Notes under the pieces: generated by a model
What the model saw: only the letters and a program-made list of their open reading frames with translations
What the model was told of the DNA's origin: nothing
The model's database searches: none
Shown: one piece after another, positions 1 to 64,000 of the stretch
Layout of the letters: every line of letters starts with the position of its first letter
How positions within the stretch are numbered: position 1 is the first letter of the stretch
Virus record (IMG/VR): IMGVR_UViG_3300042445_000748
Location: 27,553-91,552 of that record
DNA length: 64,000 nt
From: a virus
Strand: one strand, 5' to 3'
Translations under genes and position numbers: made by a program

Positions 1-1311
1 CTTTACTTCTGATAGGTTTACTGGACCTTCTACTTTAGGTTCCCACCAAACCACTGCATCCACAACAACAATAGGAGCAACCTGTTCGTAATCTTTAATT
101 ACCTGAACGTTAACCCATTTCTCCACGTGAGCAATGGCTACAGCACACTTGTCATGCTTTTGTGCTAAGTCAGCATGAACATAGTAGGTCTTATCTGGAT
201 CAGGCTTAAAGGCTTCATCAAATCTTTTAAAATTATCTATAGGGTTTCTACCAGTCATACAGGCTCTAACTTTTTCTACCTGCTTAAAAAACGCATCTGA
301 TGAATAGGTTGGGACGCATGCAAAACGCATCATTGCATCCCCAAGATCTGTATAAAAGGCTAACTTAAAGTCATCAATCTTCCTGGTCGGATTAACTTCC
401 CATGTTGGTCTTTTTAATGCAAATACTCCAGGATACTTATATGAAACAATCTCATCTTCTTCCCACGAAATATCAAATGTATTTCCTACTTCATCTTCTG
501 GTAGTGCTGGATTTAAAATAAACTTATGATTTTTTTCAATAACATCTTTTTCTAAAACAACATCATCATATCTTTGAGATATAAAATCTCCCACATACCT
601 TGGAAAAGATAACAATACAACCTTACCTAAATCTGGAAAGCGAGAATCTACTGAACCACGAAATGCTTTATAAATATTTTCTGCAGTTTTTCCTTGTTCA
701 TTTCCTGTGCCAACTTCAGAAACAAAACCAGAAATCTCATCAAGCACTGCAAGCAAAAGATTTAAGCCCTCATGTGACTCTCTTTCTGAATGTCCAGAAT
801 AAACTGTAATAGATTTATTAAACTCTACGCTATCTGCCTTTGCATAAAACTTTCCTATAAACCATGGAGACTTTTCAATCTTAGTTTTAAAACCTTTAAA
901 GAAAACGTTCTTAGCCTGCTGTGCGTTAATAGCAACGTTAATTAAATCAATAGCGTCTCCTGATGGTTTACCAAAATATTTAGCGGGATCTTTTAAACAA
1001 AGTAACTTATAAACAATATAAGCACAAGCAACTGTAGAAGTAAAATCTTTACCACTACCTTTACCTAACTGAAGAATGATTTCATTTTTAGTGTACTTGT
1101 TATAATATTCTGTACCTTCTTTTTCACCCAATAATTCTATCAAATCTTCTTTTCTATAAATCTGGCTCATAGCCTCAACTATGTCATACTGAATTTTAGA
1201 TAGTGCGGGTTGTCCTAAGTAATCTTCATGTTCAATAAATGTTTTAGCATCTACTGGGATTTCTTCAAATGGATTATCTTTTAATACTTCTAAAAAGTCA
1301 TCAAACATCAT
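1..1311 (-). CDS. terL: Terminase large subunit, C-terminus cut by window edge
   Basis: This ORF starts at ATG 1311 (a second ATG is at 1308) and runs off the left edge, so only about 437 residues are visible. It is the DNA-packaging motor: an ATPase joined to a headful or site-specific nuclease. I translated it from the reverse strand. A Walker A-like loop, LGKGSGKD, lies near bases 1035-1060. A hydrophobic strand ending in LDE (Walker B plus catalytic Glu) lies near 730-755. A segment HADLAQKHDK near 145-175 fits the first acidic residue of the RNase H-like nuclease domain. Its start overlaps the end of the putative small-subunit gene, as expected for a terS-terL pair. The rest of the nuclease domain is outside the window. 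Confidence 0.9.
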   Translation of the reverse strand, partial: MMFDDFLEVLKDNPFEEIPVDAKTFIEHEDYLGQPALSKIQYDIVEAMSQIYRKEDLIELLGEKEGTEYYNKYTKNEIILQLGKGSGKDFTSTVACAYIVYKLLCLKDPAKYFGKPSGDAIDLINVAINAQQAKNVFFKGFKTKIEKSPWFIGKFYAKADSVEFNKSITVYSGHSERESHEGLNLLLAVLDEISGFVSEVGTGNEQGKTAENIYKAFRGSVDSRFPDLGKVVLLSFPRYVGDFISQRYDDVVLEKDVIEKNHKFILNPALPEDEVGNTFDISWEEDEIVSYKYPGVFALKRPTWEVNPTRKIDDFKLAFYTDLGDAMMRFACVPTYSSDAFFKQVEKVRACMTGRNPIDNFKRFDEAFKPDPDKTYYVHADLAQKHDKCAVAIAHVEKWVNVQVIKDYEQVAPIVVVDAVVWWEPKVEGPVNLSEVK

Positions 1312-1834
1312 GGACAACTGTAACCACTTCGCTTTCCCTAGCAATAGTTGAAAGTCGTCTCATGATTTCATCACGAACCTGTGGATACTCAGAAGCAACA
1401 TCTTTTAATATGTTCATAAGCACTTCTTGTTTTCTTTCTATTTGTACCATTTCTTCTGCCAGTTCTTTATTTTCTAAAAGCCCTGCTTTTTGTAACATAT
1501 CAATTCTTCTAGATTCAATATCTAAGACTAACTTAATTCCTTGACTCTTAGCATTTAAGTTAGCACTTGTTGTTGCATCCTCAATAACTTCATAAGCCTT
1601 TGTTATTAACTTGCTGTAATGAGTATCTGCTGCAACCAATGCCTCTTTTGCTCGTGCACGAATTGCATCATTAGCGGAAGCCATAACTTTCCACTCATTA
1701 ATTAAACTAACCACTTGTTGTCTTGGTATTGCAAGTTGTTTAGATATTCTTGTAGGATCATTTCCCTTTAAATATTCTTCAACAACTTTGTTTACCTGAT
1801 CTAAATGTTGCACCAAATCTTGCTCAGTTGACAT
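1301..1834 (-). CDS. terS: Putative terminase small subunit
   Basis: A 177-residue, largely helical protein. Residues about 27-50 (PTRISKQLAIPRQQVVSLI) read as a helix-turn-helix, and a long helical region rich in Lys and Glu follows, as in oligomerising small terminase subunits that bind the packaging site. It overlaps the start of the large subunit by 11 bases and follows the SGNH gene with an 11-base overlap, so translation is probably coupled. The assignment rests on position, length and the N-terminal HTH; I do not recognise a diagnostic motif. A different DNA-binding regulator is the main alternative. Confidence 0.6.
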   Translation of the reverse strand: MSTEQDLVQHLDQVNKVVEEYLKGNDPTRISKQLAIPRQQVVSLINEWKVMASANDAIRARAKEALVAADTHYSKLITKAYEVIEDATTSANLNAKSQGIKLVLDIESRRIDMLQKAGLLENKELAEEMVQIERKQEVLMNILKDVASEYPQVRDEIMRRLSTIARESEVVTVVHDV

Positions 1835-2795
1835 TATTTACCTTCTTGCGTAAATCATATAACATGTTTGCCCATACATAATGAAACGCTGTGCCGTAAT
1901 GTCTACCATCTCTTGCTACCATTGTAAACTTATCGTCTTTATGGCTATTGCTATATTCAAAAACTTCTTGTTCAATCTTTGCCAATTCTTCTGGACCAGT
2001 GGTGCTATAGTAATTATTTAAGTTACATAATTCTAAAAATGCATCAGTGCCTCTGACGTATGAAAATATATATAACTCTATATTGTGTGATTTGCAATAT
2101 ACTTCTAAAAACATCAAATACTGATATGTATATATTGCTAAGGTATGAACAAACATAGATACAGTGGTTTCTCTTTTTACTAAAGAATGTCTATAATTTT
2201 CATTTAGTGCATAGAATAATTCTTGAGGACCCATAGGCTTATCAAGTTCATGACTGTTGTCTGAGTTTAATGCATAGAATCTATTTAGATCTGGTAAATC
2301 TAAAAATATAATATCTGGATTGCCATAACTATCTATATACTTAAATGTGCTTGCTACTATATCAAATATACTTTTTCCAGGTGTACCTATATTGTAGTAT
2401 CCAGAAACCTTTTCATCTTTTGCAATTAACTGATGCAATAGGTATGACCATGTTTCTTTAGTATAAAGTCCTTGTCCGTAAGTAACAGAACAACCATTAA
2501 ATAAAATATGTTTTCCATCGTGATCTTTTTTAAACTCATCTGATCTGTATCCTTGTTTATTAGGAACATACTCATCTTGTGGAAAATCAATCCATAACTG
2601 AGTATTGTCAAGTTTCTTTGCGTCTTTATATAGACCCTCTATTAGATTGTTCCACCCAGTTAACTGTCTGGCAAATGGTAACTCTACCTTTTCATTTTGC
2701 AATAAAACTTTATGACTTTGTTTAGCAGTTTTAGTAAATTGTACATTAAGTGTTTCATATAAATTTACAGGTGCTACTTCTGGATTTTCATTCAT
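1824..2795 (-). CDS. SGNH/GDSL-type hydrolase-like protein
   Basis: A 323-residue protein with an SGNH-hydrolase pattern. The nucleophile block is GCSVTYGQG, with Ser103. A strand with NIGTPGKS near residues 137-144 resembles the block II/III region. The C-terminal DGRHYGT gives a DxxH-type pair at Asp296 and His299. Such enzymes are esterases or acyl-hydrolases that often act on acylated sugars. There is no signal peptide. It sits, oddly, between the small terminase gene and replication-side genes rather than among tail fibres. The fold call is fairly secure; substrate and role (surface deacylation, host metabolite or modified nucleotide) are unknown. Confidence 0.65.
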   Translation of the reverse strand: MNENPEVAPVNLYETLNVQFTKTAKQSHKVLLQNEKVELPFARQLTGWNNLIEGLYKDAKKLDNTQLWIDFPQDEYVPNKQGYRSDEFKKDHDGKHILFNGCSVTYGQGLYTKETWSYLLHQLIAKDEKVSGYYNIGTPGKSIFDIVASTFKYIDSYGNPDIIFLDLPDLNRFYALNSDNSHELDKPMGPQELFYALNENYRHSLVKRETTVSMFVHTLAIYTYQYLMFLEVYCKSHNIELYIFSYVRGTDAFLELCNLNNYYSTTGPEELAKIEQEVFEYSNSHKDDKFTMVARDGRHYGTAFHYVWANMLYDLRKKVNNVN

Positions 2796-3075
2796 TGTTA
2801 CTCTCCTTAGTATTATTATAAACTTTTGAAACTTTTAATAGTATTAAATATCCTATTAAATCATCCAAATCATTATCTCCATAAAACTCAGAACCTCTAG
2901 ATATTCTAGACAGTTTATCGTCAATTCTTATCTTTATCTGTTCGTCTGAATTTGCTTTAGAGAATATTCTAATTGGATCAAGTGCAGAATCACCATATGA
3001 TTTATTTTTTTCAATAAGCATATCTTTTATATTATTACAAACATTAGCAATTGTATGTTGAGTTGAAGTGTTCAT
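2788..3075 (-). CDS. Nmad1/DUF1599-like small protein
   Basis: A 95-residue helical protein. The pattern KNKSYGDSA..PIRIFSK, then IRIDDKLSRI, then DDLIGYLILL matches the DUF1599 family as I remember it (renamed nucleotide modification associated domain 1). That family is common in phages and resembles the MazG/dUTPase-like helical nucleotide-binding fold. A role in nucleotide-pool or modified-base metabolism is a family-level suggestion only. It overlaps its neighbours by 8 and 4 bases, so it is embedded in one operon with the HTH gene upstream and the SGNH gene downstream. Confidence 0.6.
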   Translation of the reverse strand: MNTSTQHTIANVCNNIKDMLIEKNKSYGDSALDPIRIFSKANSDEQIKIRIDDKLSRISRGSEFYGDNDLDDLIGYLILLKVSKVYNNTKESNNE

Positions 3076-3230
3076 CTTTTTGATTTCCTTAATCCAAACT
3101 TAGCCAAGTAAACGTATATTGTTTCAACACTACATCCACACTCCTTGGCAATTTCTTCTGGTGATTTTCTATCCATAAGATATCTCTTACGCATAAAAAC
3201 TTCGCTACTATACATTTTACCAGAAGCCAT
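3072..3230 (-). CDS. Small helix-turn-helix protein
   Basis: A 52-residue protein if it starts at ATG 3230, the start I prefer because AGAGGA lies just upstream and longer starts would overlap the preceding gene by up to 92 bases. Nearly the whole chain is one HTH: RKSPEEIAKECGCSVETIYVYLAKFGL fits a recognition-helix pattern of the sigma-region-4/resolvase type, followed by a basic KSKR tail. It could be a small transcription regulator or a DNA-binding accessory factor. The target is not visible. Confidence 0.6.
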   Translation of the reverse strand: MASGKMYSSEVFMRKRYLMDRKSPEEIAKECGCSVETIYVYLAKFGLRKSKR

Positions 3231-3231
3231 A

Positions 3232-3876
3232 CTATTGATCATCCTCTGTATCAATAATATCATAGTTATAGGAGTTAGAGTCTTCTGTAATCCATTTGCT
3301 GTACCCTTCGACATCCCAAGCATTTGTATTGATCAATCTATCAATTACTAATGATTTTTTAGTAACAAATGATGGCTCGTATAAACGAACCCTATTATTT
3401 GGCTGTATAGCAAAATTTCCATCATCGCGTTGAATAACGTGTCCACATTTGTGCTGACCTGGATTTTCAGAGTATCCATCATCTAGTATATTGCTATCTG
3501 GACTGTGCCAGTCTAAAGTAAACAAGTATTTTCCAAATATATTTTGTTTAGTTCTGTCTAAATAAGACATCTTCATATTACTTAAATTTTCAAACTTAGT
3601 TACTGATATATGTGAACTAAAAGAATTCCAAAGAACTAAATTATGCAATGGTTGTTCTGGAGTGTTTGGCTTAGTGCAGAAAGCATTAATTGGCATTCTC
3701 CACCAAAGCCCACCGTCTTCCATTAAGAAGTGAAACAACGGACTTCTTGACTTTACACTTGACACACCAAAAATGACTACAGGAAAATACTTATCATGAG
3801 AGTCTTGCTGATCTCTTAAAAAATTGCCTCTAACATAACATTCTATTGGTGGAATGTTTGCATTTAATTCTGGCAC
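3232..3876 (-). CDS. Conserved-type phage protein of unknown function
   Basis: A 214-residue soluble protein that I cannot assign. It is rich in aromatic residues and His (for example GGLWWRMP and TLDWHSPDSN), with a CGHVIQRDDGN segment near residue 140 and an acidic C-terminus. No signal peptide, transmembrane segment or repeat is evident. It is co-transcribed with the RuvC-like gene (1-base overlap) and lies 1 base before the small HTH gene, so it belongs to the late end of the replication/recombination operon. Confidence 0.5.
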   Translation of the reverse strand: MPELNANIPPIECYVRGNFLRDQQDSHDKYFPVVIFGVSSVKSRSPLFHFLMEDGGLWWRMPINAFCTKPNTPEQPLHNLVLWNSFSSHISVTKFENLSNMKMSYLDRTKQNIFGKYLFTLDWHSPDSNILDDGYSENPGQHKCGHVIQRDDGNFAIQPNNRVRLYEPSFVTKKSLVIDRLINTNAWDVEGYSKWITEDSNSYNYDIIDTEDDQ

Positions 3877-4463
3877 TATTCTTCAATCCTCATGGCCTTG
3901 TTCCAATTATTAATGGCCCAATGACCTATTGCACAGGCATCGGCAACATCGTTATCACTTATATTTTTATCATATATGGTATTAACAAACCTTATAGTTC
4001 TTTCTTTTCTTAAGTTTCTTTCATATGTTTTATACCAAGACTCTGATCTACCAGGGTTTTGAGTTGCTATTAATACTCTTTCTTCTTTTGATATCTTCTT
4101 ATTACCTATAAAGTTTTGCCAGGTAATTGGTGATACTGATCCTATTGTTGATACCCCGCAAACTTTTAAGGCACCTATAATGGCACCCTGTACAAGGGCT
4201 AGATCTGCAGCAGTTTTTGGACTATTCATAAATACTGTATGCTCTATAACAACAGCATCTATATCATAAAGATCAAATAGTGCCTGAGTCTTTATGCAAG
4301 CATCCCCAACCTTTTCATATGTTGTATTACCAGTAAAATTAATCTTTCCAAAAAAACTAAGTTGTTTATTATTATAAACAGAAAAAGCCAAACTATTTGT
4401 GCTTGCATCTATTGCACAGATATTATTAGGCATAATCTCTAGGCCCCACTTATTCTTTGTCAT
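3876..4463 (-). CDS. RuvC-like Holliday-junction resolvase / RNase H-fold nuclease
   Basis: A 195-residue RNase H-fold protein with the spacing of RuvC-type catalytic acids: Asp in CAIDASTNS near residue 19, Glu in VVIEHT near residue 74, and a C-terminal DNDVADACAIG with the paired Asp residues near 175-180. Phage members resolve branched DNA before packaging. Translation may begin at ATG 4463 or at ATG 4433 (MPNNICAID), which puts the first strand at the usual distance from the N-terminus; the Shine-Dalgarno evidence does not separate them. It overlaps the zinc-ribbon gene upstream. Confidence 0.8.
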   Translation of the reverse strand: MTKNKWGLEIMPNNICAIDASTNSLAFSVYNNKQLSFFGKINFTGNTTYEKVGDACIKTQALFDLYDIDAVVIEHTVFMNSPKTAADLALVQGAIIGALKVCGVSTIGSVSPITWQNFIGNKKISKEERVLIATQNPGRSESWYKTYERNLRKERTIRFVNTIYDKNISDNDVADACAIGHWAINNWNKAMRIEE

Positions 4464-4737
4464 TAATAATAATCCTCATTTTCTTTAAAGCCTTAACAAC
4501 TTCTACTGGATTAATTAAACAAAAAGTACATATTGGTTCATCATTATATATTGACAAATCATTACCACAATTTTTGCACTTTCTAGTCTTACCAATTCTT
4601 TTTTGTCTACGTGAAATAAGATATCTTTCAGCAATTTTTTCTTTAGTTGCAGACTCTCTGCATTCTTCAGAACAATATATCTGATATGTTACTTTTGCTT
4701 TAAATTTGTTTTCACACCATTTACAGTTCTTCACCAA
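4450..4737 (-). CDS. Double zinc-ribbon protein
   Basis: A 95-residue basic protein with two Cys clusters: CKWC...CSEEC at residues about 5-26 and CKNC...CTFC at about 53-73, joined by an Arg/Lys-rich linker (RRQKRIGKTRK). This layout fits a small nucleic-acid-binding zinc protein. It overlaps the Cas4-like nuclease by 17 bases and the RuvC-like gene by 14, so it probably works in the same DNA-processing group. The precise role is unknown. Confidence 0.6.
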   Translation of the reverse strand: MVKNCKWCENKFKAKVTYQIYCSEECRESATKEKIAERYLISRRQKRIGKTRKCKNCGNDLSIYNDEPICTFCLINPVEVVKALKKMRIIINDKE

Positions 4738-5560
4738 GGTTCTCCAAGGAATCTATTTTAATAGTTCCCGCCTCTGCTTCAGAACATGCTTTTTGAATTG
4801 GACATCTTGCACAAATTTTTGAGTTAGATCTATAATTCCTTTTAGGAATAGTTTGATCAACCCATGCTTTGCGAACTGTTCTCATCCAATCAAATGCCTG
4901 GTTAACCCACCTGCGGTAATGATCGTTTAGTTCAATAGGAAGTGTAAGCAATTCATGATTATTTTTATTTTCATAAATCAATACACCCTTATCTTTTTTA
5001 AATACTTTCATATAAATAAGAACTTGTTTTAAATGATCCATCTTTGGTTTTCTATGCATTTTTCTATATTCAAAACCTTCATTTGGCACAGTTTTAATTT
5101 CGCCAACAATGTCAGTTCCGTTGTAATGCAACATAGCGTCTGCAAATCCATTGATAGGAGGATCTTCAGATCTTACAGCCAACTCCATTGCTGGATGTAT
5201 TTGTTTATTATACTTTCTTGGCTCTGGATCCATTTCTAAATCTTCAGCAAGAACACCAGATTTTAATAAAGCATCTTGAATTCTACCGTGACTTAGATTA
5301 CCACCTGTTCTATTAGCAACACCGTAAGCATCTGCGTTATCTTCCCACACAGTTCCTTCAAAGGCTAGGTACCAAAATCTTGCACACTCGCCATGGTTCC
5401 ATACTATTGTTGATGGAGAGAAACTATATTTTTTTGCATACTTAGGTTTTAAGTTTGCAGTATATCCTTTTTCAATTGATTCAATTAGACCTTTAGTAAA
5501 GTCTACATCGCCATTGTGTATTTCTTTTTTAATCATAACTTGCTGTAATAAATTTTTCAT
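4721..5560 (-). CDS. Cas4/RecB-like PD-(D/E)XK exonuclease with Fe-S cysteines
   Basis: A 279-residue nuclease with the Cas4/AddB-type arrangement. There is an N-terminal Cys59 (GECARFW), then His91, Asp141 (GFADA), Glu154-x-Lys156 (GEIKT) and Gln179 (LKQVLIY) of the PD-(D/E)XK core, and a C-terminal cluster Cys250, Cys253, Cys259 (CARCPIQKAC). The four cysteines are expected to hold a 4Fe-4S cluster. Phage relatives act in recombination and end processing. No other Cas gene or CRISPR array is in the window, so a defence role is not supported here. It has its own promoter-like element upstream (5578-5586) and an AAAAGGAC Shine-Dalgarno. Confidence 0.8.
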   Translation of the reverse strand: MKNLLQQVMIKKEIHNGDVDFTKGLIESIEKGYTANLKPKYAKKYSFSPSTIVWNHGECARFWYLAFEGTVWEDNADAYGVANRTGGNLSHGRIQDALLKSGVLAEDLEMDPEPRKYNKQIHPAMELAVRSEDPPINGFADAMLHYNGTDIVGEIKTVPNEGFEYRKMHRKPKMDHLKQVLIYMKVFKKDKGVLIYENKNNHELLTLPIELNDHYRRWVNQAFDWMRTVRKAWVDQTIPKRNYRSNSKICARCPIQKACSEAEAGTIKIDSLENLGEEL

Positions 5561-5577
5561 GTTTGTCCTTTTAATAT

Positions 5578-5586
5578 AGTATAGCA
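5578..5586 (-). promoter_or_regulatory. Extended -10 promoter candidate (TGCTATACT)
   Basis: In the 28-base gap before the Cas4-like gene the minus strand carries TGC followed by TATACT, an extended -10 element. It lies 17 bases before the ATG, leaving room for a short leader with AAAAGGAC. The same nonamer precedes nrdJ. I see no good -35 element. Confidence 0.5.
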
Positions 5587-5588
5587 GA

Positions 5589-5924
5589 CTATCGCGTAAT
5601 GTACTTAAGTGCAGAAACTAAATCATTAATTGACTCTGCAGCAGTATAATATATATTCTTTTTTGCTCTATCGTTTTTATCAACATTGGTCATCCAAGTT
5701 GCTTTAAAGGACATCTTTGCTGCAATTGCTTGCAGTCTAACTATTTCTATAGTTGCAACGTTCATTGGTATATCTGGCTTAATAATAACTTTTGCAATAA
5801 ATGTTAAGGCTGTAGTTAATTCTTCATCTTGCATATACTCTGCTATTTCAGCAAGACCATTAACCATCTCTATTGTTGTTTTACCATTCTCAGTTTCCAA
5901 GACCAAAACCTCCATTTTTTTCAT
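5589..5924 (-). CDS. Small helical protein of unknown function
   Basis: A 111-residue protein predicted to be mostly helical. It has an N-terminal strand (MEVLVLETENGKT) and then amphipathic helices with clusters of Ile, Ala and Lys. I do not recognise a family. Its start overlaps the end of the first of the tandem oxygenase genes by 35 bases, so it is translated from the same transcript. No motif suggests a function. Confidence 0.45.
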   Translation of the reverse strand: MKKMEVLVLETENGKTTIEMVNGLAEIAEYMQDEELTTALTFIAKVIIKPDIPMNVATIEIVRLQAIAAKMSFKATWMTNVDKNDRAKKNIYYTAAESINDLVSALKYITR

Positions 5925-6666
5925 CTGGTATTCCTATTTTTCTTCCTTCTTCATGATACTGTGTCCAACTTTTTTGAAATCTTGGATGTTGATTTAACTC
6001 AGTAATATATTTTTGTCTTAGTTCAGGGTGATGTTGATTATCTATTGGGTTTTCATCTCCTAAAAATCTATAATTATCTGGAGGACAATAATCAAAACTA
6101 ACTATCTCAACATATTCTCCAGGCTTCCAGTGTCTCTTAGGTCTCCAATGAACCTGATTAACTGCACTAAACACCATAGCGTCACCGTTTTTAAGATCAT
6201 AATGTTCACCATCAATAACTAATTGCCAGTCATCAACGTTGCCACCAATTTGATAATTAAAAGTAACTAGGTTCTCATCAGCATCAATATGTGGCGGAAG
6301 CGATGGTGCATACTTTCCGTCTCCATACTGCATATCATATTTAATATAATTGTAGTGACATAGTTTTATTTCTTCTTTATATACTGGTTTTGCATACGAG
6401 TCCATAATATCTTCTATTTCTTTTGGACATTCAAATTCGATTAACTCTCTAGACATGATTGTAATTTTTTTAGGATAAAACCTATTCATGGCTGATATAG
6501 TTGCATCATCTGATTCAATTAAATCATCTACTACAATGTTTCTATTTTCTTCAATAGTGCTTCTTAATAAATATGCCTCTTGTTGTGTAAATGGTTTTTC
6601 AATATAAAATGGAAGTTTTTTATTATACTTATTAAAATCAGTTAAAAAATTATGCATTTTTGTCAC
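5890..6666 (-). CDS. 2OG-Fe(II) oxygenase, tandem paralogue 1
   Basis: A 258-residue double-stranded beta-helix oxygenase. The iron ligands appear as His126-x-Asp128 (PPHIDAD) and His173, with Arg175 in HWRP positioned to bind 2-oxoglutarate. The surrounding pattern (DWQLVIDGE..L.NGDA..FS...QVHWRP) is shared with the next three genes upstream, so they are paralogues. It is the longest of the five and has an extra C-terminal tail after residue 195. The start is GTG 6666, which overlaps the upstream stop and has GAGGG nine bases before it; ATG 6657 is the alternative. The substrate is unknown. Confidence 0.8.
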   Translation of the reverse strand: MTKMHNFLTDFNKYNKKLPFYIEKPFTQQEAYLLRSTIEENRNIVVDDLIESDDATISAMNRFYPKKITIMSRELIEFECPKEIEDIMDSYAKPVYKEEIKLCHYNYIKYDMQYGDGKYAPSLPPHIDADENLVTFNYQIGGNVDDWQLVIDGEHYDLKNGDAMVFSAVNQVHWRPKRHWKPGEYVEIVSFDYCPPDNYRFLGDENPIDNQHHPELRQKYITELNQHPRFQKSWTQYHEEGRKIGIPDEKNGGFGLGN

Positions 6667-7301
6667 TAGTAAGAACCCTCTACTGGGTTTTCACTAATAC
6701 CAGAAGTTGACTTCCAAATATCATGTTGATATTTTCTTCTATTTGATATTTCTTCTTTTTCTTCTTTGGAAACCATATTGTTAAATTTAGGAATAAAGTG
6801 TAAGAATAATGCTTCTAAAAACTCTTCATCGGCAAATTCTTTTTTAGGTCTCCAGTGAACTTGATGTGTTCCAGAAAATGTTAGTGCTTGGTTATCTTTT
6901 AATGTAAAGGCTTTTTCATCTTTCCAGTTATCAACAACTATGTCCCAGAGAACATTAGATTTTAACTGTACATCTACAGTAAATCTTCTACCAGTAAACG
7001 CATCATCAGTATGTGGAAAAAGCAATGGATTAAATAAAAATTTCTTACAATCTGATATTGTTTTTTGATATCTTGAAAAATTATACTCTGCTAACACTAA
7101 TTCTTCACCAACAATGTCTTCTGCATATTGAGTAACCCTATCTATAATGTCTTGTGGTAATTCAATGTGCCAACTTGTATAACTTAGGTATTGTTGAAAA
7201 TCTGTACGATTGGTCTTACTAACAATATTGTATAGTCTATTTATTTGGTCTTGCGTAAAAAAATTTTCTATTATTACGTTAGGAGCATCTTTATAGTTCA
7301 T
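6666..7301 (-). CDS. 2OG-Fe(II) oxygenase, tandem paralogue 2
   Basis: A 211-residue member of the same family. His97-x-Asp99 (FPHTDD) and His149 are the predicted iron ligands, and Arg151 (HWRP) the 2-oxoglutarate contact. The central block WDIVVDN..FTLKDNQALTFSGTHQVHWRP aligns with its neighbours. It overlaps the next gene upstream by 11 bases and shares its stop region with paralogue 1. Family members hydroxylate proteins, nucleobases or small molecules; nothing in the sequence fixes which. Confidence 0.8.
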   Translation of the reverse strand: MNYKDAPNVIIENFFTQDQINRLYNIVSKTNRTDFQQYLSYTSWHIELPQDIIDRVTQYAEDIVGEELVLAEYNFSRYQKTISDCKKFLFNPLLFPHTDDAFTGRRFTVDVQLKSNVLWDIVVDNWKDEKAFTLKDNQALTFSGTHQVHWRPKKEFADEEFLEALFLHFIPKFNNMVSKEEKEEISNRRKYQHDIWKSTSGISENPVEGSY

Positions 7302-7953
7302 TTTTTTCCTTTGAGTTTAATGGTACTGGTTGTCTTTCAATTCCAGTTTTTTCTCTAAACCTATGAGACCAATATTCTAAAATTAATTTTTGATCTTTAC
7401 CCCAAGGCCTATTGTCTGCATATTTAAAATGAGCAAACAGCATATCTACTTTATCGTCATCAGATAAAGTTTTGTTTTCTCTCCAGTGTACCTGTTGGGT
7501 TCCAGCAAAAACAAGTCCATCATTATTATCTAAAACAAAAGACTCCCCTTCTACTACGATTGCCCAGGGAGTTGTTGTATTAAGTTGTATATCAAGAGTT
7601 ATTCTTTGTCCGTCTTGATCATGGGTATCGAAGTGTGGAAATAACTTTGGCTTATATCCATACTCATTAGAGTATCTTGCAAAAGATAACTCACCTAAAA
7701 TCATTTGTTCACCAAGTAGATTGCTTATCCAAACAGTTAAATATTTTTCTAACTCTGAATTGTGAATCATCCAGGCTTTATGTCCAGCAAAATCTTGAAC
7801 TAAAAATTCAATGTTTGATTCATTTATTTGACTGTAAATGATATCTTTATATTGATCAGTTATTATATTTTTATAAATATAAACCCCAAAATCTCTATCT
7901 GGAACAATCCCTTTTTCTAACTCTTCATTATATATTGCTGGATCAAACGGCAT
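7291..7953 (-). CDS. 2OG-Fe(II) oxygenase, tandem paralogue 3
   Basis: A 220-residue oxygenase with His107-x-Asp109 (FPHFDTH), His156 and Arg158 (QQVHWRE). The segment GYKPKLFPHFD..DGQRITLDIQL is very close to that of paralogue 4 (GYKPKLYPHCD..DGQRVTMSVQL), so these two come from the most recent duplication in the array. The start at ATG 7953 leaves a 3-base gap after the upstream stop. Confidence 0.8.
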   Translation of the reverse strand: MPFDPAIYNEELEKGIVPDRDFGVYIYKNIITDQYKDIIYSQINESNIEFLVQDFAGHKAWMIHNSELEKYLTVWISNLLGEQMILGELSFARYSNEYGYKPKLFPHFDTHDQDGQRITLDIQLNTTTPWAIVVEGESFVLDNNDGLVFAGTQQVHWRENKTLSDDDKVDMLFAHFKYADNRPWGKDQKLILEYWSHRFREKTGIERQPVPLNSKEKNEL

Positions 7954-7956
7954 AGT

Positions 7957-8664
7957 CTACTCTCTTCCTTGAAAAAAAACTTCATTTGCTCTTTCAATCC
8001 ACTCATTTTTAAGTGGCCATTCCGACATACTTTTATCTAACTCTACTACTCCAAATTCAATACCACTTTCTTTTTGATAAAATCTTTCCCAATATTCTAA
8101 TATTTCTTTTTGATTTGGACTTTGTTCTTTTTTATTTTTATATTTAAAGTGAGCAAAAACAGAAGCGTAGTAATCATCTTTTTTAAACTCTATTTCGTCT
8201 CTCCAATGTATTTGCTGAGTTCCAGAAAATATAACCCCTTCATTTTTATTACATTTATATCTTTTATTTTCTACAACAAGATCCCAATCTATATTAGCAT
8301 CTAACTGCACTGACATCGTTACTCTTTGACCGTCAGCACTATGATTGTCACAATGCGGATATAGTTTTGGCTTATATCCAAAGTTTGGTGTATATACACA
8401 CAGTTCTACTTCACTAGCGATAACTTCTTCGCCAAGTTCATCACTAACAACTTTTTCTAATCTATCAAAAATTTCTTTATAACTCAATCCCCATTTTCTT
8501 TGACCAGCATATCCAACTGATTGATAATAATGCTCAAATTTTTTAAAATGATGTTTAATTGTATCTAAATGATATTCTTCAAAAACATCTTTAACTGTAG
8601 ACACTCTAAAGTCCTTATTATCTACAAAGCCTTCTTTTAGTTGTTGATCAGATAATGCAATCAT
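7957..8664 (-). CDS. 2OG-Fe(II) oxygenase, tandem paralogue 4
   Basis: A 235-residue oxygenase with His104-x-Asp106 (YPHCDNH), His153 and Arg155 (QQIHWRD). It closely resembles paralogue 3 across the whole core and shares the N-terminal VPD/NKDFxV...I pattern. It begins one base after the stop of paralogue 5. All catalytic residues are intact, so it should be active. Confidence 0.8.
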   Translation of the reverse strand: MIALSDQQLKEGFVDNKDFRVSTVKDVFEEYHLDTIKHHFKKFEHYYQSVGYAGQRKWGLSYKEIFDRLEKVVSDELGEEVIASEVELCVYTPNFGYKPKLYPHCDNHSADGQRVTMSVQLDANIDWDLVVENKRYKCNKNEGVIFSGTQQIHWRDEIEFKKDDYYASVFAHFKYKNKKEQSPNQKEILEYWERFYQKESGIEFGVVELDKSMSEWPLKNEWIERANEVFFQGRE

Positions 8665-8665
8665 T

Positions 8666-9205
8666 TTATTCCCTATTCTTTGGTTTAGTAAAAAAGAAAA
8701 ATAACATTTTCACAAACTCTGAATCGTTAAATTTTTTATCTGGCCTTCCATGTAATTGTTTAAATGGTCTAAGAACTACGGCTTGATTATCTACCAATTG
8801 ATAATCAACATCGTCAACGGTTATTGCCCACTTTGTATTTGATGCTAACTGATAGTCAATTAAAGTTGTGTCATCTTTTACATCGTGATGCTTGTTTAAT
8901 CTTGGTGTTCCAAACCTTGTCTCGTAGTCAGCAAAGACAGTTCCTATATATTCACAATCTCCATAATTATCTTTTAGTACTCTTTTTAACTTTTCAATAA
9001 TATGTTCTGGTGTTGGAAGTATTTCTGCCATTATTCTTCCATTATTAAAATCTTTCATAACCACATCATCCTGATTGATCAATGTGTTATTTTCGTCATG
9101 CTTAATATCAACATGTGGTCTAATTTCTAATTCATGCTCTACCATTGCGATTAATTCTTCGCACTCTTCTTTGGTAAACAAATCATTCAATACTATATTT
9201 TCCAT
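8666..9205 (-). CDS. 2OG-Fe(II) oxygenase, tandem paralogue 5 (divergent)
   Basis: A 179-residue, shorter and more divergent member. His106-x-Asp108 (NKHHDVK) and His152 are the metal ligands and Arg154 is the likely 2-oxoglutarate contact. The distal motif reads LHGRP, with Gly instead of the Trp found in paralogues 1-4. It is the first gene of the five-gene array in transcription order. The ATG is preceded by TATAAT and six bases, with no clear Shine-Dalgarno. Confidence 0.78.
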   Translation of the reverse strand: MENIVLNDLFTKEECEELIAMVEHELEIRPHVDIKHDENNTLINQDDVVMKDFNNGRIMAEILPTPEHIIEKLKRVLKDNYGDCEYIGTVFADYETRFGTPRLNKHHDVKDDTTLIDYQLASNTKWAITVDDVDYQLVDNQAVVLRPFKQLHGRPDKKFNDSEFVKMLFFFFTKPKNRE

Positions 9206-9211
9206 AATACT

Positions 9212-9217
9212 ATTATA
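9212..9217 (-). promoter_or_regulatory. -10 candidate before the oxygenase array
   Basis: TATAAT lies on the minus strand exactly 6 bases before ATG 9205, the spacing seen at several likely leaderless starts in this window. It overlaps the last codons and the stop of the upstream gene and lacks the TGn extension, so it is weaker than the others. Confidence 0.3.
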
Positions 9218-9497
9218 CCCTATCTGTTAATTGTTCTAATATATCCATCTCAATTATGGCTAATCTTGTTTTGTTATTACCCTGCCCTAAAACCACAACT
9301 ATTGCTGGATCCATGTTTTTCTTAAGAGCGTCTGTTACAGCCTTAGCCCAAACCTCTTTATTTAAAGTAAAAGACTTAGAAACTTCTTTAAAATCAATTA
9401 CAAAGTTATTCCAAGAAGCGTCCCCCTTTACAGTGTTTCTTCCTGAATTTTTGTGCTGCTTAGCACCTATTCTTTTACTTTCGCTCTTCTCGCTCAT
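9213..9497 (-). CDS. Small PD-(D/E)XK-like nuclease candidate
   Basis: A 94-residue protein. The N-terminal basic, polar segment RIGAKQHKNSGRNTVKGD is followed by Asp26, and then VIDFKE supplies Asp35-x-Lys37. The spacing resembles the core of small phage PD-(D/E)XK or Hjc-type resolvases, which also carry a following helix like KSFTLNKEVWAKAVTDA. A role in DNA junction or end cleavage fits its position next to RecA and DnaE. The call is by pattern only; the family is not certain. Confidence 0.5.
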   Translation of the reverse strand: MSEKSESKRIGAKQHKNSGRNTVKGDASWNNFVIDFKEVSKSFTLNKEVWAKAVTDALKKNMDPAIVVVLGQGNNKTRLAIIEMDILEQLTDRV

Positions 9498-9657
9498 AAT
9501 CCTTCTTTCTTTTATGTACCAGCGTTACTTTGCTCAAATGCTTTTCTTTGCACATCCACGTTAACTCTTTAGTCTCTGTGTAAGATCTTAAGGTTGCCAC
9601 TATAGCCTTGCAGGTATGACAAACAAACTTGCCATTATAAAGAGTATAGTTAGACAC
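9475..9657 (-). CDS. Small zinc-ribbon-like protein
   Basis: A 60-residue protein with CHTC at residues 13-16 and a later WMCKEKH, followed by a highly basic tail (HKRKKDYEREERK). The Cys/His pairs suggest a single zinc-binding site, and the tail suggests nucleic-acid binding. It overlaps recA by 8 bases and the nuclease candidate by 23, so it sits inside the replication operon. The function is unknown. Confidence 0.5.
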   Translation of the reverse strand: MSNYTLYNGKFVCHTCKAIVATLRSYTETKELTWMCKEKHLSKVTLVHKRKKDYEREERK

Positions 9658-10657
9658 TAAGTTTTTTCTTAATCATATCTTGAAGATCAAGGTCCTCTCT
9701 TACTCTATCAATGAATCCTTCTCTACCCTGAACTTTTGTACCGTCTTCAAGTTGATACCACGCACCAGTTCTGTTAATTATACCTACAGACTCTGCTGTA
9801 TCTACAAGGTCACCTATGGCGTCTATACCAAGGCTGTCTCCTCTAAAGTAAAAATCATATTCACCAGATTGAAAACCTGGAGATGTTTTTGAAAATTGTA
9901 GTTCCCACTTTATCTTTCTTCCAATTTTTTCTTCTATCAACTTATCCCCAATTTGAATCTTTCCCTTGAGTGCTTGATTGTCTGACTCTGAAGAAAAAAG
10001 TTTAACAATGCAAGAAGAATAAAACTTTGTAGCCTGACCACCTGATGGTTGTTGACTGGTGTACATTGCATTAATATTATTTCTTGATTGAGAAATAAGT
10101 ACTAACAATGTTGGCTTTACTTTATTGTTTGCGTAATTTAACATTTTCCAAGCATTACTAAAGTCACGAGATTCGGCACCAATTTGTTTTGTATTTTCTA
10201 ATGCTTTCATTTCATCAGTATCTTTTTCAAAATAGATTGCAGGAAGCATTGATGTTATTGAATCAACAACAATCAAATCAACTCCAGCATTCATTAATCC
10301 AACACCTACATCAACCATATCGCTGATGGTTCTTGCCTGTGAATAAATAAGTTTTTCTGGATCAACACCAAGTGATTTAGCCCAATCCTCAGAGTATGAC
10401 ATTTCAGAATCAATCCAAGCACAAACCTTTCCTTCTTTTTGTGCAAGAGCAATCATCTGTAAACACATTGAAGATTTTGCAGAAGACTTACTTCCCCAAA
10501 TTAAAACCTGCCTACCATATGGAAGTCCTCCACCAAGTGCACGATTTAATCCAAAACTAGGTGTAGGTTGATATTCAAAATTTATTCCCACTCCATTACC
10601 AAGTCTTTTACGTAACTTAGGATCTAACTGTGCTAATACTTCTTCTACGCTAACCAT
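9650..10657 (-). CDS. recA: RecA-family recombinase
   Basis: A 335-residue RecA/UvsX-type strand-exchange ATPase. The P-loop is GSKSSAKSS at residues 55-63, the Walker B strand is LIVVDSITSMLP near 128-140, and the L1/L2 regions follow (QIGAESRDFSNAW and SQQPSGGQATKFYSS). The P-loop has Ala-Lys-Ser where bacterial RecA has Gly-Lys-Thr, a variant that still keeps the Lys. The C-terminal domain is shorter and acidic or basic mixed. It sits directly after dnaE with an 8-base overlap and probably supports recombination-dependent replication and repair. Confidence 0.9.
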   Translation of the reverse strand: MVSVEEVLAQLDPKLRKRLGNGVGINFEYQPTPSFGLNRALGGGLPYGRQVLIWGSKSSAKSSMCLQMIALAQKEGKVCAWIDSEMSYSEDWAKSLGVDPEKLIYSQARTISDMVDVGVGLMNAGVDLIVVDSITSMLPAIYFEKDTDEMKALENTKQIGAESRDFSNAWKMLNYANNKVKPTLLVLISQSRNNINAMYTSQQPSGGQATKFYSSCIVKLFSSESDNQALKGKIQIGDKLIEEKIGRKIKWELQFSKTSPGFQSGEYDFYFRGDSLGIDAIGDLVDTAESVGIINRTGAWYQLEDGTKVQGREGFIDRVREDLDLQDMIKKKLSV

Positions 10658-13600
10658 TGATATCCTCCAAGATTACGGTTCCGTCTTTTGTTTTGCCCAA
10701 AGTAAATTTATAGGCATGTCCTTCTTCTAATTTCATATAAGCCTGTGCAAATGATGTTGGAAATACCATAACTGAATGTAGGTCTCTTGATGTATCTGCC
10801 AAAGTTAGTGATGCCATTTTTTTGCCTGCTTTTGTTATTCTAGGTTTAAATGATACCACATACATCTCTTCATTTGTAAACGGTAATTGCTTATAGTTTA
10901 AAAACTTAACCAAGGCACTTGATGATCCTTTAATTTGATCAACTGGTATTGCAGAAAGAATTCTATTATCATTAACAAGAATCAAATATGTTTGTCCAGT
11001 TTCAATAGTTGTTTGTTCTTCATCAAATATTCCAACACTACCAGTTTTATCTAGCACTTCAACTCTAGACCAACCCTTACTTCTTTTAATACTTTTTACC
11101 ATGCCCATAATAACAAATGAACCCTTTTCATCATAATCTTCTATTTCTTTTATAAAGGCATGATAATGTGCGGGAAGACTAACATTAAATTCTGGTAAGT
11201 TTAAAACTTCATATAAGTTTTGACGAATGTCTTCATCGTTTCTGGGGTTATCAGAAAATGTAGCAGCACCAATAAGTTTCAGTGCATTAAGTGCTCTACT
11301 GTTTACACCATTACCTTTAGTAAAAGTAAACTCTTCTAACTCTTTATATGAATTAAATGGTCTGGCATCAATATACTTTTTAGCAATATTGTCAGATATA
11401 TACTTAATAGCAGAAAGGCCAAACCTAATTCCTTTACCTTCAATTTTAAAATCTATATCAGAGTCATTAATATGTGGTAACTTAACTGGAATACCCATTC
11501 TTTTTGCTTCAATTAAATATTCAGTACGAGTATCCTTATTGCTTTCATTTTTAAGCAAAGCAAACATAAACTCAAGTGGATAATAATACTTTAACCACGC
11601 TGTCCAATACGAGAGCGTAGAGTAAGCAACTGCATGAGACTTGTTGAACGAATATCCCGCATGTGCCTCAAAGTCATGCCAAAGATCACGAGCAACGTTA
11701 GGAGCAACATACTTAGAAGCACCCTCAACAAACTTTTCTTTAAAAACATCAAACTCCCTCGCATCTTTCTTTTTACCAATAATCTTTCTAACCTTATCTG
11801 CATCGGCCATTGTCATGCCACCAAGGTGCACGCAAGCCTGCATAACTTGTTCCTGATACAAAACACATCCATAAGTATCAGATGTAAATTCTTTCATTAC
11901 TTGATGCACATAAGATACATTTTGTTTACCATGCTTACGAGCCAAATAATCTTTACCAATAGTATTCATTGCACCTGGCCTAACTAGTGCGTTAGATGCA
12001 GCAAGTTCATTTAGATTTTTAACACCCATCTTAACCAATAAGTTTGTGTATGGTGTTGCTTCACATTGAAACACACCTTTTGTATATCCATCAGAAAGCA
12101 TTTCATAAACTTTAGGATCTTCCATATTAATTTTTAATGGATCTATATCTACATAATGATTTTCTTTAATCATACTTATAGCATCTTTAATAACACTTAA
12201 AGTTTTCAAACCAAGTGCATCTATTTTAATCAAACCAATTCTTTCGGCTTCTTCCATATCAATACCAACTACTGGAATTCTTTCATCGCTTCCAGGTGAT
12301 GACCTTGTTTCTAGTGGTGCATATCTAAAAATAGGATTCTTACTTGTTACAACACCTGCAGCATGAATACCAGTTCCACGAATTCTTCCACGTAGTTGTT
12401 CTCCATAAACTTGTACTTCTGGATATTTTTCTCTAAACCAATCTGTTGATCTTGAACTACAATATTCTTCCCATGTGTCTACTAACTTTAAAACTTTGTT
12501 AACATCTGACAAAGGAATATTTAAAACTCTTGATACGTCTCTAACAACACCTTTATCTTTAAATTGTAAAAATGTAGCAATAGATGCAACGTGTCTATAC
12601 TGTCTAACTAGATAATCCTTTACCTCATCACGACGTGAGTCTTGAATATCTGTATCAATATCTGGAAAATCATTACGTTCTGGATTAATAAATCTAAAGA
12701 AAAGTAAACCATGTTTAATTGGATCAATATCTGTAATATTTAAAGCATAGCATAAAAGTGATCCAGCAGAAGATCCTCGACCAGGACCAACCATGATTCC
12801 TTCTTTTTTAGCCCAGTTAATCATGCTTTGCACAACTAGAAAATATGGACCAAACTTTTTATCTTTAATTACCTTTAACTCATCATTAAGTCTTTCTACA
12901 TATACAGGATCTTCTAACAAACCTTTATCTTTTAAACCCTGCATTGCAATGTCTTTTAATTCTTTATCTGGGTTTCTATATTGAACTGGTAATAAGTCCA
13001 AGCCCTCTTGTAAGTCATAGTCTTCTACCTTATTGGCAATCTCTATAGTATTAGAGTATATGTCTTCTCTGAATATACCCTGCTTTTCCATGGCAGATTT
13101 AATTTCTTCGTAACTTAACAAATGTATGTCAAATTTATTAAATGTTATCTGTCTATCCTTACCGTACAGATAATCTAAACGCTCCATCATATCTTTATGC
13201 TTTTTAGACTTATCGTATGTATGATCTTTTTCTACTTTAGCATGTGTGTTTAACAGCAGTTTAAATTCTTGCACTTCTCTTTGTTCTTTGCAACTATGGT
13301 GACAGTCTGGGGTAACAACTACTTTTACACCAAATTCGTCAGCAAGAGCAATAAGTTGTTTGTTTATCTCAGCAGCATTATGTGGCATTACTTCAATATA
13401 ATAATCATCTTTAAAAGTATCTTTAAACCATTCAATGTATTTTTTTGCTACTGCAAATGCATTTTCTTCCAAGGCTTTAACAAGCACACTACTTGGACAA
13501 GCAGATGTAACTATAATACCTTCTGAATATTGTTTTAATATTTCAAAATCAAATCTTGGTTTTTTAAAATATCCTTCAGTCCAAGCGATTTCATTTATTT

Positions 13601-13922
13601 TATTTAAGTTTTCTAAACCAATCTTATTTTTAGCGAGAAGGACTATATGGTTATAGACTAAATCAAGTTGACCGTCTCTCTCAGACTTGTCTCTTGTATC
13701 AAATCTATCTTGACACATATAGCCCTCTACGCCAAGAATAGGCTTAACGTTCTTTGCTTTTGCACCTCGATACAGTTCTCTATGCCCAGATAAGGTTCCG
13801 TGATCTGTGATTGCAATTGCTTGCATACCCAAATCAACTGCACGGTCTATATATTCTTCTGGAGTAGCAACACCATCAAATAATGAATAGTGTGTGTGAA
13901 CGTGTAAGCCTACATAACTCAT
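10650..13922 (-). CDS. dnaE: DNA polymerase III alpha subunit (DnaE-type)
   Basis: A 1090-residue C-family replicative polymerase. It begins with a PHP domain (HVHTHYS, His7, His9, His11). The polymerase active site has GRGSSAG at residues 381-387 and PDIDTD at 420-425, and further palm/fingers motifs follow (GIHAAGVV, and SHAVAYSTLSYWTAWLK). An OB-fold region lies in the last 200 residues. The length matches bacterial DnaE1-like enzymes, so the phage encodes its own replicase rather than a PolA type. No intein is inserted. It lies between the ssDNA-binding protein and RecA. Confidence 0.95.
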   Translation of the reverse strand: MSYVGLHVHTHYSLFDGVATPEEYIDRAVDLGMQAIAITDHGTLSGHRELYRGAKAKNVKPILGVEGYMCQDRFDTRDKSERDGQLDLVYNHIVLLAKNKIGLENLNKINEIAWTEGYFKKPRFDFEILKQYSEGIIVTSACPSSVLVKALEENAFAVAKKYIEWFKDTFKDDYYIEVMPHNAAEINKQLIALADEFGVKVVVTPDCHHSCKEQREVQEFKLLLNTHAKVEKDHTYDKSKKHKDMMERLDYLYGKDRQITFNKFDIHLLSYEEIKSAMEKQGIFREDIYSNTIEIANKVEDYDLQEGLDLLPVQYRNPDKELKDIAMQGLKDKGLLEDPVYVERLNDELKVIKDKKFGPYFLVVQSMINWAKKEGIMVGPGRGSSAGSLLCYALNITDIDPIKHGLLFFRFINPERNDFPDIDTDIQDSRRDEVKDYLVRQYRHVASIATFLQFKDKGVVRDVSRVLNIPLSDVNKVLKLVDTWEEYCSSRSTDWFREKYPEVQVYGEQLRGRIRGTGIHAAGVVTSKNPIFRYAPLETRSSPGSDERIPVVGIDMEEAERIGLIKIDALGLKTLSVIKDAISMIKENHYVDIDPLKINMEDPKVYEMLSDGYTKGVFQCEATPYTNLLVKMGVKNLNELAASNALVRPGAMNTIGKDYLARKHGKQNVSYVHQVMKEFTSDTYGCVLYQEQVMQACVHLGGMTMADADKVRKIIGKKKDAREFDVFKEKFVEGASKYVAPNVARDLWHDFEAHAGYSFNKSHAVAYSTLSYWTAWLKYYYPLEFMFALLKNESNKDTRTEYLIEAKRMGIPVKLPHINDSDIDFKIEGKGIRFGLSAIKYISDNIAKKYIDARPFNSYKELEEFTFTKGNGVNSRALNALKLIGAATFSDNPRNDEDIRQNLYEVLNLPEFNVSLPAHYHAFIKEIEDYDEKGSFVIMGMVKSIKRSKGWSRVEVLDKTGSVGIFDEEQTTIETGQTYLILVNDNRILSAIPVDQIKGSSSALVKFLNYKQLPFTNEEMYVVSFKPRITKAGKKMASLTLADTSRDLHSVMVFPTSFAQAYMKLEEGHAYKFTLGKTKDGTVILEDING

Positions 13923-13925
13923 CTA

Positions 13926-14582
13926 TTACCAGTCAGTGTTTGTTGACGAAGTAGTAGATGGAGAATCAAACCCCAAGTAGAAAGCCTCTTGTTCTGCATA
14001 AGGAACTTTCTTAAGAGCCAATTCTAATGGATGAGGTTCAATACCTTCCCAATTAAACGGTTCTGTATCTGGAGCAGATGGAATAAGAGTGTAACTAGTT
14101 TCAGTTCCCTGACCGTTACGCTTTAACTTCCATGTAATATTTGAAATGCTTCCTGTTTCTAAAGCATATTCACGAATTGTATTGAAGGATGATTGCTTGC
14201 TTAGTCCCATAGACCAAATTGCAACATATGGTGCTTCAATGCCATCGTCTACAAGAACGTTGCAGTAGAAACGAAGACGGCCTCTCCAGCCAGCCTTTGG
14301 ATCTTTACGATGCATTTCTTCAGCCCAATCGCGGCCTTCTGTTTCCATTGTATCTACAGCACGACGCTTGTAGTCTTTTGGATTTACGTGTTCTCTAACA
14401 ACTAGTGCTAGTCCACGTTTTTCATTATAGTTAGCAGAATCTTCATCAAGTTCTTCAATGAATCTGATTTTTGCTGATTGACCATCTGCAAGTTTTAACC
14501 ACTTTACTTTTGATCCTGCACCTTCATATTTTGGTTTGTCGAGCAGGGCGTTGATATTTTTTAATCCCTTTACTACGCTCAT
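13926..14582 (-). CDS. Probable single-stranded DNA-binding protein
   Basis: A 218-residue protein with an OB-like, beta-rich core (KWLKLADGQSAKIRFIEEL and WRGRLRFYCNVLVDDG) and a Ser/Thr/Asp tail ending FDSPSTTSSTNTDW, which resembles the flexible acidic tails of phage gp32/gp2.5-type ssDNA-binding proteins. It lies between primase and the replicative polymerase, the usual place for such a gene. A GGAG Shine-Dalgarno precedes ATG 14582. The functional call depends mainly on context. Confidence 0.55.
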   Translation of the reverse strand: MSVVKGLKNINALLDKPKYEGAGSKVKWLKLADGQSAKIRFIEELDEDSANYNEKRGLALVVREHVNPKDYKRRAVDTMETEGRDWAEEMHRKDPKAGWRGRLRFYCNVLVDDGIEAPYVAIWSMGLSKQSSFNTIREYALETGSISNITWKLKRNGQGTETSYTLIPSAPDTEPFNWEGIEPHPLELALKKVPYAEQEAFYLGFDSPSTTSSTNTDW

Positions 14583-14606
14583 TCGTTCTCCTTTGTTTGT
14601 TCTATT

Positions 14607-15551
14607 CTATTTTAGCATAGCGATTATAGAGTTGTCAAATCTAAATTCAAGTTTCTTTATAGATTCGTCATCCATGTCGCCAATATCTTTGTACTGCTTT
14701 TCTAACTTTATTACACCAACACGAGAGCCAAGTTTTTCCATAAGCCTGTCTTTCATGTTACTTCCTGCTTCATCATTGTCTGCAATAACAATAATATCAT
14801 TAAAGTATTTTTTAAGCAACTCTACCTGTTGACTAGATATTGTTGCCCCAAGTGTTGCAACTGCTGGAAATCCAACTTGATCTAATCTTATAACATCAAA
14901 AGAAGATTCTACCACATAAACTTTGTTAGCAGTCTTAACTCTATTAAGATTAAATAGTGTTTTAGACTTTGGCATACCTGGAGTGTTTTTAAATTCTTTT
15001 CCATCAATGGATCTTCCAACAAAACCTATCATCATCCCATCTGGTGAGTGAACTGGTATCGTTACCATATCTTGTTTTTCAGAATAGCCCAAACTAAACT
15101 TAATCATTGATTCTTTAGTTACTTTTCTTTTAGCATAATATTCTACGGCTCTAGACGATTCCAAAGCCTGATTATTTAATCTTTTAATTATTAACTCGTC
15201 AAACTGAACAAAGTCTGGTTTAACAAATAATTTTTTATTAATTTGCTTTTCAATATCTATATTTTGTTCTTTGTCTTTAATAAATCTCACGGATTCAAAA
15301 TATGTTCTACCTGTAATATGCATTACAAACTCAATTAAATCTGCTATTTTATTACAAGAGAAACAAAAAAACATTCCAGTGTTCATGTTAACTTCGCCTG
15401 CTGGAGTTCTATGATTATTATGAAACGGACAAAATACAATAAATTCAGAGCCTACTTGTGACTCAATGTTTAAACCTGATCCTTCAATGACTCTTTCGAT
15501 TTGTTCTTTCGTGTATATATTGGTGTTGCCTGACTTATTCCGTCTATCCAT
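14607..15551 (-). CDS. dnaG: DnaG-type primase
   Basis: A 314-residue primase. It opens with a CHC2 zinc-finger (Cys41, His44, Cys63, Cys66 in FCPFH...FCFSC). The TOPRIM domain follows, with the Glu in VYVVESSFDV near residue 217 and the DxD-type IVIADNDEAG near 255. It lacks the C-terminal helicase-interaction domain of full bacterial DnaG, which is common in phages, and works with the DnaB-like helicase encoded upstream. The start overlaps the preceding small gene by 82 bases. Confidence 0.88.
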   Translation of the reverse strand: MDRRNKSGNTNIYTKEQIERVIEGSGLNIESQVGSEFIVFCPFHNNHRTPAGEVNMNTGMFFCFSCNKIADLIEFVMHITGRTYFESVRFIKDKEQNIDIEKQINKKLFVKPDFVQFDELIIKRLNNQALESSRAVEYYAKRKVTKESMIKFSLGYSEKQDMVTIPVHSPDGMMIGFVGRSIDGKEFKNTPGMPKSKTLFNLNRVKTANKVYVVESSFDVIRLDQVGFPAVATLGATISSQQVELLKKYFNDIIVIADNDEAGSNMKDRLMEKLGSRVGVIKLEKQYKDIGDMDDESIKKLEFRFDNSIIAMLK

Positions 15552-15796
15552 TCACTCTTTCTCTTTCCTACATATATTCCGTATATTGTTATTTCAAACT
15601 CAAAACTTTTTGTCTTTAGATTATAGTCTATCGTAAAGTCAGGTTCTATGTCAAATTTTGGCACATAACCAGATAGCCTCATCTCTGATACTAGCAGTTT
15701 TACATATTCAGATTTAAGCCTTTCAATGGCTGAATCATCGTGTATGGTTCCACTAAGGTTAAAGTTCTTGATAGGTTTATGATGATAATTGTCCAC
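15470..15796 (-). CDS. Small protein of unknown function between helicase and primase
   Basis: A 108-residue protein starting at GTG 15796, six bases after the helicase stop. It has a beta-rich central part (FDIEPDFTIDYNLKTKSFEF) and a basic C-terminus (RKNKSKESLKD). Its last 82 bases overlap the primase start in another frame. I do not recognise a family. The conserved spacing within the operon and the coding-like composition upstream of the overlap support it as a real gene. Confidence 0.45.
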   Translation of the reverse strand: MDNYHHKPIKNFNLSGTIHDDSAIERLKSEYVKLLVSEMRLSGYVPKFDIEPDFTIDYNLKTKSFEFEITIYGIYVGKRKSEWIDGISQATPIYTRKNKSKESLKDQV

Positions 15797-15802
15797 ATAC
15801 TA

Positions 15803-17029
15803 TTATAACTGCTTATCTTCATAATCTTTGTATCTGTAATACCCTTTATCAAAGTCTACCTGAACAAGAAACTCACCCATAAATCCATTTCTATTCTTTC
15901 TGAAAGCACATTCGATAATGTCACTATTGGATGCACGACCAAGTGCCATTACCCAATCAGCATCATATGCAATCTGTCTAGACCATGCAGTTTGACCCAA
16001 TGTTGGGACACTGCTCAAATCGTTTACATCGTCTGGAGTTGCAGAAGATATTGCAATAATAGGAATCTCTTCACCAATAGCCATAAGTTTAAGTTCTCTT
16101 GAAAGGTTTTTCATTCGTACCGTTTCGTTGTCAGACCTTTGGTTTGGACTCATAAGTTGTAAATAATCAACAATAACAAAGTCTGGTTTATACTGATCTA
16201 TTTTTCCACGAAGTACTGATGGATTAATCTCTCCACCATTGTCATTTGAGATAATATGAAATTCTGGTTTCCCTGAAATTTTATTTGCATGCCACTTGTT
16301 AAACATGTCAAGTTCAATCTCACCCTTGCTTAATTTTCTGTGTGACCAAAGTCCTTCTCCCATGATCGTGTAGACACGATTTCTGACTTCTGCTTCACCC
16401 ATTTCTAAAGATATGATCAGTGGAGATTTGCCTTGTTTCCAGGCCTGTACGGCAAAATAAAGGGCTAACCAAGACTTACCTATACCTGGGTATGCAAGAA
16501 ACACTCCCAGTTGCCCTGGCATGATTCCTGACGGTAAGTAGTTATCAAACCCTGGAAGCCCAGTGGTAATTCCTACCAAACCAAGTTCTTGTTGTTTTTT
16601 AAGATTTTCAAAATATGCAATAGCAGACTGTAAGTCAGTGACATCAATATCACGTATTGCAGAAGTGTTCTTTTTTAATTCTGAAGTTTTTGTAATAAGA
16701 TTATTTAAGGCTTCTGTACCTTTGTTATCTGAAACATCAGATGCAGCAGATCTTAATATATCTTTAAGACTATCGTTTAAATATTCAATTTGTAATTCTT
16801 CTAAATGATGTTTTGTTGATCCTACATTTTCTACTGGCTTAAAGTCTCTAAATTTTTCTACGACAAGGGATACTGGTGGAACTGAGGAGTTTTGTTCAAA
16901 GTATATTCTAATAAAGTTCCAAATATCATTATGGGTTTTTAATAGATTGTCAACATTGTTTTGAAGCAGAACATGTAATTGCTTGTCTTGTAATACTGCA
17001 GAAATTACTTTTGCTTCAACATTATTCAC
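15803..17029 (-). CDS. dnaB: DnaB-like replicative helicase
   Basis: A 408-residue RecA-fold hexameric helicase. An N-terminal helical domain (about residues 1-110) is followed by TGLPGFDNYLPSG, then Walker A YPGIGKSW (Gly182-Ser186), a LEMGEAEVRNR motif, and Walker B FVIVDYLQLM. A C-terminal arginine-rich segment (AFRKNRNGFMG) fits motif H4. It unwinds DNA ahead of the DnaE polymerase and should interact with the primase encoded downstream. It overlaps the upstream small gene by 8 bases. Confidence 0.9.
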   Translation of the reverse strand: MNNVEAKVISAVLQDKQLHVLLQNNVDNLLKTHNDIWNFIRIYFEQNSSVPPVSLVVEKFRDFKPVENVGSTKHHLEELQIEYLNDSLKDILRSAASDVSDNKGTEALNNLITKTSELKKNTSAIRDIDVTDLQSAIAYFENLKKQQELGLVGITTGLPGFDNYLPSGIMPGQLGVFLAYPGIGKSWLALYFAVQAWKQGKSPLIISLEMGEAEVRNRVYTIMGEGLWSHRKLSKGEIELDMFNKWHANKISGKPEFHIISNDNGGEINPSVLRGKIDQYKPDFVIVDYLQLMSPNQRSDNETVRMKNLSRELKLMAIGEEIPIIAISSATPDDVNDLSSVPTLGQTAWSRQIAYDADWVMALGRASNSDIIECAFRKNRNGFMGEFLVQVDFDKGYYRYKDYEDKQL

Positions 17030-17330
17030 TTAACCACTCCTTTGCTTTTTTTCGTCTTTCTAATCTTTCAAAGTTATCTTTTTCTTTATCTATTTTAGCA
17101 TTCCAAATTTTTTCAGCATTGTATGAAAAATAGTTCCAACTAGGACTTTGTGCTACCTTGAAATAATATTCAAGCAAATCATAGCATGTACCCAAACCGT
17201 ATGATTCTATAAGAGCATCAGCAGACCACTGCTCTGTCCATTTATTTATTGATGGCTGTTGCCCATACTTAACCTTATGGTGTTTAGCGTATGTTCCTAG
17301 CAAAGCCATTCGGTCTTTGCGTTCAGCCAC
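17022..17330 (-). CDS. Small protein upstream of helicase (possible loader)
   Basis: A 102-residue, basic helical protein rich in Trp and Tyr, with a KKAKEWLSE C-terminal helix. It is translationally coupled to dnaB (8-base overlap). Position suggests a helicase-loader or replication-accessory role, but I see no diagnostic motif and treat that as inference. The first 30 residues (LGTYAKHHKVKYGQQPSINKW) look DNA-binding or protein-binding rather than enzymatic. Confidence 0.45.
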   Translation of the reverse strand: MAERKDRMALLGTYAKHHKVKYGQQPSINKWTEQWSADALIESYGLGTCYDLLEYYFKVAQSPSWNYFSYNAEKIWNAKIDKEKDNFERLERRKKAKEWLSE

Positions 17331-17545
17331 TAATCGATTATTTCTGCTTTTGCTTCGTTAATTTTTTCAGTAAGTTTACTTTCAACAAAACCATAAACTC
17401 TTTCAAATGCCTCGCTAGTAGTTTCTCCGTCTTTCTTAGAATCTACCACACCAAGATCTAATCTTAGTGATTGAAAATTTCCTAAATTTAATGTATAACC
17501 AAGAGTAATAGAAACCTTGGTATTATCGTTTTCTTGCATACCCAC
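17330..17545 (-). CDS. Small acidic protein of unknown function
   Basis: A 71-residue protein with an N-terminal strand pair (VSITLGYTLNLGNFQSLRLDLGV) and a C-terminal acidic helix (SEAFERVYGFVESKLTEKI). Short proteins of this shape, with a FxSxRxxxG strand followed by an EAFxRVYxFVExKL helix, are common in phage replication operons, but their role is not known to me. It is coupled to the next gene by a 1-base overlap. Confidence 0.5.
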   Translation of the reverse strand: MGMQENDNTKVSITLGYTLNLGNFQSLRLDLGVVDSKKDGETTSEAFERVYGFVESKLTEKINEAKAEIID

Positions 17546-17554
17546 TCCTTATTG

Positions 17555-18100
17555 CTAGTTAATCGATTCGTTCCAAATTGGAATAAATCTACCGTCCTCT
17601 GTCTTCGTATATTTAAGTATACCATCACCCATTCTTCTAGTCAACTCTTGTGTACTAGGTGTAATGTCATTTGTAATTAAATTATCTTTTCTTGGTCTAC
17701 CTATATGGTACGAAGCAAGTATATCACGTATGTCTTTTACCTGTGACTCTGAGTAGTATGATCTTACTTGCCATCCTCGTGCCCCGCCTTTTTGTGATCC
17801 AGTAGGAAATGGTATAATCTCTCTTCTCATTAAAGAAGGCATATATTTTTTATGTCTATTTACTAATTCAGCCGTCTGTCTAACTGTATATGCACGCTCT
17901 CTTTTATTTTTAAAATCAGAAATTAAACAACTTTCAATTCTATCTTTATTAATATTATATACAGACATTATTCCATTAGATTTATTAAAGTGATGAATTC
18001 TTACCAAGTCGCCATTTAAAAACCAAACTTTTTTATTGCCAGGTATTACAGGGGCGAGATTGTATGCTTCGCTCTCAAGATTTCCTTTTCTAACAGCCAT
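17555..18100 (-). CDS. DNA-binding protein with MerR-like HTH
   Basis: A 181-residue protein. I place the start at ATG 18100 because AGGAGG lies 3 bases upstream and an in-frame ATG 60 bases earlier has no such site. The middle holds a MerR-type winged helix pattern (YTVRQTAELVNRHKKYMPSLMRR, then GWQVRSYYSESQVKDIRDIL). The N-terminal part has a small beta-barrel look (KVWFLNGDLVRIHHF). It opens the replication operon and may regulate it or mark an origin; either is inference. Confidence 0.55.
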   Translation of the reverse strand: MAVRKGNLESEAYNLAPVIPGNKKVWFLNGDLVRIHHFNKSNGIMSVYNINKDRIESCLISDFKNKRERAYTVRQTAELVNRHKKYMPSLMRREIIPFPTGSQKGGARGWQVRSYYSESQVKDIRDILASYHIGRPRKDNLITNDITPSTQELTRRMGDGILKYTKTEDGRFIPIWNESIN

Positions 18101-18237
18101 GATCCTCCTATGACGCTCTGTGGTGGGTTCATAAACTCTCTTGTCCCACAAGACATGCAATATAATTCTAGATGAAGACGTGAACTATAAAGTCTATCAA
18201 GAAACATTCTTCCTTTACATTTTTTACATTCTAACAT
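18046..18237 (-). CDS. Small zinc-ribbon protein
   Basis: A 63-residue protein with CKKC at residues 4-7 and CMSC at 27-30, a typical four-Cys zinc ribbon, followed by GGSWLLEKEILRAKHTISPL. I have seen very similar short proteins, with a C-terminal GxWLLxKE..RAKxTI pattern, in other phages. The last 55 bases overlap the following gene in another frame. It lies at the tail/replication boundary, and its start overlaps the stop of the last tail-tip gene by one base. Confidence 0.6.
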   Translation of the reverse strand: MLECKKCKGRMFLDRLYSSRLHLELYCMSCGTREFMNPPQSVIGGSWLLEKEILRAKHTISPL

Positions 18238-18677
18238 TAATTAGGAATTCCAAGTGCAATGATATTTATACCAATAGATACATTGCCACTTGTCTTAAAC
18301 TTTACAACTCCATCTACTTTTGACACTGTGATATTTTTTAAAACTACAGTAATGTCAGATCCAGCAGATGTGCCGTCTATGTTTATTGGGGTGGCCGTAA
18401 CAATTGGTGCATATTTAAATCCAGAATAACTTAAAGAAAATGATAGTTCGTTTCCAGCACTAACGGTACTGTTGTTTGCTACCTCTACGTACCCGCCAAC
18501 CATTCTCATCTCAGATGATTTGACATCCTGTCTTCCAGAAGAAATAGTATCTATTGTCATATATTTATTAAGTGATGGTGAAACTTGGGTAGATAGTGTA
18601 TTTAAAGTATCTGCTATTTGATATATATATCCAACATCAAGTGGTTGACCACGATTTGGGAGAGGTACTCTAGCCAT
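18237..18677 (-). CDS. Virion tip/fibre protein with lectin-like beta domain
   Basis: A 146-residue protein. The first 35 residues are a helical attachment segment (YIYQIADTLNTLSTQV). The rest is beta-rich: SAGNELSFSLSYSGFKYAPIVTATPINIDG and the closing VKFKTSGNVSIGINIIALG resemble the H-type lectin-like domain seen in phage receptor-binding proteins. It is the last structural gene before the replication module. A promoter-like TGGTATAAT lies 9 bases before its ATG. Confidence 0.5.
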   Translation of the reverse strand: MARVPLPNRGQPLDVGYIYQIADTLNTLSTQVSPSLNKYMTIDTISSGRQDVKSSEMRMVGGYVEVANNSTVSAGNELSFSLSYSGFKYAPIVTATPINIDGTSAGSDITVVLKNITVSKVDGVVKFKTSGNVSIGINIIALGIPN

Positions 18678-18686
18678 AGTTATTCC

Positions 18687-18695
18687 ATTATACCA
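18687..18695 (-). promoter_or_regulatory. Extended -10 promoter candidate (TGGTATAAT)
   Basis: TGG followed by TATAAT on the minus strand ends 9 bases before ATG 18677, without a Shine-Dalgarno in between. A start of transcription about 7 bases downstream would give a nearly leaderless message for the lectin-like gene and the replication genes beyond it. Confidence 0.5.
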
Positions 18696-19241
18696 TTAAA
18701 GGGTTTGTTCACTACTAATTAGATATGTAGCAGCATCAAAAGCCTGTTTAACTTGTGTAATCTTTTGTACTCTAAACTTCATATGTGTTGGCCCTGTAGA
18801 TGGATATGTCATAGAGTATTGAGTACCCTGCGAAACTCCAACCCATGTCCAATTTCCGTATGTTCCACCTGTTTTCCACTGAACGTAAATATCAAAGTTT
18901 TTTATTGACGCTTGTTTTTCTTGTAATATTTTTTCTTCATTAGTTGGATTAGTTATTAAAAGTGCGGGCATAGTCCAAGAAATTTCTGCAAGATGTGCTA
19001 TATCATTTATAATAACATTATGAGTAATACTCGTTCCTGCAATATCTTCAATATCAAAACCAATTTCATCAAACGTACTTGTTGATCCTAGTTTGTGTAT
19101 TGGTGACCAATGTGAATACCTATTCTTATCTTCAGAAACAATTCTATATCTCATTTGATAAAATAGTTCATCATTATTTCCTATATAATTTGGTAAATCT
19201 TTTTTTAATATTCTAACTTTTTTTATATTTTGATCTACCAT
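18696..19241 (-). CDS. Tail-tip structural protein, FN3-like
   Basis: A 181-residue beta-rich protein. The segment YQMRYRIVSEDKNRYSHWSPIH and the later NFDIYVQWKTGGTYGNW read like fibronectin-type III strands, common in siphophage tip proteins. It lies directly downstream of a baseplate-type gene, with the TAATG overlap of stop and start. A ligand is not visible. Confidence 0.5.
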   Translation of the reverse strand: MVDQNIKKVRILKKDLPNYIGNNDELFYQMRYRIVSEDKNRYSHWSPIHKLGSTSTFDEIGFDIEDIAGTSITHNVIINDIAHLAEISWTMPALLITNPTNEEKILQEKQASIKNFDIYVQWKTGGTYGNWTWVGVSQGTQYSMTYPSTGPTHMKFRVQKITQVKQAFDAATYLISSEQTL

Positions 19242-20404
19242 TATTCAACATCCATGGCAAACCTAAACTCTATGTAGTTGCTAGTATTAGGACTTTTTAC
19301 AATTGGTAATGAATCTATATTTCTTATAACTGTATAACCTGTTAAACCATATGCTGGATTTATATTGTTTTTGCTTTCAACTCTCAGGGCATCTAGTGCT
19401 ACATAGTAAGACCCATCTACAGTGTCAGCGGTTGATGCACCAGTTAAAACTTGAGAATATACCTTAATTGTGTCTACTGATTTCCATGGAAAACCTTGAG
19501 TTATATTAATATCCTTTAATGCTTTGTTAACAACAAAATATCTGTTTACATCAAAATCATAAGCAGAGTCATCATTAACATGATCAACTCTTGCTTCCAT
19601 TCTTGCATACGCACCAGGAGTATTAGATGCAGAAAACTCTACTAAAATTCGAGCAGCAATTTTTGATGTATTAATGTCTGGATCATTGCCATCTTTATTT
19701 AATACACTAAAAGCAAGTCTGAGTTCATCAGAAGTAGAATATTTTGAAAGGTTTGCAGATGTTCCAGATAACTGAATAAAATTACCAGCACCAACTAATG
19801 TTCCTGTTGATCCAGAAAATGTTGAGGAGTCTCCTCTCATTAAAACCATGTTGTTTAAAAATCTTGATCTTTCATTCTTTTCATACCTAGATGTATTTAA
19901 GAAAATAGTATTATCTGCATTAGTTTGAAAAATATCTAACTCTAAAGATGATCCGTTAACAATAAAATAATCTTTAATAACGTTTAGAATTAATGGGTCA
20001 TCCAATGGCTCTGCAACAATATTCAAGGTATTAGAACCATTGATACTCCAGTTTTCTGATTGAGTAAAGGATAGCAATGATTTGCTATCACTAGAGCCTA
20101 ATAATGGATTAAATCCTGCAGAGTATATTCCAACCTCAGTTATTTCGTATCTTTCTTCTGTTGGTAATTCTGCAGTAAGTACAATTTTTGATATACCGTC
20201 TTCATTTACTATACCCCTTGAAGAAACTGGTACTCTAAACATTTCAAAATCTAGTTCTGTCTTGTTTGAATAGTCTGGCTTTGTACCGCTAACGTATGGC
20301 TCTAAAGGCCTTGCACCGCAACCAACAGCGATATATGAAGCATATGAGGGAACTTGACCAAGTAGGTACTTCAATATTATATTTTTGCCAGTGCTAGTAA
20401 TCAC
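19241..20404 (-). CDS. Tail-tip/baseplate structural protein
   Basis: A 387-residue protein starting at GTG 20404, with AGGAG at a good distance. The N-terminal 130 residues (STGKNIILKYLLGQ, then RYEITEVGIYSAG) resemble the attachment domain of phage tail fibre and baseplate proteins. The rest is beta-rich and low in Cys. It follows the hub gene, consistent with a peripheral tip component. No enzymatic motif is apparent. Confidence 0.5.
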   Translation of the reverse strand: MITSTGKNIILKYLLGQVPSYASYIAVGCGARPLEPYVSGTKPDYSNKTELDFEMFRVPVSSRGIVNEDGISKIVLTAELPTEERYEITEVGIYSAGFNPLLGSSDSKSLLSFTQSENWSINGSNTLNIVAEPLDDPLILNVIKDYFIVNGSSLELDIFQTNADNTIFLNTSRYEKNERSRFLNNMVLMRGDSSTFSGSTGTLVGAGNFIQLSGTSANLSKYSTSDELRLAFSVLNKDGNDPDINTSKIAARILVEFSASNTPGAYARMEARVDHVNDDSAYDFDVNRYFVVNKALKDINITQGFPWKSVDTIKVYSQVLTGASTADTVDGSYYVALDALRVESKNNINPAYGLTGYTVIRNIDSLPIVKSPNTSNYIEFRFAMDVE

Positions 20405-20418
20405 TTAAATCTCCTATA

Positions 20419-20901
20419 TTATATTGTATCATAATAGACGCTTCCATTAGTTAGTATACTTATCTCCACTTGTTCATCATCTTCAATATTAATTAATTCT
20501 AGAATTAAATCTCCTGTTGATAATTCCATATAAACGTTTACACCATTGTTACCATTTGCAACATTTGGTATTTTTTGATCAAGAACAATTGTAAAGTTTT
20601 TAAAGTACTCATAAGATGTTTGAAAAACTGGGGCTAGGGTATAAGAATTATAACTTTGTAATATTTTATTAGAATTATATATATTATCATAAACAAGATT
20701 AGAGCCAAACACTGTATCATTTCTATCAATATTAATAATTTCTTGTCCACCAATATCCTCAAATATTAAATTAGACATAGTCTCTATGGATACTTCTTCG
20801 TCTCCAACTATTATATATTGCGGCTCTGCAACCTTGACCAAAGAACTATCTGATGAACTAGAGTATATTATTTGTGGTGTATTTGGAATTGAATCACTCA
20901 T
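20419..20901 (-). CDS. Small tail-tip protein of unknown function
   Basis: A 160-residue acidic protein rich in Asn, Ser and Ile, beta-rich by pattern, with an 8-base overlap with the end of the hub gene and GAGG six bases before ATG 20901. It has no recognisable domain. Its place between the hub and a baseplate-type protein makes a structural role likely. Confidence 0.45.
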   Translation of the reverse strand: MSDSIPNTPQIIYSSSSDSSLVKVAEPQYIIVGDEEVSIETMSNLIFEDIGGQEIINIDRNDTVFGSNLVYDNIYNSNKILQSYNSYTLAPVFQTSYEYFKNFTIVLDQKIPNVANGNNGVNVYMELSTGDLILELINIEDDEQVEISILTNGSVYYDTI

Positions 20902-23900
20902 CGGCTACCTCATAACAATATAACTTCATTGTTGGACCCTGTGCTGATCTTGCATACTCAATATTATAAACAACAAATCTTTTATTTTCTGGTGCTATGA
21001 TATCTTCATCATTAGAATTTTTATAATATAGGCTAACAATGTCTCCAAGTTGAATTGTTGGCATAGCAAATATGTCTAATCCAATTGCATTTTTAGGATC
21101 TATTGTTTTATTAACAATCCATCCAAGTAGTGCTTCAGCATCATCTTTTGATTGTATATATGGGGTGTCCATAGTAAACTCTTTTGTACCGTACTTGGAT
21201 TTACTTATTTTTAACTTATTGTAGTTATCTTTAGACTCAGTATTTGATTTTATAGCCTGATCATCTAAATATTGTGTTTTAATATAGTTTGAGTTTTCTT
21301 TATAATAATCTTCTACTGTCAAAGTGTGATTTGTTGATTGAGTAAATGCAACACCTTGAATTCTTAAATAGTTTCCAGATGTTTCATCTAGTGACAAAAT
21401 AGTATCAGTTGCATTAAAAATTAAAAACTCTGCACCGTATGCGTCTGGCAAAAATCCAGAAACGGTATATCCTTTTATTTTATTAAAGGTTGGAGATATT
21501 TTAGAATATAGTGCTGGATATGCTTTATCAAACTTAACATTAAAATATGCACACTCTCTCATAATTGACCCAAACTCATCAAAATAAAAGTTATAAGATG
21601 GTGGTTCTGAAGGACTTATTCCAGATAAATAGGTTGATTGTATTACAGAACTTAAGGCATATTTTCTAAATGCATCACTTGAGGTAAGTTCTTGGTTATC
21701 AAATATTTTATTAAATGGTATGTCTATATTTTCTGAAACATTTTTAGCATAATTACTTCCCAAAGCAAATATATTTTCAAACATAATTTTAGATGTTCCT
21801 CTAGTAAACAAACACATGTTATTATAAATAGGAAGTGGATTTGTATCATCAACTATAGCAACAATGTTATTATTTATATATAAATAAAATTTTCTTGTTT
21901 GTCCAATATCTAAATATTCAACAGCAATATCATATACGGTTGGATTAGATTCCCCTGTCATTCTATACTGCCCAGTAAAATTACCATCATCAACCAAAAT
22001 ATTAGTTGAGCCAGACCACAATTTTACAGGAACGGCCATGTCTGTATCATTATCTTTTCCTATTTTATAAAACAATAAATTGGCAATTGTGGAGCCATTA
22101 GCGTATTTATCTATGTTGGTTTCTGTTAATGCTGCAATTTCAAAATAATAACCCACGTTGTTTGTAGGATTAACAATAACTCCTAGGCCACCAGATCCGC
22201 CACCAATGCTTATATTTTGAGATGGATCAGTTCCAGGAACTACATAATATGTCATACTTCCAACTGGTGTTTGACCTCTAACTTCATTATTCTCAACTTT
22301 GCCAATAATTCTTAATCTGGCACCAAAATGTTTAAACTTACTATCTAATGGTTTATAAACATAATTAATATAATTAATTGGCTTTTGTTCAAAAGTAAAT
22401 GATGGTCCAGTCATAACCAGTGCAGATGATTGTATATTCCCTGATTTTTTATTAATTGAATTTTTATTATCATATTCTGAAGTATAAGAACTTGATAGAA
22501 AGTTTTTAATAATACTGGTCCTAGTTGTTTGTTTTGCTATAGCGTTGCTCACTCCAGCCGCACCAACAACAACTGTTTTATCTAATGCTTTATCTGCAAA
22601 CAAATATTCAGAGTACATATTACAGCCCTTTACGCTATTTTCATTAGTCCAATATGGATTTAATCCAGCATAGTGATTTGTAATTTGTGTCCCAAACTGA
22701 CCCCTTCCATTCTTTACTACATCTCCTTCTTTTAAAATCTTTACGCCATTAACTTCTACATAGTCTAACTCTGTATAAATTCTAATTAATCCAGTTGGAT
22801 ACATTTTTCCATTAAAGGGTAGTTGAGAAAAATAATTCTCATAATCTTCAACATTAGTTATCCAAATATTTCCTATTCCAGAAACGTTATATTCGACTGC
22901 GTCATATCTAATAACCTCACCATTTGAATAAAAATATCCATTATAGTTACTAATCCAATATATATTTTCTCCAAGATCTATAATATTATTTAATAATACA
23001 TTGTGACTAATTGATGGAATTTCGTTTGATAGAGATGAGCCTAGTGGTATTGCTGCTAGAACATATGATGACATTGATGCAGCAGACTCATTTACAGTCT
23101 TAGTATTGCTTTTTCCAGAAACTTCCCATAACAGTGTTGGCTTATATATCCAAGTTTTTTCTTTATCAATTAGTGTTGCTTGCTTTATTGATCCTAAAGT
23201 TTTTTGAATATATCTAGTAGTATAGTTAATTTTTCCAGAATTTAAAACCTTGGTATCAACTATTGAGGCATTTAGTATATTTTCTTTATTGTTTATTTCA
23301 TTATTTTTAGAGCCATAAAGAGTAATGTCTGACGTTCTATCTAATAACTTTGGCACTGTATAGTTTTTACTCATTACAACCAGATCGTTTTCTTCATTAA
23401 AAAACATAGATGATTGAGAAGATATTGCCAAATCATTTAAAACTTGTGCAATATTTTTTTCTTCATTACAAAAAAAGAAAGGAATAGTAAGTTCTTGTTC
23501 ATTTTCAATTTTTTTAAATATGTAGTTAGAAAATCCAGCATAGTCTAGTAGTGTAGAAATTACAAAACTCAAAGATACGTTTGTCAAAAATAAACTAGGT
23601 GCATTTATTTGCTCTAAATAAAAATAATAATCTCTTAACTGTATAGATGTTTTTCCACTTTTAACATCTGTTTGTGGTACGGTATCTGAATAAAGTTTTT
23701 TTAATGGTATGTAATGATGAGCATTATCTATAGTTTGAATATCTTCATAAAAACTGAACTTAACATTATTATTTAAATATTTATGCACAATACTATTTGT
23801 ATTATTTTTATTAAAGGACATATCTGGATCTATTAACTCTAAGTTTCCAGTGGACGCTAAAAGTTGACCTACTGGCAATCCGTTTGTGCTTAAATCAGAT

Positions 23901-25153
23901 ATTGATTTATTTAAACTATAGTTGGTAACATTATCTGTTATGTCGGCCAGTAGTCTTGGAGATAATTCTATTAAATCAAAAACACTATCAAACTTGTTCA
24001 TTGTGCTTACTATAACTCTTATTCCATCTATATACTGAAACTCTTTATGTGAGATATTACTAGTACCAGTGTTACTATATGATATTACGTCTACTAATTC
24101 GGTTACCCTGGAAGTTTTGTCTATTTCACTTTCTAACAAGTCCCATCCATATTCTGGAACAAATGAATCGTAGTCAAATCCATTATAAACATAAAGGGTT
24201 CCTATTTCGCTTTTATAGTTTTCAGAAACTAAATATGCATCACCATATGAGGCAACACTTGGCAGTAGTGTTGTTGATAAAAGAATATTTATTAAAGAGA
24301 AATTATCTTTATATTTTGATGGAATAACTATCCCATACTTTAATTCAACATGTCCATCAGAACCAACAATATTACTTCCGTCTGACCTTGCAGAATTTTC
24401 ATTAAAATTAATTATGTCTATCCAATTATTATTATTTAAGACTTGAACCTTCCAGGTGTTTGGAGTTGTCTGATTGACATATCCATAAAATGGATCTTCT
24501 ATATTTTCAGAAACTGTTGAAAATGGTCCTAAATTAATTTCACCAACATTTGTTTGCATCTTAATAACAATTCTATTAACTGGAATGCTATTTTTGTATA
24601 CCACAAATGGTGCAACGTCGTCTATATAGTTTTTACTATTTAGTATATTTTTAGCAATTCCCCTTTCAATATTATCTTCTGTTCTATAAGAACTCCAATA
24701 TTTAAAATAGTCTCTTTTGTCTGACATATAGTATCTTGGTCTATTGGCTAAATATGAATTTGAATTATGAAAATATTTATTATTAAAGTACTGCATTTTA
24801 TTTATTCCAGATCTTGGTCTAAATTTATTAAAACAATCTTCTAAAGAAAATAATTGTGCTTCTTTTTCTTTAATGGAGGTAAAAAGTTGTGGTTCATCTG
24901 AGTCGTCATAGCCACCATCTATTACTATGTCAGCATTAGTTGCGTCTGTATAAAAATTTCCACTATCGTTAGGGTCATAAAAATTAATAATATTTTTATA
25001 TTTAGATGAATTTTCTAATGGTCGATGCCTATAGTTTCCAATTTTTAATAAATTTTCTGCATCATTAAAATTCCATTCTGCTAAAACTAAGCCTTTAATA
25101 TTTACATTATTTGACTCTTCAAAAACTTGTTTAACGCTATCATTTTTAAACAT
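20894..25153 (-). CDS. Tail hub / minor tail protein with carbohydrate-binding-like insert
   Basis: A 1419-residue protein if it starts at ATG 25153, which overlaps the upstream stop as TAATG and has GGAAGAAG upstream; a longer form from 25186 is less likely. The C-terminal end (IQLGDIVSLYYKN, then FVVYNIEYARSAQGPTM) is typical of siphophage tail-hub/Tal-type proteins, where a hub-fold module closes the tail tip. A central region (about residues 940-1150) with GYYFEIAAL and RKFYLYINNNIVAIV reads like a concanavalin/LamG-type sheet. It follows the Dit-like gene and the tape measure, matching the standard order. Confidence 0.7.
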   Translation of the reverse strand: MFKNDSVKQVFEESNNVNIKGLVLAEWNFNDAENLLKIGNYRHRPLENSSKYKNIINFYDPNDSGNFYTDATNADIVIDGGYDDSDEPQLFTSIKEKEAQLFSLEDCFNKFRPRSGINKMQYFNNKYFHNSNSYLANRPRYYMSDKRDYFKYWSSYRTEDNIERGIAKNILNSKNYIDDVAPFVVYKNSIPVNRIVIKMQTNVGEINLGPFSTVSENIEDPFYGYVNQTTPNTWKVQVLNNNNWIDIINFNENSARSDGSNIVGSDGHVELKYGIVIPSKYKDNFSLINILLSTTLLPSVASYGDAYLVSENYKSEIGTLYVYNGFDYDSFVPEYGWDLLESEIDKTSRVTELVDVISYSNTGTSNISHKEFQYIDGIRVIVSTMNKFDSVFDLIELSPRLLADITDNVTNYSLNKSISDLSTNGLPVGQLLASTGNLELIDPDMSFNKNNTNSIVHKYLNNNVKFSFYEDIQTIDNAHHYIPLKKLYSDTVPQTDVKSGKTSIQLRDYYFYLEQINAPSLFLTNVSLSFVISTLLDYAGFSNYIFKKIENEQELTIPFFFCNEEKNIAQVLNDLAISSQSSMFFNEENDLVVMSKNYTVPKLLDRTSDITLYGSKNNEINNKENILNASIVDTKVLNSGKINYTTRYIQKTLGSIKQATLIDKEKTWIYKPTLLWEVSGKSNTKTVNESAASMSSYVLAAIPLGSSLSNEIPSISHNVLLNNIIDLGENIYWISNYNGYFYSNGEVIRYDAVEYNVSGIGNIWITNVEDYENYFSQLPFNGKMYPTGLIRIYTELDYVEVNGVKILKEGDVVKNGRGQFGTQITNHYAGLNPYWTNENSVKGCNMYSEYLFADKALDKTVVVGAAGVSNAIAKQTTRTSIIKNFLSSSYTSEYDNKNSINKKSGNIQSSALVMTGPSFTFEQKPINYINYVYKPLDSKFKHFGARLRIIGKVENNEVRGQTPVGSMTYYVVPGTDPSQNISIGGGSGGLGVIVNPTNNVGYYFEIAALTETNIDKYANGSTIANLLFYKIGKDNDTDMAVPVKLWSGSTNILVDDGNFTGQYRMTGESNPTVYDIAVEYLDIGQTRKFYLYINNNIVAIVDDTNPLPIYNNMCLFTRGTSKIMFENIFALGSNYAKNVSENIDIPFNKIFDNQELTSSDAFRKYALSSVIQSTYLSGISPSEPPSYNFYFDEFGSIMRECAYFNVKFDKAYPALYSKISPTFNKIKGYTVSGFLPDAYGAEFLIFNATDTILSLDETSGNYLRIQGVAFTQSTNHTLTVEDYYKENSNYIKTQYLDDQAIKSNTESKDNYNKLKISKSKYGTKEFTMDTPYIQSKDDAEALLGWIVNKTIDPKNAIGLDIFAMPTIQLGDIVSLYYKNSNDEDIIAPENKRFVVYNIEYARSAQGPTMKLYCYEVADE

Positions 25154-25791
25154 TATACTTCTTCCAAAGTTATACTTACATCCCATAGGTCGTGGGTATT
25201 TGGACTTCTTTTTGTTACGTTATACGAAAAATCAGTTATGTATATTTCTTTAACTTCTTGATATTCTTTAATTCTATCCATAGTGTTTGTCTGGTCTTTA
25301 AAATTACTATATCTATCATAAGAAATAAATAAATAAAATGATTCTGGATGGGTTAAGTACCAGTCTAATAATTCGTTTCCTCCTGCTCCACCATCTACCG
25401 TGTACTTGTCTGCTGCACCATTATCTTTTCCAGTTGTTACATTAAATTTAGGAATATTACTAAAAGATCTAGATGGTAGATTTTGCCAGGATACAGATAG
25501 AGTAAACTTATCTGCAACAAAGAATGATCTCATTTTTCCGTTTATAGTTCTTTCTCTTTGTTGTATTCTGTTATTTTTTACATCTATTCCGCCACGATTA
25601 TGGTCTGATAAGATTAAAAATGCGGCACCCTCTTCGTCAATTTGATCTGAATTTGTACCAACCTCATAACCTTGAGGTACATGTGTTATACCGTTATCTC
25701 CTTCTTCTACGGTACCAGGAGATTCAGCAAACATAAGTGCTTGTGGTCTACCATATTTTTTTCTACCAGCAAGGTAATTTAAAGTTGCCAT
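25153..25791 (-). CDS. Distal tail (Dit)-like protein
   Basis: A 212-residue protein directly after the tape measure and before the hub, the canonical Dit position. The first 25 residues (LAGRKKYGRPQALMF) and the C-terminal VKEIYITDFSYNVTKRSP...LWDVSITLEEV give the beta strands expected for a ring-forming Dit galectin-like protein. Its start and the tape-measure stop overlap by a single base. The assignment depends on synteny and general fold pattern. Confidence 0.55.
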   Translation of the reverse strand: MATLNYLAGRKKYGRPQALMFAESPGTVEEGDNGITHVPQGYEVGTNSDQIDEEGAAFLILSDHNRGGIDVKNNRIQQRERTINGKMRSFFVADKFTLSVSWQNLPSRSFSNIPKFNVTTGKDNGAADKYTVDGGAGGNELLDWYLTHPESFYLFISYDRYSNFKDQTNTMDRIKEYQEVKEIYITDFSYNVTKRSPNTHDLWDVSITLEEV

Positions 25792-28700
25792 TATATTCTA
25801 TTCCCCTTGATTCTTTGAGAATCTATTTGCTTAATCTGCATCATTACCGTTCTAGCAATCTCGTTAGGGTTTGCATCAGACTTAACATTAACACTCAAGT
25901 TATAATTATACACTGAAGATGATTGTTCGTAGTTACCTTTATTTATTGCCTTTAAGTTATCTACCCCAAATTTATCTACACCATACTTACTTACAATAAA
26001 TTCTCCAGGGGTTAACATTGCTGGAACGGTGTCTGTTCCAACTGCAAAACCACCTGAAGCAAATTTTGAAATCATTCCGCCAAGTGCTTTTTTCTTTGGA
26101 GTTAAATATGCTGCAGCCATAGCACTGTATCTTGCTGTTGCTAACTGATTAGCGTTAGGGGCTTGTGCTGGAATAGTTGCAATTGGTTTCATTTTATTAT
26201 CTAAAATTGTTTTAGCAGGGGTATAGGCAAGATTTTGAGCAGCGGTCTTAAGTAGTCCAGTTGACAAAGTTGCTTTTTGAGAAGCACTTAAACTAGACAA
26301 GTTTTGAGATGATGACGATCCTCCTGAGTTGCCCCCTGTACCGCCGCTACCAGAAGAGGCTTTTGGTATATCAATTGTTTCTTGAGTTCCATCATCGTAG
26401 TATATAGTTGTTGAACCATCTTTATTTTTTACACGTTTTGTTTCTTTTTTACCAACTGGAGCATTTGGGTTAACTGTGCCTTCAAGTTTTCCACTATTAT
26501 ATTCGTTCATTTTATTTATTACTTCTTGCCATTTATCTTTTAGTATTGTTACTGCTTCTTGAGAATTTCTAATTGACTGATTGTATCGTCCTGTTGCAAA
26601 ATCTGCTGCATCAATTTTTATTCTTTGCTCTTCCCATTGATCTTTTGTCATTCCAGCAATTCTTAATATTTCTGTTGCAGATTTAATTTCTTCATCTATG
26701 ATGTCTAGTTTTACTTGAGAAAGTCTTGCTTGTTCTTGTAGAGGTGCAATAGTATCTTGATCAATTCTGTAATTTTGATTTTTTAGGTTTTTAACTTTTT
26801 CTTCTAATTGATCTCTTGTTAATCCATTTGAAGTCAAACCATTAATTTGATTGTCTCTTGCATTTTCCATACCAATTCTTTGTTGCTCAAGTGAACTTGC
26901 TGCATTTTGTGCACGAAGTTCTTGTGCTGCTCGTGCCGCTGCATAAACATCTCCTTCAGAAAGTGCTTGTGCAACAGACAGCCTTCCCTGTTCTTGTCTA
27001 GCAATAATTTCATTTACTTTTTGTACTTTATCTAGTAATTTAAACTGCTTATCATACTTGTTGTTAATTTTTTCTGCTTCATCATTTATTGTATTTAGTC
27101 CATCTTCATATCTTGATATTAAATAACTGTTTGCTGCTTGAATACGTTGTGCTATTTTAATTTGTTTTTCTGCATTATCAACTATTAGTTTTTCTTTATT
27201 TATTTCACCTTTTCTTCCAAGTCTAATAATTTGTTCTTGAATATCAAAGTATTTCATTGCTGCATTATAGCCAGGATCAAATGCTTCTGAATAATTTCCC
27301 ATACTCATAGCATTTTTAAATTGTGCTACTATTGCTTTTGCTTTAGATGATACGATGCTTGTTAAACTTTTGTTTGTTTTTTCAGATGCAACTGCGGCTG
27401 CAAATGCATTATCTTTAATTGCTTCATATGCATCAGCAACTGGCATTCCCGCATTAACTAATTTTTTAAAAGCAACTGCTTGATTATTTGTGTCTGCAAC
27501 AATTTTTTCTTGATCATTTTGATATTCACCTAAAGCAATATTGTTTAATGCTTTTTGTAAAACACTTATGTCCTTAAACATTCCTTTATATTTGTCATAA
27601 TCTTCTGCGGATAATCCAGTAATAAAATCAATAGTATTTTGATTAGCACCTTGACCTCTAAGTTTTTGTGCCAAACCACCAAACCCTAATGTCTCTTTGG
27701 ATAGTTTCTTTAAGGCCTTTCCAGAGGCATCCCAACCTACTGTGAGTTCCTGTGTAGCCTTTCTTACGTCTCTTAGTTTTTTTACTATGTCGTCTAATGG
27801 TGACCCTGTTGGTCCCCCGCCACTTCCAGCATCATCTTCAGGTTTAGTTGGAGTTGCTACAGTAGGATCCATTGCGTTTGTTTTCTTTTGTCCAAGTGCA
27901 TTTGCGTATTGTTGCTTTTGAACTGGAAAAGATGCGTTTCTATATTTTTCTCCCCCACCAATACTGGCTGGTTCACCTAACCATTTTTGAACTTCTGGGT
28001 CACCATCAAAAACAGTCTTATCTTGTATAGACATAACAGTAGCAATTTCATTTAAATAAACCTGTCTTTCATTTTCAGTTAATTTATCAAAATATTCTTT
28101 ATCAATTGCACCCAAATATTCTGGTGGTAAAAATGTAGTTGCAACATCATAACTTAACTTTCCTTTATTTTCTTTAATCTGATCATACAAATTATTTAGA
28201 TTATCTCTTGCGTCTTTATTATTTTCATAATAATTAACTAAATAAGCAATGTCTAGTTCTCCACCAGTCATTGTTAATTGTTCGTAAAAATCAATAGTGT
28301 CTTGTGCTTCTTGATCATTTGCTGCACCTTCAACATTAAGTAAGAAATTCTTTTGTGCTTCTTTATCTATTTCACCTTTGCTATCTAAAAACAATGAAGA
28401 TATTTGTTCAACTCTTGCTGCTGAGGTTCCACCAAATTTTGTTATTATATTCATAACTGCATCAAGGTCTTTTTTGTTATCACCAAAAGAATCTAATAAA
28501 GATATCATAGTTGCTGGATCTATATTTTTATTTGCCATTTCCATAGTTAATCTTACTTTAGCAAGTTTGCTGCCCTGAGAAGCAGCAATTGCATCCTGTG
28601 CTAATGGAACAACATCTCCAAACATTGTACCTTCATATGCCTTTGTAGCCATCTTATCTGCTGAATCCTGATATGCTTTTTGCATTGCACCACTGCTATT

Positions 28701-31700
28701 TGCAAAATTGTCATCAATTATTTGTGTTGTTTCTTGTTGTTTATCTAATAACTTTTGTCTACTAGTTATATATTCATTTTGAAGTTTATCTGCTTTTGCA
28801 GTATCTCCTGCAGCCCTAGCAATTTCAATTCTTTTTTCATATTCAACTTGTAAGCCATCTAACATTTGTTGGTTTTGTTGTAAGGCAATTGCAGACATAG
28901 CCAAATTTCCACCAGCAGCGGCAGACATTCTTGTTTTTCTTTCTGTCATGCCTCTTATTCCACCAGCAATGGCACCTACTGCAGTACCAACTCCAGCACC
29001 AATAGCGGTTCCAATTACAGGAACAACTGAACCAACTACTGCACCTGCTAATGCTCCTGCACCTGCACCTGCGGCAACATTTCCTCCAAAACTTTTTACA
29101 TCTTTTCCTGTAACTCTGGTTGCTCTTGTTGCTGCAGCATTTGACATTTGTAGTTGTTTGTTTCCTTGATCTACCAATTCCATTCTTACTTTTAATGGAT
29201 CTTTTACTAAGTTTTCACCATTAGGTCCCAAAAGTTTTGTTAATTCAGCATTTACCTTAAGTCCAAATGCCATATTGCCCATTTGGTCTCCCATGTTAAG
29301 TGCAATAGATCTTGCTTCTTGGGCTGACAATGCTCCAGAAGTTACTGCTGTTGCCAATTGATTTGTTAAAGATCCACCTGCACCAGAAACCCCATTAGCA
29401 GCAATGTTTTGTCCAACTGCTTTAGTTAATGCCTGACCCTTTTCTCCAGTAACAAAAGATTCACCAAAAGTGGTCTTACCTTGAACTGTTTGATATTGTT
29501 TAATTCCATCAGATCTTCTTCTGTTCATTATTTCTGAGGCAGATACATTACCTGCAAATTCTGCTAACTCTTGTATACTCTTAGATGATGCTCCAGTTTT
29601 TTCTGCTAAATCTATCGCTGCATCTCTTGCTTTGTCCATTGCCATTCTTTGTTGAACATACAAACCAACAATAGCACCAACGCCAACTGCTAATGCACCA
29701 AACTTAGAACTAAGGAGTGGAGTTATAAGAGTAAGAGCCATGAGTGGCATCATTAACTTTTGAGATATTTCTCCAATTTTTCCAGGTGCCATTGAACCCA
29801 TCATTGCGACCATAGAGGCAGACATTGCTGCAGTTCCCATACCAGAAGAAAGTCTTTGTCCTATAGCACTTTTTGATTGACTGCTTGTTCCTTGATTATT
29901 GCTACCGCTTAAAATTCCTTGCTTTGCTAATTTATCTTGTTGTCTTCTAATTGATTTGTCTGTTGCTGTAATGCCAGTCGATTTTCCATACAAAGCATTT
30001 GCTGATTGTGAAGAAGAAACACCTGATGCTCCTGCTTGTCCAAGTTGGCGACCAACTCTTTGAAAATCATCAACAGATTCTTGCATTCCAACAATTGCAC
30101 CTTGTGCTCCGTCTTGTGCGGCTTTACGCATTTTTTTAGATGGTGATTTGTTTTGAAATGCTTCATTAATTCCTTGAGACATACTATCTAGTGATTGTGA
30201 TACTGCTCTGTTAGCAGTTATATTTAAGTCTTTGGCAATCTTTCTGCTCTTTCTTTGTATTTCTGCAACTGCTGCTCTATTGGTTGGATTCCCTATACCT
30301 GAACCAGTTATGGGAACATTAGGGCCTGCTAAAACTCTATTTTCTGGAACTACATGTGCTCTTGATAATGCCTTACCTCCAGGATTTTCTATTGGTAATA
30401 CTCTTTCAACTCCTGCACTCTTTGATTGAAAACTACTTGCATTTCCAGTTCTAGCACTATATATTGTTGACCTTGTTATTTCGCCAGTTTTATTATTAAA
30501 TACAACACCAGGTTTTCTTAAGTTTCCACCTTGACGAATATCTTCGTCTGTTGGATACATGAGTTTTTGCAAACCTGGAACTGATCTTGCTGCTGAGCCA
30601 CCCGCTGCAGTCATTCTGTTTAAAATTGCATCTATTTTTGGTTTTGCTTTAGCAAATGCTTCACTAATATGATTTGAATCTATAGCAGTTTTTCTTACTT
30701 CATTTGCTATTTCATCAGTATACATAGTAATTTCTGGTGCAAGTTGTTCAATGGCTTTTTTAGTTAATCTCATATTTTCTTCTACACCAACTGCTGCAAT
30801 TGCTGAATTTCTTAATGATTGTGAAAATCCTTTTTCATTAACAAAACCTTTATCCATTCCAAAACCACCAGCAGTATTTCCTGGTGCAAACATAGTATAT
30901 GGACCCATAAGTTTAGATTGACCACCATAAATAGCACTGTTATTTGGATCTCTTCCTTTAGCAAATCCTGGTATGTTGTTAGCAATCATTCCACTAATTA
31001 GTGGTGCATATTTTTTAGCCATTGGTGCAGGAATTATTGCTTCTTTAGGAGAAAGCATTGCTGGAACTTTATCTCCAGTACCATTTCCTGGAACACTTAC
31101 TACACCTTTTGCATATCCTTTAGGTTGAGGTCTAGGTCCCTTTCCTGGTACCCCGCCCAAACCAAAAGCACGTTGTGCTGCAACTGCTTGATTATATGAT
31201 GCTGCAAGTCTTTTAATTGCTTCTGCTTCTGAATTAAAACTTTGAGTTAACTTCATATGTGTTTGATCTAATGAAGCAGCAACTGCGGCAGCCTCTAGTT
31301 GTTGTTGTGTAAGATAGTCTGTTTGCATTCCCAGAACGGTAGATGATTGTCCAGCCCTATTAAATACTCCCTTAATGGCTGTAAATCCTTTAATTATATT
31401 TGCCAAACCGTTAGCAAGCAAACCAAATGACATAAGTACTACTGGTCCTATACCTGCTAGGATTGCTGTAAAGTATGTTATAAATTGTTTTGTACCGTCG
31501 CTAAAGTCATTAAACTTATTTAATATTTTTGAGAAAAACTCAACAACTGGAGTTAACGCTTTTAGGAATTCTGCACCAATAGGAACTAAGGTAACTTTTA
31601 AGTCTTCAATTTGTTTCTTAAATTTATACATTGGTGAGTCTTCAATTTTTTTCATTTCTCGCTCAGATAATATTGCTAACTCTTCGACTGTTGCACTGGT

Positions 31701-33110
31701 TAATTGTGCTACTGTTTGAGCCTGAGTTCCTTCTTTAATAACATTTTGAAATAATGTAGACATACGAGCAAACTGAAACTTACCAAATAGTTGCTCAATT
31801 GCTTGAGCACGCTTCAATGGTTCTAACTTGTCTAAAGCCAAACCAAAATCTATTACAAGTTTTTTAACGTCTCCCTTATTTGCTTCCACAATTCCTTTAA
31901 GGTTAATGCCCATGCCACCAAGGAATTCTGATGCCTTTTTGGTTGGATTAATTAAAGATGCCAAACCAGACTTTAATGCGTTAGCACCTTCTCCAGCCTG
32001 AATACCACCTTCACGCATTGCAGTCATAAAGAATGCTAAGTCTTGAACATCACCACCAAGTTGTTTGATTACTGGTGCTGCTTTAGGAATTGCAGTTGTT
32101 AAATCATCAATGTTAAGAATAGTTTGGTTTTCTACTGCGTTTAAAAAGTCAATATTTTTTGCTAAATCTTCAGAAGCAATACCAAATGTTGAAGTTAAAG
32201 AAATTAAAGTATCTAAAGACTTTGCTTGATCAATGTTACCAAGAACTGCAAGTTTAGATGCTTGTGTTACTTGTGCCATTAAATCTGCACCAACTTTACC
32301 AGTTGCAGCCACATCAGCAGCCATCTTCATAGTATCTGCAACGGCTACCCCATACTTAGTAAACTCGTTTGCAAGTAGTTGAACATCCTTTAATGCTTTA
32401 GTAGCATCTGCTGTTGTTGTAAACATATCACCGTAAACACGCTTAAATTTAATGGCCTGCTCTTCTAGTTGCATAAAAGTTTTTGCTGCAACTGTGCCAA
32501 AATATAATAATGGTATTGTAAAACCAACCATAAGTTGACGACCAGCCCACTGTGTATTCTTACCAAAGTTTAATAGATTTGTAGAGCCTTGTTTTAATAA
32601 CTGATTAAGCAGTGCTTGTCGTTGAGCAGCCATTGCTGTTTTAGTTGCATAGTCATTCATATCCAGTGCTAGTGGACGTATGGACATTGCCTTAAGTGCA
32701 CCACTTGCATCTCTACCCATTTTAATATATTGGGTTTGTAATGTTTTTACATTTTCTCTTGCAACTTTATTGATTGTGTCAAATTCTGATTTAAATAATT
32801 TACCAAAAGTTTTTGTAGAAGCACCAGCATACCTGAAGTATTCCTTCATTGTAAATTGATTTTTTTCTAGTGCTGTATTAAAAGCGTCAGTAGTTGTTCT
32901 GATCTTTTTCATTTCGGCATAGAATTTGCCGCCAGCGTTTATTTGATTTGCTAGGTTTTGAGAAAGGTTATTAGATACTGCAACACCTGCAGCACCTGTT
33001 TTTGCCATTGAGGTGTGAAAGGCTGATATCTGGCGTTGTAACGCTTTTAATTGCGTTAACGCTTCACCAGTGTCAATACCAATTTTTATATTGGACTCTA
33101 CATCAGCCAT
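25791..33110 (-). CDS. Tape measure protein
   Basis: A 2439-residue tape measure, the longest gene in the window. It is mostly helical. The N-terminal third has the TP901-type core (GRQLMVGFTIPLLYFG and AMREGGIQAGEGANALKSG, then a hydrophobic stretch near residues 540-570). A Gly/Ala-rich membrane-like stretch (AGAGALAGAVVGSVVPVIG) lies near residue 1370. Two copies of a tape-measure motif occur: GDKVPAMLSPKEAIIP near 675 and TDTVPAMLTPGEFIV near 2385. At 0.15 nm per residue it would span about 366 nm, an upper estimate for the tail length. It follows the two tail chaperone genes. Confidence 0.92.
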   Translation of the reverse strand: MADVESNIKIGIDTGEALTQLKALQRQISAFHTSMAKTGAAGVAVSNNLSQNLANQINAGGKFYAEMKKIRTTTDAFNTALEKNQFTMKEYFRYAGASTKTFGKLFKSEFDTINKVARENVKTLQTQYIKMGRDASGALKAMSIRPLALDMNDYATKTAMAAQRQALLNQLLKQGSTNLLNFGKNTQWAGRQLMVGFTIPLLYFGTVAAKTFMQLEEQAIKFKRVYGDMFTTTADATKALKDVQLLANEFTKYGVAVADTMKMAADVAATGKVGADLMAQVTQASKLAVLGNIDQAKSLDTLISLTSTFGIASEDLAKNIDFLNAVENQTILNIDDLTTAIPKAAPVIKQLGGDVQDLAFFMTAMREGGIQAGEGANALKSGLASLINPTKKASEFLGGMGINLKGIVEANKGDVKKLVIDFGLALDKLEPLKRAQAIEQLFGKFQFARMSTLFQNVIKEGTQAQTVAQLTSATVEELAILSEREMKKIEDSPMYKFKKQIEDLKVTLVPIGAEFLKALTPVVEFFSKILNKFNDFSDGTKQFITYFTAILAGIGPVVLMSFGLLANGLANIIKGFTAIKGVFNRAGQSSTVLGMQTDYLTQQQLEAAAVAASLDQTHMKLTQSFNSEAEAIKRLAASYNQAVAAQRAFGLGGVPGKGPRPQPKGYAKGVVSVPGNGTGDKVPAMLSPKEAIIPAPMAKKYAPLISGMIANNIPGFAKGRDPNNSAIYGGQSKLMGPYTMFAPGNTAGGFGMDKGFVNEKGFSQSLRNSAIAAVGVEENMRLTKKAIEQLAPEITMYTDEIANEVRKTAIDSNHISEAFAKAKPKIDAILNRMTAAGGSAARSVPGLQKLMYPTDEDIRQGGNLRKPGVVFNNKTGEITRSTIYSARTGNASSFQSKSAGVERVLPIENPGGKALSRAHVVPENRVLAGPNVPITGSGIGNPTNRAAVAEIQRKSRKIAKDLNITANRAVSQSLDSMSQGINEAFQNKSPSKKMRKAAQDGAQGAIVGMQESVDDFQRVGRQLGQAGASGVSSSQSANALYGKSTGITATDKSIRRQQDKLAKQGILSGSNNQGTSSQSKSAIGQRLSSGMGTAAMSASMVAMMGSMAPGKIGEISQKLMMPLMALTLITPLLSSKFGALAVGVGAIVGLYVQQRMAMDKARDAAIDLAEKTGASSKSIQELAEFAGNVSASEIMNRRRSDGIKQYQTVQGKTTFGESFVTGEKGQALTKAVGQNIAANGVSGAGGSLTNQLATAVTSGALSAQEARSIALNMGDQMGNMAFGLKVNAELTKLLGPNGENLVKDPLKVRMELVDQGNKQLQMSNAAATRATRVTGKDVKSFGGNVAAGAGAGALAGAVVGSVVPVIGTAIGAGVGTAVGAIAGGIRGMTERKTRMSAAAGGNLAMSAIALQQNQQMLDGLQVEYEKRIEIARAAGDTAKADKLQNEYITSRQKLLDKQQETTQIIDDNFANSSGAMQKAYQDSADKMATKAYEGTMFGDVVPLAQDAIAASQGSKLAKVRLTMEMANKNIDPATMISLLDSFGDNKKDLDAVMNIITKFGGTSAARVEQISSLFLDSKGEIDKEAQKNFLLNVEGAANDQEAQDTIDFYEQLTMTGGELDIAYLVNYYENNKDARDNLNNLYDQIKENKGKLSYDVATTFLPPEYLGAIDKEYFDKLTENERQVYLNEIATVMSIQDKTVFDGDPEVQKWLGEPASIGGGEKYRNASFPVQKQQYANALGQKKTNAMDPTVATPTKPEDDAGSGGGPTGSPLDDIVKKLRDVRKATQELTVGWDASGKALKKLSKETLGFGGLAQKLRGQGANQNTIDFITGLSAEDYDKYKGMFKDISVLQKALNNIALGEYQNDQEKIVADTNNQAVAFKKLVNAGMPVADAYEAIKDNAFAAAVASEKTNKSLTSIVSSKAKAIVAQFKNAMSMGNYSEAFDPGYNAAMKYFDIQEQIIRLGRKGEINKEKLIVDNAEKQIKIAQRIQAANSYLISRYEDGLNTINDEAEKINNKYDKQFKLLDKVQKVNEIIARQEQGRLSVAQALSEGDVYAAARAAQELRAQNAASSLEQQRIGMENARDNQINGLTSNGLTRDQLEEKVKNLKNQNYRIDQDTIAPLQEQARLSQVKLDIIDEEIKSATEILRIAGMTKDQWEEQRIKIDAADFATGRYNQSIRNSQEAVTILKDKWQEVINKMNEYNSGKLEGTVNPNAPVGKKETKRVKNKDGSTTIYYDDGTQETIDIPKASSGSGGTGGNSGGSSSSQNLSSLSASQKATLSTGLLKTAAQNLAYTPAKTILDNKMKPIATIPAQAPNANQLATARYSAMAAAYLTPKKKALGGMISKFASGGFAVGTDTVPAMLTPGEFIVSKYGVDKFGVDNLKAINKGNYEQSSSVYNYNLSVNVKSDANPNEIARTVMMQIKQIDSQRIKGNRI

Positions 33111-33135
33111 TCATTAGTACCTCTTTATTTAGTTT

Positions 33136-33456
33136 TTATGGTAAATTATTAAGAAGTGCTGCGTCTGATAGTTTAACACCAGATGCCTCTTCAATAATTT
33201 GATATACCGTTGGAAGATCCATATTTTCTTCTAACGCTGCTAAGTCTTCTGCAAGTTCTGGCTTGTATTGTTTCATTGCAATTTGAATACATTCCATTAA
33301 TATGTTCATTGATTTTTCGTTATCTTCTGCGACCGCTGCTACACCTTCGAATTTCTTCATAAAAGGACGTAGGAGAGAAATTTTCAGTGGTCTTACTTTG
33401 ATTTTAGTGCCGTCAATAAGCGTAACTGTTTTTTCTTCGTTAACAGTAGTTGCCAT
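33136..33456 (-). CDS. Tail assembly chaperone, short paralogue
   Basis: A 106-residue protein that aligns end to end with the N-terminal half of the next gene upstream: both begin MATxVxEE, share LIDGTxIxV.P.KI..LR, then IAM..Y.P...., and end with an aromatic helix (TVYQIIEEASGVKLS versus TVYKVLEYCAGITIS). It is therefore the G-type half of a tail chaperone pair. A strong AAGGAGG Shine-Dalgarno precedes ATG 33456, and a promoter-like element and a perfect 14-base palindrome lie just upstream. Confidence 0.75.
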   Translation of the reverse strand: MATTVNEEKTVTLIDGTKIKVRPLKISLLRPFMKKFEGVAAVAEDNEKSMNILMECIQIAMKQYKPELAEDLAALEENMDLPTVYQIIEEASGVKLSDAALLNNLP

Positions 33457-33468
33457 TTTTCCTCCTTA

Positions 33469-33491
33469 TAAGGTTAACCTTAATTATATCA
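33469..33491 (-). promoter_or_regulatory. Extended -10 (TGATATAAT) with adjoining palindrome
   Basis: TGA-TATAAT occupies 33483-33491 on the minus strand. It is followed immediately by a perfect 14-base palindrome, TAAGGTTAACCTTA (33469-33482), which would span the transcription start. It then runs into AAGGAGG and the ATG of the short chaperone gene. The palindrome could be an operator or a 5' hairpin. Confidence 0.55.
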
Positions 33492-33506
33492 CAGAGGACC
33501 TATATT

Positions 33507-34190
33507 TTAACCAACAACCTCTTCATACCCCAAACCATTCCCAATCCCAAACCCTGCTTTCTTTGCTTTGGCTCCACGAAGGTTTGTTATGTCATTGGCA
33601 TCTTTTCCATTGTATAATACTCTTTTTTTCATATCTTCCCAAGCATTATCACTCTTATCTTTATCTATATCTACTCCTTGCATTGCCGCTGCAAATTTTT
33701 TATCATTATGATCAAACTCTCTTCTTACTTCTAGAATAGATATTAACTCTGGCATAGATAGTGCAAGTTCTAGTTCTTCATAATTTTTCCAAGCACCTAT
33801 TAAAAATACTTCTGATTCTAATTTGGCTAAATCTAGATCTTGCCAACTAGACCCACTGCTTTCTGATTTAGCCTGACTTTCAATAGTCTCTTCTTTTTCA
33901 CTACTTATTGTTATTCCAGCACAATATTCCAAAACCTTATATACTGTTTTTATATCTAAATTATCTTCTATTAGTTCTACTGAATCAGAAATGGATGGAT
34001 AAAACTCTTGCATTGCAATTCTGACAGATTCAACCATCATCTCTATGGCTTCATCTTCTGTGCTATCTTTATCTATTTTATTAAAACTGTCTAATATACC
34101 TCTTAGGTATTTTATTTTTGATGGGCCAACTGTTATTTCTGTACCGTCGATTAATTCGATAACATTTTCTTCATAAACTTTTGTGGCCAT
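33507..34190 (-). CDS. Tail assembly chaperone, long (G+T-like) paralogue
   Basis: A 227-residue protein. The first 105 residues match the short chaperone gene downstream. The extension holds a T-domain-like stretch (EELELALSMPELISILEVRREF, then KKFAAAMQGVDID) that in other siphophages is reached by a -1 frameshift. Here the G and T parts are in one continuous frame. The ATG is preceded by TGATATAAT and six bases with no Shine-Dalgarno, so it is likely leaderless. It lies between the major tail protein and the short paralogue. Confidence 0.75.
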   Translation of the reverse strand: MATKVYEENVIELIDGTEITVGPSKIKYLRGILDSFNKIDKDSTEDEAIEMMVESVRIAMQEFYPSISDSVELIEDNLDIKTVYKVLEYCAGITISSEKEETIESQAKSESSGSSWQDLDLAKLESEVFLIGAWKNYEELELALSMPELISILEVRREFDHNDKKFAAAMQGVDIDKDKSDNAWEDMKKRVLYNGKDANDITNLRGAKAKKAGFGIGNGLGYEEVVG

Positions 34191-34196
34191 TAAACC

Positions 34197-34205
34197 ATTA
34201 TATCA
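34197..34205 (-). promoter_or_regulatory. Extended -10 promoter, likely leaderless start
   Basis: TGA-TATAAT on the minus strand is followed by exactly six bases (GGTTTA) and the ATG of the long chaperone gene. No Shine-Dalgarno fits in this gap, so the message probably starts at the ATG itself. It lies just downstream of a terminator, so it would restart transcription. Confidence 0.65.
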
Positions 34206-34210
34206 AATAG

Positions 34211-34237
34211 AAAAGCCCACCGTTTTATGGGCGGGCT
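34211..34237 (-). terminator. Intrinsic terminator after the major tail protein
   Basis: On the minus strand AGCCCGCC (34230-34237) pairs with GGTGGGCT (34214-34221), with one G-U wobble, around an 8-base loop. Four T residues and a short T-rich run follow. It closes the major tail protein transcript, immediately before the next promoter. Confidence 0.7.
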
Positions 34238-34256
34238 AATCTTGTAAAATTACTTA

Positions 34257-34910
34257 CTAAGCAATTGTACGATCAACAATCTTACCATACATACCGTCAT
34301 CTAACGGTAACATACGGAAAGTTACGTCAAACATAGATGCTGCATCACGTTTTGCTGATGCTACTACGTTTTCGATTGACAAAGCACGGTATCCGATATA
34401 GATACGTTCCTTATCGATTGATGGGTCACCAGTTCCTGGACCAACGGCTACTATACCACGTTCTAGAGGAACGTCGCCTAGTTCACCTGAGTTGATGTCG
34501 AATTCTTGGCTTCCTTCTCCAACGCCACTTGTTGCGGATGATAATTCATATAAATCATTTGTGTTTGCTGCTACTGCCACTAGAAGGTTTTCTAGTGTTG
34601 CTTCTGCAAATGATGTTGCTAAAGATACTTGCATGCCGTCTTTGAAAAGACGAGCAACGTCAAGAACTTGATCAACTTGAACTTCACCGAAAGATGGTTG
34701 GAATGTAAGTTCAATACCATTACTGGTATAACCTACGTTTGTAAAAGCCTCAGCATTAGACAAAGTTTCTTTGTATGATGTTGCTGCTTCAAATGCTGGT
34801 AGTGGTCCACCTGCAGTACCGATTGTTTGTGCTAAAGCACCGTCATTGTATGTAAACAGTGCGGCTGCACCAACGATAATGTTGTTGGACGATCCACGAG
34901 AATATGCCAT
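34257..34910 (-). CDS. Major tail protein
   Basis: A 217-residue, Cys-free, beta-rich protein (ITVGAAALFTYN-like N-terminus, GIELTFQPSFGEVQVDQ, and a closing FDVTFRMLPLDDG) that fits tail-tube subunits. Its place is canonical: after the connector genes and before the chaperones and tape measure. It has its own promoter-like element, a roughly 70-base leader with GGAGAGGTG before the ATG, and a terminator, as expected for a highly expressed gene. Confidence 0.75.
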   Translation of the reverse strand: MAYSRGSSNNIIVGAAALFTYNDGALAQTIGTAGGPLPAFEAATSYKETLSNAEAFTNVGYTSNGIELTFQPSFGEVQVDQVLDVARLFKDGMQVSLATSFAEATLENLLVAVAANTNDLYELSSATSGVGEGSQEFDINSGELGDVPLERGIVAVGPGTGDPSIDKERIYIGYRALSIENVVASAKRDAASMFDVTFRMLPLDDGMYGKIVDRTIA

Positions 34911-34975
34911 TTATTTCACCTCTCCTTGTAAAGGGTTTTCTTATTTAGTTGTAAAGCGATGTTTCCTCAAGGTCA

Positions 34976-34984
34976 AGTATAACA
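34976..34984 (-). promoter_or_regulatory. Extended -10 promoter for major tail protein
   Basis: TGT-TATACT on the minus strand lies in the 82-base gap upstream of the major tail gene, 65 bases before its ATG. The leader then carries AAGGAGAGGTG in front of the start. No -35 match is obvious. Confidence 0.5.
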
Positions 34985-34992
34985 CCATTTTG

Positions 34993-35526
34993 TTAGCCCT
35001 TATGCCAGTCATAATCTAAAATAATCTTGTTTCCCGCAAAGGTTCTGGCTGTTCCAAAGTCTATGATGTCTCTAGTCTCTTGAAGTTGGTAGGTTTTAAA
35101 GGTGTGAAAATATAGAGGAAGGGACATATCCTTAAGTGCTATGTTTGGGCCAGGTATAACTGTGTCCTGATTGTCTCTTATCCATTTGTTTATATCAACT
35201 GCAGACTCATCCAATGAATTTAAAAGATCTTGAATTTTTTGACTTATGATGATTGTTCTTTCAATTGCGTCTTCACCAAAGTTATAAAAATAGTACATTA
35301 TTTGTTCACAATATATGTGTGGAAATGTTTTTCTATTCATTCTAAACATTCTGTCATATACTGCAAATGTTCCTGTAGACTCTGGAAATGATTCAGTTAG
35401 AGCAGCAATATCTGTTGGGCTAGTAGGAAAAAACGGTATTGTAAATTCTTGATCAAAAAACTCACTAATCTTATTTTGTAAATAAGCATTAATCAATGAC
35501 GGTGGATGATGTATCGTAGCAGCCAT
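34993..35526 (-). CDS. Tail terminator / completion protein candidate
   Basis: A 177-residue protein in the place of the tail terminator (gpU/gp17-like), between the gp10-like gene and the major tail gene. The pattern of N-terminal helix, strand TGTFAVYDRMF, long helix (RTIIISQKIQDLLNSL) and closing strands fits this fold loosely. It overlaps its upstream neighbour by 1 base. I call it by synteny. Confidence 0.5.
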   Translation of the reverse strand: MAATIHHPPSLINAYLQNKISEFFDQEFTIPFFPTSPTDIAALTESFPESTGTFAVYDRMFRMNRKTFPHIYCEQIMYYFYNFGEDAIERTIIISQKIQDLLNSLDESAVDINKWIRDNQDTVIPGPNIALKDMSLPLYFHTFKTYQLQETRDIIDFGTARTFAGNKIILDYDWHKG

Positions 35527-36194
35527 TATGCAATCACCGCATTAGAAATCCATTTATATCCAGTTGAATACCCAACACCTTTACCACTGCGTTTTCCTGC
35601 TGCCATATTGGTTTTAAATACTTGTGGTCTTTTTATATAATCATATAGACCAGATGCTTTTAAAAATGATTGTTTAAAATATTGTAGAAAAAACATATCT
35701 ATAGTTGACTCAAAACTACCCTGTGCATCTTCTCCACCAGGGCTAGATACTGAAACTGGATTTCTAGTAAACACTGTTTCTCCATCTTGCTCAAAAACCA
35801 ATACAGGTGATTTCTTAGGTCTTATTATAACTGGAATACCGTTTTCCATTATTTTTGCTTTATTATAAAAAGGAGTTGTTGATCCATCTTTTACTTGAGA
35901 TGATTGTGTAAATGTGGACATCACTGATAATCCTAATCCACTAACAGTATATTGTATATCAAATAATCTTGATTCTGGACTTCCAGATTTATACCACTCA
36001 TAAACATGTTGCAATGCTGCTGGATCTATCCTAGCGTTTGTGTCAACAAATTGTTTTAAAACCTCTATAGTTTGTTTTCCAAGATTATTTAAAAATAACT
36101 TTTTGCCACCCTCAACTCCTTCTAAAAATCCCATAGAGTATTGAACAATATTGTCCATATCTCTTTTAAATTGTTTTGTGTTAAATGTTATCAT
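35526..36194 (-). CDS. HK97 gp10-like head-tail joining protein
   Basis: A 222-residue protein with an N-terminal long helix (KQFKRDMDNIVQYSMGFLEG) and a later beta segment (SPVLVFEQDGETVFTRNPVSV), as in HK97 gp10/tail-completion proteins. A basic segment KRSGKGVGYSTGYKW ends it. It overlaps the stopper gene by 4 bases. The order adaptor-stopper-gp10-terminator-tail tube is preserved. Confidence 0.55.
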   Translation of the reverse strand: MITFNTKQFKRDMDNIVQYSMGFLEGVEGGKKLFLNNLGKQTIEVLKQFVDTNARIDPAALQHVYEWYKSGSPESRLFDIQYTVSGLGLSVMSTFTQSSQVKDGSTTPFYNKAKIMENGIPVIIRPKKSPVLVFEQDGETVFTRNPVSVSSPGGEDAQGSFESTIDMFFLQYFKQSFLKASGLYDYIKRPQVFKTNMAAGKRSGKGVGYSTGYKWISNAVIA

Positions 36195-36640
36195 AAATCT
36201 ATCGCCTGACTATCAGACCTTTTAATTACAATTTTATAGTATTCTGTTTTTCCAAACAAACCAGAGTATGGGCTTAGTGTTGCAATTTCAAAAAGACTTG
36301 ATTTACCAGCACGAACCCCACCTGTTTCAACATATATAGGGTTACCTTCTCCATCTGATATGTTTGTTATAAGAAGATTAGTTAATGCAATTCCACCATT
36401 TATATCATCAAATCTAATATCGCTTGGAACTCTGCCTCTTAAAACTGTGTCAAACAAGATTGCTACATTTTGTACTTGTTGCTCTTCTTTATTTTTAACA
36501 TTACCAGATGCAAAGTAGCATTTTATATCTTTAAATTTTGACCATTGCTTTTTAATATTACCGTACTGACCTTGCTCAACTGATGAATAATATACTTCTG
36601 CTGTCATGGGATATAAAAAGTTGTCGTCTAAACATGTCAT
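36191..36640 (-). CDS. Head-tail stopper candidate
   Basis: A 149-residue beta-rich protein (TAEVYYSSVEQGQYGNIKKQW and IKCYFASGNVKNKEEQQVQNV) that matches the small beta-barrel stopper proteins found after the adaptor in siphophage head-tail connectors. It is coupled to the adaptor gene by a 4-base overlap and to the gp10-like gene by another. The call is by size and order. Confidence 0.5.
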   Translation of the reverse strand: MTCLDDNFLYPMTAEVYYSSVEQGQYGNIKKQWSKFKDIKCYFASGNVKNKEEQQVQNVAILFDTVLRGRVPSDIRFDDINGGIALTNLLITNISDGEGNPIYVETGGVRAGKSSLFEIATLSPYSGLFGKTEYYKIVIKRSDSQAIDL

Positions 36641-37548
36641 AGTATTCCTAGTCTAGTAATGTTCTTAGTATATTTTGATAGTATTTGATCAACTATGATA
36701 TTGCCTGTACCGTTAAATAATTTTTTAGCATTAAATTTAACTTTGTACTGGTCTGTTTGATATTCTTCAACATATCTTTTATATTGATCAAGTCTTCCAC
36801 ATTTAATATCATTAACTAACATTTCTGTTGCTGCCTGAATATCTGACGGAATTGTTTTATATCCAGCATCTAGAACTAATGTATAGTCATATCCTGTAGG
36901 AAAAGTAACAGTATCCCAACCATAATACCCTAAATCGCCATATGATACTGGAAGATTTGGTAGAGTTTTTTCTAATCTATTTAATGATTCTGTTGAATTA
37001 GGAATATATTCTTGTACAGCAGAGTTATCTAATGATAATTTAAAATATCTATCGTTTGTTTCTTCATCAACATCAAAAATTAAAACATCGTTTTCATAAA
37101 CTCTCAACACCTTATAAGCATTTACCCACAAAGGTATATAATCTAATCCTTCTCCAACTGTTTGAACAATAACTTTTTGATTATAAAAACCATCAACAAC
37201 GAATGAGTCAATAATTGATCTTGCAATAAGTTCGTTATATTTTGCTTCTGTTATTTCTGAAGCGGTAGTTCCAAGTTTATTAGGGTCAGTATATGGTCTT
37301 ACTATGTCTAAATTATCTTCAAACACTATTTCTTCATCTGAATTTAAAATCTTAACTTCATATTTTCTGTCAAATTCTATTTTTGATAATGGTATTACAT
37401 ATGTTATTTGTAAGTTTGCTGAAGTTATATTTGATTCTTCAACAAAGTGTTCCACCAAATCCTGTAACCTAAGAGTGTAGATATCTCCACTTGTTGGGAC
37501 ATCAAACTTTAGTGTTAGTGGGTATGGTGGAACCCTTAATGCTTCCAT
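36637..37548 (-). CDS. Head-tail adaptor (gp6-like) protein
   Basis: A 303-residue protein. The C-terminal half has the helical adaptor signature: IPSDIQAATEMLVNDIKCGRLDQYK, then a YKVKF strand, then GTGNIIVDQILSKYTKNIT near the end, as in HK97 gp6-like adaptors that seat the portal. The N-terminal half (SGDIYTLRLQDLVEHFVEESN) appears to be an added domain. It follows the major capsid region in the usual connector position. Confidence 0.6.
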   Translation of the reverse strand: MEALRVPPYPLTLKFDVPTSGDIYTLRLQDLVEHFVEESNITSANLQITYVIPLSKIEFDRKYEVKILNSDEEIVFEDNLDIVRPYTDPNKLGTTASEITEAKYNELIARSIIDSFVVDGFYNQKVIVQTVGEGLDYIPLWVNAYKVLRVYENDVLIFDVDEETNDRYFKLSLDNSAVQEYIPNSTESLNRLEKTLPNLPVSYGDLGYYGWDTVTFPTGYDYTLVLDAGYKTIPSDIQAATEMLVNDIKCGRLDQYKRYVEEYQTDQYKVKFNAKKLFNGTGNIIVDQILSKYTKNITRLGIL

Positions 37549-37551
37549 TGT

Positions 37552-37992
37552 TTATAAGCCGTATTCCCTTGCAACGTCTTCTGGTTTCAAAACTGTAATG
37601 TGATTACGTGTTGACCATTCTTTTGCTTCTTCTGCGGATACGTAGTTGATACCAACTTTTACTCTTCCTACACCCATCCAGGATACGTTTTTAGTTGACT
37701 TAATTGCAACTTTTTCTTTACCTTGTTTAGGTTCAGCAGGTTTTTCTTTTTTAGTTCTTGGTTGTTTTCCAACACCAATGGCACCAGTTGATAATGGAGC
37801 AAGTCCTTCAACAAGGTCTTCAATTGCTTGTTTTTTATCTTCTGGAATTAATGCTTCGCCTGGGGCTAACAATGCTGGTTGGACTTCTTCTATAACTTCT
37901 TCTACAACATCTTCAACAATTGCGTCTTGAATAGTATTTTCTTCAACTGTTTCTGGTGTTTGTAAATTTAAATCGTTGTCTAATTCTGACAT
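37552..37992 (-). CDS. Acidic/basic bipartite protein after capsid
   Basis: A 146-residue protein. Residues 1-55 are highly acidic and Val-rich (VEENTIQDAIVEDVVEEVIEE). Residues 70-100 are Lys-rich and probably disordered (KQPRTKKEKPAEPKQGKEK). Residues 100-146 form a small domain (VGRVKVGINYVSAEEAKEW, NHITVLKPEDVAREYGL). Position after the major capsid gene suggests a head decoration or accessory protein, but I do not recognise it. It has a promoter-like element and an AGGAGG site of its own. Confidence 0.5.
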   Translation of the reverse strand: MSELDNDLNLQTPETVEENTIQDAIVEDVVEEVIEEVQPALLAPGEALIPEDKKQAIEDLVEGLAPLSTGAIGVGKQPRTKKEKPAEPKQGKEKVAIKSTKNVSWMGVGRVKVGINYVSAEEAKEWSTRNHITVLKPEDVAREYGL

Positions 37993-38009
37993 ATATTCCT
38001 CCTCGTATT

Positions 38010-38018
38010 ATTATATCA
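38010..38018 (-). promoter_or_regulatory. Extended -10 promoter after capsid terminator
   Basis: TGA-TATAAT on the minus strand lies 17 bases before ATG 37992, with GAGGAGG in between. It follows directly on the capsid terminator, so it would drive the connector genes independently of the capsid gene. Confidence 0.6.
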
Positions 38019-38032
38019 TTTAATTAAATGTT

Positions 38033-38064
38033 AAAGGGAGTAAGAAATTAATCCTACTCCCCTT
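38033..38064 (-). terminator. Intrinsic terminator after major capsid protein
   Basis: On the minus strand AAGGGGAGTAGG (38053-38064) pairs with CTTACTCCCTTT (38033-38044), about 12 base pairs with two G-U wobbles, around an 8-base loop. A T-rich stretch follows. It lies 17 bases after the capsid stop codon. Confidence 0.7.
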
Positions 38065-38080
38065 AAAATTGTGCTACAGA

Positions 38081-39229
38081 TTATGCATCTGCTGCTGCAT
38101 CCGCAAATGCGACTGCGTCTAGTTCTTCCCATTGAATACCGAAACGAACGAAAACTGTATATTCTACAGTATCTTTCTTTGGTCTGTATTCGCGGTTAAC
38201 TGTGATGTCTCGTTGGAAACCCCATACACGGTTAGCAGGGAATGTCAAATCGACATATCCTGCAGGGTAGTAAGGAACTTCTTGAACATCAATTCCGAGT
38301 ACACGTGTTGTACGTGCTCCTCCGAATGTTTGTGCGTTACCATCAAGGTATGCTTGACGATTTGCTTCTGTACCTGGACCTTTATTTACAAAGGCTTCGG
38401 CAATTGCATCGGCAAGAGTACCATTGTTTTTAACAATACCTTGGAAAACGTCTGTACCTGCGTAGAACTTAAGATTATTCTTAAGTGCACGGTACTTACG
38501 TGGCATTGCAAGAATTATGTCTTGCAATACGTTTGTTGTCCAGGCGTTTGCTTCAACGTTGGCAACTGCTTCGTGAGATGCTGAGTTGTTCGCTGTTACT
38601 TGATTTACGAAACCGTTCATGATGCTAGTGAAAGCATTATTTCCTGTTCCTGTTCCGTTAATTGCAAGGTCTTCGATATCATTACCGAAAGCGTTGGTCA
38701 TCAATCTTACGATATGATCTTCCAATGCTGCACCTTCAATATTGTCTTCAAGTGCTTCTGATGATACTTCCCAGTCTAAGCGAATTTTCTTTGTAGTTAA
38801 TTCAACTTTTGAGAATGTTGCACCAGCGTTTGTGTATTCGCCTAAGCCTTGTGCGGCTGCACGAATTACACGTTCTCCAACGTTAACTTTTTCAAGTTCC
38901 ATTGTGTTTGCTTTCATGGTCACTCTGCGACCATCTTTAGCCAATACAGTTGCGTCCCACACATAGTCTATAAAACGACGTGCTTGTTCAGGGCGTAAGA
39001 TACCGCTTCCAGTATCACCTGAAGGATTTACTGCGTTGATTCCTGATGTAGAGCCAAATGATGCTTCTGCGATGTTACCTAAAACACCACCATTTGCATA
39101 GTTGCCTGCTACGTTTTCACCAGCATCAGAACCAGATGCGAATGCACCTTGTGCTTGGGCTGTTCCAGGTGCTGTTCCACCTAGATCGCCTGATGTTCCT
39201 GGCTGATTTTTAATTATTTCTTCCGACAT
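38081..39229 (-). CDS. Major capsid protein (HK97 fold)
   Basis: A 382-residue protein with start at ATG 39229 and GGAGGTGAAATAT immediately before it; a longer reading from 39295 has no such site. The first 60 residues (Gly/Ala-rich, QGAFASGSD) look like a flexible arm or delta domain. The core RKLVLDWEVSSEALEDNI-like segment, then LIMPRKYRALKNNLKFYAGTD-like A-domain, follow the HK97-family layout. Order is protease-scaffold, capsid, connectors. The promoter, if separate, must be inside the protease gene. Confidence 0.85.
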   Translation of the reverse strand: MSEEIIKNQPGTSGDLGGTAPGTAQAQGAFASGSDAGENVAGNYANGGVLGNIAEASFGSTSGINAVNPSGDTGSGILRPEQARRFIDYVWDATVLAKDGRRVTMKANTMELEKVNVGERVIRAAAQGLGEYTNAGATFSKVELTTKKIRLDWEVSSEALEDNIEGAALEDHIVRLMTNAFGNDIEDLAINGTGTGNNAFTSIMNGFVNQVTANNSASHEAVANVEANAWTTNVLQDIILAMPRKYRALKNNLKFYAGTDVFQGIVKNNGTLADAIAEAFVNKGPGTEANRQAYLDGNAQTFGGARTTRVLGIDVQEVPYYPAGYVDLTFPANRVWGFQRDITVNREYRPKKDTVEYTVFVRFGIQWEELDAVAFADAAADA

Positions 39230-39252
39230 ATATTTCACCTCCACGTGATTTT

Positions 39253-39816
39253 TTATCTGAATAGATCGGCTGTTTTGAGGAAACGTCCGCCCCATAGGGA
39301 TTTCTCAACCATTACTGGTTGTAACTGTACGACCTCGCCGAGATCGCCAGACTTTCGGAAAGCGGTATCAGATTCTACTGATTCCATTCTCTTTCCAAAC
39401 TCGTTAACTGCACCGTTTGTTTCAACTAGTGCATTTTGTGTATTAACAATTTGTGACTTTGTGTCAGCAACTTGTTTGTTTAAATCTGCAACTTCTGTCT
39501 GTAAAGACTTTACTGTTGCAAGTAGATCGCTAAAGGCTGATGTAAGAGTATTCTTAACTTCTGTTACTGCCTCAACAATAACATCGTCTGCTTTAGATAC
39601 TTCTGTAGCAACTTCTTCAATAACTTCTGCTACTGCTTCAACTGTGTCTGCTTTTTCTGCTTCCACAACTGTTTCCGCTGCTGGTGCATCTTCTGCAACA
39701 ACTTCTGTAACAGGAGCATCAACTACGGCATCTGCCTCTGGAGCAACCTCAACATTTTCAACTGCAATATCAGATTTTTCAACAATCTCTGCTACTACTT
39801 CTGTTGTTTCTGTCAT
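39253..39816 (-). CDS. Nested scaffold protein (internal start in the protease gene)
   Basis: In frame with the protease-scaffold gene, ATG 39816 (MTETTEVVAE) is preceded by AAGGAGGT and seven bases, one of the strongest Shine-Dalgarno sites in the window. Starting here gives a 187-residue protein with the acidic and coiled-coil scaffold portion only. Free scaffold nested in a protease gene is known from phage lambda (C and Nu3). The ribosome site inside a coding region is what supports this; the product itself is inferred. Confidence 0.65.
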   Translation of the reverse strand: MTETTEVVAEIVEKSDIAVENVEVAPEADAVVDAPVTEVVAEDAPAAETVVEAEKADTVEAVAEVIEEVATEVSKADDVIVEAVTEVKNTLTSAFSDLLATVKSLQTEVADLNKQVADTKSQIVNTQNALVETNGAVNEFGKRMESVESDTAFRKSGDLGEVVQLQPVMVEKSLWGGRFLKTADLFR

Positions 39817-40569
39817 AGGACTTACCTCCTTGGTAATCTTAGAAGTGGTAATGCCTTTAGCACTATCGACTAAGAACTTTATCATATTGATTTTTTCATT
39901 ATCCGTTTTTTCAACGAATCCTATATTTTTCATTTCATTGCCAGTTGTTGGACTGATTTCTTTTTCATTTTCTGAAACCATAACAATTCCAGTTTCTGAA
40001 TCCCAAAAAACATTTTCTAAGGTTGTATTATCACCTTTAATTACTGCAACTCCGTCTACTTTTTCAACAGAAATAATGTTTGCAAATTCATTTGCTGGAG
40101 AGTCTACAAGACTTAACTCAACAAGATCATAATCTTTAATAATTCTAATTTGAGAATCTAACTTCTCATCAAAAGCGTCGTCCCATTTGTTCATTCTTCC
40201 ACCAATAGAAAAACCTGTTAGTGTGCCATCCAAAACCTTTTCCCATGTGCTTTGAGCACCTTTAGAAACATAAGCGGAAACGAAAACACCGTTATAAAAC
40301 TTCTTTGACTCTGAATCAAAATACTTGTCTTGTTTAAATGAAACCATTTTGCCTACTGCTAATGGTTGATGCATTTCTCTTATGTTACCTCGAAAGTTTT
40401 CAAATGCTTTCATGCTGGCCTCTGTGGTTACAATATCCATTTGGCGATCTAAATTATCTAATGAAGCAAAACCTGAAACAACACGACGTTCTTTATCGAC
40501 CTTACTAAAAGGCATAGATAGGCGAACATTCTCGCCCTCAGTATTCCATTGGGCTTTTAATATAGACAT
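39253..40569 (-). CDS. Prohead protease fused to scaffold domain
   Basis: A protein of about 438 residues. I place the start at ATG 40569 (MSILKAQW); ATG 40581 is also possible and would overlap the -10 element. The S78 HK97-type protease occupies the first 165 residues, with His in REMHQP and Ser in GFSIGGRM, then DLVELSLVDSPAN. The second half (from about residue 250) is an acidic, Val/Ala-rich stretch and then a coiled coil (SLQTEVADLNKQVADTKSQIVN), typical of a scaffold. An internal strong ribosome site suggests a second product from the same frame. The C-terminal tail follows the capsid gene by a 23-base gap. Confidence 0.8.
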   Translation of the reverse strand: MSILKAQWNTEGENVRLSMPFSKVDKERRVVSGFASLDNLDRQMDIVTTEASMKAFENFRGNIREMHQPLAVGKMVSFKQDKYFDSESKKFYNGVFVSAYVSKGAQSTWEKVLDGTLTGFSIGGRMNKWDDAFDEKLDSQIRIIKDYDLVELSLVDSPANEFANIISVEKVDGVAVIKGDNTTLENVFWDSETGIVMVSENEKEISPTTGNEMKNIGFVEKTDNEKINMIKFLVDSAKGITTSKITKEVSPMTETTEVVAEIVEKSDIAVENVEVAPEADAVVDAPVTEVVAEDAPAAETVVEAEKADTVEAVAEVIEEVATEVSKADDVIVEAVTEVKNTLTSAFSDLLATVKSLQTEVADLNKQVADTKSQIVNTQNALVETNGAVNEFGKRMESVESDTAFRKSGDLGEVVQLQPVMVEKSLWGGRFLKTADLFR

Positions 40570-40579
40570 CGTACTATAC

Positions 40580-40621
40580 ATTATAGAGCCCTTTTATACA
40601 CATGTTATAAACATGTTATAA
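40580..40621 (-). promoter_or_regulatory. -10 element with upstream tandem 11-base repeat
   Basis: In the gap between portal and protease the plus strand shows two contiguous copies of ACATGTTATAA (40600-40610 and 40611-40621). TATAAT follows on the minus strand at 40580-40585, 10 bases before ATG 40569. The repeat could be a regulator-binding site; AAAAGGG lies just upstream of the -10. Confidence 0.4.
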
Positions 40622-40630
40622 ACAGTTAAA

Positions 40631-42226
40631 CTACTTTGAAGATCTACCCTCGCCCTTTGGATTTCTGCCACTTACAGTTGCAGATCCATCAGACTGATTG
40701 TTAAGTCTTTCGCCATCTCTTGCACGGTTAGCATCATTATTCATAGTCTCTGGTTTGGCTACAAAAGGTTCGTCTCCACCGTCTCTTTGTGGAAGACCCA
40801 GTGCTACTCTTGCCTCATTAGGCATCATAATCTGTGTTTTTACATATCTTTCAAGAATTTGTGATTGTGCTATTTCATCTGTCAAAGTAAGTTCATTAAA
40901 CTTAAACTCTAGTATGTCTTGTTTCTCGCGTATAATCTTATTAATTTGTTTTTCTAGTTGAGCCTGTGCTGGTCTGGCTACCTGCTCTTTAAATGTTCTA
41001 TCTTGAGCCAATGCTGCTGCAATTGCCCCTGAGTCTGATCCACCTAGTTTTGAAAGCGGTACTTGATGTGCTACCAAGATGTCATCACGGTTTTGTTTTC
41101 TATATTCCTTAAATGATCCCTCTTGTACTCCAGATTCAATAGGCTCCATCTTAAACTCTACCTTGTTATTTTCTGTATCTCCAGGAAGAGGTATGTACAA
41201 AGTTCTATGGTTTTGACCCTTTAATCCAGTTTGTAAAAATCTAAACATCTTATCTTCTGCGTCTGCAGATAGTTTGGCACCTTTCATGGTTACTACGTAT
41301 CTTGGAACTGCCTTGTTACCAAAGTAGTCAATGTTGTATTGTGAAGCCAGTTGATCACCGTGTAGAGATGATATTGCTGAAATAATGTCTGGAACACCAT
41401 AGAATGTGTTTAATGGTGAGTATTGTTTAAAATGAATAATTTCGTTTGGTCTACGATCTTCAGTTACTGGGTTTGAATTTGTAGCACCAAAGTTTCTAAA
41501 GTAAACTACCTTGTTTGCAATAACCTGTACGAATCCATCTCTTAGTCTGCGACAACGCATTGTGGTTGCTGGAATATGACCAACGTATCCAATTTCACCA
41601 CGAGTGGTTCTACCAATTTCCATGTATCCATTACCAATTGCTTGAACATCTGTGTATATCTTTTCCATTGTTGTGGTAAAAGAGTCATCTGCGTTTAAAC
41701 TTTCTAGCCAATCACGTAACTCTACTTTTGCTCTTTCAATTCTGTTTCTTGCACGACTTACTGATTCGTCATTTGAGGAATTCTCTAATTTAAGCATTGT
41801 TCTTTTTGATATATCAAAATCATATCCCAAACCTACAATATTTTCAACCTTAGCATCAATAGCAGCGTGGTTTGCAAAAGATGTGTCATAGTAGTTGGCA
41901 AGTTCATAAACATTCCATGGTGGTGTGATTACGTCAAATAGTCCATAACCATTTCTAAATACGTTACCAGGATTTATCTGATTAGAGCGAGCACCATCAA
42001 TACCTTGTGGAACTGCGATTGATCTGTCAATATAAGATTGTTGGGTTGTATCTACTAGAGCCTTGGACATTCTTGCTGCACGACGTTTAAAGTTATTATC
42101 CAAACCAGAATAGTTTTTTAACTCTTCCCAGTTTTTACTAAATGGGTCTGAACTAGCAAATGCATTTACTGCTTGTTCGTTCTCATCTATCCTAGCACCA
42201 ATAACATAGTTAAATTCTTCACTCAT
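40631..42226 (-). CDS. Portal protein
   Basis: A 531-residue portal, the ring through which DNA enters and leaves the head. It shows the usual order: an N-terminal wing, YDTSFANHAAIDAKVENIVGLG, IYTDVQAIGNGYMEI and AVPRYVVTMKGAKLS, then the stem region with LVAHQVPLSKLGG near residue 395 and the C-terminal crown. The family call is secure. It overlaps its upstream neighbour by one base and is followed by the protease. Confidence 0.9.
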   Translation of the reverse strand: MSEEFNYVIGARIDENEQAVNAFASSDPFSKNWEELKNYSGLDNNFKRRAARMSKALVDTTQQSYIDRSIAVPQGIDGARSNQINPGNVFRNGYGLFDVITPPWNVYELANYYDTSFANHAAIDAKVENIVGLGYDFDISKRTMLKLENSSNDESVSRARNRIERAKVELRDWLESLNADDSFTTTMEKIYTDVQAIGNGYMEIGRTTRGEIGYVGHIPATTMRCRRLRDGFVQVIANKVVYFRNFGATNSNPVTEDRRPNEIIHFKQYSPLNTFYGVPDIISAISSLHGDQLASQYNIDYFGNKAVPRYVVTMKGAKLSADAEDKMFRFLQTGLKGQNHRTLYIPLPGDTENNKVEFKMEPIESGVQEGSFKEYRKQNRDDILVAHQVPLSKLGGSDSGAIAAALAQDRTFKEQVARPAQAQLEKQINKIIREKQDILEFKFNELTLTDEIAQSQILERYVKTQIMMPNEARVALGLPQRDGGDEPFVAKPETMNNDANRARDGERLNNQSDGSATVSGRNPKGEGRSSK

Positions 42227-42621
42227 TATTCTTCATCACCGTATTTAGCAATTGTTGCTTTGGCTGCTGCCACTGCACCAAGATCATTAAGGTTAGGAAT
42301 TAATCCTGCTTTCATTCTATCTACTTGTTCGGAATACTCTTCGTCTGATACTCTTCCCATACCTGGAAAAAATACAGCCTCTCCATCTGGTTCTCCATAA
42401 TATGCTGCTGTCTTTTTTATTTCGGCTAAAGCGGCAATATCGTGTTTTACGGCTGGTATATTTAAAATATTACCCTCTCCATCAGTAAACCACTTACCGT
42501 TGGCTCTTTTCCAAACATAAACGCCCCAATCATAGTTCTTTTCAATAAAGGTTATCTTAGAGTCGCCAATCTGGCCTTTCATACGAGGTTTTCTTTTTTT
42601 GTTTGGATTTTGATTATTCAT
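42226..42621 (-). CDS. Small protein before the portal
   Basis: A 131-residue protein. I prefer ATG 42621 (MNNQNPNKKRK), seven bases after a TGGTATACT element, over the ATG two codons earlier, which falls one base after that element. The N-terminus is strongly basic (KKRKPRMKGQ), followed by ITFIEKNYDWGVYVWKR and an acidic C-terminal half (GRVSDEEYSEQVDRMKAG). I do not know its role; proteins of this size before the portal are common in this type of phage. Confidence 0.5.
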   Translation of the reverse strand: MNNQNPNKKRKPRMKGQIGDSKITFIEKNYDWGVYVWKRANGKWFTDGEGNILNIPAVKHDIAALAEIKKTAAYYGEPDGEAVFFPGMGRVSDEEYSEQVDRMKAGLIPNLNDLGAVAAAKATIAKYGDEE

Positions 42622-42628
42622 AACCATT

Positions 42629-42637
42629 AGTATACCA
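42629..42637 (-). promoter_or_regulatory. Extended -10 promoter for the head operon
   Basis: TGG-TATACT on the minus strand is separated by seven bases from ATG 42621. No Shine-Dalgarno fits, so the head operon (portal, protease) probably begins with a leaderless message. Confidence 0.55.
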
Positions 42638-42639
42638 TA

Positions 42640-45600
42640 TTATGTTGGATTGAGGATATATTGTTGCCACGAAGAACCAATATGAATAGGATTATCGTAA
42701 CTTTGTGTCAACAACTGTCTTTCTCCATCATTTCCAACAATAATTTTGTTAGTTCCCATGTATGTTCTGTAAATATTTGAAGAAGTATCTCCAAAATCTG
42801 AAGAAGATGTCTTAATTAATACACCAAACCACAAATATCCCTCATTCCAAAAATCCCAGTCAAAGTCAAATGGATCTTCTGATCCAAGGACGTATTGCTG
42901 TTTTACCTCATCCCAAATTCTAGTGATAGACGACTGTTTTTGTTGTAAGCCAGTTAACTTATAATATGATATGTGGTTATAAACTAATGGACCATTTAAG
43001 TTTATGGATCCAGTAAAGGAATTAAATGTTAGGGAGTTTGCAAAAGATATGCTTAAAAAATACCAGTTTTTATTATCAATTACAGGATTGGCTACCAAAA
43101 CACCATTTAAATAATAAGATATTCCATTTTGTAATTGACCAGTTTTTGAATCTACTGCGTATATTTTTGCCCTTTGTCCAGAGTTACCATTTGCAACAAT
43201 GTAAAAAATAATAGATGAGTTAACTGTATTTACTTGAAATATTTGAGTTGGGGTGTATGTAAAATTACTGGTATCACTTTTAATTGCAATCTGAACAGTA
43301 GATACAGAAAATTTAACATCTTTGTTTTCATTTATTGGCATACTGATACCTCTATTTTGATAAGAGTTAAAATCTCCCTTTAACTTTATTCCAGAATACC
43401 TTGTTAGATGTAGGTATGGATTAGATTTTTTATAAATGCTAATTGGATTTTTACCAGTATAATCATCATATATTCCATTTTTAATATATGGATACAGTTT
43501 ACTACCAGATTTTGTATTAATGGGTGTAGAGGCGTTTTGATTTAAAGATCTAGATGTTAATTCTAGACTTTTAATTTTTATTTTTCTATTGACAGTTGAC
43601 CTTATATTAAAATTTAGATGTACTGATATAGCCAAATCTTCAAAACTTACCAGCGATGGAGGGTATATAATAGTATCATTTTCTACTAAAAATATTGTGT
43701 TTTGCCAGTCTGGATAATTATCAAGATCTAATATTCCACTTTTTAATGCTGGTGCAATTTTTGTAAAGGATTCAAATTTTTTATTTATTCCTGTATTTAT
43801 AAACTGAAAAGATACATATGATTTTACTAATGAGTTTATAGAATCATACTCATAACTTAAATCTGATCTATTATACTTCAAGTCATCATAATTGTTATAT
43901 CCTGTAAAAAGAGAATTATCTAAAACTTCGTATGTTTGCTGTATAGGAAGTGCAAATGCGTTTGCCAATTCAGAATAGAGCCATCCATCAGCATCTTCAA
44001 CTACCTTAAAAATAGATGGTGAGGGAAAGTTAATATTGTATTGAATATAGTCTAAACTATACTCCTTATTGCCAGATGAATTTGTTATATATTTTGCAAA
44101 ATATTTTAATGGAACATAATCTTCCCAATATCCAGAAATGCCCACATCTAGGTAATATTTATTATATCTTACGGTTGGACTTAAAGTATAACTTGCTAAA
44201 TCATACAGCATGTGGCTATGAATATTTCCATTATCTTCAAGTATTCCATTGTTTTGAAAATGCGTAGCAAATAACTTATGATTGTTTTTTGTTGAGAATC
44301 CAAATCTATACATCTGTTTATTAAAACAAGAGTTATTGTTGTCGTTATTTAAAAGTATTAACTTTAAAGCATTTTTATTTCCAAAAAAAGTAGCAGTATC
44401 TTTTCCAAATTTTGATATTATTGTTTCTAGGTCAACACCAATTTCTATATATTGATCTACTAAGTATTCAGTTTGATGTAAAGTTGTCTCCACCCCAGAT
44501 ACATTAATTTTATAGAATATGTCTCCAGTATCTGTTGTATATATCGTAAAGAAATCTAAATTATTTTTATTTTTAATCATAACAAGTGTTGAGTTTAGTA
44601 AAGAGTTTGTCTTAAATATTCCGTGAAAAGACTTAATGTCATCCTTTAAAATATTAAAATTTTCAAACACAAAAGAACCGTTTTGATCTATAAAACTTGA
44701 AAATGCATAATCTTCATTTTGCAATGCGTATAACTCGCTATACCAACTATTGATATTTTCAACATTTATAACTGGTAAAGAATATTCTGGATTGCTTAAA
44801 TAACTACTTGTTACATCTATATTATCTAATTTACCCTGTTGCCATTTTCCAATATTAGGATATTCATAGTTTGTTCCATAGTTAGAAAATGAATAATCTA
44901 TGAATGCTGACTTACCGCTATATGCAGAATCTATTGACTCAAAAGATTTAACTGCTTGTCCATACACCCATCTCTTTTTTGCAATTATTTCTGGAATAAC
45001 ATATGGATATATTGCAAAACAATCTAATTCAAATGGATACACATCTGTATAGCAATAAAAGCCTAGCCAATCTTGATCTTTATCAGATTCGTCTAATTTA
45101 GGTAACAATAAAATTGTTGAATTATCTATATCAATATCAAGAACTTTTTCTCCATTTAAAAATAAAAATACTTTATTTTCAGAATAAACTATTTGAATTA
45201 ACATTGGTCTTGACCATTCACCCACATATGTAGATTTAAAATTATCTCCAACAACCAGTGTTAAAAAACAATCATCAGCATATAAACCATCATTAGAGTT
45301 AATTGGTCCAAATATTTTTTTGCTCTCTAGTGTGTCAACACCAAGCCTTAACCACATTTCTACAGTATATGTATTATATCTGCCAGACTCATTTAAAAAT
45401 CCAAAACCTGGAAATATAATAGATGGTTTTGCTGTTTCATCTTCATTTATGTTAGGAAATAACTTAGTAACATTTGATGCACCGTAGACAAGTGGTACCC
45501 CAAAATTTTGTGCACATATTTTATTATTATTTACTAAATAATATCCATAATTTGTGTCTGATCCGTATGATTTTGCAACAATACCTTCTGATGATTCTAT

Positions 45601-46239
45601 TGATATTTCGGTAGGAATAGAAATTTTTTCTGAGCCCATAGAGTAATTATTAAACTCTTCAGACCATTGACCTAAAGATAATCCATTAAGTAAAAATTCA
45701 TAATCTTCGCTTCCAGACAAACTAGGAGAATACCCTATTTTAATAACTATTTGCATTGTTGTATTTTGATCAATGTGTTTAAATGTTTCTGATAACAAAA
45801 ACCATTTACCGCTTACTGATATTGGTACATTTTTTAAAACTTCAACTACCTCACTAGTATTTACATCTGTATATTTAAATCCTATTGCTACAGAACTTAG
45901 ATGTAAACTATTTGAATAAAAATAACAAGATAGGGCAAATGTGTCTAAGTTTGTGTCAAAATCTAAAAAGTTTATTATATTGTTGCTAGTTAGTGTGGCA
46001 ACTTTGCTTACTGTAGTTGATGGTATTCCAACTACCTTATATAGGGATTCACTTATAAATGGCTGAGTGCTTAAACTTGATTCTTCTGAAACAGTTCCAT
46101 CAGTTATATCCCAAAGACTAACATCCTTATCTGTGTTATTCAATAACATCAAATAATCTGATTTATCGTCTAGTGCCCATAGTGCTACTGGATGCTCTGA
46201 AAAAATTTTTTCTGCATAAAGATTTGATGGGTTAGACAT
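42640..46239 (-). CDS. Large LamG/concanavalin-like structural protein
   Basis: A 1199-residue protein that opens with SNPSNLYAEKIFSEHPVALWALDD, an N-terminus I recall from actinophage minor tail proteins. Several beta-jelly-roll stretches follow, including ENKVFLFLNGEKVLDI and SYYLNGVLVANPV, typical of LamG/concanavalin-like lectin domains. The rest is rich in Asn, Tyr and Ser. It probably is a virion surface protein that binds polysaccharide. It lies upstream of the portal rather than in the tail module, and has AGGAG before ATG 46239. Confidence 0.65.
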   Translation of the reverse strand: MSNPSNLYAEKIFSEHPVALWALDDKSDYLMLLNNTDKDVSLWDITDGTVSEESSLSTQPFISESLYKVVGIPSTTVSKVATLTSNNIINFLDFDTNLDTFALSCYFYSNSLHLSSVAIGFKYTDVNTSEVVEVLKNVPISVSGKWFLLSETFKHIDQNTTMQIVIKIGYSPSLSGSEDYEFLLNGLSLGQWSEEFNNYSMGSEKISIPTEISIESSEGIVAKSYGSDTNYGYYLVNNNKICAQNFGVPLVYGASNVTKLFPNINEDETAKPSIIFPGFGFLNESGRYNTYTVEMWLRLGVDTLESKKIFGPINSNDGLYADDCFLTLVVGDNFKSTYVGEWSRPMLIQIVYSENKVFLFLNGEKVLDIDIDNSTILLLPKLDESDKDQDWLGFYCYTDVYPFELDCFAIYPYVIPEIIAKKRWVYGQAVKSFESIDSAYSGKSAFIDYSFSNYGTNYEYPNIGKWQQGKLDNIDVTSSYLSNPEYSLPVINVENINSWYSELYALQNEDYAFSSFIDQNGSFVFENFNILKDDIKSFHGIFKTNSLLNSTLVMIKNKNNLDFFTIYTTDTGDIFYKINVSGVETTLHQTEYLVDQYIEIGVDLETIISKFGKDTATFFGNKNALKLILLNNDNNNSCFNKQMYRFGFSTKNNHKLFATHFQNNGILEDNGNIHSHMLYDLASYTLSPTVRYNKYYLDVGISGYWEDYVPLKYFAKYITNSSGNKEYSLDYIQYNINFPSPSIFKVVEDADGWLYSELANAFALPIQQTYEVLDNSLFTGYNNYDDLKYNRSDLSYEYDSINSLVKSYVSFQFINTGINKKFESFTKIAPALKSGILDLDNYPDWQNTIFLVENDTIIYPPSLVSFEDLAISVHLNFNIRSTVNRKIKIKSLELTSRSLNQNASTPINTKSGSKLYPYIKNGIYDDYTGKNPISIYKKSNPYLHLTRYSGIKLKGDFNSYQNRGISMPINENKDVKFSVSTVQIAIKSDTSNFTYTPTQIFQVNTVNSSIIFYIVANGNSGQRAKIYAVDSKTGQLQNGISYYLNGVLVANPVIDNKNWYFLSISFANSLTFNSFTGSINLNGPLVYNHISYYKLTGLQQKQSSITRIWDEVKQQYVLGSEDPFDFDWDFWNEGYLWFGVLIKTSSSDFGDTSSNIYRTYMGTNKIIVGNDGERQLLTQSYDNPIHIGSSWQQYILNPT

Positions 46240-46254
46240 AGGTTCTCCTAGTCT

Positions 46255-46263
46255 ATTTTATCA
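46255..46263 (-). promoter_or_regulatory. Extended -10 candidate (TGATAAAAT)
   Basis: TGA-TAAAAT on the minus strand lies 15 bases before ATG 46239, with AGGAG in between. Its TGA is the stop codon of the upstream oxygenase gene. The hexamer is a weaker match than TATAAT. Confidence 0.35.
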
Positions 46264-46791
46264 CACAATACGTGTAAACCAACGAGGTAATGTAAACCTT
46301 ATTCCCTTAGTTATTGGCTTAACTCCATGAATAAAGTTTGGGTTATCTGGAAAACACAAAAGATCTCCAGGCTCTGGCTTAAAGGACATTTCATATTTTG
46401 GAAAATATATGTCTCCTCCATCATAATCATTATTTAAATAAACCAATGTTGCTATGTCATTTGGCCTTGATGAATCAAAATGTTCGTGCATACCTTTTCC
46501 TTCAATAAATTTTGCAACATGTGTTTTTTCGTCAATAAAATCTTCAAACTTAAAACTATAACTTTTTAATACAAAGTCATAAACCTTGCGTGCAACATCT
46601 TGAATTTTGTTAAGAATTTCAGGATCTAGCCCTTGTATTTCATGATATGTATGAACCGTAAACTCTTGCTCTCCATTTCCATAATTTGAAAATAGATCAG
46701 TATATTTTTTTGCATATTCTGTCACTAGAACTGTTTCTTCAAGGTTCATAAAACCTGGAACATATTTAATTTGAGATTTAAAGTCTTCCAT
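46261..46791 (-). CDS. Prolyl-4-hydroxylase-like 2OG-Fe(II) oxygenase
   Basis: A 176-residue dioxygenase of the P4H type, distinct from the tandem array on the left. The metal ligands are His104-x-Asp106 (HEHFDSS) and His155 (NFIHGV), with Arg165 in GIRFTLPRW as the 2-oxoglutarate contact. The intermediate strand LVYLNNDYDGGDIYFP is characteristic of the family. P4H relatives hydroxylate prolines or lysines in proteins. It is coupled to nrdJ (2-base gap), and the phage also encodes a collagen-like protein; a link is inference. Confidence 0.85.
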   Translation of the reverse strand: MEDFKSQIKYVPGFMNLEETVLVTEYAKKYTDLFSNYGNGEQEFTVHTYHEIQGLDPEILNKIQDVARKVYDFVLKSYSFKFEDFIDEKTHVAKFIEGKGMHEHFDSSRPNDIATLVYLNNDYDGGDIYFPKYEMSFKPEPGDLLCFPDNPNFIHGVKPITKGIRFTLPRWFTRIV

Positions 46792-46793
46792 AT

Positions 46794-48824
46794 TTAACCT
46801 ATCTTTATTTCACATACATCAGTAGTGCAGTATGCCTCACCCTGTGCTTCTAGATTTTCTACCCCATCGTAGATAGCGTCCCAGTTGATTTTAGCAATCT
46901 GTCCTACATAACTATTATACTCTTCTTCTGTAATTTCTGTATAAGGTTGTTGTGGATATACCGTGTTTCCCATAGGCAGGAATGATACCGCTTTTAATTG
47001 TCCTTCGTACATATGTAGTGCTGGAGCAACGTGTTTAGACTCTGTTTCTTTATCAAATGAAAGTGTTACAGACACTCCATTGTCAGACCAATATTTTTGA
47101 GCAGTTGCAGCAAGTGCAATTTTTTCAAAAAGGCTAACATCTTTTTCTGCTCTTTCATGTTCTGAAGCAATTGGAAAATATACAACCTTTGTATTTGCAG
47201 ATACAACATCATCTTCTATTTTATATCCAGCAGCCTTAAATAAATGAATCATAGGATCGGAGTCACCAAATCTAATTGCTCTCATAAAGAACTTTCCACC
47301 TGGACCCCAATGAACTCCTGGAGTTGCACCAGAAAGAATACTTACGCTGCCTGATGGCTTTACTGTTGTGACTCTTATTGATTCACGAACACAAAGCCAT
47401 TCTGAATATTGATGATCATATTTTTTAATATTCAAATATCCTTCGTCCATCCATTCACGAACTATAGGCAAACCATGTTTGTCTGAAAAGGAAGCAATAC
47501 CTGTAAGCGATGTTCCAATTCTTCTATTACGTTGCATAATTCCATTTGTTTGTTGCCAATGTGTTGGAACAAGAGTTACCGTTTTACCATAAAGATATGC
47601 AAACTTTAAAGTTCTTAAGAAATCTTCTTTATTTTCATGTCTATTTAAATGAACTTCAACTAATGTGCACAACTCGTATGATTCCAATGGTTGTTCAGCA
47701 CATGGGTTAAATCCCATTACTCTGTAGTCTTTTCCATCTGCTGGATCTTTTAATCTACCGTAATTTCTAGCAACATCTAACCAAATAAAACCTGGTTCTC
47801 CATTATTAACTATTAAATCTACATAGTCTTCATACTTAGTTCCAACTGTTGCTGAGATAGAGTTATTAGACATCCAAGCCCAACCTGGATTATCTGAATC
47901 AAATGAATTTCTTTCTGGAAAAACCTCTGCATTTTTTAAATTAATAAAATCTTTATCTCCAGCAGAACCTAGTGCTAAGGTTGCTGATCTACGAACATTT
48001 CCTGCAACTACACATGTTCCAATTAAGTTAACAATGTCTACTATTGCTCTGGCATCAAGTTTTTCACCAATTCTTCCACCAATCACCCTATTAATCTGAT
48101 TGTGTAATTTAATTAATGGTTCTGGTCCTGACGCTACCCCGCCAAATCCTTTAATTGGAGAGCCAAAAGGTCTTATTAATTCATAACTAAATTTTTGTTT
48201 TGCTTGACCTGTTCTTAGGTATGAGTTTAACAATAATCTAACAGACTCTACCCAACCTTCTCTGGTATCTGGAATTTCATAAATTGAATCAACTTCTGAT
48301 GGTGCATAGATTGAAAATTCTTTATCTTGTCCAACGGTATCAAATCCAACTCCAATACCAAGCATGAGAGCGTCCATAACCCACGCAAACAGTGCTCCTG
48401 GGTCGTTTCTATCAAGATCCTTAGTAGATACCATGGCACAGTTTTGAAGGGCTGCAGAGTTCCTTTTTTCCATTGTCATGGGGGTTCCAAAAGCCCACAT
48501 ACCACGACCTGGCGGTGTCCATTTAAGATTAAACATACGATCAAATGCTTCCTGAGCAGACTTTTGAGCCTTATAGTCATTCCAAGGTAGTCTATTTTCT
48601 TTTGCATGATTCTTTTGTACTGAATACATGCCTTCAATTACACGCTTACAAACTTCGTGCCATCTTTCTTTAGTTCCATCTTCTTTAACGCGGGAATAGG
48701 TTCTTATAAAAGTAATTTCACCTAATGAATTGTTTCCAGCATCGTTAAATCCAAATGGGCTATCCATGGTTGTGTATTTTGTTACAAAATCCTCTGGAAG
48801 TTTAAAACTAAAAAAGTCTGACAT
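46794..48824 (-). CDS. nrdJ: Adenosylcobalamin-dependent ribonucleotide reductase, class II
   Basis: A 676-residue monomeric class II reductase that makes deoxynucleotides for phage replication and needs host-supplied B12 coenzyme. Cys129 (LQNCAMV) and Cys386 (YELCTLV) form the active-site redox pair. Cys375 (NPCAEQP) is the thiyl-radical position, with Glu377. The C-terminal shuttle pair is Cys666 and Cys671 (CTTDVC). The spacings (11 residues between Cys375 and Cys386, four residues inside the C-terminal pair) match the Lactobacillus type enzyme. It has an extended -10 promoter and AGGAG before ATG 48824. Confidence 0.93.
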   Translation of the reverse strand: MSDFFSFKLPEDFVTKYTTMDSPFGFNDAGNNSLGEITFIRTYSRVKEDGTKERWHEVCKRVIEGMYSVQKNHAKENRLPWNDYKAQKSAQEAFDRMFNLKWTPPGRGMWAFGTPMTMEKRNSAALQNCAMVSTKDLDRNDPGALFAWVMDALMLGIGVGFDTVGQDKEFSIYAPSEVDSIYEIPDTREGWVESVRLLLNSYLRTGQAKQKFSYELIRPFGSPIKGFGGVASGPEPLIKLHNQINRVIGGRIGEKLDARAIVDIVNLIGTCVVAGNVRRSATLALGSAGDKDFINLKNAEVFPERNSFDSDNPGWAWMSNNSISATVGTKYEDYVDLIVNNGEPGFIWLDVARNYGRLKDPADGKDYRVMGFNPCAEQPLESYELCTLVEVHLNRHENKEDFLRTLKFAYLYGKTVTLVPTHWQQTNGIMQRNRRIGTSLTGIASFSDKHGLPIVREWMDEGYLNIKKYDHQYSEWLCVRESIRVTTVKPSGSVSILSGATPGVHWGPGGKFFMRAIRFGDSDPMIHLFKAAGYKIEDDVVSANTKVVYFPIASEHERAEKDVSLFEKIALAATAQKYWSDNGVSVTLSFDKETESKHVAPALHMYEGQLKAVSFLPMGNTVYPQQPYTEITEEEYNSYVGQIAKINWDAIYDGVENLEAQGEAYCTTDVCEIKIG

Positions 48825-48861
48825 TGATTTCTCCTAATTAAATGAAATTGAATAAGTACTA

Positions 48862-48870
48862 AGTATAGCA
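48862..48870 (-). promoter_or_regulatory. Extended -10 promoter for nrdJ (TGCTATACT)
   Basis: TGC-TATACT on the minus strand lies 37 bases before ATG 48824 in an AT-rich 90-base gap that contains nothing else I can identify. The same nonamer precedes the Cas4-like gene. Confidence 0.55.
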
Positions 48871-48914
48871 GAGTTTATTAAAATTAAAAACACTACTTTT
48901 ATTTTATTTGTGCG

Positions 48915-49043
48915 TTAGTGAAATGACATTGCTGTATGTTGTTTTGGACTGCAACGTTCACATGATGTATACGTATTTTTAGTATATGGACAAGTAGTTG
49001 AACTTATTTTGTGTCCAATAACAAAACAGATCAACTTATTCAT
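48915..49043 (-). CDS. 42-residue Cys-containing protein (DUF1660-like)
   Basis: A short gene. The start at 49043 overlaps the stop of the upstream oxygenase as ATGA, so translation is coupled. The protein begins MNKLICFVIGHK and has Cys18 and a CERC pair at 28-31. This layout resembles the short DUF1660-type phage proteins (KLICxxxGH...CxxC) and suggests a single zinc site. The role is unknown. Confidence 0.55.
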   Translation of the reverse strand: MNKLICFVIGHKISSTTCPYTKNTYTSCERCSPKQHTAMSFH

Positions 49044-49669
49044 GCTAGTGGAACCCAGTGTTGAAGTTCATCGCCGCTCATATACATTAGTGGAGAAACA
49101 TCATAAGCAAGTGTAATTCTTGGTTTATCAAAAGGCCAAGGACCTATTCCATGCGGATGTCCAGTTTCAGATAAAATAACTCTATTATTTTTATTTATAT
49201 TTTCAATTGGAGTTGCTTCATGTCCACCAATTTTATAATATGTAACAGATGGCTCTGCATCTATACAATAATATCCATGAAAATTGGGAATACCTTTTCC
49301 ACCTAAATGATCGTGATAATGATTATCTTCTTCAAGTGGTGGATTAACCATTGCGTCTGTATTAAACCAACCCTGCACCATATAGTGTTGTTTTTTAAAA
49401 TCAATGTTGTAGTATTCACATGCCTCAACTGTCAAATCTCTAATTGCAGAAAAAATATTGTGTATTGCTGGATTGTAACATTGAAAAACATTAAATTTAG
49501 TTCCTAAATGATGAACACCTTTTGTTGAGTCTGCATACTCTTTTGTTACTTTTGGATATATTCCAGCAAATAAATCTTTTTCAACTTTTAACAAATACCT
49601 AGACAGTCCAGTTAAATCATTTTGAATATACTTTTCAAAAAACTTATGTTTTGGTTTTTCATCTATCAT
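49040..49669 (-). CDS. 2OG-Fe(II) oxygenase (Oxy_5-like), paralogue A
   Basis: A 209-residue protein if it starts at ATG 49669, which overlaps the upstream stop as ATGA; ATG 49684 is possible. It has a HYHDH metal-binding segment before a FHGYYCIDAEPSVTYYK strand, and a distal GHPHGIGP...PRITLAYDV. This fits the putative 2OG-FeII_Oxy_5 type, in which the ligands sit in an HxH/D motif and a distal His, with Arg as the 2-oxoglutarate contact. It is clearly paralogous to the next gene upstream. The substrate is unknown. Confidence 0.7.
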   Translation of the reverse strand: MIDEKPKHKFFEKYIQNDLTGLSRYLLKVEKDLFAGIYPKVTKEYADSTKGVHHLGTKFNVFQCYNPAIHNIFSAIRDLTVEACEYYNIDFKKQHYMVQGWFNTDAMVNPPLEEDNHYHDHLGGKGIPNFHGYYCIDAEPSVTYYKIGGHEATPIENINKNNRVILSETGHPHGIGPWPFDKPRITLAYDVSPLMYMSGDELQHWVPLA

Positions 49670-50331
49670 ACTAATGGAATCCAATGCTGTTCATGTTCTT
49701 TGCCTACGTGTTTTAAGTCATCTAAAGTCATAACATCATATGCAACGGTAATTCTTGGACCTTCCCAATCCCAGTCTCCTTGAGCGTGTGGGTGTCCCAT
49801 TTCTGAAAATATAGCACGGTTATCTATGTTTTTATTTTCTATATCTTTACCAAAAACTCTATAATAAGTTGTAGATGGTTCTGCTTTTACGCAGTAATAT
49901 CCATGAAAGTTATCTGGAGCACCAGTATGACCATGATCATGCCAATTTAACTTACCTTTTGTTTTATGGTTAATATTAAACCATCCTTGTAACATAAATT
50001 TCTTTTTTTCAAAATCTATTTCATAATACTCACAAGCCTCTTTTGCCATATCTTGAATATTTTTATATAAGTTATATATGCCATCAATATGAAATTGAAA
50101 CACATTATATTCTCTCCATTTAACGGTAGAGACACTTCCAGATTCTTGCCAAAAGTCTTTAGAATTAACTGGTGTAATGCCGTCTAATTCTACTTTTTCA
50201 ATCATCTGATATCTATCAATTAACTCATTTGCTAAAATATCTAAATCATTATCTAGCGTTCTTTCAAAAAATTTATGTGGCTTTAAAGATTGACCAATAC
50301 CACGTAGTTCTGGTGGTGGACCTTGTTGCAT
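49666..50331 (-). CDS. 2OG-Fe(II) oxygenase (Oxy_5-like), paralogue B
   Basis: A 221-residue protein. The N-terminal part (PHKFFERTLDNDLDIL) and the core WHDHGHTGAPDNFHGYYCV, then GHPHAQGDWDWEGPRITVAYDV, align with paralogue A. All predicted metal and 2-oxoglutarate residues are present. It is the first gene of a three-gene unit (B, A, 42-residue protein) ahead of nrdJ. Closely spaced paralogues with intact catalytic residues suggest two substrates or two positions on one substrate. Confidence 0.7.
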   Translation of the reverse strand: MQQGPPPELRGIGQSLKPHKFFERTLDNDLDILANELIDRYQMIEKVELDGITPVNSKDFWQESGSVSTVKWREYNVFQFHIDGIYNLYKNIQDMAKEACEYYEIDFEKKKFMLQGWFNINHKTKGKLNWHDHGHTGAPDNFHGYYCVKAEPSTTYYRVFGKDIENKNIDNRAIFSEMGHPHAQGDWDWEGPRITVAYDVMTLDDLKHVGKEHEQHWIPLV

Positions 50332-50356
50332 TTTTATCCTATCTGTTATATAGAAT

Positions 50357-50365
50357 ATTGTATCA
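50357..50365 (-). promoter_or_regulatory. Extended -10 candidate (TGATACAAT)
   Basis: TGA-TACAAT on the minus strand lies 25 bases before ATG 50331 and leaves room for the AGGAT site. One position differs from the consensus hexamer. Confidence 0.4.
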
Positions 50366-50374
50366 CACTAGACA

Positions 50375-51619
50375 CTAGTCTATTGGATATAGGTGGTAAA
50401 CAAGCACTCCGCTTGCATTTATTAGACCAAAAACTTCTCTACCAAACTCGTAGACATTTCTTTTTTCTTTAACAGAGTCTACTTTGTTTACTACTTCATG
50501 AACTTCTTGGTTATCAACAAATTTAACCAACTTGTCGCCAAGAGCAACGCTATCTGTCTTCATCATTAGATATTCTGCATCTCTTAAAATTAATATTTCT
50601 TCTGTATTACTTACTCTGTTATGAATGTCTTCATTAAATATTGTAGTATTTTCTACTTCGTGCATTTTTGTGTATGTAACTTTTGAGTTTATATTTTTAA
50701 TATTTGTAAGTGATTTAGATTTCCATAATCCTATAGTATCTATATTGGCAAGAGGCATTTCATCAAATACTGAAAGAACAAGTGTATCTTCATCTGTTAT
50801 ATCTTTTGCTTTTTTATATCCAGCGTCTGTTAGTATAAGCGAGTGTTCGTCAAAACATATTGGTGAGAAACCAAATACTCTGAATGGTGAAAAACCAAAT
50901 ACTCTGAATGGAGAAAATCCAAATACGGCGAATGGAGAAAATCCAAATACGGCAAATGGAGAAAATCCAAATACTTGGAATGGTGAGAAACCAAATACTC
51001 CAAATGGTACAAATGAAAATGTTGTAGTTATTTCATTTGATAGTGCAGAATATTCTGAGTTTCCATTAGCGTTAGTTGCATATACTTTGTACCGTTGTGC
51101 TGTTCCTGGTTCTTGTGCTAGTGCTGCAGAAGTTGTTGTTGCAGTATCTCCTGATTTACCGTCGTTTGATTCCCAATGATAATTTGTTATTGCTGATCCA
51201 CCGTTTGCTGGTGCAGTCCATGAAATTTGATCTTGATCAGCGTTTGGTGATGAAGCAGTTGGTGCTGCTGGTGTTGCTGGAACAGTTGTTGCTGTAATTG
51301 AATTTGATGCTGCTGATTCACCTGATGTTCCGTAAGTATTTGTTGCAGTTACTTTAAAAGTATATGCTGTATCTGATTGTAATCCTGTTACTGTAATTGG
51401 AGATGATGCTCCAGTGCCTGTAAAACTACCTGGGGTTGATGTAACTGTAAAGGAGTCTGCTGCATAGGTAGGGTCTGCTGTAAATGTTACTGTGGCTGCA
51501 CCATTATTATAGGCCCGACTTATACCAACATTTGTTGCTGTACCAATAGTTGGTGTCTTTGGCATTAAAAAGTCATTAGAGCCTTGAGACTTCTTACCTG
51601 CTTTTTTACCTATTGCCAT
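50375..51619 (-). CDS. FN3-repeat-Hint protein (adhesin with hedgehog/intein-type domain)
   Basis: A 414-residue modular protein. Two fibronectin type III domains occupy residues about 23-112 and 114-200. Six octapeptide units VFGFSPFx (residues 208-254) follow. The last unit reads VFGFSPI and its variable position is Cys255, the first residue of a 160-residue Hint domain. Block A is ICFDEHSLILTDAGYKKAKDI. A central block is SNTEEILILRDAEY with GDKLVK. The end is VYEFGREVFGLI..GVLVYHLYPID. The usual C-terminal His-Asn is missing, and the block B His appears to be Glu340. Cys255 is the only Cys. So N-terminal cleavage or a thioester is conceivable, splicing is not. No other gene except the one at 59511 resembles it. 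Confidence 0.8.
   Translation of the reverse strand: MAIGKKAGKKSQGSNDFLMPKTPTIGTATNVGISRAYNNGAATVTFTADPTYAADSFTVTSTPGSFTGTGASSPITVTGLQSDTAYTFKVTATNTYGTSGESAASNSITATTVPATPAAPTASSPNADQDQISWTAPANGGSAITNYHWESNDGKSGDTATTTSAALAQEPGTAQRYKVYATNANGNSEYSALSNEITTTFSFVPFGVFGFSPFQVFGFSPFAVFGFSPFAVFGFSPFRVFGFSPFRVFGFSPICFDEHSLILTDAGYKKAKDITDEDTLVLSVFDEMPLANIDTIGLWKSKSLTNIKNINSKVTYTKMHEVENTTIFNEDIHNRVSNTEEILILRDAEYLMMKTDSVALGDKLVKFVDNQEVHEVVNKVDSVKEKRNVYEFGREVFGLINASGVLVYHLYPID
50858..50998 (-). repeat. Six 24-base tandem coding repeats (VFGFSPFx)
   Basis: The segment encoding residues 208-254 of the FN3-Hint protein is a run of 24-base units, the sixth truncated by the Hint domain. The units differ mainly at the eighth codon (Gln, Ala, Ala, Arg, Arg) and at synonymous positions. 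The same architecture is found at 59994-60134. Confidence 0.9.
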
Positions 51620-51636
51620 GTTATCTCCTTAGTCTT

Positions 51637-51645
51637 ATTATATCA
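51637..51645 (-). promoter_or_regulatory. Extended -10 promoter for FN3-Hint gene
   Basis: TGA-TATAAT on the minus strand is 17 bases before ATG 51619, with AAGGAGAT in between. It lies just upstream of the gene and after the stop of the Mtd-like fibre gene (51651). Confidence 0.6.
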
Positions 51646-51650
51646 AACTG

Positions 51651-53543
51651 TTATGCAGTTAAATCGCCGTATACAACCCAGGTGTTAGTTGCTCTCTTGA
51701 ATAGAGTGCAAGATGACCACCGTGTACGTAATTTGAGACCTGGTGTAGCATTTACTGTTACTCCTGCGTCTCCTGCGATTGTTACTTGACCTGTACCAGT
51801 TTGAAGAATATCAAGTGATGTTCCAATTGGGAAGGCTACTGCTGAATTAAGAGGAATAGTTAGTGTTGTTGCACTAGCACTATCCATTTCTATTAAGTCG
51901 TCTCTTTCAGTCAATGCTGACAGAGTATAACTTGCTGTCTTTTGAATAATTGGTGTCCGTGAAGGTACACCTTCTAATCTTTGTGTACCGTCTGCAAATA
52001 CGATTCCGTTTGCAGTGATGTCTGATGTTGCAGTGATTGAGTTTGCCTCAAGTGTCAAAAGTGCCAAGACATCTAGTGAACCTTGTCCAAAGTTAACTGT
52101 AGTTGCTGGCTCAGTTGTAACACCATCAAACAATTTCCATTTACCGTCTGTAACGTCTTTGACGATACCAGCATGTTTTTGTGTTCCATCATTATAAGAA
52201 ACTACCAAACCTAGATCTGTTACGTTGTTAGCATTTGTGTGTCCAAGTTGTAACATGGTATCTTCAATTTGTAATTGTGTTGCTGATACTACTACGTTAG
52301 ATCCGTTGACAATAAAGTTTCCATCAACTGTTAAATCTTGATCAATTGTTACATTTCCAGTAAAATCTGCTCCTGAAAGGGATGCTAGATTTCCTAGTGT
52401 TGTTACAAGGTTTGTAATTTTATCTTGATTGATTGTTCCTGATATAGAGTTATTTGTAACAGAGTTATCAAGTGGTGTTCTTGCATCAGAAAGTCTTGCA
52501 TCATCTGTAAGAACTACTGCCAAGGTATTTAGAATACCGTGTACGTTTGATGTATCAGATTCGTGATTGCTTAAATCTGTTAATGTTACAAGTGTTGCTG
52601 TATTTGATATACCGTGAACATTTGTTATTTCTAGATTATGATCTGAAATTGCATTATCTGTGTATTGTTCTAAATCTGTAACTGCATTTCCTAATTCTTG
52701 TTGAAGATCTATTACTGCATTTCCAACCACATCGTCTGCATAATCATTAGCAGCATTAGCAAAAGAAAGATCTGCATTGTCTAAATACAAAACTACGTTT
52801 GCAATTGCACAATCTGTATAATCTTCTAAAGCCACTATAGCGTTATCTAGACCCTCTTGTAAAGAGTTTGCAATGTCGTTTATGTTATTTGATAGTGTAT
52901 TAATATTGTTGTCTACATATTCATATGTCTCATCTTGAGCATTGCTGATGCTATTTGTTATAGTTAAAAAGAAATTTTCATCTTCATTAATAGAGTTTGC
53001 TAATTCTTCAAGGGTGTTTAGTGCTTCTGGTGCAAGCCCTATCAGATTAGCAACTGCGTTATCTGTATAATCATTTGCATCTGCTAAAGCATTGCCTGCC
53101 GCTAAATCAGCGTATGTTTCTAGAGTTGAAACTGCATTAGAAACTGCGTTGTCTGTGTAGTCTTCTGCATCGCTTAATGCGTTTCCTGCTGCAAAGTCAG
53201 CATATTCTTCTAAATCTGAAACTGTATTTGCTACTAAGTTACCTACATCTGTTGATCTAGCAATGCTAGTTGGAATTTGTGCTGTTGGAACTAAATTGCT
53301 TTCATCTAATGTGGCAACACCGTTTGCTGCACCTTTTTGTTCTAATAAAATGTAATCGTCTAGGTTTCCGCCTAGATCTTCTATATTTTTAAAGTATGGC
53401 AAATCATCCCATGCTGTAGAGTTGTCACCTATTTTAAATTGTCCTGTGTCGGTTTCAAAACCAATTTCTCCAGAACCCAGAGTAGGGTTAGCATTAGCCC
53501 ACTGTGTAGCAGTTCCTCTACGTTGTAGCATCCTTGTTGCCAT
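51651..53543 (-). CDS. Tail fibre with Mtd-like N-terminus and shared C-terminal domain
   Basis: A 630-residue protein. Residues 1-52 (MLQRRGTATQWANANP, then GEIGFETDTGQFKIGD) match the N-terminal domain of phage tail-attached proteins such as the major tropism determinant. Residues about 90-330 are Ala/Asn/Asp-rich helical repeats (NALADANDYTDNAV), suitable for a trimeric stalk. Residues about 360-500 are beta-rich. The last 65 residues (VAFPIGTSLDILQTGTGQVTI ... NTWVVYGDLTA in outline) match the C-terminus of the protein at 60411. This should be a receptor-binding fibre. Confidence 0.7.
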   Translation of the reverse strand: MATRMLQRRGTATQWANANPTLGSGEIGFETDTGQFKIGDNSTAWDDLPYFKNIEDLGGNLDDYILLEQKGAANGVATLDESNLVPTAQIPTSIARSTDVGNLVANTVSDLEEYADFAAGNALSDAEDYTDNAVSNAVSTLETYADLAAGNALADANDYTDNAVANLIGLAPEALNTLEELANSINEDENFFLTITNSISNAQDETYEYVDNNINTLSNNINDIANSLQEGLDNAIVALEDYTDCAIANVVLYLDNADLSFANAANDYADDVVGNAVIDLQQELGNAVTDLEQYTDNAISDHNLEITNVHGISNTATLVTLTDLSNHESDTSNVHGILNTLAVVLTDDARLSDARTPLDNSVTNNSISGTINQDKITNLVTTLGNLASLSGADFTGNVTIDQDLTVDGNFIVNGSNVVVSATQLQIEDTMLQLGHTNANNVTDLGLVVSYNDGTQKHAGIVKDVTDGKWKLFDGVTTEPATTVNFGQGSLDVLALLTLEANSITATSDITANGIVFADGTQRLEGVPSRTPIIQKTASYTLSALTERDDLIEMDSASATTLTIPLNSAVAFPIGTSLDILQTGTGQVTIAGDAGVTVNATPGLKLRTRWSSCTLFKRATNTWVVYGDLTA

Positions 53544-53556
53544 TTTATCTCCCTGT

Positions 53557-53571
53557 GTAGGTCTTACCTAC
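53557..53571 (-). other. 5'-leader hairpin before fibre gene
   Basis: On the minus strand GTAGGT-AAG-ACCTAC forms a 6-base stem with a 3-base loop. It ends a few bases before the GGGAG ribosome site of the fibre gene at 53543. It could protect the message or control the ribosome site. Confidence 0.4.
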
Positions 53572-53587
53572 TTTGTATTTTGTTTTA

Positions 53588-53596
53588 ATTATAACA
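53588..53596 (-). promoter_or_regulatory. Extended -10 promoter for Mtd-like fibre gene
   Basis: TGT-TATAAT on the minus strand lies 44 bases before ATG 53543. The message would begin with a leader of about 38 bases that includes the hairpin at 53557-53571 and a GGGAG site. Confidence 0.55.
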
Positions 53597-53612
53597 GTTT
53601 TTTTAAAATGTT

Positions 53613-54065
53613 TTAATTAAATTCACTGTCTGGATTTCCACCATCAAATACTGCTGCCCATGAATTTGAAAATGGTGTTCCACCACTTAATGTAGAAATT
53701 TGTGGATCGTCATATTGTTCAGCATCCCAGAATACTGTAACAATTCTTCCGTTACCATCAATTGCTGTATCATGAATGTGATCTGGAATATTTTGTACAT
53801 CATTGCTTGTTGCAATTGTAAACCAATCAGTTTCATAATAAACTTTTAATCTTTCTACTGTGGTATCAAACCACATATCCCCATTGTCTGGGGAAAGAGG
53901 GGCAGTATTTGCTACTGGTGTACCAGTTACAGAATCTACGTATTCTTTAGTAGTAGCGTGACTTGAGTGTGTAGGTGTTCCTACTGCTACCGCGTTTCCA
54001 AATGAACCGCCGTTAGTTACGACTAATCCATTCTTGACTTTAAAATCTTTTAGACTTGTAGTCAT
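53613..54065 (-). CDS. Small fibre-associated structural protein
   Basis: A 150-residue protein. The N-terminus LKDFKVKNGLVVTNGG resembles that of the next fibre gene upstream (TKNFKIKHGLVVEGTTG), so the two share an attachment motif. The middle (DNGDMWFDTTVERLKVYYETDWFTI) is a common phage fibre-tip motif, like that of the gene at 61159. It probably is a fibre or fibre-tip component. Confidence 0.55.
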   Translation of the reverse strand: MTTSLKDFKVKNGLVVTNGGSFGNAVAVGTPTHSSHATTKEYVDSVTGTPVANTAPLSPDNGDMWFDTTVERLKVYYETDWFTIATSNDVQNIPDHIHDTAIDGNGRIVTVFWDAEQYDDPQISTLSGGTPFSNSWAAVFDGGNPDSEFN

Positions 54066-54087
54066 TTACTGCCCCCTAATTTTTTTA

Positions 54088-55752
54088 CTAGACTAACAAT
54101 GTACCAACAACTGTTACATCTGAGTTGTTATTGGCTGTTGCTACTCTTAGTCTTACATCTGTTCCGTTTACGTCTGCAGAAATTGTGGATGCGGATCCAT
54201 TTGTTCCTACAATTGCGTATTCTGTGATTGCGATGTTGTTTGAAGTATCAAGAGTTAAGATAACTTTTGAAACTTCTGTGTGTGCACCGTAAGCAACTTT
54301 TACCAAGAATTCGGCTGAGCGATATTCTGCTAATGCCCAGTCAATTGCTGTAACTGTGCTTGCTGTTGGAGCATTTACTGTTGCTGCAACTTGTCTAGCA
54401 ACTGTGTTAATATCAATTTCAGTGAAATTAGGTATTACTGCTTCAAGAGCATCTACTGCACGTTGATCTGTGAAGTAAAGGTTTGTTGAACCTTCAACCA
54501 AAGCATCTGTGTTAGAGTCTCCTACACCATTTTCTGCTGTAATTACCAATCCTTCAGAGTTACCTGTGATTGAGATATTTGTTAGAGTTGCCATTGTTAA
54601 CAAACTTGCTGCTGACTCTTTAGCCCTTGTATCTGTGAAGTATTCGTTTGTTCCTTCTTCGATATCAGTTGTTGACAAAAGATTAATTGCATTGTCTGTG
54701 TAAGAATTTGCATTTCCTAAAGCATTACCTGCTGCGAAATCTGCATAATCTTCTAAATCAGCAATTGCATTACCTACTTCTAGATCTGTGTAGGAAGTTG
54801 CATTTGAATAAGCATTTGCTGCTGATCCAACTGCGTCATAGTTTGCTGCTAAGCCATCAGCGTAGTCTTCTGCGTCTGATAAGGCATTTGCTGCGGAACC
54901 TGAAGGATCATAACTTCCATTAAAGGAAATTGTGTTTCCTGTAATGTCAATGTCAGTTCCTGCAATTAAAGCATTTTGTTTTAATGCAACCAAGTTGGTT
55001 ATTGTTCCAACAAAGTTTGCATCGTCACCAATTGCTTCTGCGATTTCGTTAAGTGTGTCTAATAATGCTGGTGCATTGTTTGTTAAATCAGCAATTGCAT
55101 TACCTACTGCAAAGTCTGCATATTCTTCTGCATCTGCTAAAGCATTTGCTGCTGAGCCTGCTGGATCGTAGTTTGCTGCTAATCCGTCAGCGTAATCTTC
55201 TGCATCTGCTAAAGCATTTGCTGCTGAGCCTGCTGGATCGTAGTTTGCTGCTAATCCGTCAGCGTAATCTTCTGCATCTGCTAAAGCGTTTGCATAAGCA
55301 TTTGCTGCTGAGCCTGCTGGATCGTAGTTTGCTGCTAATCCGTCAGCGTAATCTTCTGCATCTGCTAAAGCGTTTGCATAAGCATTTGCGGCAGAACCCA
55401 AAAGGTCATATGTTCCTGAAATTGCATTTGCTGCTCTTTCGTTTGTAAAGTAAAGATTTGTTGTTCCTTCACTTACGTCATCAGAATCATGATTAGAAAT
55501 GTCTGATACTGTACCAGTTACATCTCCAACTAAGTCTGCTGTAATTGTATTTGCAAAAAAGTTTGCATTTGCATCACGAAGTACTATTGTGTTTGCTACT
55601 GCATTTGATGAAGCGTCTCCACCAACTAAGTCTACAATGTATTGTTGATCATCTGTACTTTTTGTCAAGATGTCAAAGTTGTTAATTGTACCTGTTGTTC
55701 CTTCAACGACTAAACCATGTTTAATCTTGAAATTTTTTGTTACTGTTGCCAT
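54088..55752 (-). CDS. Ala-rich repetitive tail fibre
   Basis: A 554-residue protein. An N-terminal attachment segment (FKIKHGLVVEG) is followed by about 300 residues of near-identical units built on DAEDYADGLAANYDPAGSAA, in 24- or 28-residue versions. Then come GNALGNANSYTDNAI-type units and a beta-rich end with TEVSKVILTLDTSNNIAITEY. The units look like a trimeric helical stalk. The stop is followed by a 22-base gap, and GGGGGC precedes the next gene. No enzymatic motif is present. Confidence 0.65.
   Translation of the reverse strand: MATVTKNFKIKHGLVVEGTTGTINNFDILTKSTDDQQYIVDLVGGDASSNAVANTIVLRDANANFFANTITADLVGDVTGTVSDISNHDSDDVSEGTTNLYFTNERAANAISGTYDLLGSAANAYANALADAEDYADGLAANYDPAGSAANAYANALADAEDYADGLAANYDPAGSAANALADAEDYADGLAANYDPAGSAANALADAEEYADFAVGNAIADLTNNAPALLDTLNEIAEAIGDDANFVGTITNLVALKQNALIAGTDIDITGNTISFNGSYDPSGSAANALSDAEDYADGLAANYDAVGSAANAYSNATSYTDLEVGNAIADLEDYADFAAGNALGNANSYTDNAINLLSTTDIEEGTNEYFTDTRAKESAASLLTMATLTNISITGNSEGLVITAENGVGDSNTDALVEGSTNLYFTDQRAVDALEAVIPNFTEIDINTVARQVAATVNAPTASTVTAIDWALAEYRSAEFLVKVAYGAHTEVSKVILTLDTSNNIAITEYAIVGTNGSASTISADVNGTDVRLRVATANNNSDVTVVGTLLV
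55126..55395 (-). repeat. Tandem 72/84-base coding repeats in fibre gene
   Basis: Four successive copies of a nearly identical unit lie within the fibre gene at 54088. They begin with TCTGCATCTGCTAAAGC on the plus strand. Two are 72 bases apart; the others carry a 12-base insertion (84 bases). They encode the DAEDYADGLAANYDPAGS stalk repeats and are not a CRISPR array. Confidence 0.85.
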
Positions 55753-55763
55753 TTTTTATCTCC

Positions 55764-56210
55764 TTATGCCTTAAGTCCCATGCGTGCGTAACGCACAGTG
55801 ACAGGCCGTATAACTGGGTCTGGAGTGATTGTTAAAGCCACTGTATTTCCAGCCCTCGAGACACTTATGGTTCCAATATTCCCATCGTTGTCTATTGTCC
55901 CATATTCAGAAACGGAACTATCTACCGTGTCATTTAATATGGTCAATTCTGTTGCGTAGAAGAGGTTATCTCCTGCTGTTGTTTTAGAGATGGAAATAAG
56001 ATACTTAACCATTCTCCATTCTGTTGCATTATGACTATCTAATATTGTAACGTTTTCAATTTCAGAAATAGTGTTGTCGTTATTACCGAAGGTGCCAAGG
56101 CGTGTTGCTTGGGACGCGGTAGTGTCAATTAAATCTTCATAATCTTGCTGAGATGGCCTATCGCCAGTCTCATAACGTGATTTTACTGTTGTGATTGATT
56201 GTTGTGCCAT
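55764..56210 (-). CDS. Small structural protein (baseplate/fibre), likely leaderless
   Basis: A 148-residue protein. The first 35 residues (KSRYETGDRPSQQDYEDLIDT) are an attachment segment seen in phage fibre and baseplate proteins. The rest is beta-rich and ends with VTVRYARMGLKA. ATG 56210 lies exactly six bases after TGTTATAAT with no Shine-Dalgarno. It is the first gene of the fibre transcript that continues into the gene at 54088. Confidence 0.5.
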   Translation of the reverse strand: MAQQSITTVKSRYETGDRPSQQDYEDLIDTTASQATRLGTFGNNDNTISEIENVTILDSHNATEWRMVKYLISISKTTAGDNLFYATELTILNDTVDSSVSEYGTIDNDGNIGTISVSRAGNTVALTITPDPVIRPVTVRYARMGLKA

Positions 56211-56216
56211 GCCTAA

Positions 56217-56225
56217 ATTATAACA
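56217..56225 (-). promoter_or_regulatory. Extended -10 promoter, likely leaderless start
   Basis: TGT-TATAAT on the minus strand is followed by six bases (TTAGGC) and ATG 56210. The spacing would place the transcription start at the A of the ATG. Confidence 0.65.
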
Positions 56226-56248
56226 TTATTTTTACAACTTTTTATAAA

Positions 56249-56980
56249 TTAAACAAATATATAGGTTCCTACGTGCACTACTTTAACATGTGGTGCTACA
56301 TATACAGAACCGCCAAGTTTACGCCATAACGTACAGAAATAGTAGTCTTCTGACAAAAGTCTTTCTTCTTCTGGGTCTACCTGAGTTTTCCAAAAGTCAT
56401 AAATGTATTCACCTTTTTTAATTCCACCTAAATCTAGTTGATCACTTTTATATTTTCCAACATGCTCTTTCATTGTTTCAAAAACATTACGTTTAATTAA
56501 CAGCAAACCAGTTCCTATGTTTTTTACCTCTAATGGTTTTTTAGGATTATCTGCTACCTTATGCAAGTCTTGTCTATTAACAAAATTTATGTTTACATAA
56601 GATCCAAACCTTTTTAAATCAGGTTTTTTTAATTCTGCTGCTTTTTCTACGTTAGCCCAGTTAATTGCCTTCATTGGCACGGCAGCCCCAATAATATCTA
56701 AATCTGTATCAATCATATCTATAACACCATCAGCGTTAAAACCTTCGTCACCATCAATAAATAATAGGTAGTCAGCATCAGATCTTAAAAATAGTTCTGT
56801 AAGGGTGTTTCTGGCCCTGTTGATTAAAGATTCGTTGTACAAGTCGTTAAAGGTTACTTTGTATCCTTTGTAGGTTAGTTTCATTACTAATCCCATGACA
56901 CTTTTCATAAAGTATCCATGACAAACCCCACCGTACATTGGGGTTGCTATAAAAATACTAGGTTTTTCTTTTTTATCCAT
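56249..56980 (-). CDS. GT-A-type glycosyltransferase
   Basis: A 243-residue GT2-like enzyme. The nucleotide-sugar strand is SIFIATPMYGG, the DxD metal motif is Asp76-Gly-Asp78 in YLLFIDGDEGF, and a later SEDYYFCTLWRKLGG is the catalytic-base region of this fold. It lacks a membrane anchor, so a soluble acceptor such as a phage protein is plausible. It lies in the fibre module, one gene from a methyltransferase. The sugar and acceptor are unknown; glycosylation of a fibre or the collagen-like protein is an inference from position. Confidence 0.75.
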   Translation of the reverse strand: MDKKEKPSIFIATPMYGGVCHGYFMKSVMGLVMKLTYKGYKVTFNDLYNESLINRARNTLTELFLRSDADYLLFIDGDEGFNADGVIDMIDTDLDIIGAAVPMKAINWANVEKAAELKKPDLKRFGSYVNINFVNRQDLHKVADNPKKPLEVKNIGTGLLLIKRNVFETMKEHVGKYKSDQLDLGGIKKGEYIYDFWKTQVDPEEERLLSEDYYFCTLWRKLGGSVYVAPHVKVVHVGTYIFV

Positions 56981-56989
56981 ATGTCTATT

Positions 56990-57214
56990 CTACAGTATAT
57001 AGTTGCTATAGCCAATAACCTGTAAAGGAATTGGGGGCACATTACCTGGACCATACCCTTCTACTGTTATTGTTGTAAATCTTATTCTAAAAGGTAAGGT
57101 GTAATTTATTTCTACCGTGCCAGGTTTATAGGATATTTGGGTTTGGTAATAGTCTGAGGTTTCAATACGTCTTAATTTTTGTTTATTGTCATCAACAATA
57201 ATTGCTGTTGCCAT
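56990..57214 (-). CDS. Small beta-rich protein
   Basis: A 74-residue protein with strands ATAIIVDDNKQKLRRIET and TVEINYTLPFRIRFTTITVEG. It overlaps the preceding gene by one base. It is probably a small structural component of the baseplate or fibre base, by position. No family is recognised. Confidence 0.45.
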   Translation of the reverse strand: MATAIIVDDNKQKLRRIETSDYYQTQISYKPGTVEINYTLPFRIRFTTITVEGYGPGNVPPIPLQVIGYSNYIL

Positions 57215-57621
57215 TAGTCAGTTACATCTTCAAGGATAATCAGACTGCCTTGTGCAACTGTCCAAACAATTTCTGATGTAGATAACTCGATATCAAAGAT
57301 ATCTCCTGTTTGAAGATTATGCGATTCTTCTGCTGCAAGTTTAACTGTGAACTCTCCAGCCAAATCATCTGCATCTGCTGCTGGAGTCAAAAGCATAACT
57401 GTGTTTGCATTATCTGTTATTACTCCAAGATCTTTAGCAAGGTTTGGTCTTTTAATTTTCATAGCAATGTTCCAATCTGCTATAACTAAAGGGGACTGTT
57501 CATCGTCTGTCACATAAACTTTAAATGCTGAGGTGTCACCACGAACTACTGTCCATTTAACGGTTGGGGGTTTAGCACCTACGTCATATAAGTCTTGAGA
57601 AGAGTTTCTAAGAATAGCCAT
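57214..57621 (-). CDS. BppU-like baseplate protein
   Basis: A 135-residue protein whose first part (VKWTVVRGDTSAFKVYV) matches the start of the protein at 63430 (LKWQIIRGDSSLIRIDF) and, more loosely, the one at 62217. The pattern (RGD-like turn, then ADWNIAMKIKRP, GEFTVKLAAEESHNL, and FDIEL...VAQGSLIILEDV) fits the N-terminal domain of the Lactococcus-phage BppU type, which anchors receptor-binding proteins to a baseplate. It lies six bases after TGATATAAT. Confidence 0.5.
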   Translation of the reverse strand: MAILRNSSQDLYDVGAKPPTVKWTVVRGDTSAFKVYVTDDEQSPLVIADWNIAMKIKRPNLAKDLGVITDNANTVMLLTPAADADDLAGEFTVKLAAEESHNLQTGDIFDIELSTSEIVWTVAQGSLIILEDVTD

Positions 57622-57627
57622 AATGTA

Positions 57628-57636
57628 ATTATATCA
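57628..57636 (-). promoter_or_regulatory. Extended -10 promoter, likely leaderless start
   Basis: TGA-TATAAT on the minus strand is followed by six bases (TACATT) and ATG 57621. It overlaps the last codons of the methyltransferase gene. Confidence 0.65.
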
Positions 57637-58273
57637 CGCTTCTATGTTTTATATATATATCACTACATCCATTATTCTCAATAGCATACCCAACTACTTC
57701 CCATGACTGGTTATACTTTAAAAATTGAGTAACTGCTGCTGCAACTGCAAATCCACCACGGTTATTGTTGTCTGGTTCCCAAAATGAGGCATACATAATA
57801 AAATCATTTAAACCTATGATTGTGTTAGATTTTGACATTTCTGTAGACTTTAAAATATCAGATAAAACATAATTAAATCTATGATCAGCATCTATATAAA
57901 TATAATCAAATTTTTTATCTTTTAATGGAAGGATATCTTGTGAATTACCTATTTCTAAAAATACATTATTATACTTTTCAAACCTTTTTTTTACAAAATT
58001 CAAATGTTCTGTTTCATCAAATCTTCTAACCTTTGCACCTTCCCAATCCCACATTTTAAAAGTATCTAAGAGTGTTGCACTTTTAACATTTTTGCTGTTT
58101 AAAACCAGTTGAGAATAATCTCCGCCCAGTACACCTATTTCTAAATAATCTATACTTTGTGGTATTAGATATTTTAAAGCACTTTCTCTATTTGAAAAAA
58201 CTTTACAATTTATTAACTGATTGTCAGATATTGTTTCAACATGATTATGATACTTTTCAATATCAAAATTCAT
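57629..58273 (-). CDS. Class I SAM-dependent methyltransferase
   Basis: A 214-residue protein with start at ATG 58273 (MNFDIEKY), which overlaps the stop of the upstream gene as TGATG. The Rossmann fold motifs are YLEIGVLGGDYSQLVL (motif I), SATLLDTF (motif II) and KKFDYIYIDADH (motif IV, the Methyltransferase_24-type), followed by IIGLNDF. Such enzymes act on small molecules or sugars. It is co-transcribed with a fibre-type gene upstream and near a glycosyltransferase, so virion sugar modification is possible. Confidence 0.7.
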   Translation of the reverse strand: MNFDIEKYHNHVETISDNQLINCKVFSNRESALKYLIPQSIDYLEIGVLGGDYSQLVLNSKNVKSATLLDTFKMWDWEGAKVRRFDETEHLNFVKKRFEKYNNVFLEIGNSQDILPLKDKKFDYIYIDADHRFNYVLSDILKSTEMSKSNTIIGLNDFIMYASFWEPDNNNRGGFAVAAAVTQFLKYNQSWEVVGYAIENNGCSDIYIKHRSVI

Positions 58274-58800
58274 CAAGAAAGACCGTTCTTTAATGCTCCC
58301 CAAGTACCGTTACCTTTGGCGGTAACTACAAGAACTCCATTAGATGCATCTGCGTAAGCACAAACTGCTACAGCACCTGCACCACTATCTGGTCTAACAT
58401 TTGTTAAACCTCCACCAGTCTTTACGTATAAAACGTCACCTGCAGTAAATTCAGATGTATTAACATCTGGTAATACTCCAGATACAACGCACACTCCCTG
58501 TGCATTATTTGCTGTTGTAGATTTTAATAATCCTAATATTGGTGATGTTGTTGTAGGAATTGCTTTTCCTATTGTTGTTAAATCTTGTCCTGTGTTGTGA
58601 CCATTAATAAATACAGGAGATCCTGCTAATATTGATGCTCCAGATGTATTAATTACATCTAATTTCATGTAAGATAAACCAAGTCCAGCAAGTGTGCTAT
58701 CTAGTGAAGTTGCTAAAGATTGAATATCTTCATGTACGTTTACGTCATCATCAACTAGTGGATATGGTAAGTTATATATGCTTGATTGACCTGTTGCCAT
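58273..58800 (-). CDS. Small fibre/tip structural protein, likely leaderless
   Basis: A 175-residue protein of repeated Gly/Ser/Thr-rich beta strands (TSGASILAGSPVFINGHNTG and GDVLYVKTGGGL), like virion surface decoration or fibre-tip proteins. ATG 58800 lies exactly six bases after TGATATAAT and lacks a Shine-Dalgarno. It starts the transcript that includes the methyltransferase gene. Confidence 0.5.
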   Translation of the reverse strand: MATGQSSIYNLPYPLVDDDVNVHEDIQSLATSLDSTLAGLGLSYMKLDVINTSGASILAGSPVFINGHNTGQDLTTIGKAIPTTTSPILGLLKSTTANNAQGVCVVSGVLPDVNTSEFTAGDVLYVKTGGGLTNVRPDSGAGAVAVCAYADASNGVLVVTAKGNGTWGALKNGLS

Positions 58801-58806
58801 ACCAAT

Positions 58807-58815
58807 ATTATATCA
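58807..58815 (-). promoter_or_regulatory. Extended -10 promoter, likely leaderless start
   Basis: TGA-TATAAT on the minus strand is followed by six bases (ATTGGT) and ATG 58800. It lies back to back with the plus-strand promoter of the lytic enzyme gene. Confidence 0.65.
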
Positions 58816-58861
58816 TTTTAAATAATTTTTTGTATTATCTTACTAATATGACATTTTTAAT

Positions 58862-58890
58862 TTGACTTGCTGGCAAATAGATGTTATACT
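58862..58890 (+). promoter_or_regulatory. Canonical -35/-10 promoter for the lytic enzyme
   Basis: TTGACT (58862-58867) and TATACT (58885-58890) are separated by exactly 17 bases, a near-perfect housekeeping-type promoter on the plus strand. It is the only promoter in the window with a good -35 element that I found. Confidence 0.8.
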
Positions 58891-58897
58891 TGATATA

Positions 58898-58918
58898 TGA
58901 CACCTACCAAGGGTGTCA
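58898..58918 (+). other. Inverted repeat in the lytic enzyme leader
   Basis: TGACACC-TACCAAG-GGTGTCA forms a 7-base stem and 7-base loop beginning about 8 bases after the -10 element, at or just after the likely transcription start. It could be an operator or a 5' mRNA hairpin. TGTTTTCTT follows, then AGGAGAG before ATG 58939. Confidence 0.55.
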
Positions 58919-58938
58919 TGTTTTCTTAGGAGAGAACT

Positions 58939-59514
58939 ATGAAAAAAGATAAAAAATTTTTAATAGGATTGCTCGCAAGTCTTGGATTGTCTTCAGTATT
59001 CTTGAATATTTCTAATGCTCAAGGTGTTGAAACTAACCTGAAAAACGATCAGTATACAACATTTACCGCTGAGGCGGTTTTTTTGCTTTCTAGGCCAGAT
59101 CACTTAGATAAGCCATCTAGAGATAATGTAAGGACCCTTGCTGAATATCAGGATAAAGGACAACTTACTGATATTGAACTAAAAACTTTGCTGTCTGCTT
59201 GTGGTTTTGAAAATAAACACCTAGTAGAGGCTTGGGCTATTGCTAAAAAAGAATCAATGGGTAACGCCTTGGCTTTTAATGGCAACAAAAGCACTGGAGA
59301 CAAGTCATACGGATTATTTCAAATAAATATGATTGGTGATCTTAATGCTGATAGAAAAGAAAAATATAATTTAGACTATACTAGTCAACTTTTAAACCCA
59401 TCAATTAATTGTCAAGTTGCTTATATTATGAGTGATGGTGGTAACAATTGGGGACCCTGGAAAGGTATAACTTCAAAAACTAGAGAGTTTATGTATCAAT
59501 TTCCTAAAGATTAA
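58939..59514 (+). CDS. Secreted lytic transglycosylase / endolysin candidate
   Basis: The only plus-strand gene. It encodes 191 residues. A signal peptide covers about residues 1-27 (basic KKDKK, then a hydrophobic LIGLLASLGLSSVFL stretch, NISNA). The C-terminal half is an SLT/lysozyme-type domain with catalytic Glu105 in KKESMGNA, then YGLFQINM (124-131) and GNNWGPWKG. It should cleave peptidoglycan glycan strands and could act as a secreted endolysin or as an extracellular wall-degrading protein. It has a consensus promoter and AGGAGAG, and converges with the Hint gene, whose stop codon overlaps by 4 bases. No holin is adjacent. Confidence 0.8.
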   Translation: MKKDKKFLIGLLASLGLSSVFLNISNAQGVETNLKNDQYTTFTAEAVFLLSRPDHLDKPSRDNVRTLAEYQDKGQLTDIELKTLLSACGFENKHLVEAWAIAKKESMGNALAFNGNKSTGDKSYGLFQINMIGDLNADRKEKYNLDYTSQLLNPSINCQVAYIMSDGGNNWGPWKGITSKTREFMYQFPKD

Positions 59515-60401
59515 TCTATTGGATATAAGTGATATACCAAAACGCCGTTAATGTCTAATAGTCCAAATATTTCTCTACCAAATTCATAGACGTTTCTTTT
59601 TTCTTTTATTGAATCTACTTTATTAACTGTTTCATGAATTTCTTTGCCATCTACAATTTTAACTATTTTATCTCCAAGAACTACACTGTCTGTTCTTTCC
59701 ATAATATATTCATTATTTCTTAGTATTAATATTTCTTCAGTGTTACTTATCCTATTTTGTATATCATCATTATAAACTGTAGTATTTTCTACTTGATTTA
59801 CCTTTATATATGTTACTTTTGACTCTATGTTTTTAACATTTGTTAATGATTTAGACTTCCAATGTAAAATAGTGTTTATATTTGCCATAGGAATTTCATC
59901 AAATGTTGACACAATAAAGGTATCACTGTCTGTTATTTCTTTTGCTTTTTTATATCCATTAGTTGTCAATACTAATGAGTCTTCATCAATACATATTGGA
60001 GAAAATCCAAATACTGTAAATGGAGAGAAGCCAAATACTCTAAATGGAGAAAATCCAAATACAGCAAAAGGAGAAAAACCAAAAACACTAAAAGGAGAAA
60101 ATCCAAACACCTGAAATGGAGAAAATCCAAACACCCCAAATGGTGTAAATGTAAATTGTCTAACTGTTAAGTCAACTGGAGTTTCATAATCTGCTGCCGT
60201 GGTAACTGCAGGAGTTTGTTCAATAACTTTTCCATCATTTGCGGCCTCTGCCTCTTCTCCAGAAACTGAAGTAATTACGTTTCCTAAAGTAAATCCTTCT
60301 GATACAACATCTGCTTGTGCTTGTGCACTGGTTCTGCCAATAAAGTTAGGAAGTAATTTCATTCCTTTTGCTACAACGTATTTAACTAATTTTCCAAACA
60401 T
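59511..60401 (-). CDS. PASTA-repeat-Hint protein (wall-binding with hedgehog/intein-type domain)
   Basis: A 296-residue modular protein. After a short hydrophobic segment (LVKYVVAKGMKLL) comes a PASTA domain at about residues 17-80 (LPNFIGRTSAQAQADVVSEG, then VIEQTPAVTT), a type known to bind peptidoglycan. Six octapeptide units VFGFSPFx (residues 90-136) follow, then a 160-residue Hint domain from Cys137 that has the same length as in the FN3-Hint protein and the same end (GVLVYHLYPID). The matching block B position is Glu222 rather than His. The Shine-Dalgarno is GGGGGTTGTC before ATG 60401. It is the last gene of a fibre operon. Confidence 0.8.
   Translation of the reverse strand: MFGKLVKYVVAKGMKLLPNFIGRTSAQAQADVVSEGFTLGNVITSVSGEEAEAANDGKVIEQTPAVTTAADYETPVDLTVRQFTFTPFGVFGFSPFQVFGFSPFSVFGFSPFAVFGFSPFRVFGFSPFTVFGFSPICIDEDSLVLTTNGYKKAKEITDSDTFIVSTFDEIPMANINTILHWKSKSLTNVKNIESKVTYIKVNQVENTTVYNDDIQNRISNTEEILILRNNEYIMERTDSVVLGDKIVKIVDGKEIHETVNKVDSIKEKRNVYEFGREIFGLLDINGVLVYHLYPID
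59994..60134 (-). repeat. Six 24-base tandem coding repeats (VFGFSPFx)
   Basis: The second copy of the octapeptide cassette, in the PASTA-Hint gene. The variable eighth residues are Gln, Ser, Ala, Arg and Thr, then Cys137 of the Hint domain. Copy number, order and length match the cassette at 50858-50998. Confidence 0.9.
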
Positions 60402-60410
60402 GACAACCCC

Positions 60411-61061
60411 CTATGCGATCAAGTCGCCGACTAGAAGCCAGGTATTTGTGTCAAACTTAAACAAAGATACACCTGAATATCTTGCTGCAATTGATTTATT
60501 ACTATTTTTACTATTTAAAGTAACTCCTGTATCTGCAATAAAAGTAACAGATCCAGTATTCATTCTAAAAAAATCTATTTCTGATCCTATTGGAAAAGCA
60601 ACTGTAGAATTGGGTGGAATTGTAACTGTCCATGTACTTGTAGAATCAAAAGTCATTGTTTGACCAATATTGTCTAATGATAAGTTCCAGTTTTGTACTC
60701 CACTACCACCTTGTTTATTAAATGTAACTAATCCACCGTGAGAAATCCAAGTGGTACCATTATAAAACTGTAAATCATTAATTGCTGATCCACCAGAAGT
60801 CTGTCTAACAAAACATACTGTTCCTCTTACAGGTGATGGTAATGCAATATCTCTTGCTGCGGGATTTAAATAGTTATTTACTCCAGCCTTTGCTGTAATT
60901 ACTGCGTTGGTGTCTGAAAATACAACATTATTTTGAAATTCATGTGTTCCAGACCAGTTATAATTTGCAGCGGCATTTGTATTTCCACCAATTGCATAAA
61001 ATGTATCTGTTCCTTGATCGTAAACGTATGCTGTTTTACCACTAGTATTTAATGAAGCCAT
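60411..61061 (-). CDS. Fibre/adhesin protein sharing its C-terminal domain with the Mtd-like fibre
   Basis: A 216-residue protein. The N-terminal part (TSGKTAYVYDQGTDTFYAIGG) has an attachment-type look and the middle carries strands such as NDLQFYNGTTWISHGG. The last 65 residues (VAFPIGSEIDFF ... NTWLLVGDLIA) match the C-terminus of the fibre at 51651. This shared terminus is probably a ligand-binding or trimerisation module. ATG 61061 overlaps the stop of the 32-residue gene as TAATG. Confidence 0.6.
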   Translation of the reverse strand: MASLNTSGKTAYVYDQGTDTFYAIGGNTNAAANYNWSGTHEFQNNVVFSDTNAVITAKAGVNNYLNPAARDIALPSPVRGTVCFVRQTSGGSAINDLQFYNGTTWISHGGLVTFNKQGGSGVQNWNLSLDNIGQTMTFDSTSTWTVTIPPNSTVAFPIGSEIDFFRMNTGSVTFIADTGVTLNSKNSNKSIAARYSGVSLFKFDTNTWLLVGDLIA

Positions 61062-61159
61062 TATTCACCAATTCCTATTGCTTTAAGTTCTTCTTCTGTT
61101 AAACCTAATGCAACTAATTTTGCAATTGCAATTTCTTTTAAAATTATATTATCAGCCAT
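61061..61159 (-). CDS. 32-residue protein in operon gap
   Basis: A short gene that exactly fills the gap between its neighbours, with a TAATG overlap on each side. The product begins MADNIILKEIAIAKL and ends TEEELKAIGIGE, one amphipathic helix and an acidic end. The exact overlaps on both sides support translation. The function is unknown. Confidence 0.55.
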   Translation of the reverse strand: MADNIILKEIAIAKLVALGLTEEELKAIGIGE

Positions 61160-61599
61160 TATTCACCTATTGTATCCCAATCGGAAGTTGCTGAATTATA
61201 AATTTTTAACAACAATGGACTAGATCCTTTAACGCACCAAAGGGTTCCGTCTGTTGGTGTTGCTGGTTCTGTAGATGTATAAATTGCTGTTGGATTTACT
61301 GGTGTGCTTCCTGGATCTGAATCTATGTCTAGCCATAGCAATCCTTCTTGAACAACTACTGGTTGTGTGTTTGAAACTATAGAACCTGTTCCTAATTCTT
61401 CTAATGCATCAATTGAATCTTGAATATTTTTTAAATGATATGCAATTGATGGATTTACCAATGCAGCGGTATTACTACCTGTTTCATCATATGAACTTGA
61501 TCCGTAATGGTAGGTTCTTAAAGCAGTCTGAATATCTGCGGCATCTTCATAGCCTGGAACTTTAGTGGAATATATATTTCCTATGCTAACATCAGCCAT
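61159..61599 (-). CDS. Fibre-tip type structural protein
   Basis: A 146-residue protein. The C-terminal half carries the phage fibre motif EGLLWLDIDSD...TLWCVKGSSPLLLKIYN, similar to that at 53613 and typical of virion tip proteins. The N-terminal half contains a helix-forming NIQDSIDALEELG. It is preceded by AGGAAGG and a TGGTATAAT element upstream. No enzymatic residue pattern is visible. Confidence 0.5.
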   Translation of the reverse strand: MADVSIGNIYSTKVPGYEDAADIQTALRTYHYGSSSYDETGSNTAALVNPSIAYHLKNIQDSIDALEELGTGSIVSNTQPVVVQEGLLWLDIDSDPGSTPVNPTAIYTSTEPATPTDGTLWCVKGSSPLLLKIYNSATSDWDTIGE

Positions 61600-61616
61600 T
61601 GTTCATCACCTTCCTC

Positions 61617-61625
61617 ATTATACCA
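61617..61625 (-). promoter_or_regulatory. Extended -10 promoter (TGGTATAAT)
   Basis: TGG-TATAAT on the minus strand lies 17 bases before ATG 61599, with AGGAAGG in between. It overlaps the stop of the upstream gene. Confidence 0.55.
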
Positions 61626-62217
61626 CGATAGATATTACAAAATGAACCGTTTTTGTACCAGTTAAATTTTGCCAGGTAGAACTAGCATACTCAATAGCAT
61701 TAACTGTTACTGGAATCACCTGTAATCCAGTTCCTGGATCATTTGTAAAAGAACCTATTTGTATAGAAGACGATATTGGGTTTTCGTTTGGAATGCTGTA
61801 AGTGATATTAAAATTTGCACTAGTTAAGGTTTGAGAAGTTTCTTCATCAACAATATAACTTACAGGAATATTAAAAACTTTAGATCCATCAACAAATGTT
61901 CCAGTCATTATTTTATTGTATTGAAGTGGGCTTAGTTTAATTATTGGATACCATTGAAAAGAAGGATTGCCATCTTCGTTATCGGGTGCAGCATTATATT
62001 GATAAACATATGAATATTCGTTATCTGTTTTTAAAACGTTAATACAAAGGTCTTTTGCTTTTGGGGTTTGGCCAACAAGTGCTGTATTTGGATTGCCTAC
62101 TGAAACATAAAATAAACTTCCTCGTTCACCTTCAGGTCCAAAATCAACCTCTACGTTTATACTACTTGGTCCGCTTAATACTAAAAGTTCGTCTGTGGTT
62201 AATACTATGTCAGCCAT
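61618..62217 (-). CDS. Structural protein of unknown type
   Basis: A 199-residue protein. The N-terminus VDFGPEGERGSLFYVSVGNPN contains a Gly-Pro-Glu-Gly segment seen in phage fibres. The remainder is beta-rich (VFNIPVSYIVDEETSQT and KTVHFVISIVV). Its start overlaps the stop of the next gene by one base. A baseplate or fibre role is inferred from context. Confidence 0.5.
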   Translation of the reverse strand: MADIVLTTDELLVLSGPSSINVEVDFGPEGERGSLFYVSVGNPNTALVGQTPKAKDLCINVLKTDNEYSYVYQYNAAPDNEDGNPSFQWYPIIKLSPLQYNKIMTGTFVDGSKVFNIPVSYIVDEETSQTLTSANFNITYSIPNENPISSSIQIGSFTNDPGTGLQVIPVTVNAIEYASSTWQNLTGTKTVHFVISIVV

Positions 62218-62564
62218 TATGCACCAGTTACATCTGCTGTTACGCTAATTGTTCCTTTTAAAAGTGTGTAAACTACATCTGTTCCACTTGATATTTGAAC
62301 ATCGTAATAATAAGTAGTTCCAGCAACCAACTGTCTTCCTACTGCTGGAAGTATAACGCAGGTAATATTAGTTTTTGCTTCATTTATTGTTGCTTGTCCA
62401 CCAACGGAAAAACTTGGACTTGCACCCAATGCTGAGGCTATGGTAAAAGTTGATGTGTAACCAGTTAAATTAAAAGTGTCGCCTGCAGCGTCTTTGGGAT
62501 ATATAACAAATTCATAACGGTCACCCTCATAATAATTGATACTGTATGTGCCTGGAAATGCCAT
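62217..62564 (-). CDS. BppU-like baseplate protein
   Basis: A 115-residue protein. The pattern YEGDRYEFVIYPKDAAGD, FNLTGYTSTFTIA and TYYYDVQISSG...LLKGTISV is that of the BppU N-terminal domain, as in the proteins at 57214 and 63430. This domain anchors fibres to a baseplate. ATG 62564 follows TGATATAAT by 15 bases, with an AGGAGGG Shine-Dalgarno. Confidence 0.6.
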   Translation of the reverse strand: MAFPGTYSINYYEGDRYEFVIYPKDAAGDTFNLTGYTSTFTIASALGASPSFSVGGQATINEAKTNITCVILPAVGRQLVAGTTYYYDVQISSGTDVVYTLLKGTISVTADVTGA

Positions 62565-62579
62565 AAACCCTCCTAATTC

Positions 62580-62588
62580 ATTATATCA
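62580..62588 (-). promoter_or_regulatory. Extended -10 promoter (TGATATAAT)
   Basis: TGA-TATAAT on the minus strand lies 15 bases before ATG 62564, with AGGAGGG between. It lies in the short gap after the collagen-like gene. Confidence 0.6.
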
Positions 62589-62590
62589 TG

Positions 62591-63319
62591 CTATGAAACT
62601 GATACATATATTTTTTTTAGTATTAGGTTTGTTAAAAAATCTGATTTGGCATAAGGTCTACAGAAGTTAAACCACATTTCTTTATTTTCTATGTGTATGG
62701 TTTGGTCAACTGTTAGGTCAAAGATTCCTTGGTATTTAAATGATCCAACCATTGTTAGAACTGATTTGTCAATTTCGGGGTATACGGTAGCAAACCAAAG
62801 TTCAGTATTATTAACAAAGGTTTCAAGTGAAAAGTTATAGGTAATTCTAACAGTTGATCCTATTTCTAAACTTCTAAATGTTAGTACTCTAGATTGTTCG
62901 TTGTAAAGGGTGTTGCAGTTTAATGGTAGGAATGATTGGTTTTTTAATATGCCTTTTTTATCAATATATAAATCGTGCCATCCATTTTCACCTCTGGATG
63001 GGTCTATGCTAAAAATTTTAGAAGATGTGTCTTCGTAACTAGCCCAACCTGGTTGCTGTTTGTAAACTGGAAAATAACTTTCTCCATTTTTACCGTTTAT
63101 ACCATTCTTGCCATTTTTTCCATCTGCACCTGAATCGCCTTTGTCACCTTTGTCACCTTTAGGACCTTGTATTCCTTGTGGGCCCATTGCACCTTGTGGT
63201 CCTGGTATACCTTGTGGTCCTGGGACTGGTAAAAATTGTAGTTGTGGGGCTTCCTGATCAACTGCATTAATTTTTTGTTTTTCTTGTATAGGAAAACCCA
63301 TGCTGCGTGAAATGGCCAT
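62591..63319 (-). CDS. Collagen-like fibre protein
   Basis: A 242-residue protein with about 17 Gly-X-Y triplets at residues about 34-85 (GPQGIPGPQGAMGPQGIQG, then GDKGDKGDSGADGKNG), which should form a short collagen-type triple helix. The N-terminal 30 residues attach it, and the C-terminal 150 residues are a beta-rich head (STVRITYNFSLETF). Y-position residues include Pro (GIP) and Lys (GPK, GDK). A GGAG site precedes ATG 63319. It is a fibre or adhesin candidate. Confidence 0.75.
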   Translation of the reverse strand: MAISRSMGFPIQEKQKINAVDQEAPQLQFLPVPGPQGIPGPQGAMGPQGIQGPKGDKGDKGDSGADGKNGKNGINGKNGESYFPVYKQQPGWASYEDTSSKIFSIDPSRGENGWHDLYIDKKGILKNQSFLPLNCNTLYNEQSRVLTFRSLEIGSTVRITYNFSLETFVNNTELWFATVYPEIDKSVLTMVGSFKYQGIFDLTVDQTIHIENKEMWFNFCRPYAKSDFLTNLILKKIYVSVS

Positions 63320-63328
63320 AGCGTCTCC

Positions 63329-63430
63329 TTATTTTATTATCTTTACGATTTTTTCTGAGCCTGTTGAGTCTGTTATTTTTATAACGGACGGTAAATCATT
63401 TTTAACATTTGAAATTTTTATGACTGGCAT
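63329..63430 (-). CDS. 33-residue protein in operon gap
   Basis: A short gene. ATG 63430 overlaps the stop of the upstream gene as TAATG, and the stop is followed by GGAG and the start of the collagen-like gene. The product begins MPVIKISNVKND and ends KIVKIIK, a beta-type basic peptide. It fills an otherwise empty 110-base gap. The function is unknown. Confidence 0.5.
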   Translation of the reverse strand: MPVIKISNVKNDLPSVIKITDSTGSEKIVKIIK

Positions 63431-63804
63431 TATAAAGTACCACTGATGTCACCAAGAACTGTGATGGTTCCTATAACTGGTGTCCAAACTGTGTCGTCGA
63501 TAGTTACTTCTAAATCAAACATAAGTTCTGCAACGCTAGAACGGTACGTAGAGCCCCAAAAAGCAGACAAACTTGGGTCTACCTTTACCTGGACATACCC
63601 TGAGCCTGAAACGACCGTTAGAGGGTCTATTATATCGGTTTTAGGGTCATATGCGGAGGCAAGGTAAGTCCATCCTGTTGTATCAAAGTAAGTTGTTTCA
63701 TCGTTTTGTAAAAAGTCAATTCTTATGAGAGAAGAGTCTCCACGAATTATTTGCCATTTAAGGGTGGCGGGGTCAGATCCAAATTTTTCTACGGTTGTAC
63801 ACAT
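63430..63804 (-). CDS. BppU-like baseplate protein, likely leaderless
   Basis: A 124-residue paralogue of the protein at 57214. Both have W(Q/T)(I/V)(I/V)RGD(S/T)S at the start and a WT/V...V.G.(I/L).(I/V)L.D(I/V) ending. A baseplate-anchoring role is suggested by the family pattern. ATG 63804 lies six bases after TGATATAAT with no Shine-Dalgarno. Confidence 0.5.
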   Translation of the reverse strand: MCTTVEKFGSDPATLKWQIIRGDSSLIRIDFLQNDETTYFDTTGWTYLASAYDPKTDIIDPLTVVSGSGYVQVKVDPSLSAFWGSTYRSSVAELMFDLEVTIDDTVWTPVIGTITVLGDISGTL

Positions 63805-63810
63805 ATTAGC

Positions 63811-63819
63811 ATTATATCA
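63811..63819 (-). promoter_or_regulatory. Extended -10 promoter, likely leaderless start
   Basis: TGA-TATAAT on the minus strand is followed by six bases (GCTAAT) and ATG 63804. It starts the transcript of the BppU-like, 33-residue and collagen-like genes. Confidence 0.65.
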
Positions 63820-64000
63820 TTTTATTAAAATTAAAAGTCCAACACCCAAGAAACGGTGGGTATCGAGATTTACTCAGGTGTTAGATATAAAATTATATCA
63901 TGCCAGGTATATAGAAGGTTTGTGGATAAGTTGTTAATAAAGAATTCACCAAATCGTTATAATTGGTTTTTAAGGTTTGTGAGGAAATTTATATTAGACC
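63820..64000. other. Non-coding stretch with inverted repeats and a DnaA-box-like site
   Basis: About 180 AT-rich bases without a credible gene. TTATCCACA, a perfect DnaA-box consensus on the minus strand, lies at 63921-63929. Between 63840 and 63890, AACACC and GGTGTT flank a smaller CCCA/TGGG inverted repeat, so this part could be structured in RNA. I found no tRNA fold here. The region continues beyond the window. Confidence 0.35.

Follow-up and report, generated by a model that had tools for sequence, protein, structure and literature searches.

A Hint-fold domain with a replaced active site looks like an exchangeable tip on phage tail-type proteins

Self-cleavage is what Hint domains are known for. 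Here we describe a Hint-fold domain that, judging from its sequence and those of its relatives, looks like a swappable fibre tip whose chemistry of self-cleavage has been changed or lost. It forms the C-terminal part of two proteins encoded in a stretch of viral DNA of 64,000 nucleotides (the whole stretch is called the window below), and our best explanation, to which we assign a probability of roughly 0.55, is that it is a retained, non-splicing Hint tip on a modular tail-appendage protein. A Hint domain that sits at the swappable end of a tail protein, with both catalytic histidines exchanged and with a cysteine that is never lost in one clade, amounts to a natural experiment in switching off or rebuilding this chemistry.

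Gene, domain layout and fold

The open reading frame of interest starts with ATG, is preceded by an AGGGGG stretch that resembles a Shine-Dalgarno sequence, and lies among genes of tail-fibre type. It is a real gene. Its parts, the convergent neighbouring gene and a paralogue in the same window are as follows.

59511..60401, minus strand: PASTA-repeat-Hint protein, an ORF of 296 aa
60162..60353, minus strand: PASTA domain, residues 17-80 (Pfam PF03793, E=3.6e-6, above cut-off)
59994..60155, minus strand: aromatic/proline repeat tract, residues 83-136 (five VFGFSPFx units, one VFGFSPI, and a leading FTFTPFG)
59514..59993, minus strand: Hint-fold domain, residues 137-296 (AlphaFold model, Foldseek matches in the PDB, and profile matches to a BIL domain and the RadA intein)
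59991..59993, minus strand: Cys137, Hint position 1, invariant in the window's clade (59/59)
59736..59747, minus strand: block B Ser219-x-x-Glu222 in place of T-x-x-H (family alignment and HMM alignment)
59529..59534, minus strand: Tyr290-His291 in place of the C-terminal His-Asn (family alignment and HMM alignment)
58939..59514, plus strand: secreted lysozyme-like gene, convergent (SLT_3, E=1.3e-14)
50375..51619, minus strand: paralogue of 414 aa with FN3 modules and with the same repeats and Hint domain (77% identity over 214 aa)
50858..51019, minus strand: repeat tract of the paralogue, residues 201-254
50378..50857, minus strand: Hint-fold domain of the paralogue, residues 255-414, with the same Cys / SxxE / Tyr-His site

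The PASTA match scores 27.3 bits against a curated cut-off of 23.2, which bears out the PASTA domain claimed in an earlier, sequence-only reading of this DNA. A PDB search with the PASTA part alone returned no match, and Pfam gave no match to an S74 domain in the protein. Judging from the family to which it belongs, the module would be expected to bind the cell wall (peptidoglycan or muropeptides).

That reading also counted six VFGFSPFx octapeptides. Five are indeed complete, but the sixth is truncated to VFGFSPI and abuts Cys137 without a gap, while the partial unit FTFTPFG heads the array. At the DNA level a 24-bp unit is repeated in tandem 5.6-6.4 times with 82% matches, and therefore the repeats are not a product of chance. 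In several relatives (L034, L030, L084, L085 and others) the length of the repeat unit shifts (VFGFSPFx, FFxPPx, FFPPFFPP) and the aromatic/proline make-up stays constant. Matches of the low-complexity repeat of the window protein to viral spikes in the PDB search were rejected as compositional.

The stop codon of the lysozyme-like gene overlaps that of the Hint gene, an arrangement that is kept in L006 and L007. L006 additionally carries, at positions 1-1711 on the minus strand, three small adjacent genes that by eye resemble 2-oxoglutarate/Fe(II) oxygenases of the prolyl-hydroxylase type and lie upstream of a collagen-like fibre gene. The sequence-only reading was silent on the second Hint copy in the window. 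This paralogue contains an fn3 domain (Pfam, E=5.7e-9) and probably a second FN3 domain. Beside it, at 51651-53543 on the minus strand, is a fibre gene whose N-terminal region matches Mtd_N, the major tropism determinant domain (Pfam, E=1e-11).

An AlphaFold (AF2) model of residues 137-296, built from an alignment of 44 sequences, has a pLDDT of 95.9 and a pTM of 0.90. All 29 Foldseek matches to the PDB at E<=1e-3 are inteins, BIL domains or hedgehog domains, with CDC21-1 inteins and BIL2 as the best of them, and the TM-score of the model to 1at0 and 6tyy is 0.70 (query) and 0.76 (target). A search with a family profile recovered the C. thermocellum BIL domain (E=2e-5) and the Pho RadA intein (E=2e-4). 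In the full-length AF2 model, residues 1-135 have a pLDDT of about 28, and we assign no structure to the PASTA and repeat regions from that model.

If the 160-residue domain were instead an unrelated fibre tip that begins with a cysteine by chance, one would expect the outcome of the single-sequence searches, in which Pfam, PHROGs and the PDB yielded no Hint match at threshold for the C-terminal domain. The nearest signal from a single sequence was NCBIfam TIGR01445 (intein_Nterm) at E=0.041, with position 1 of the profile aligned exactly at residue 137. This reading conflicts with the high-confidence model whose matches are all to Hint domains, with the BIL and intein matches of the family profile, and with relatives that carry the full canonical motif set. 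We consider it extremely improbable and, as far as prediction can decide, already refuted. By model, Foldseek and profile matches alike, residues 137-296 are thus predicted to have the fold of the HINT superfamily. The sequence-only reading had proposed a Hint-like domain of 160 residues from Cys137 onwards and had named a structure prediction of this segment as its check, and both the proposal and the check came out in its favour.

Residue replacements at the active site

Autoprocessing Hint domains are characterized by Cys1, a T-x-x-H motif in block B and a C-terminal His-Asn pair (PMC7664689). Both copies in the window keep the cysteine at position 1, where Cys or Ser is expected, and neither has T-x-x-H in block B; they carry Ser-x-x-Glu there and Tyr-His at the C-terminal site, with His in place of the terminal Asn. 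The register of these residues comes from a MAFFT alignment of the family that includes relatives with the histidines, and it agrees with the HMM alignment to the Pho RadA intein, in which Ser219 is paired with Thr, Glu222 with the block B His and Tyr290 with the penultimate His. The protein differs from an intein, which would have C-terminal His-Asn followed by Cys, Ser or Thr and a C-extein, in that Tyr290-His291 is followed only by LYPID before the chain ends at residue 296. It differs from a BIL domain in lacking both the block B His and the C-terminal HN, which relatives such as L084 and L130 do have, and it differs from a Hedgehog Hog domain in that TxxH is absent and the chain stops at residue 296.

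The replacements are not confined to the window. Among 102 distinct relatives, the block B residue is Glu in 59, His in 33 and Gln in 10. A penultimate Tyr is seen only together with block B Glu (49/59), and block B His is always paired with a penultimate His (33/33). Cys1 is retained in 99 of the 102 relatives and in all 59 of the Glu type, in which Asn211, Glu222 and Asp244 are also invariant; no conserved partner cysteine for Cys1 exists in this clade. Given this invariant set of four residues, the site has been replaced by another fixed set rather than having decayed at random. Family members outside the window's clade keep the canonical site (Cys1, T/SxxH, HN). Three relatives (L134, L141 and L145) show the reverse of the window's clade, with SxxH and a C-terminal His-Asp pair and without Cys at position 1.

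These observations bear on the idea that the domain is a dead relic, a leftover fold without a function of its own in which Cys137 serves folding only. The loss of the His/His/Asn set would agree with such a fate, as would the apparent dispensability of the domain, since some relatives have other C-terminal ends. Nevertheless, the set of residues fixed in 59 sequences, the dN/dS of 0.10-0.18 in comparisons inside the window's own Hint group (purifying selection) and the maintenance of two genes per genome in many relatives all argue against it, and we judge a relic to be quite improbable. In other pairs of the family, the dN/dS of the Hint domain is higher (0.25-0.57), and this counts against the best explanation given above.

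The Glu/Tyr type is compatible with a single clade (55 rows, p-AU 0.69), and the replacement may represent a single evolutionary change. A bulky residue precedes Cys1 in 47 of 49 Glu/Tyr proteins versus 6 of 33 His/His proteins. When a coupling of Glu222 with Tyr290 or with the bulky residue at position -1 was tested on the tree, there were 3 contrasts on supported branches. Because the Glu/Tyr proteins are compatible with one clade, the correlations within it are not independent evidence of coupling and describe a feature of that clade only.

What chemistry might remain

Asn cyclisation requires a terminal Asn. Since both window copies lack this residue, neither splicing nor C-terminal cleavage is expected. 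N-terminal cleavage, or a thioester at Cys137, is possible and indeed plausible from the residues present, given that Cys1 is invariant and that some inteins without the block B His or the penultimate His still work (PMC6333167, PMC7664689). The block B His is the most conserved intein residue and normally assists the N-S acyl shift; a bulky residue at position -1 can compensate for its absence in an intein, and the CDC21-1 inteins naturally lack it (PMC6333167).

Such precedents could be taken to mean that autoprocessing is active, with Cys137 forming a thioester with residue 136 under the strain of the bulky -1 residue and with the aid of Glu222, after which the fibre end would be set free or hydrolysed, or would become linked to a nucleophile of the fibre or of the host surface. 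The invariant Cys1 of the clade, which has no conserved partner cysteine, and the bulky -1 residue fit this scheme, and both also weigh against a non-splicing, retained tip insofar as they would suit a working N-S acyl shift. Further points in its favour are the inteins that function without one or the other histidine (PMC6333167, PMC7664689) and the presence of CDC21-1 inteins, with their natural lack of the block B His, among the nearest folds in the PDB (PMC6333167). On the other side, neither window copy has either of the catalytic histidines or the terminal Asn, the bulky -1 residue is supplied by the aromatic repeat itself, and the sequence gives no hint of an acceptor or of a covalent attachment to the wall. 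On balance we consider active autoprocessing possible but doubtful. Unlikely, in our judgement, is a new catalytic Hint class (Cys1 / S-x-x-E / Tyr), in which Glu and the strained bulky -1 residue would replace both histidines and phage fibres would use a C-terminal thioester or cut for maturation, release or covalent bonding of the fibre. The sequence-only suggestion of self-cleavage, or of a thioester by which the protein would attach covalently, finds no support, as Glu222, Tyr290 and His291 stand in place of the His/His/Asn set in both copies.

With the retained, non-splicing tip that we prefer, the following history can be proposed. A siphovirus with kinship to the Stanwilliamsviridae would have two modular tail appendages, in each of which an N-terminal module (PASTA, or FN3-like in the paralogue) and an aromatic/proline tract hold a C-terminal Hint domain as an exchangeable tip. 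The ancestral Hint domain would have had an intact site (Cys1, T/SxxH, HN), of the type still found on the fibres of relatives, where the domains that keep the histidines probably cut at their own N-terminus. In the lineage of the window, the block B His would have given way to Glu and the penultimate His to Tyr, and in the window copies the terminal Asn to His. Splicing and C-terminal cleavage would thereby have been lost, along with efficient autoprocessing, and the domain would most likely remain attached to the virion as a tip that is fixed but still recombines. Retention of Cys137 would serve some purpose, be it a slow N-S acyl shift that proceeds unaided by His or another role of the thiol.

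Module exchange, family and host

The PASTA module of the window protein is 90% identical to that of L120 and the Hint domain only 41%, whereas in comparison with its own paralogue the N-terminal modules are unrelated (27%) and the Hint domains are 72% identical. Between the window and L004, the flanks are mostly less than 10% different, the repeat and Hint region differs by 20-32%, and the difference is 7% at the end of the gene. Similar divergence peaks are seen in three other pairs (L035/L120, L035/L116 and L024/L031). No such peak covers the repeat and Hint region when the window is compared with L003, which counts against our preferred reading. Four relatives (L111, L123, L124 and L127) combine the same PASTA and VFGFSP shaft with a C-terminal end that is not a Hint domain and that is Cys-rich in the last three. 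The repeat and Hint module thus moves from one protein to another, and divergence often peaks in it, as one would expect for the tip of a fibre. Swappable C-terminal ends are a usual trait of fibre tips that contact receptors, and it is this exchange and variability that suggest a tip role for the Hint domain.

The repeats may be the site of recombination, because the tracts are similar in two proteins that a single genome encodes. In two cases (L006/L096 and L007/L105), the PASTA protein and the FN3 protein from the same genome have repeats that are more alike than those of other genomes, and this pattern suggests concerted evolution. Separately, the Hint regions of three contigs (L007, L009 and L010) show amino-acid differences and zero synonymous ones; a diversity-generating mechanism was considered, and the numbers are too small to claim one.

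The family comprises about 100 distinct members, all on phage contigs, and its common plan consists of an N-terminal module (PASTA or FN3), aromatic/proline repeats and a C-terminal Hint domain. A family match is present in 25 of the 26 phage records searched, with more than one match in 13 of these records. When 84,980 species genomes were scanned twice with patterns of seven to ten residues, no bacterial carrier was found.

The phage is akin to the Stanwilliamsviridae of Streptomyces by its portal (47%) and DnaE-type polymerase (about 55%), and its gene order from ribonucleotide reductase to tape measure is the same as theirs, in agreement with a Stanwilliamsviridae-like phage. This order and the tail-fibre-type neighbours lend support to a tail context for the protein. 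A search of Stanwilliamsviridae phages gave no match to the Hint gene. The G+C content is 33.9%, and our guess is that the host is an AT-rich actinobacterium, which would fit a wall-binding PASTA module.

Comparison with known systems

GenBank already contains phage fibres with canonical Hint domains. Phage NCTB (BN7874_136) and Erwinia phage pEa_SNUABM_5 (gp108) resemble the window in having a C-terminal Hint domain on a tail or fibre protein with a short stretch after it, and NCTB has three Hint genes close together. Unlike the window proteins, they keep TxxH and HN, have Gly before Cys1, and carry a collagen-like N-terminal module without aromatic repeats.

BIL domains (C. thermocellum 2lwy) share the fold and Cys1 with the window protein and are reached by its family profile. 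Canonical BILs have a block B His and a C-terminal HN, where Glu and Tyr-His are found here. The hedgehog Hog domain (1at0) is likewise similar in fold and in having no C-terminal splicing. However, the Hog domain keeps TxxH and has a sterol-recognition extension, both of which are absent from the window protein. The CDC21-1 inteins (6rpp, 6rpq) are the top structural matches and also miss the block B His (PMC6333167), but they are true inteins inside a host protein, whereas the window domain is C-terminal and lacks HN. The S74 autopeptidase, a fibre chaperone, is a C-terminal domain of virion proteins that detaches itself (PMC7824862). It offers a parallel in the way of working for those relatives that keep the histidines, with an unrelated Ser-Lys chemistry.

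We found no paper in the open-licence literature that describes the canonical phage-fibre Hint domains or the BFVD proteins of the present family. The sequence-only statement that no phage protein of this architecture had been described therefore holds for that literature, but not for the databases, where unremarked BFVD relatives and the canonical Hint domains on the collagen-like fibres of NCTB and pEa_SNUABM_5 are present. What is new is the recognition of a family, its module exchange and the Cys/Glu/Tyr site that is fixed in it. Two BFVD proteins of uncultured Caudovirales phages, A0A6J5NY54 (PASTA_pknB) and A0A6J5NYB8 (Fibronectin type III), belong to the same family by structure, with Hint identities of 41% and 35% and TM values of 0.92 and 0.88, respectively. 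Both are named after their N-terminal modules, and the Hint domain is absent from the name. This type of tail protein is common in environmental phages, where it goes by no other database label than 'PASTA' or 'fibronectin'.
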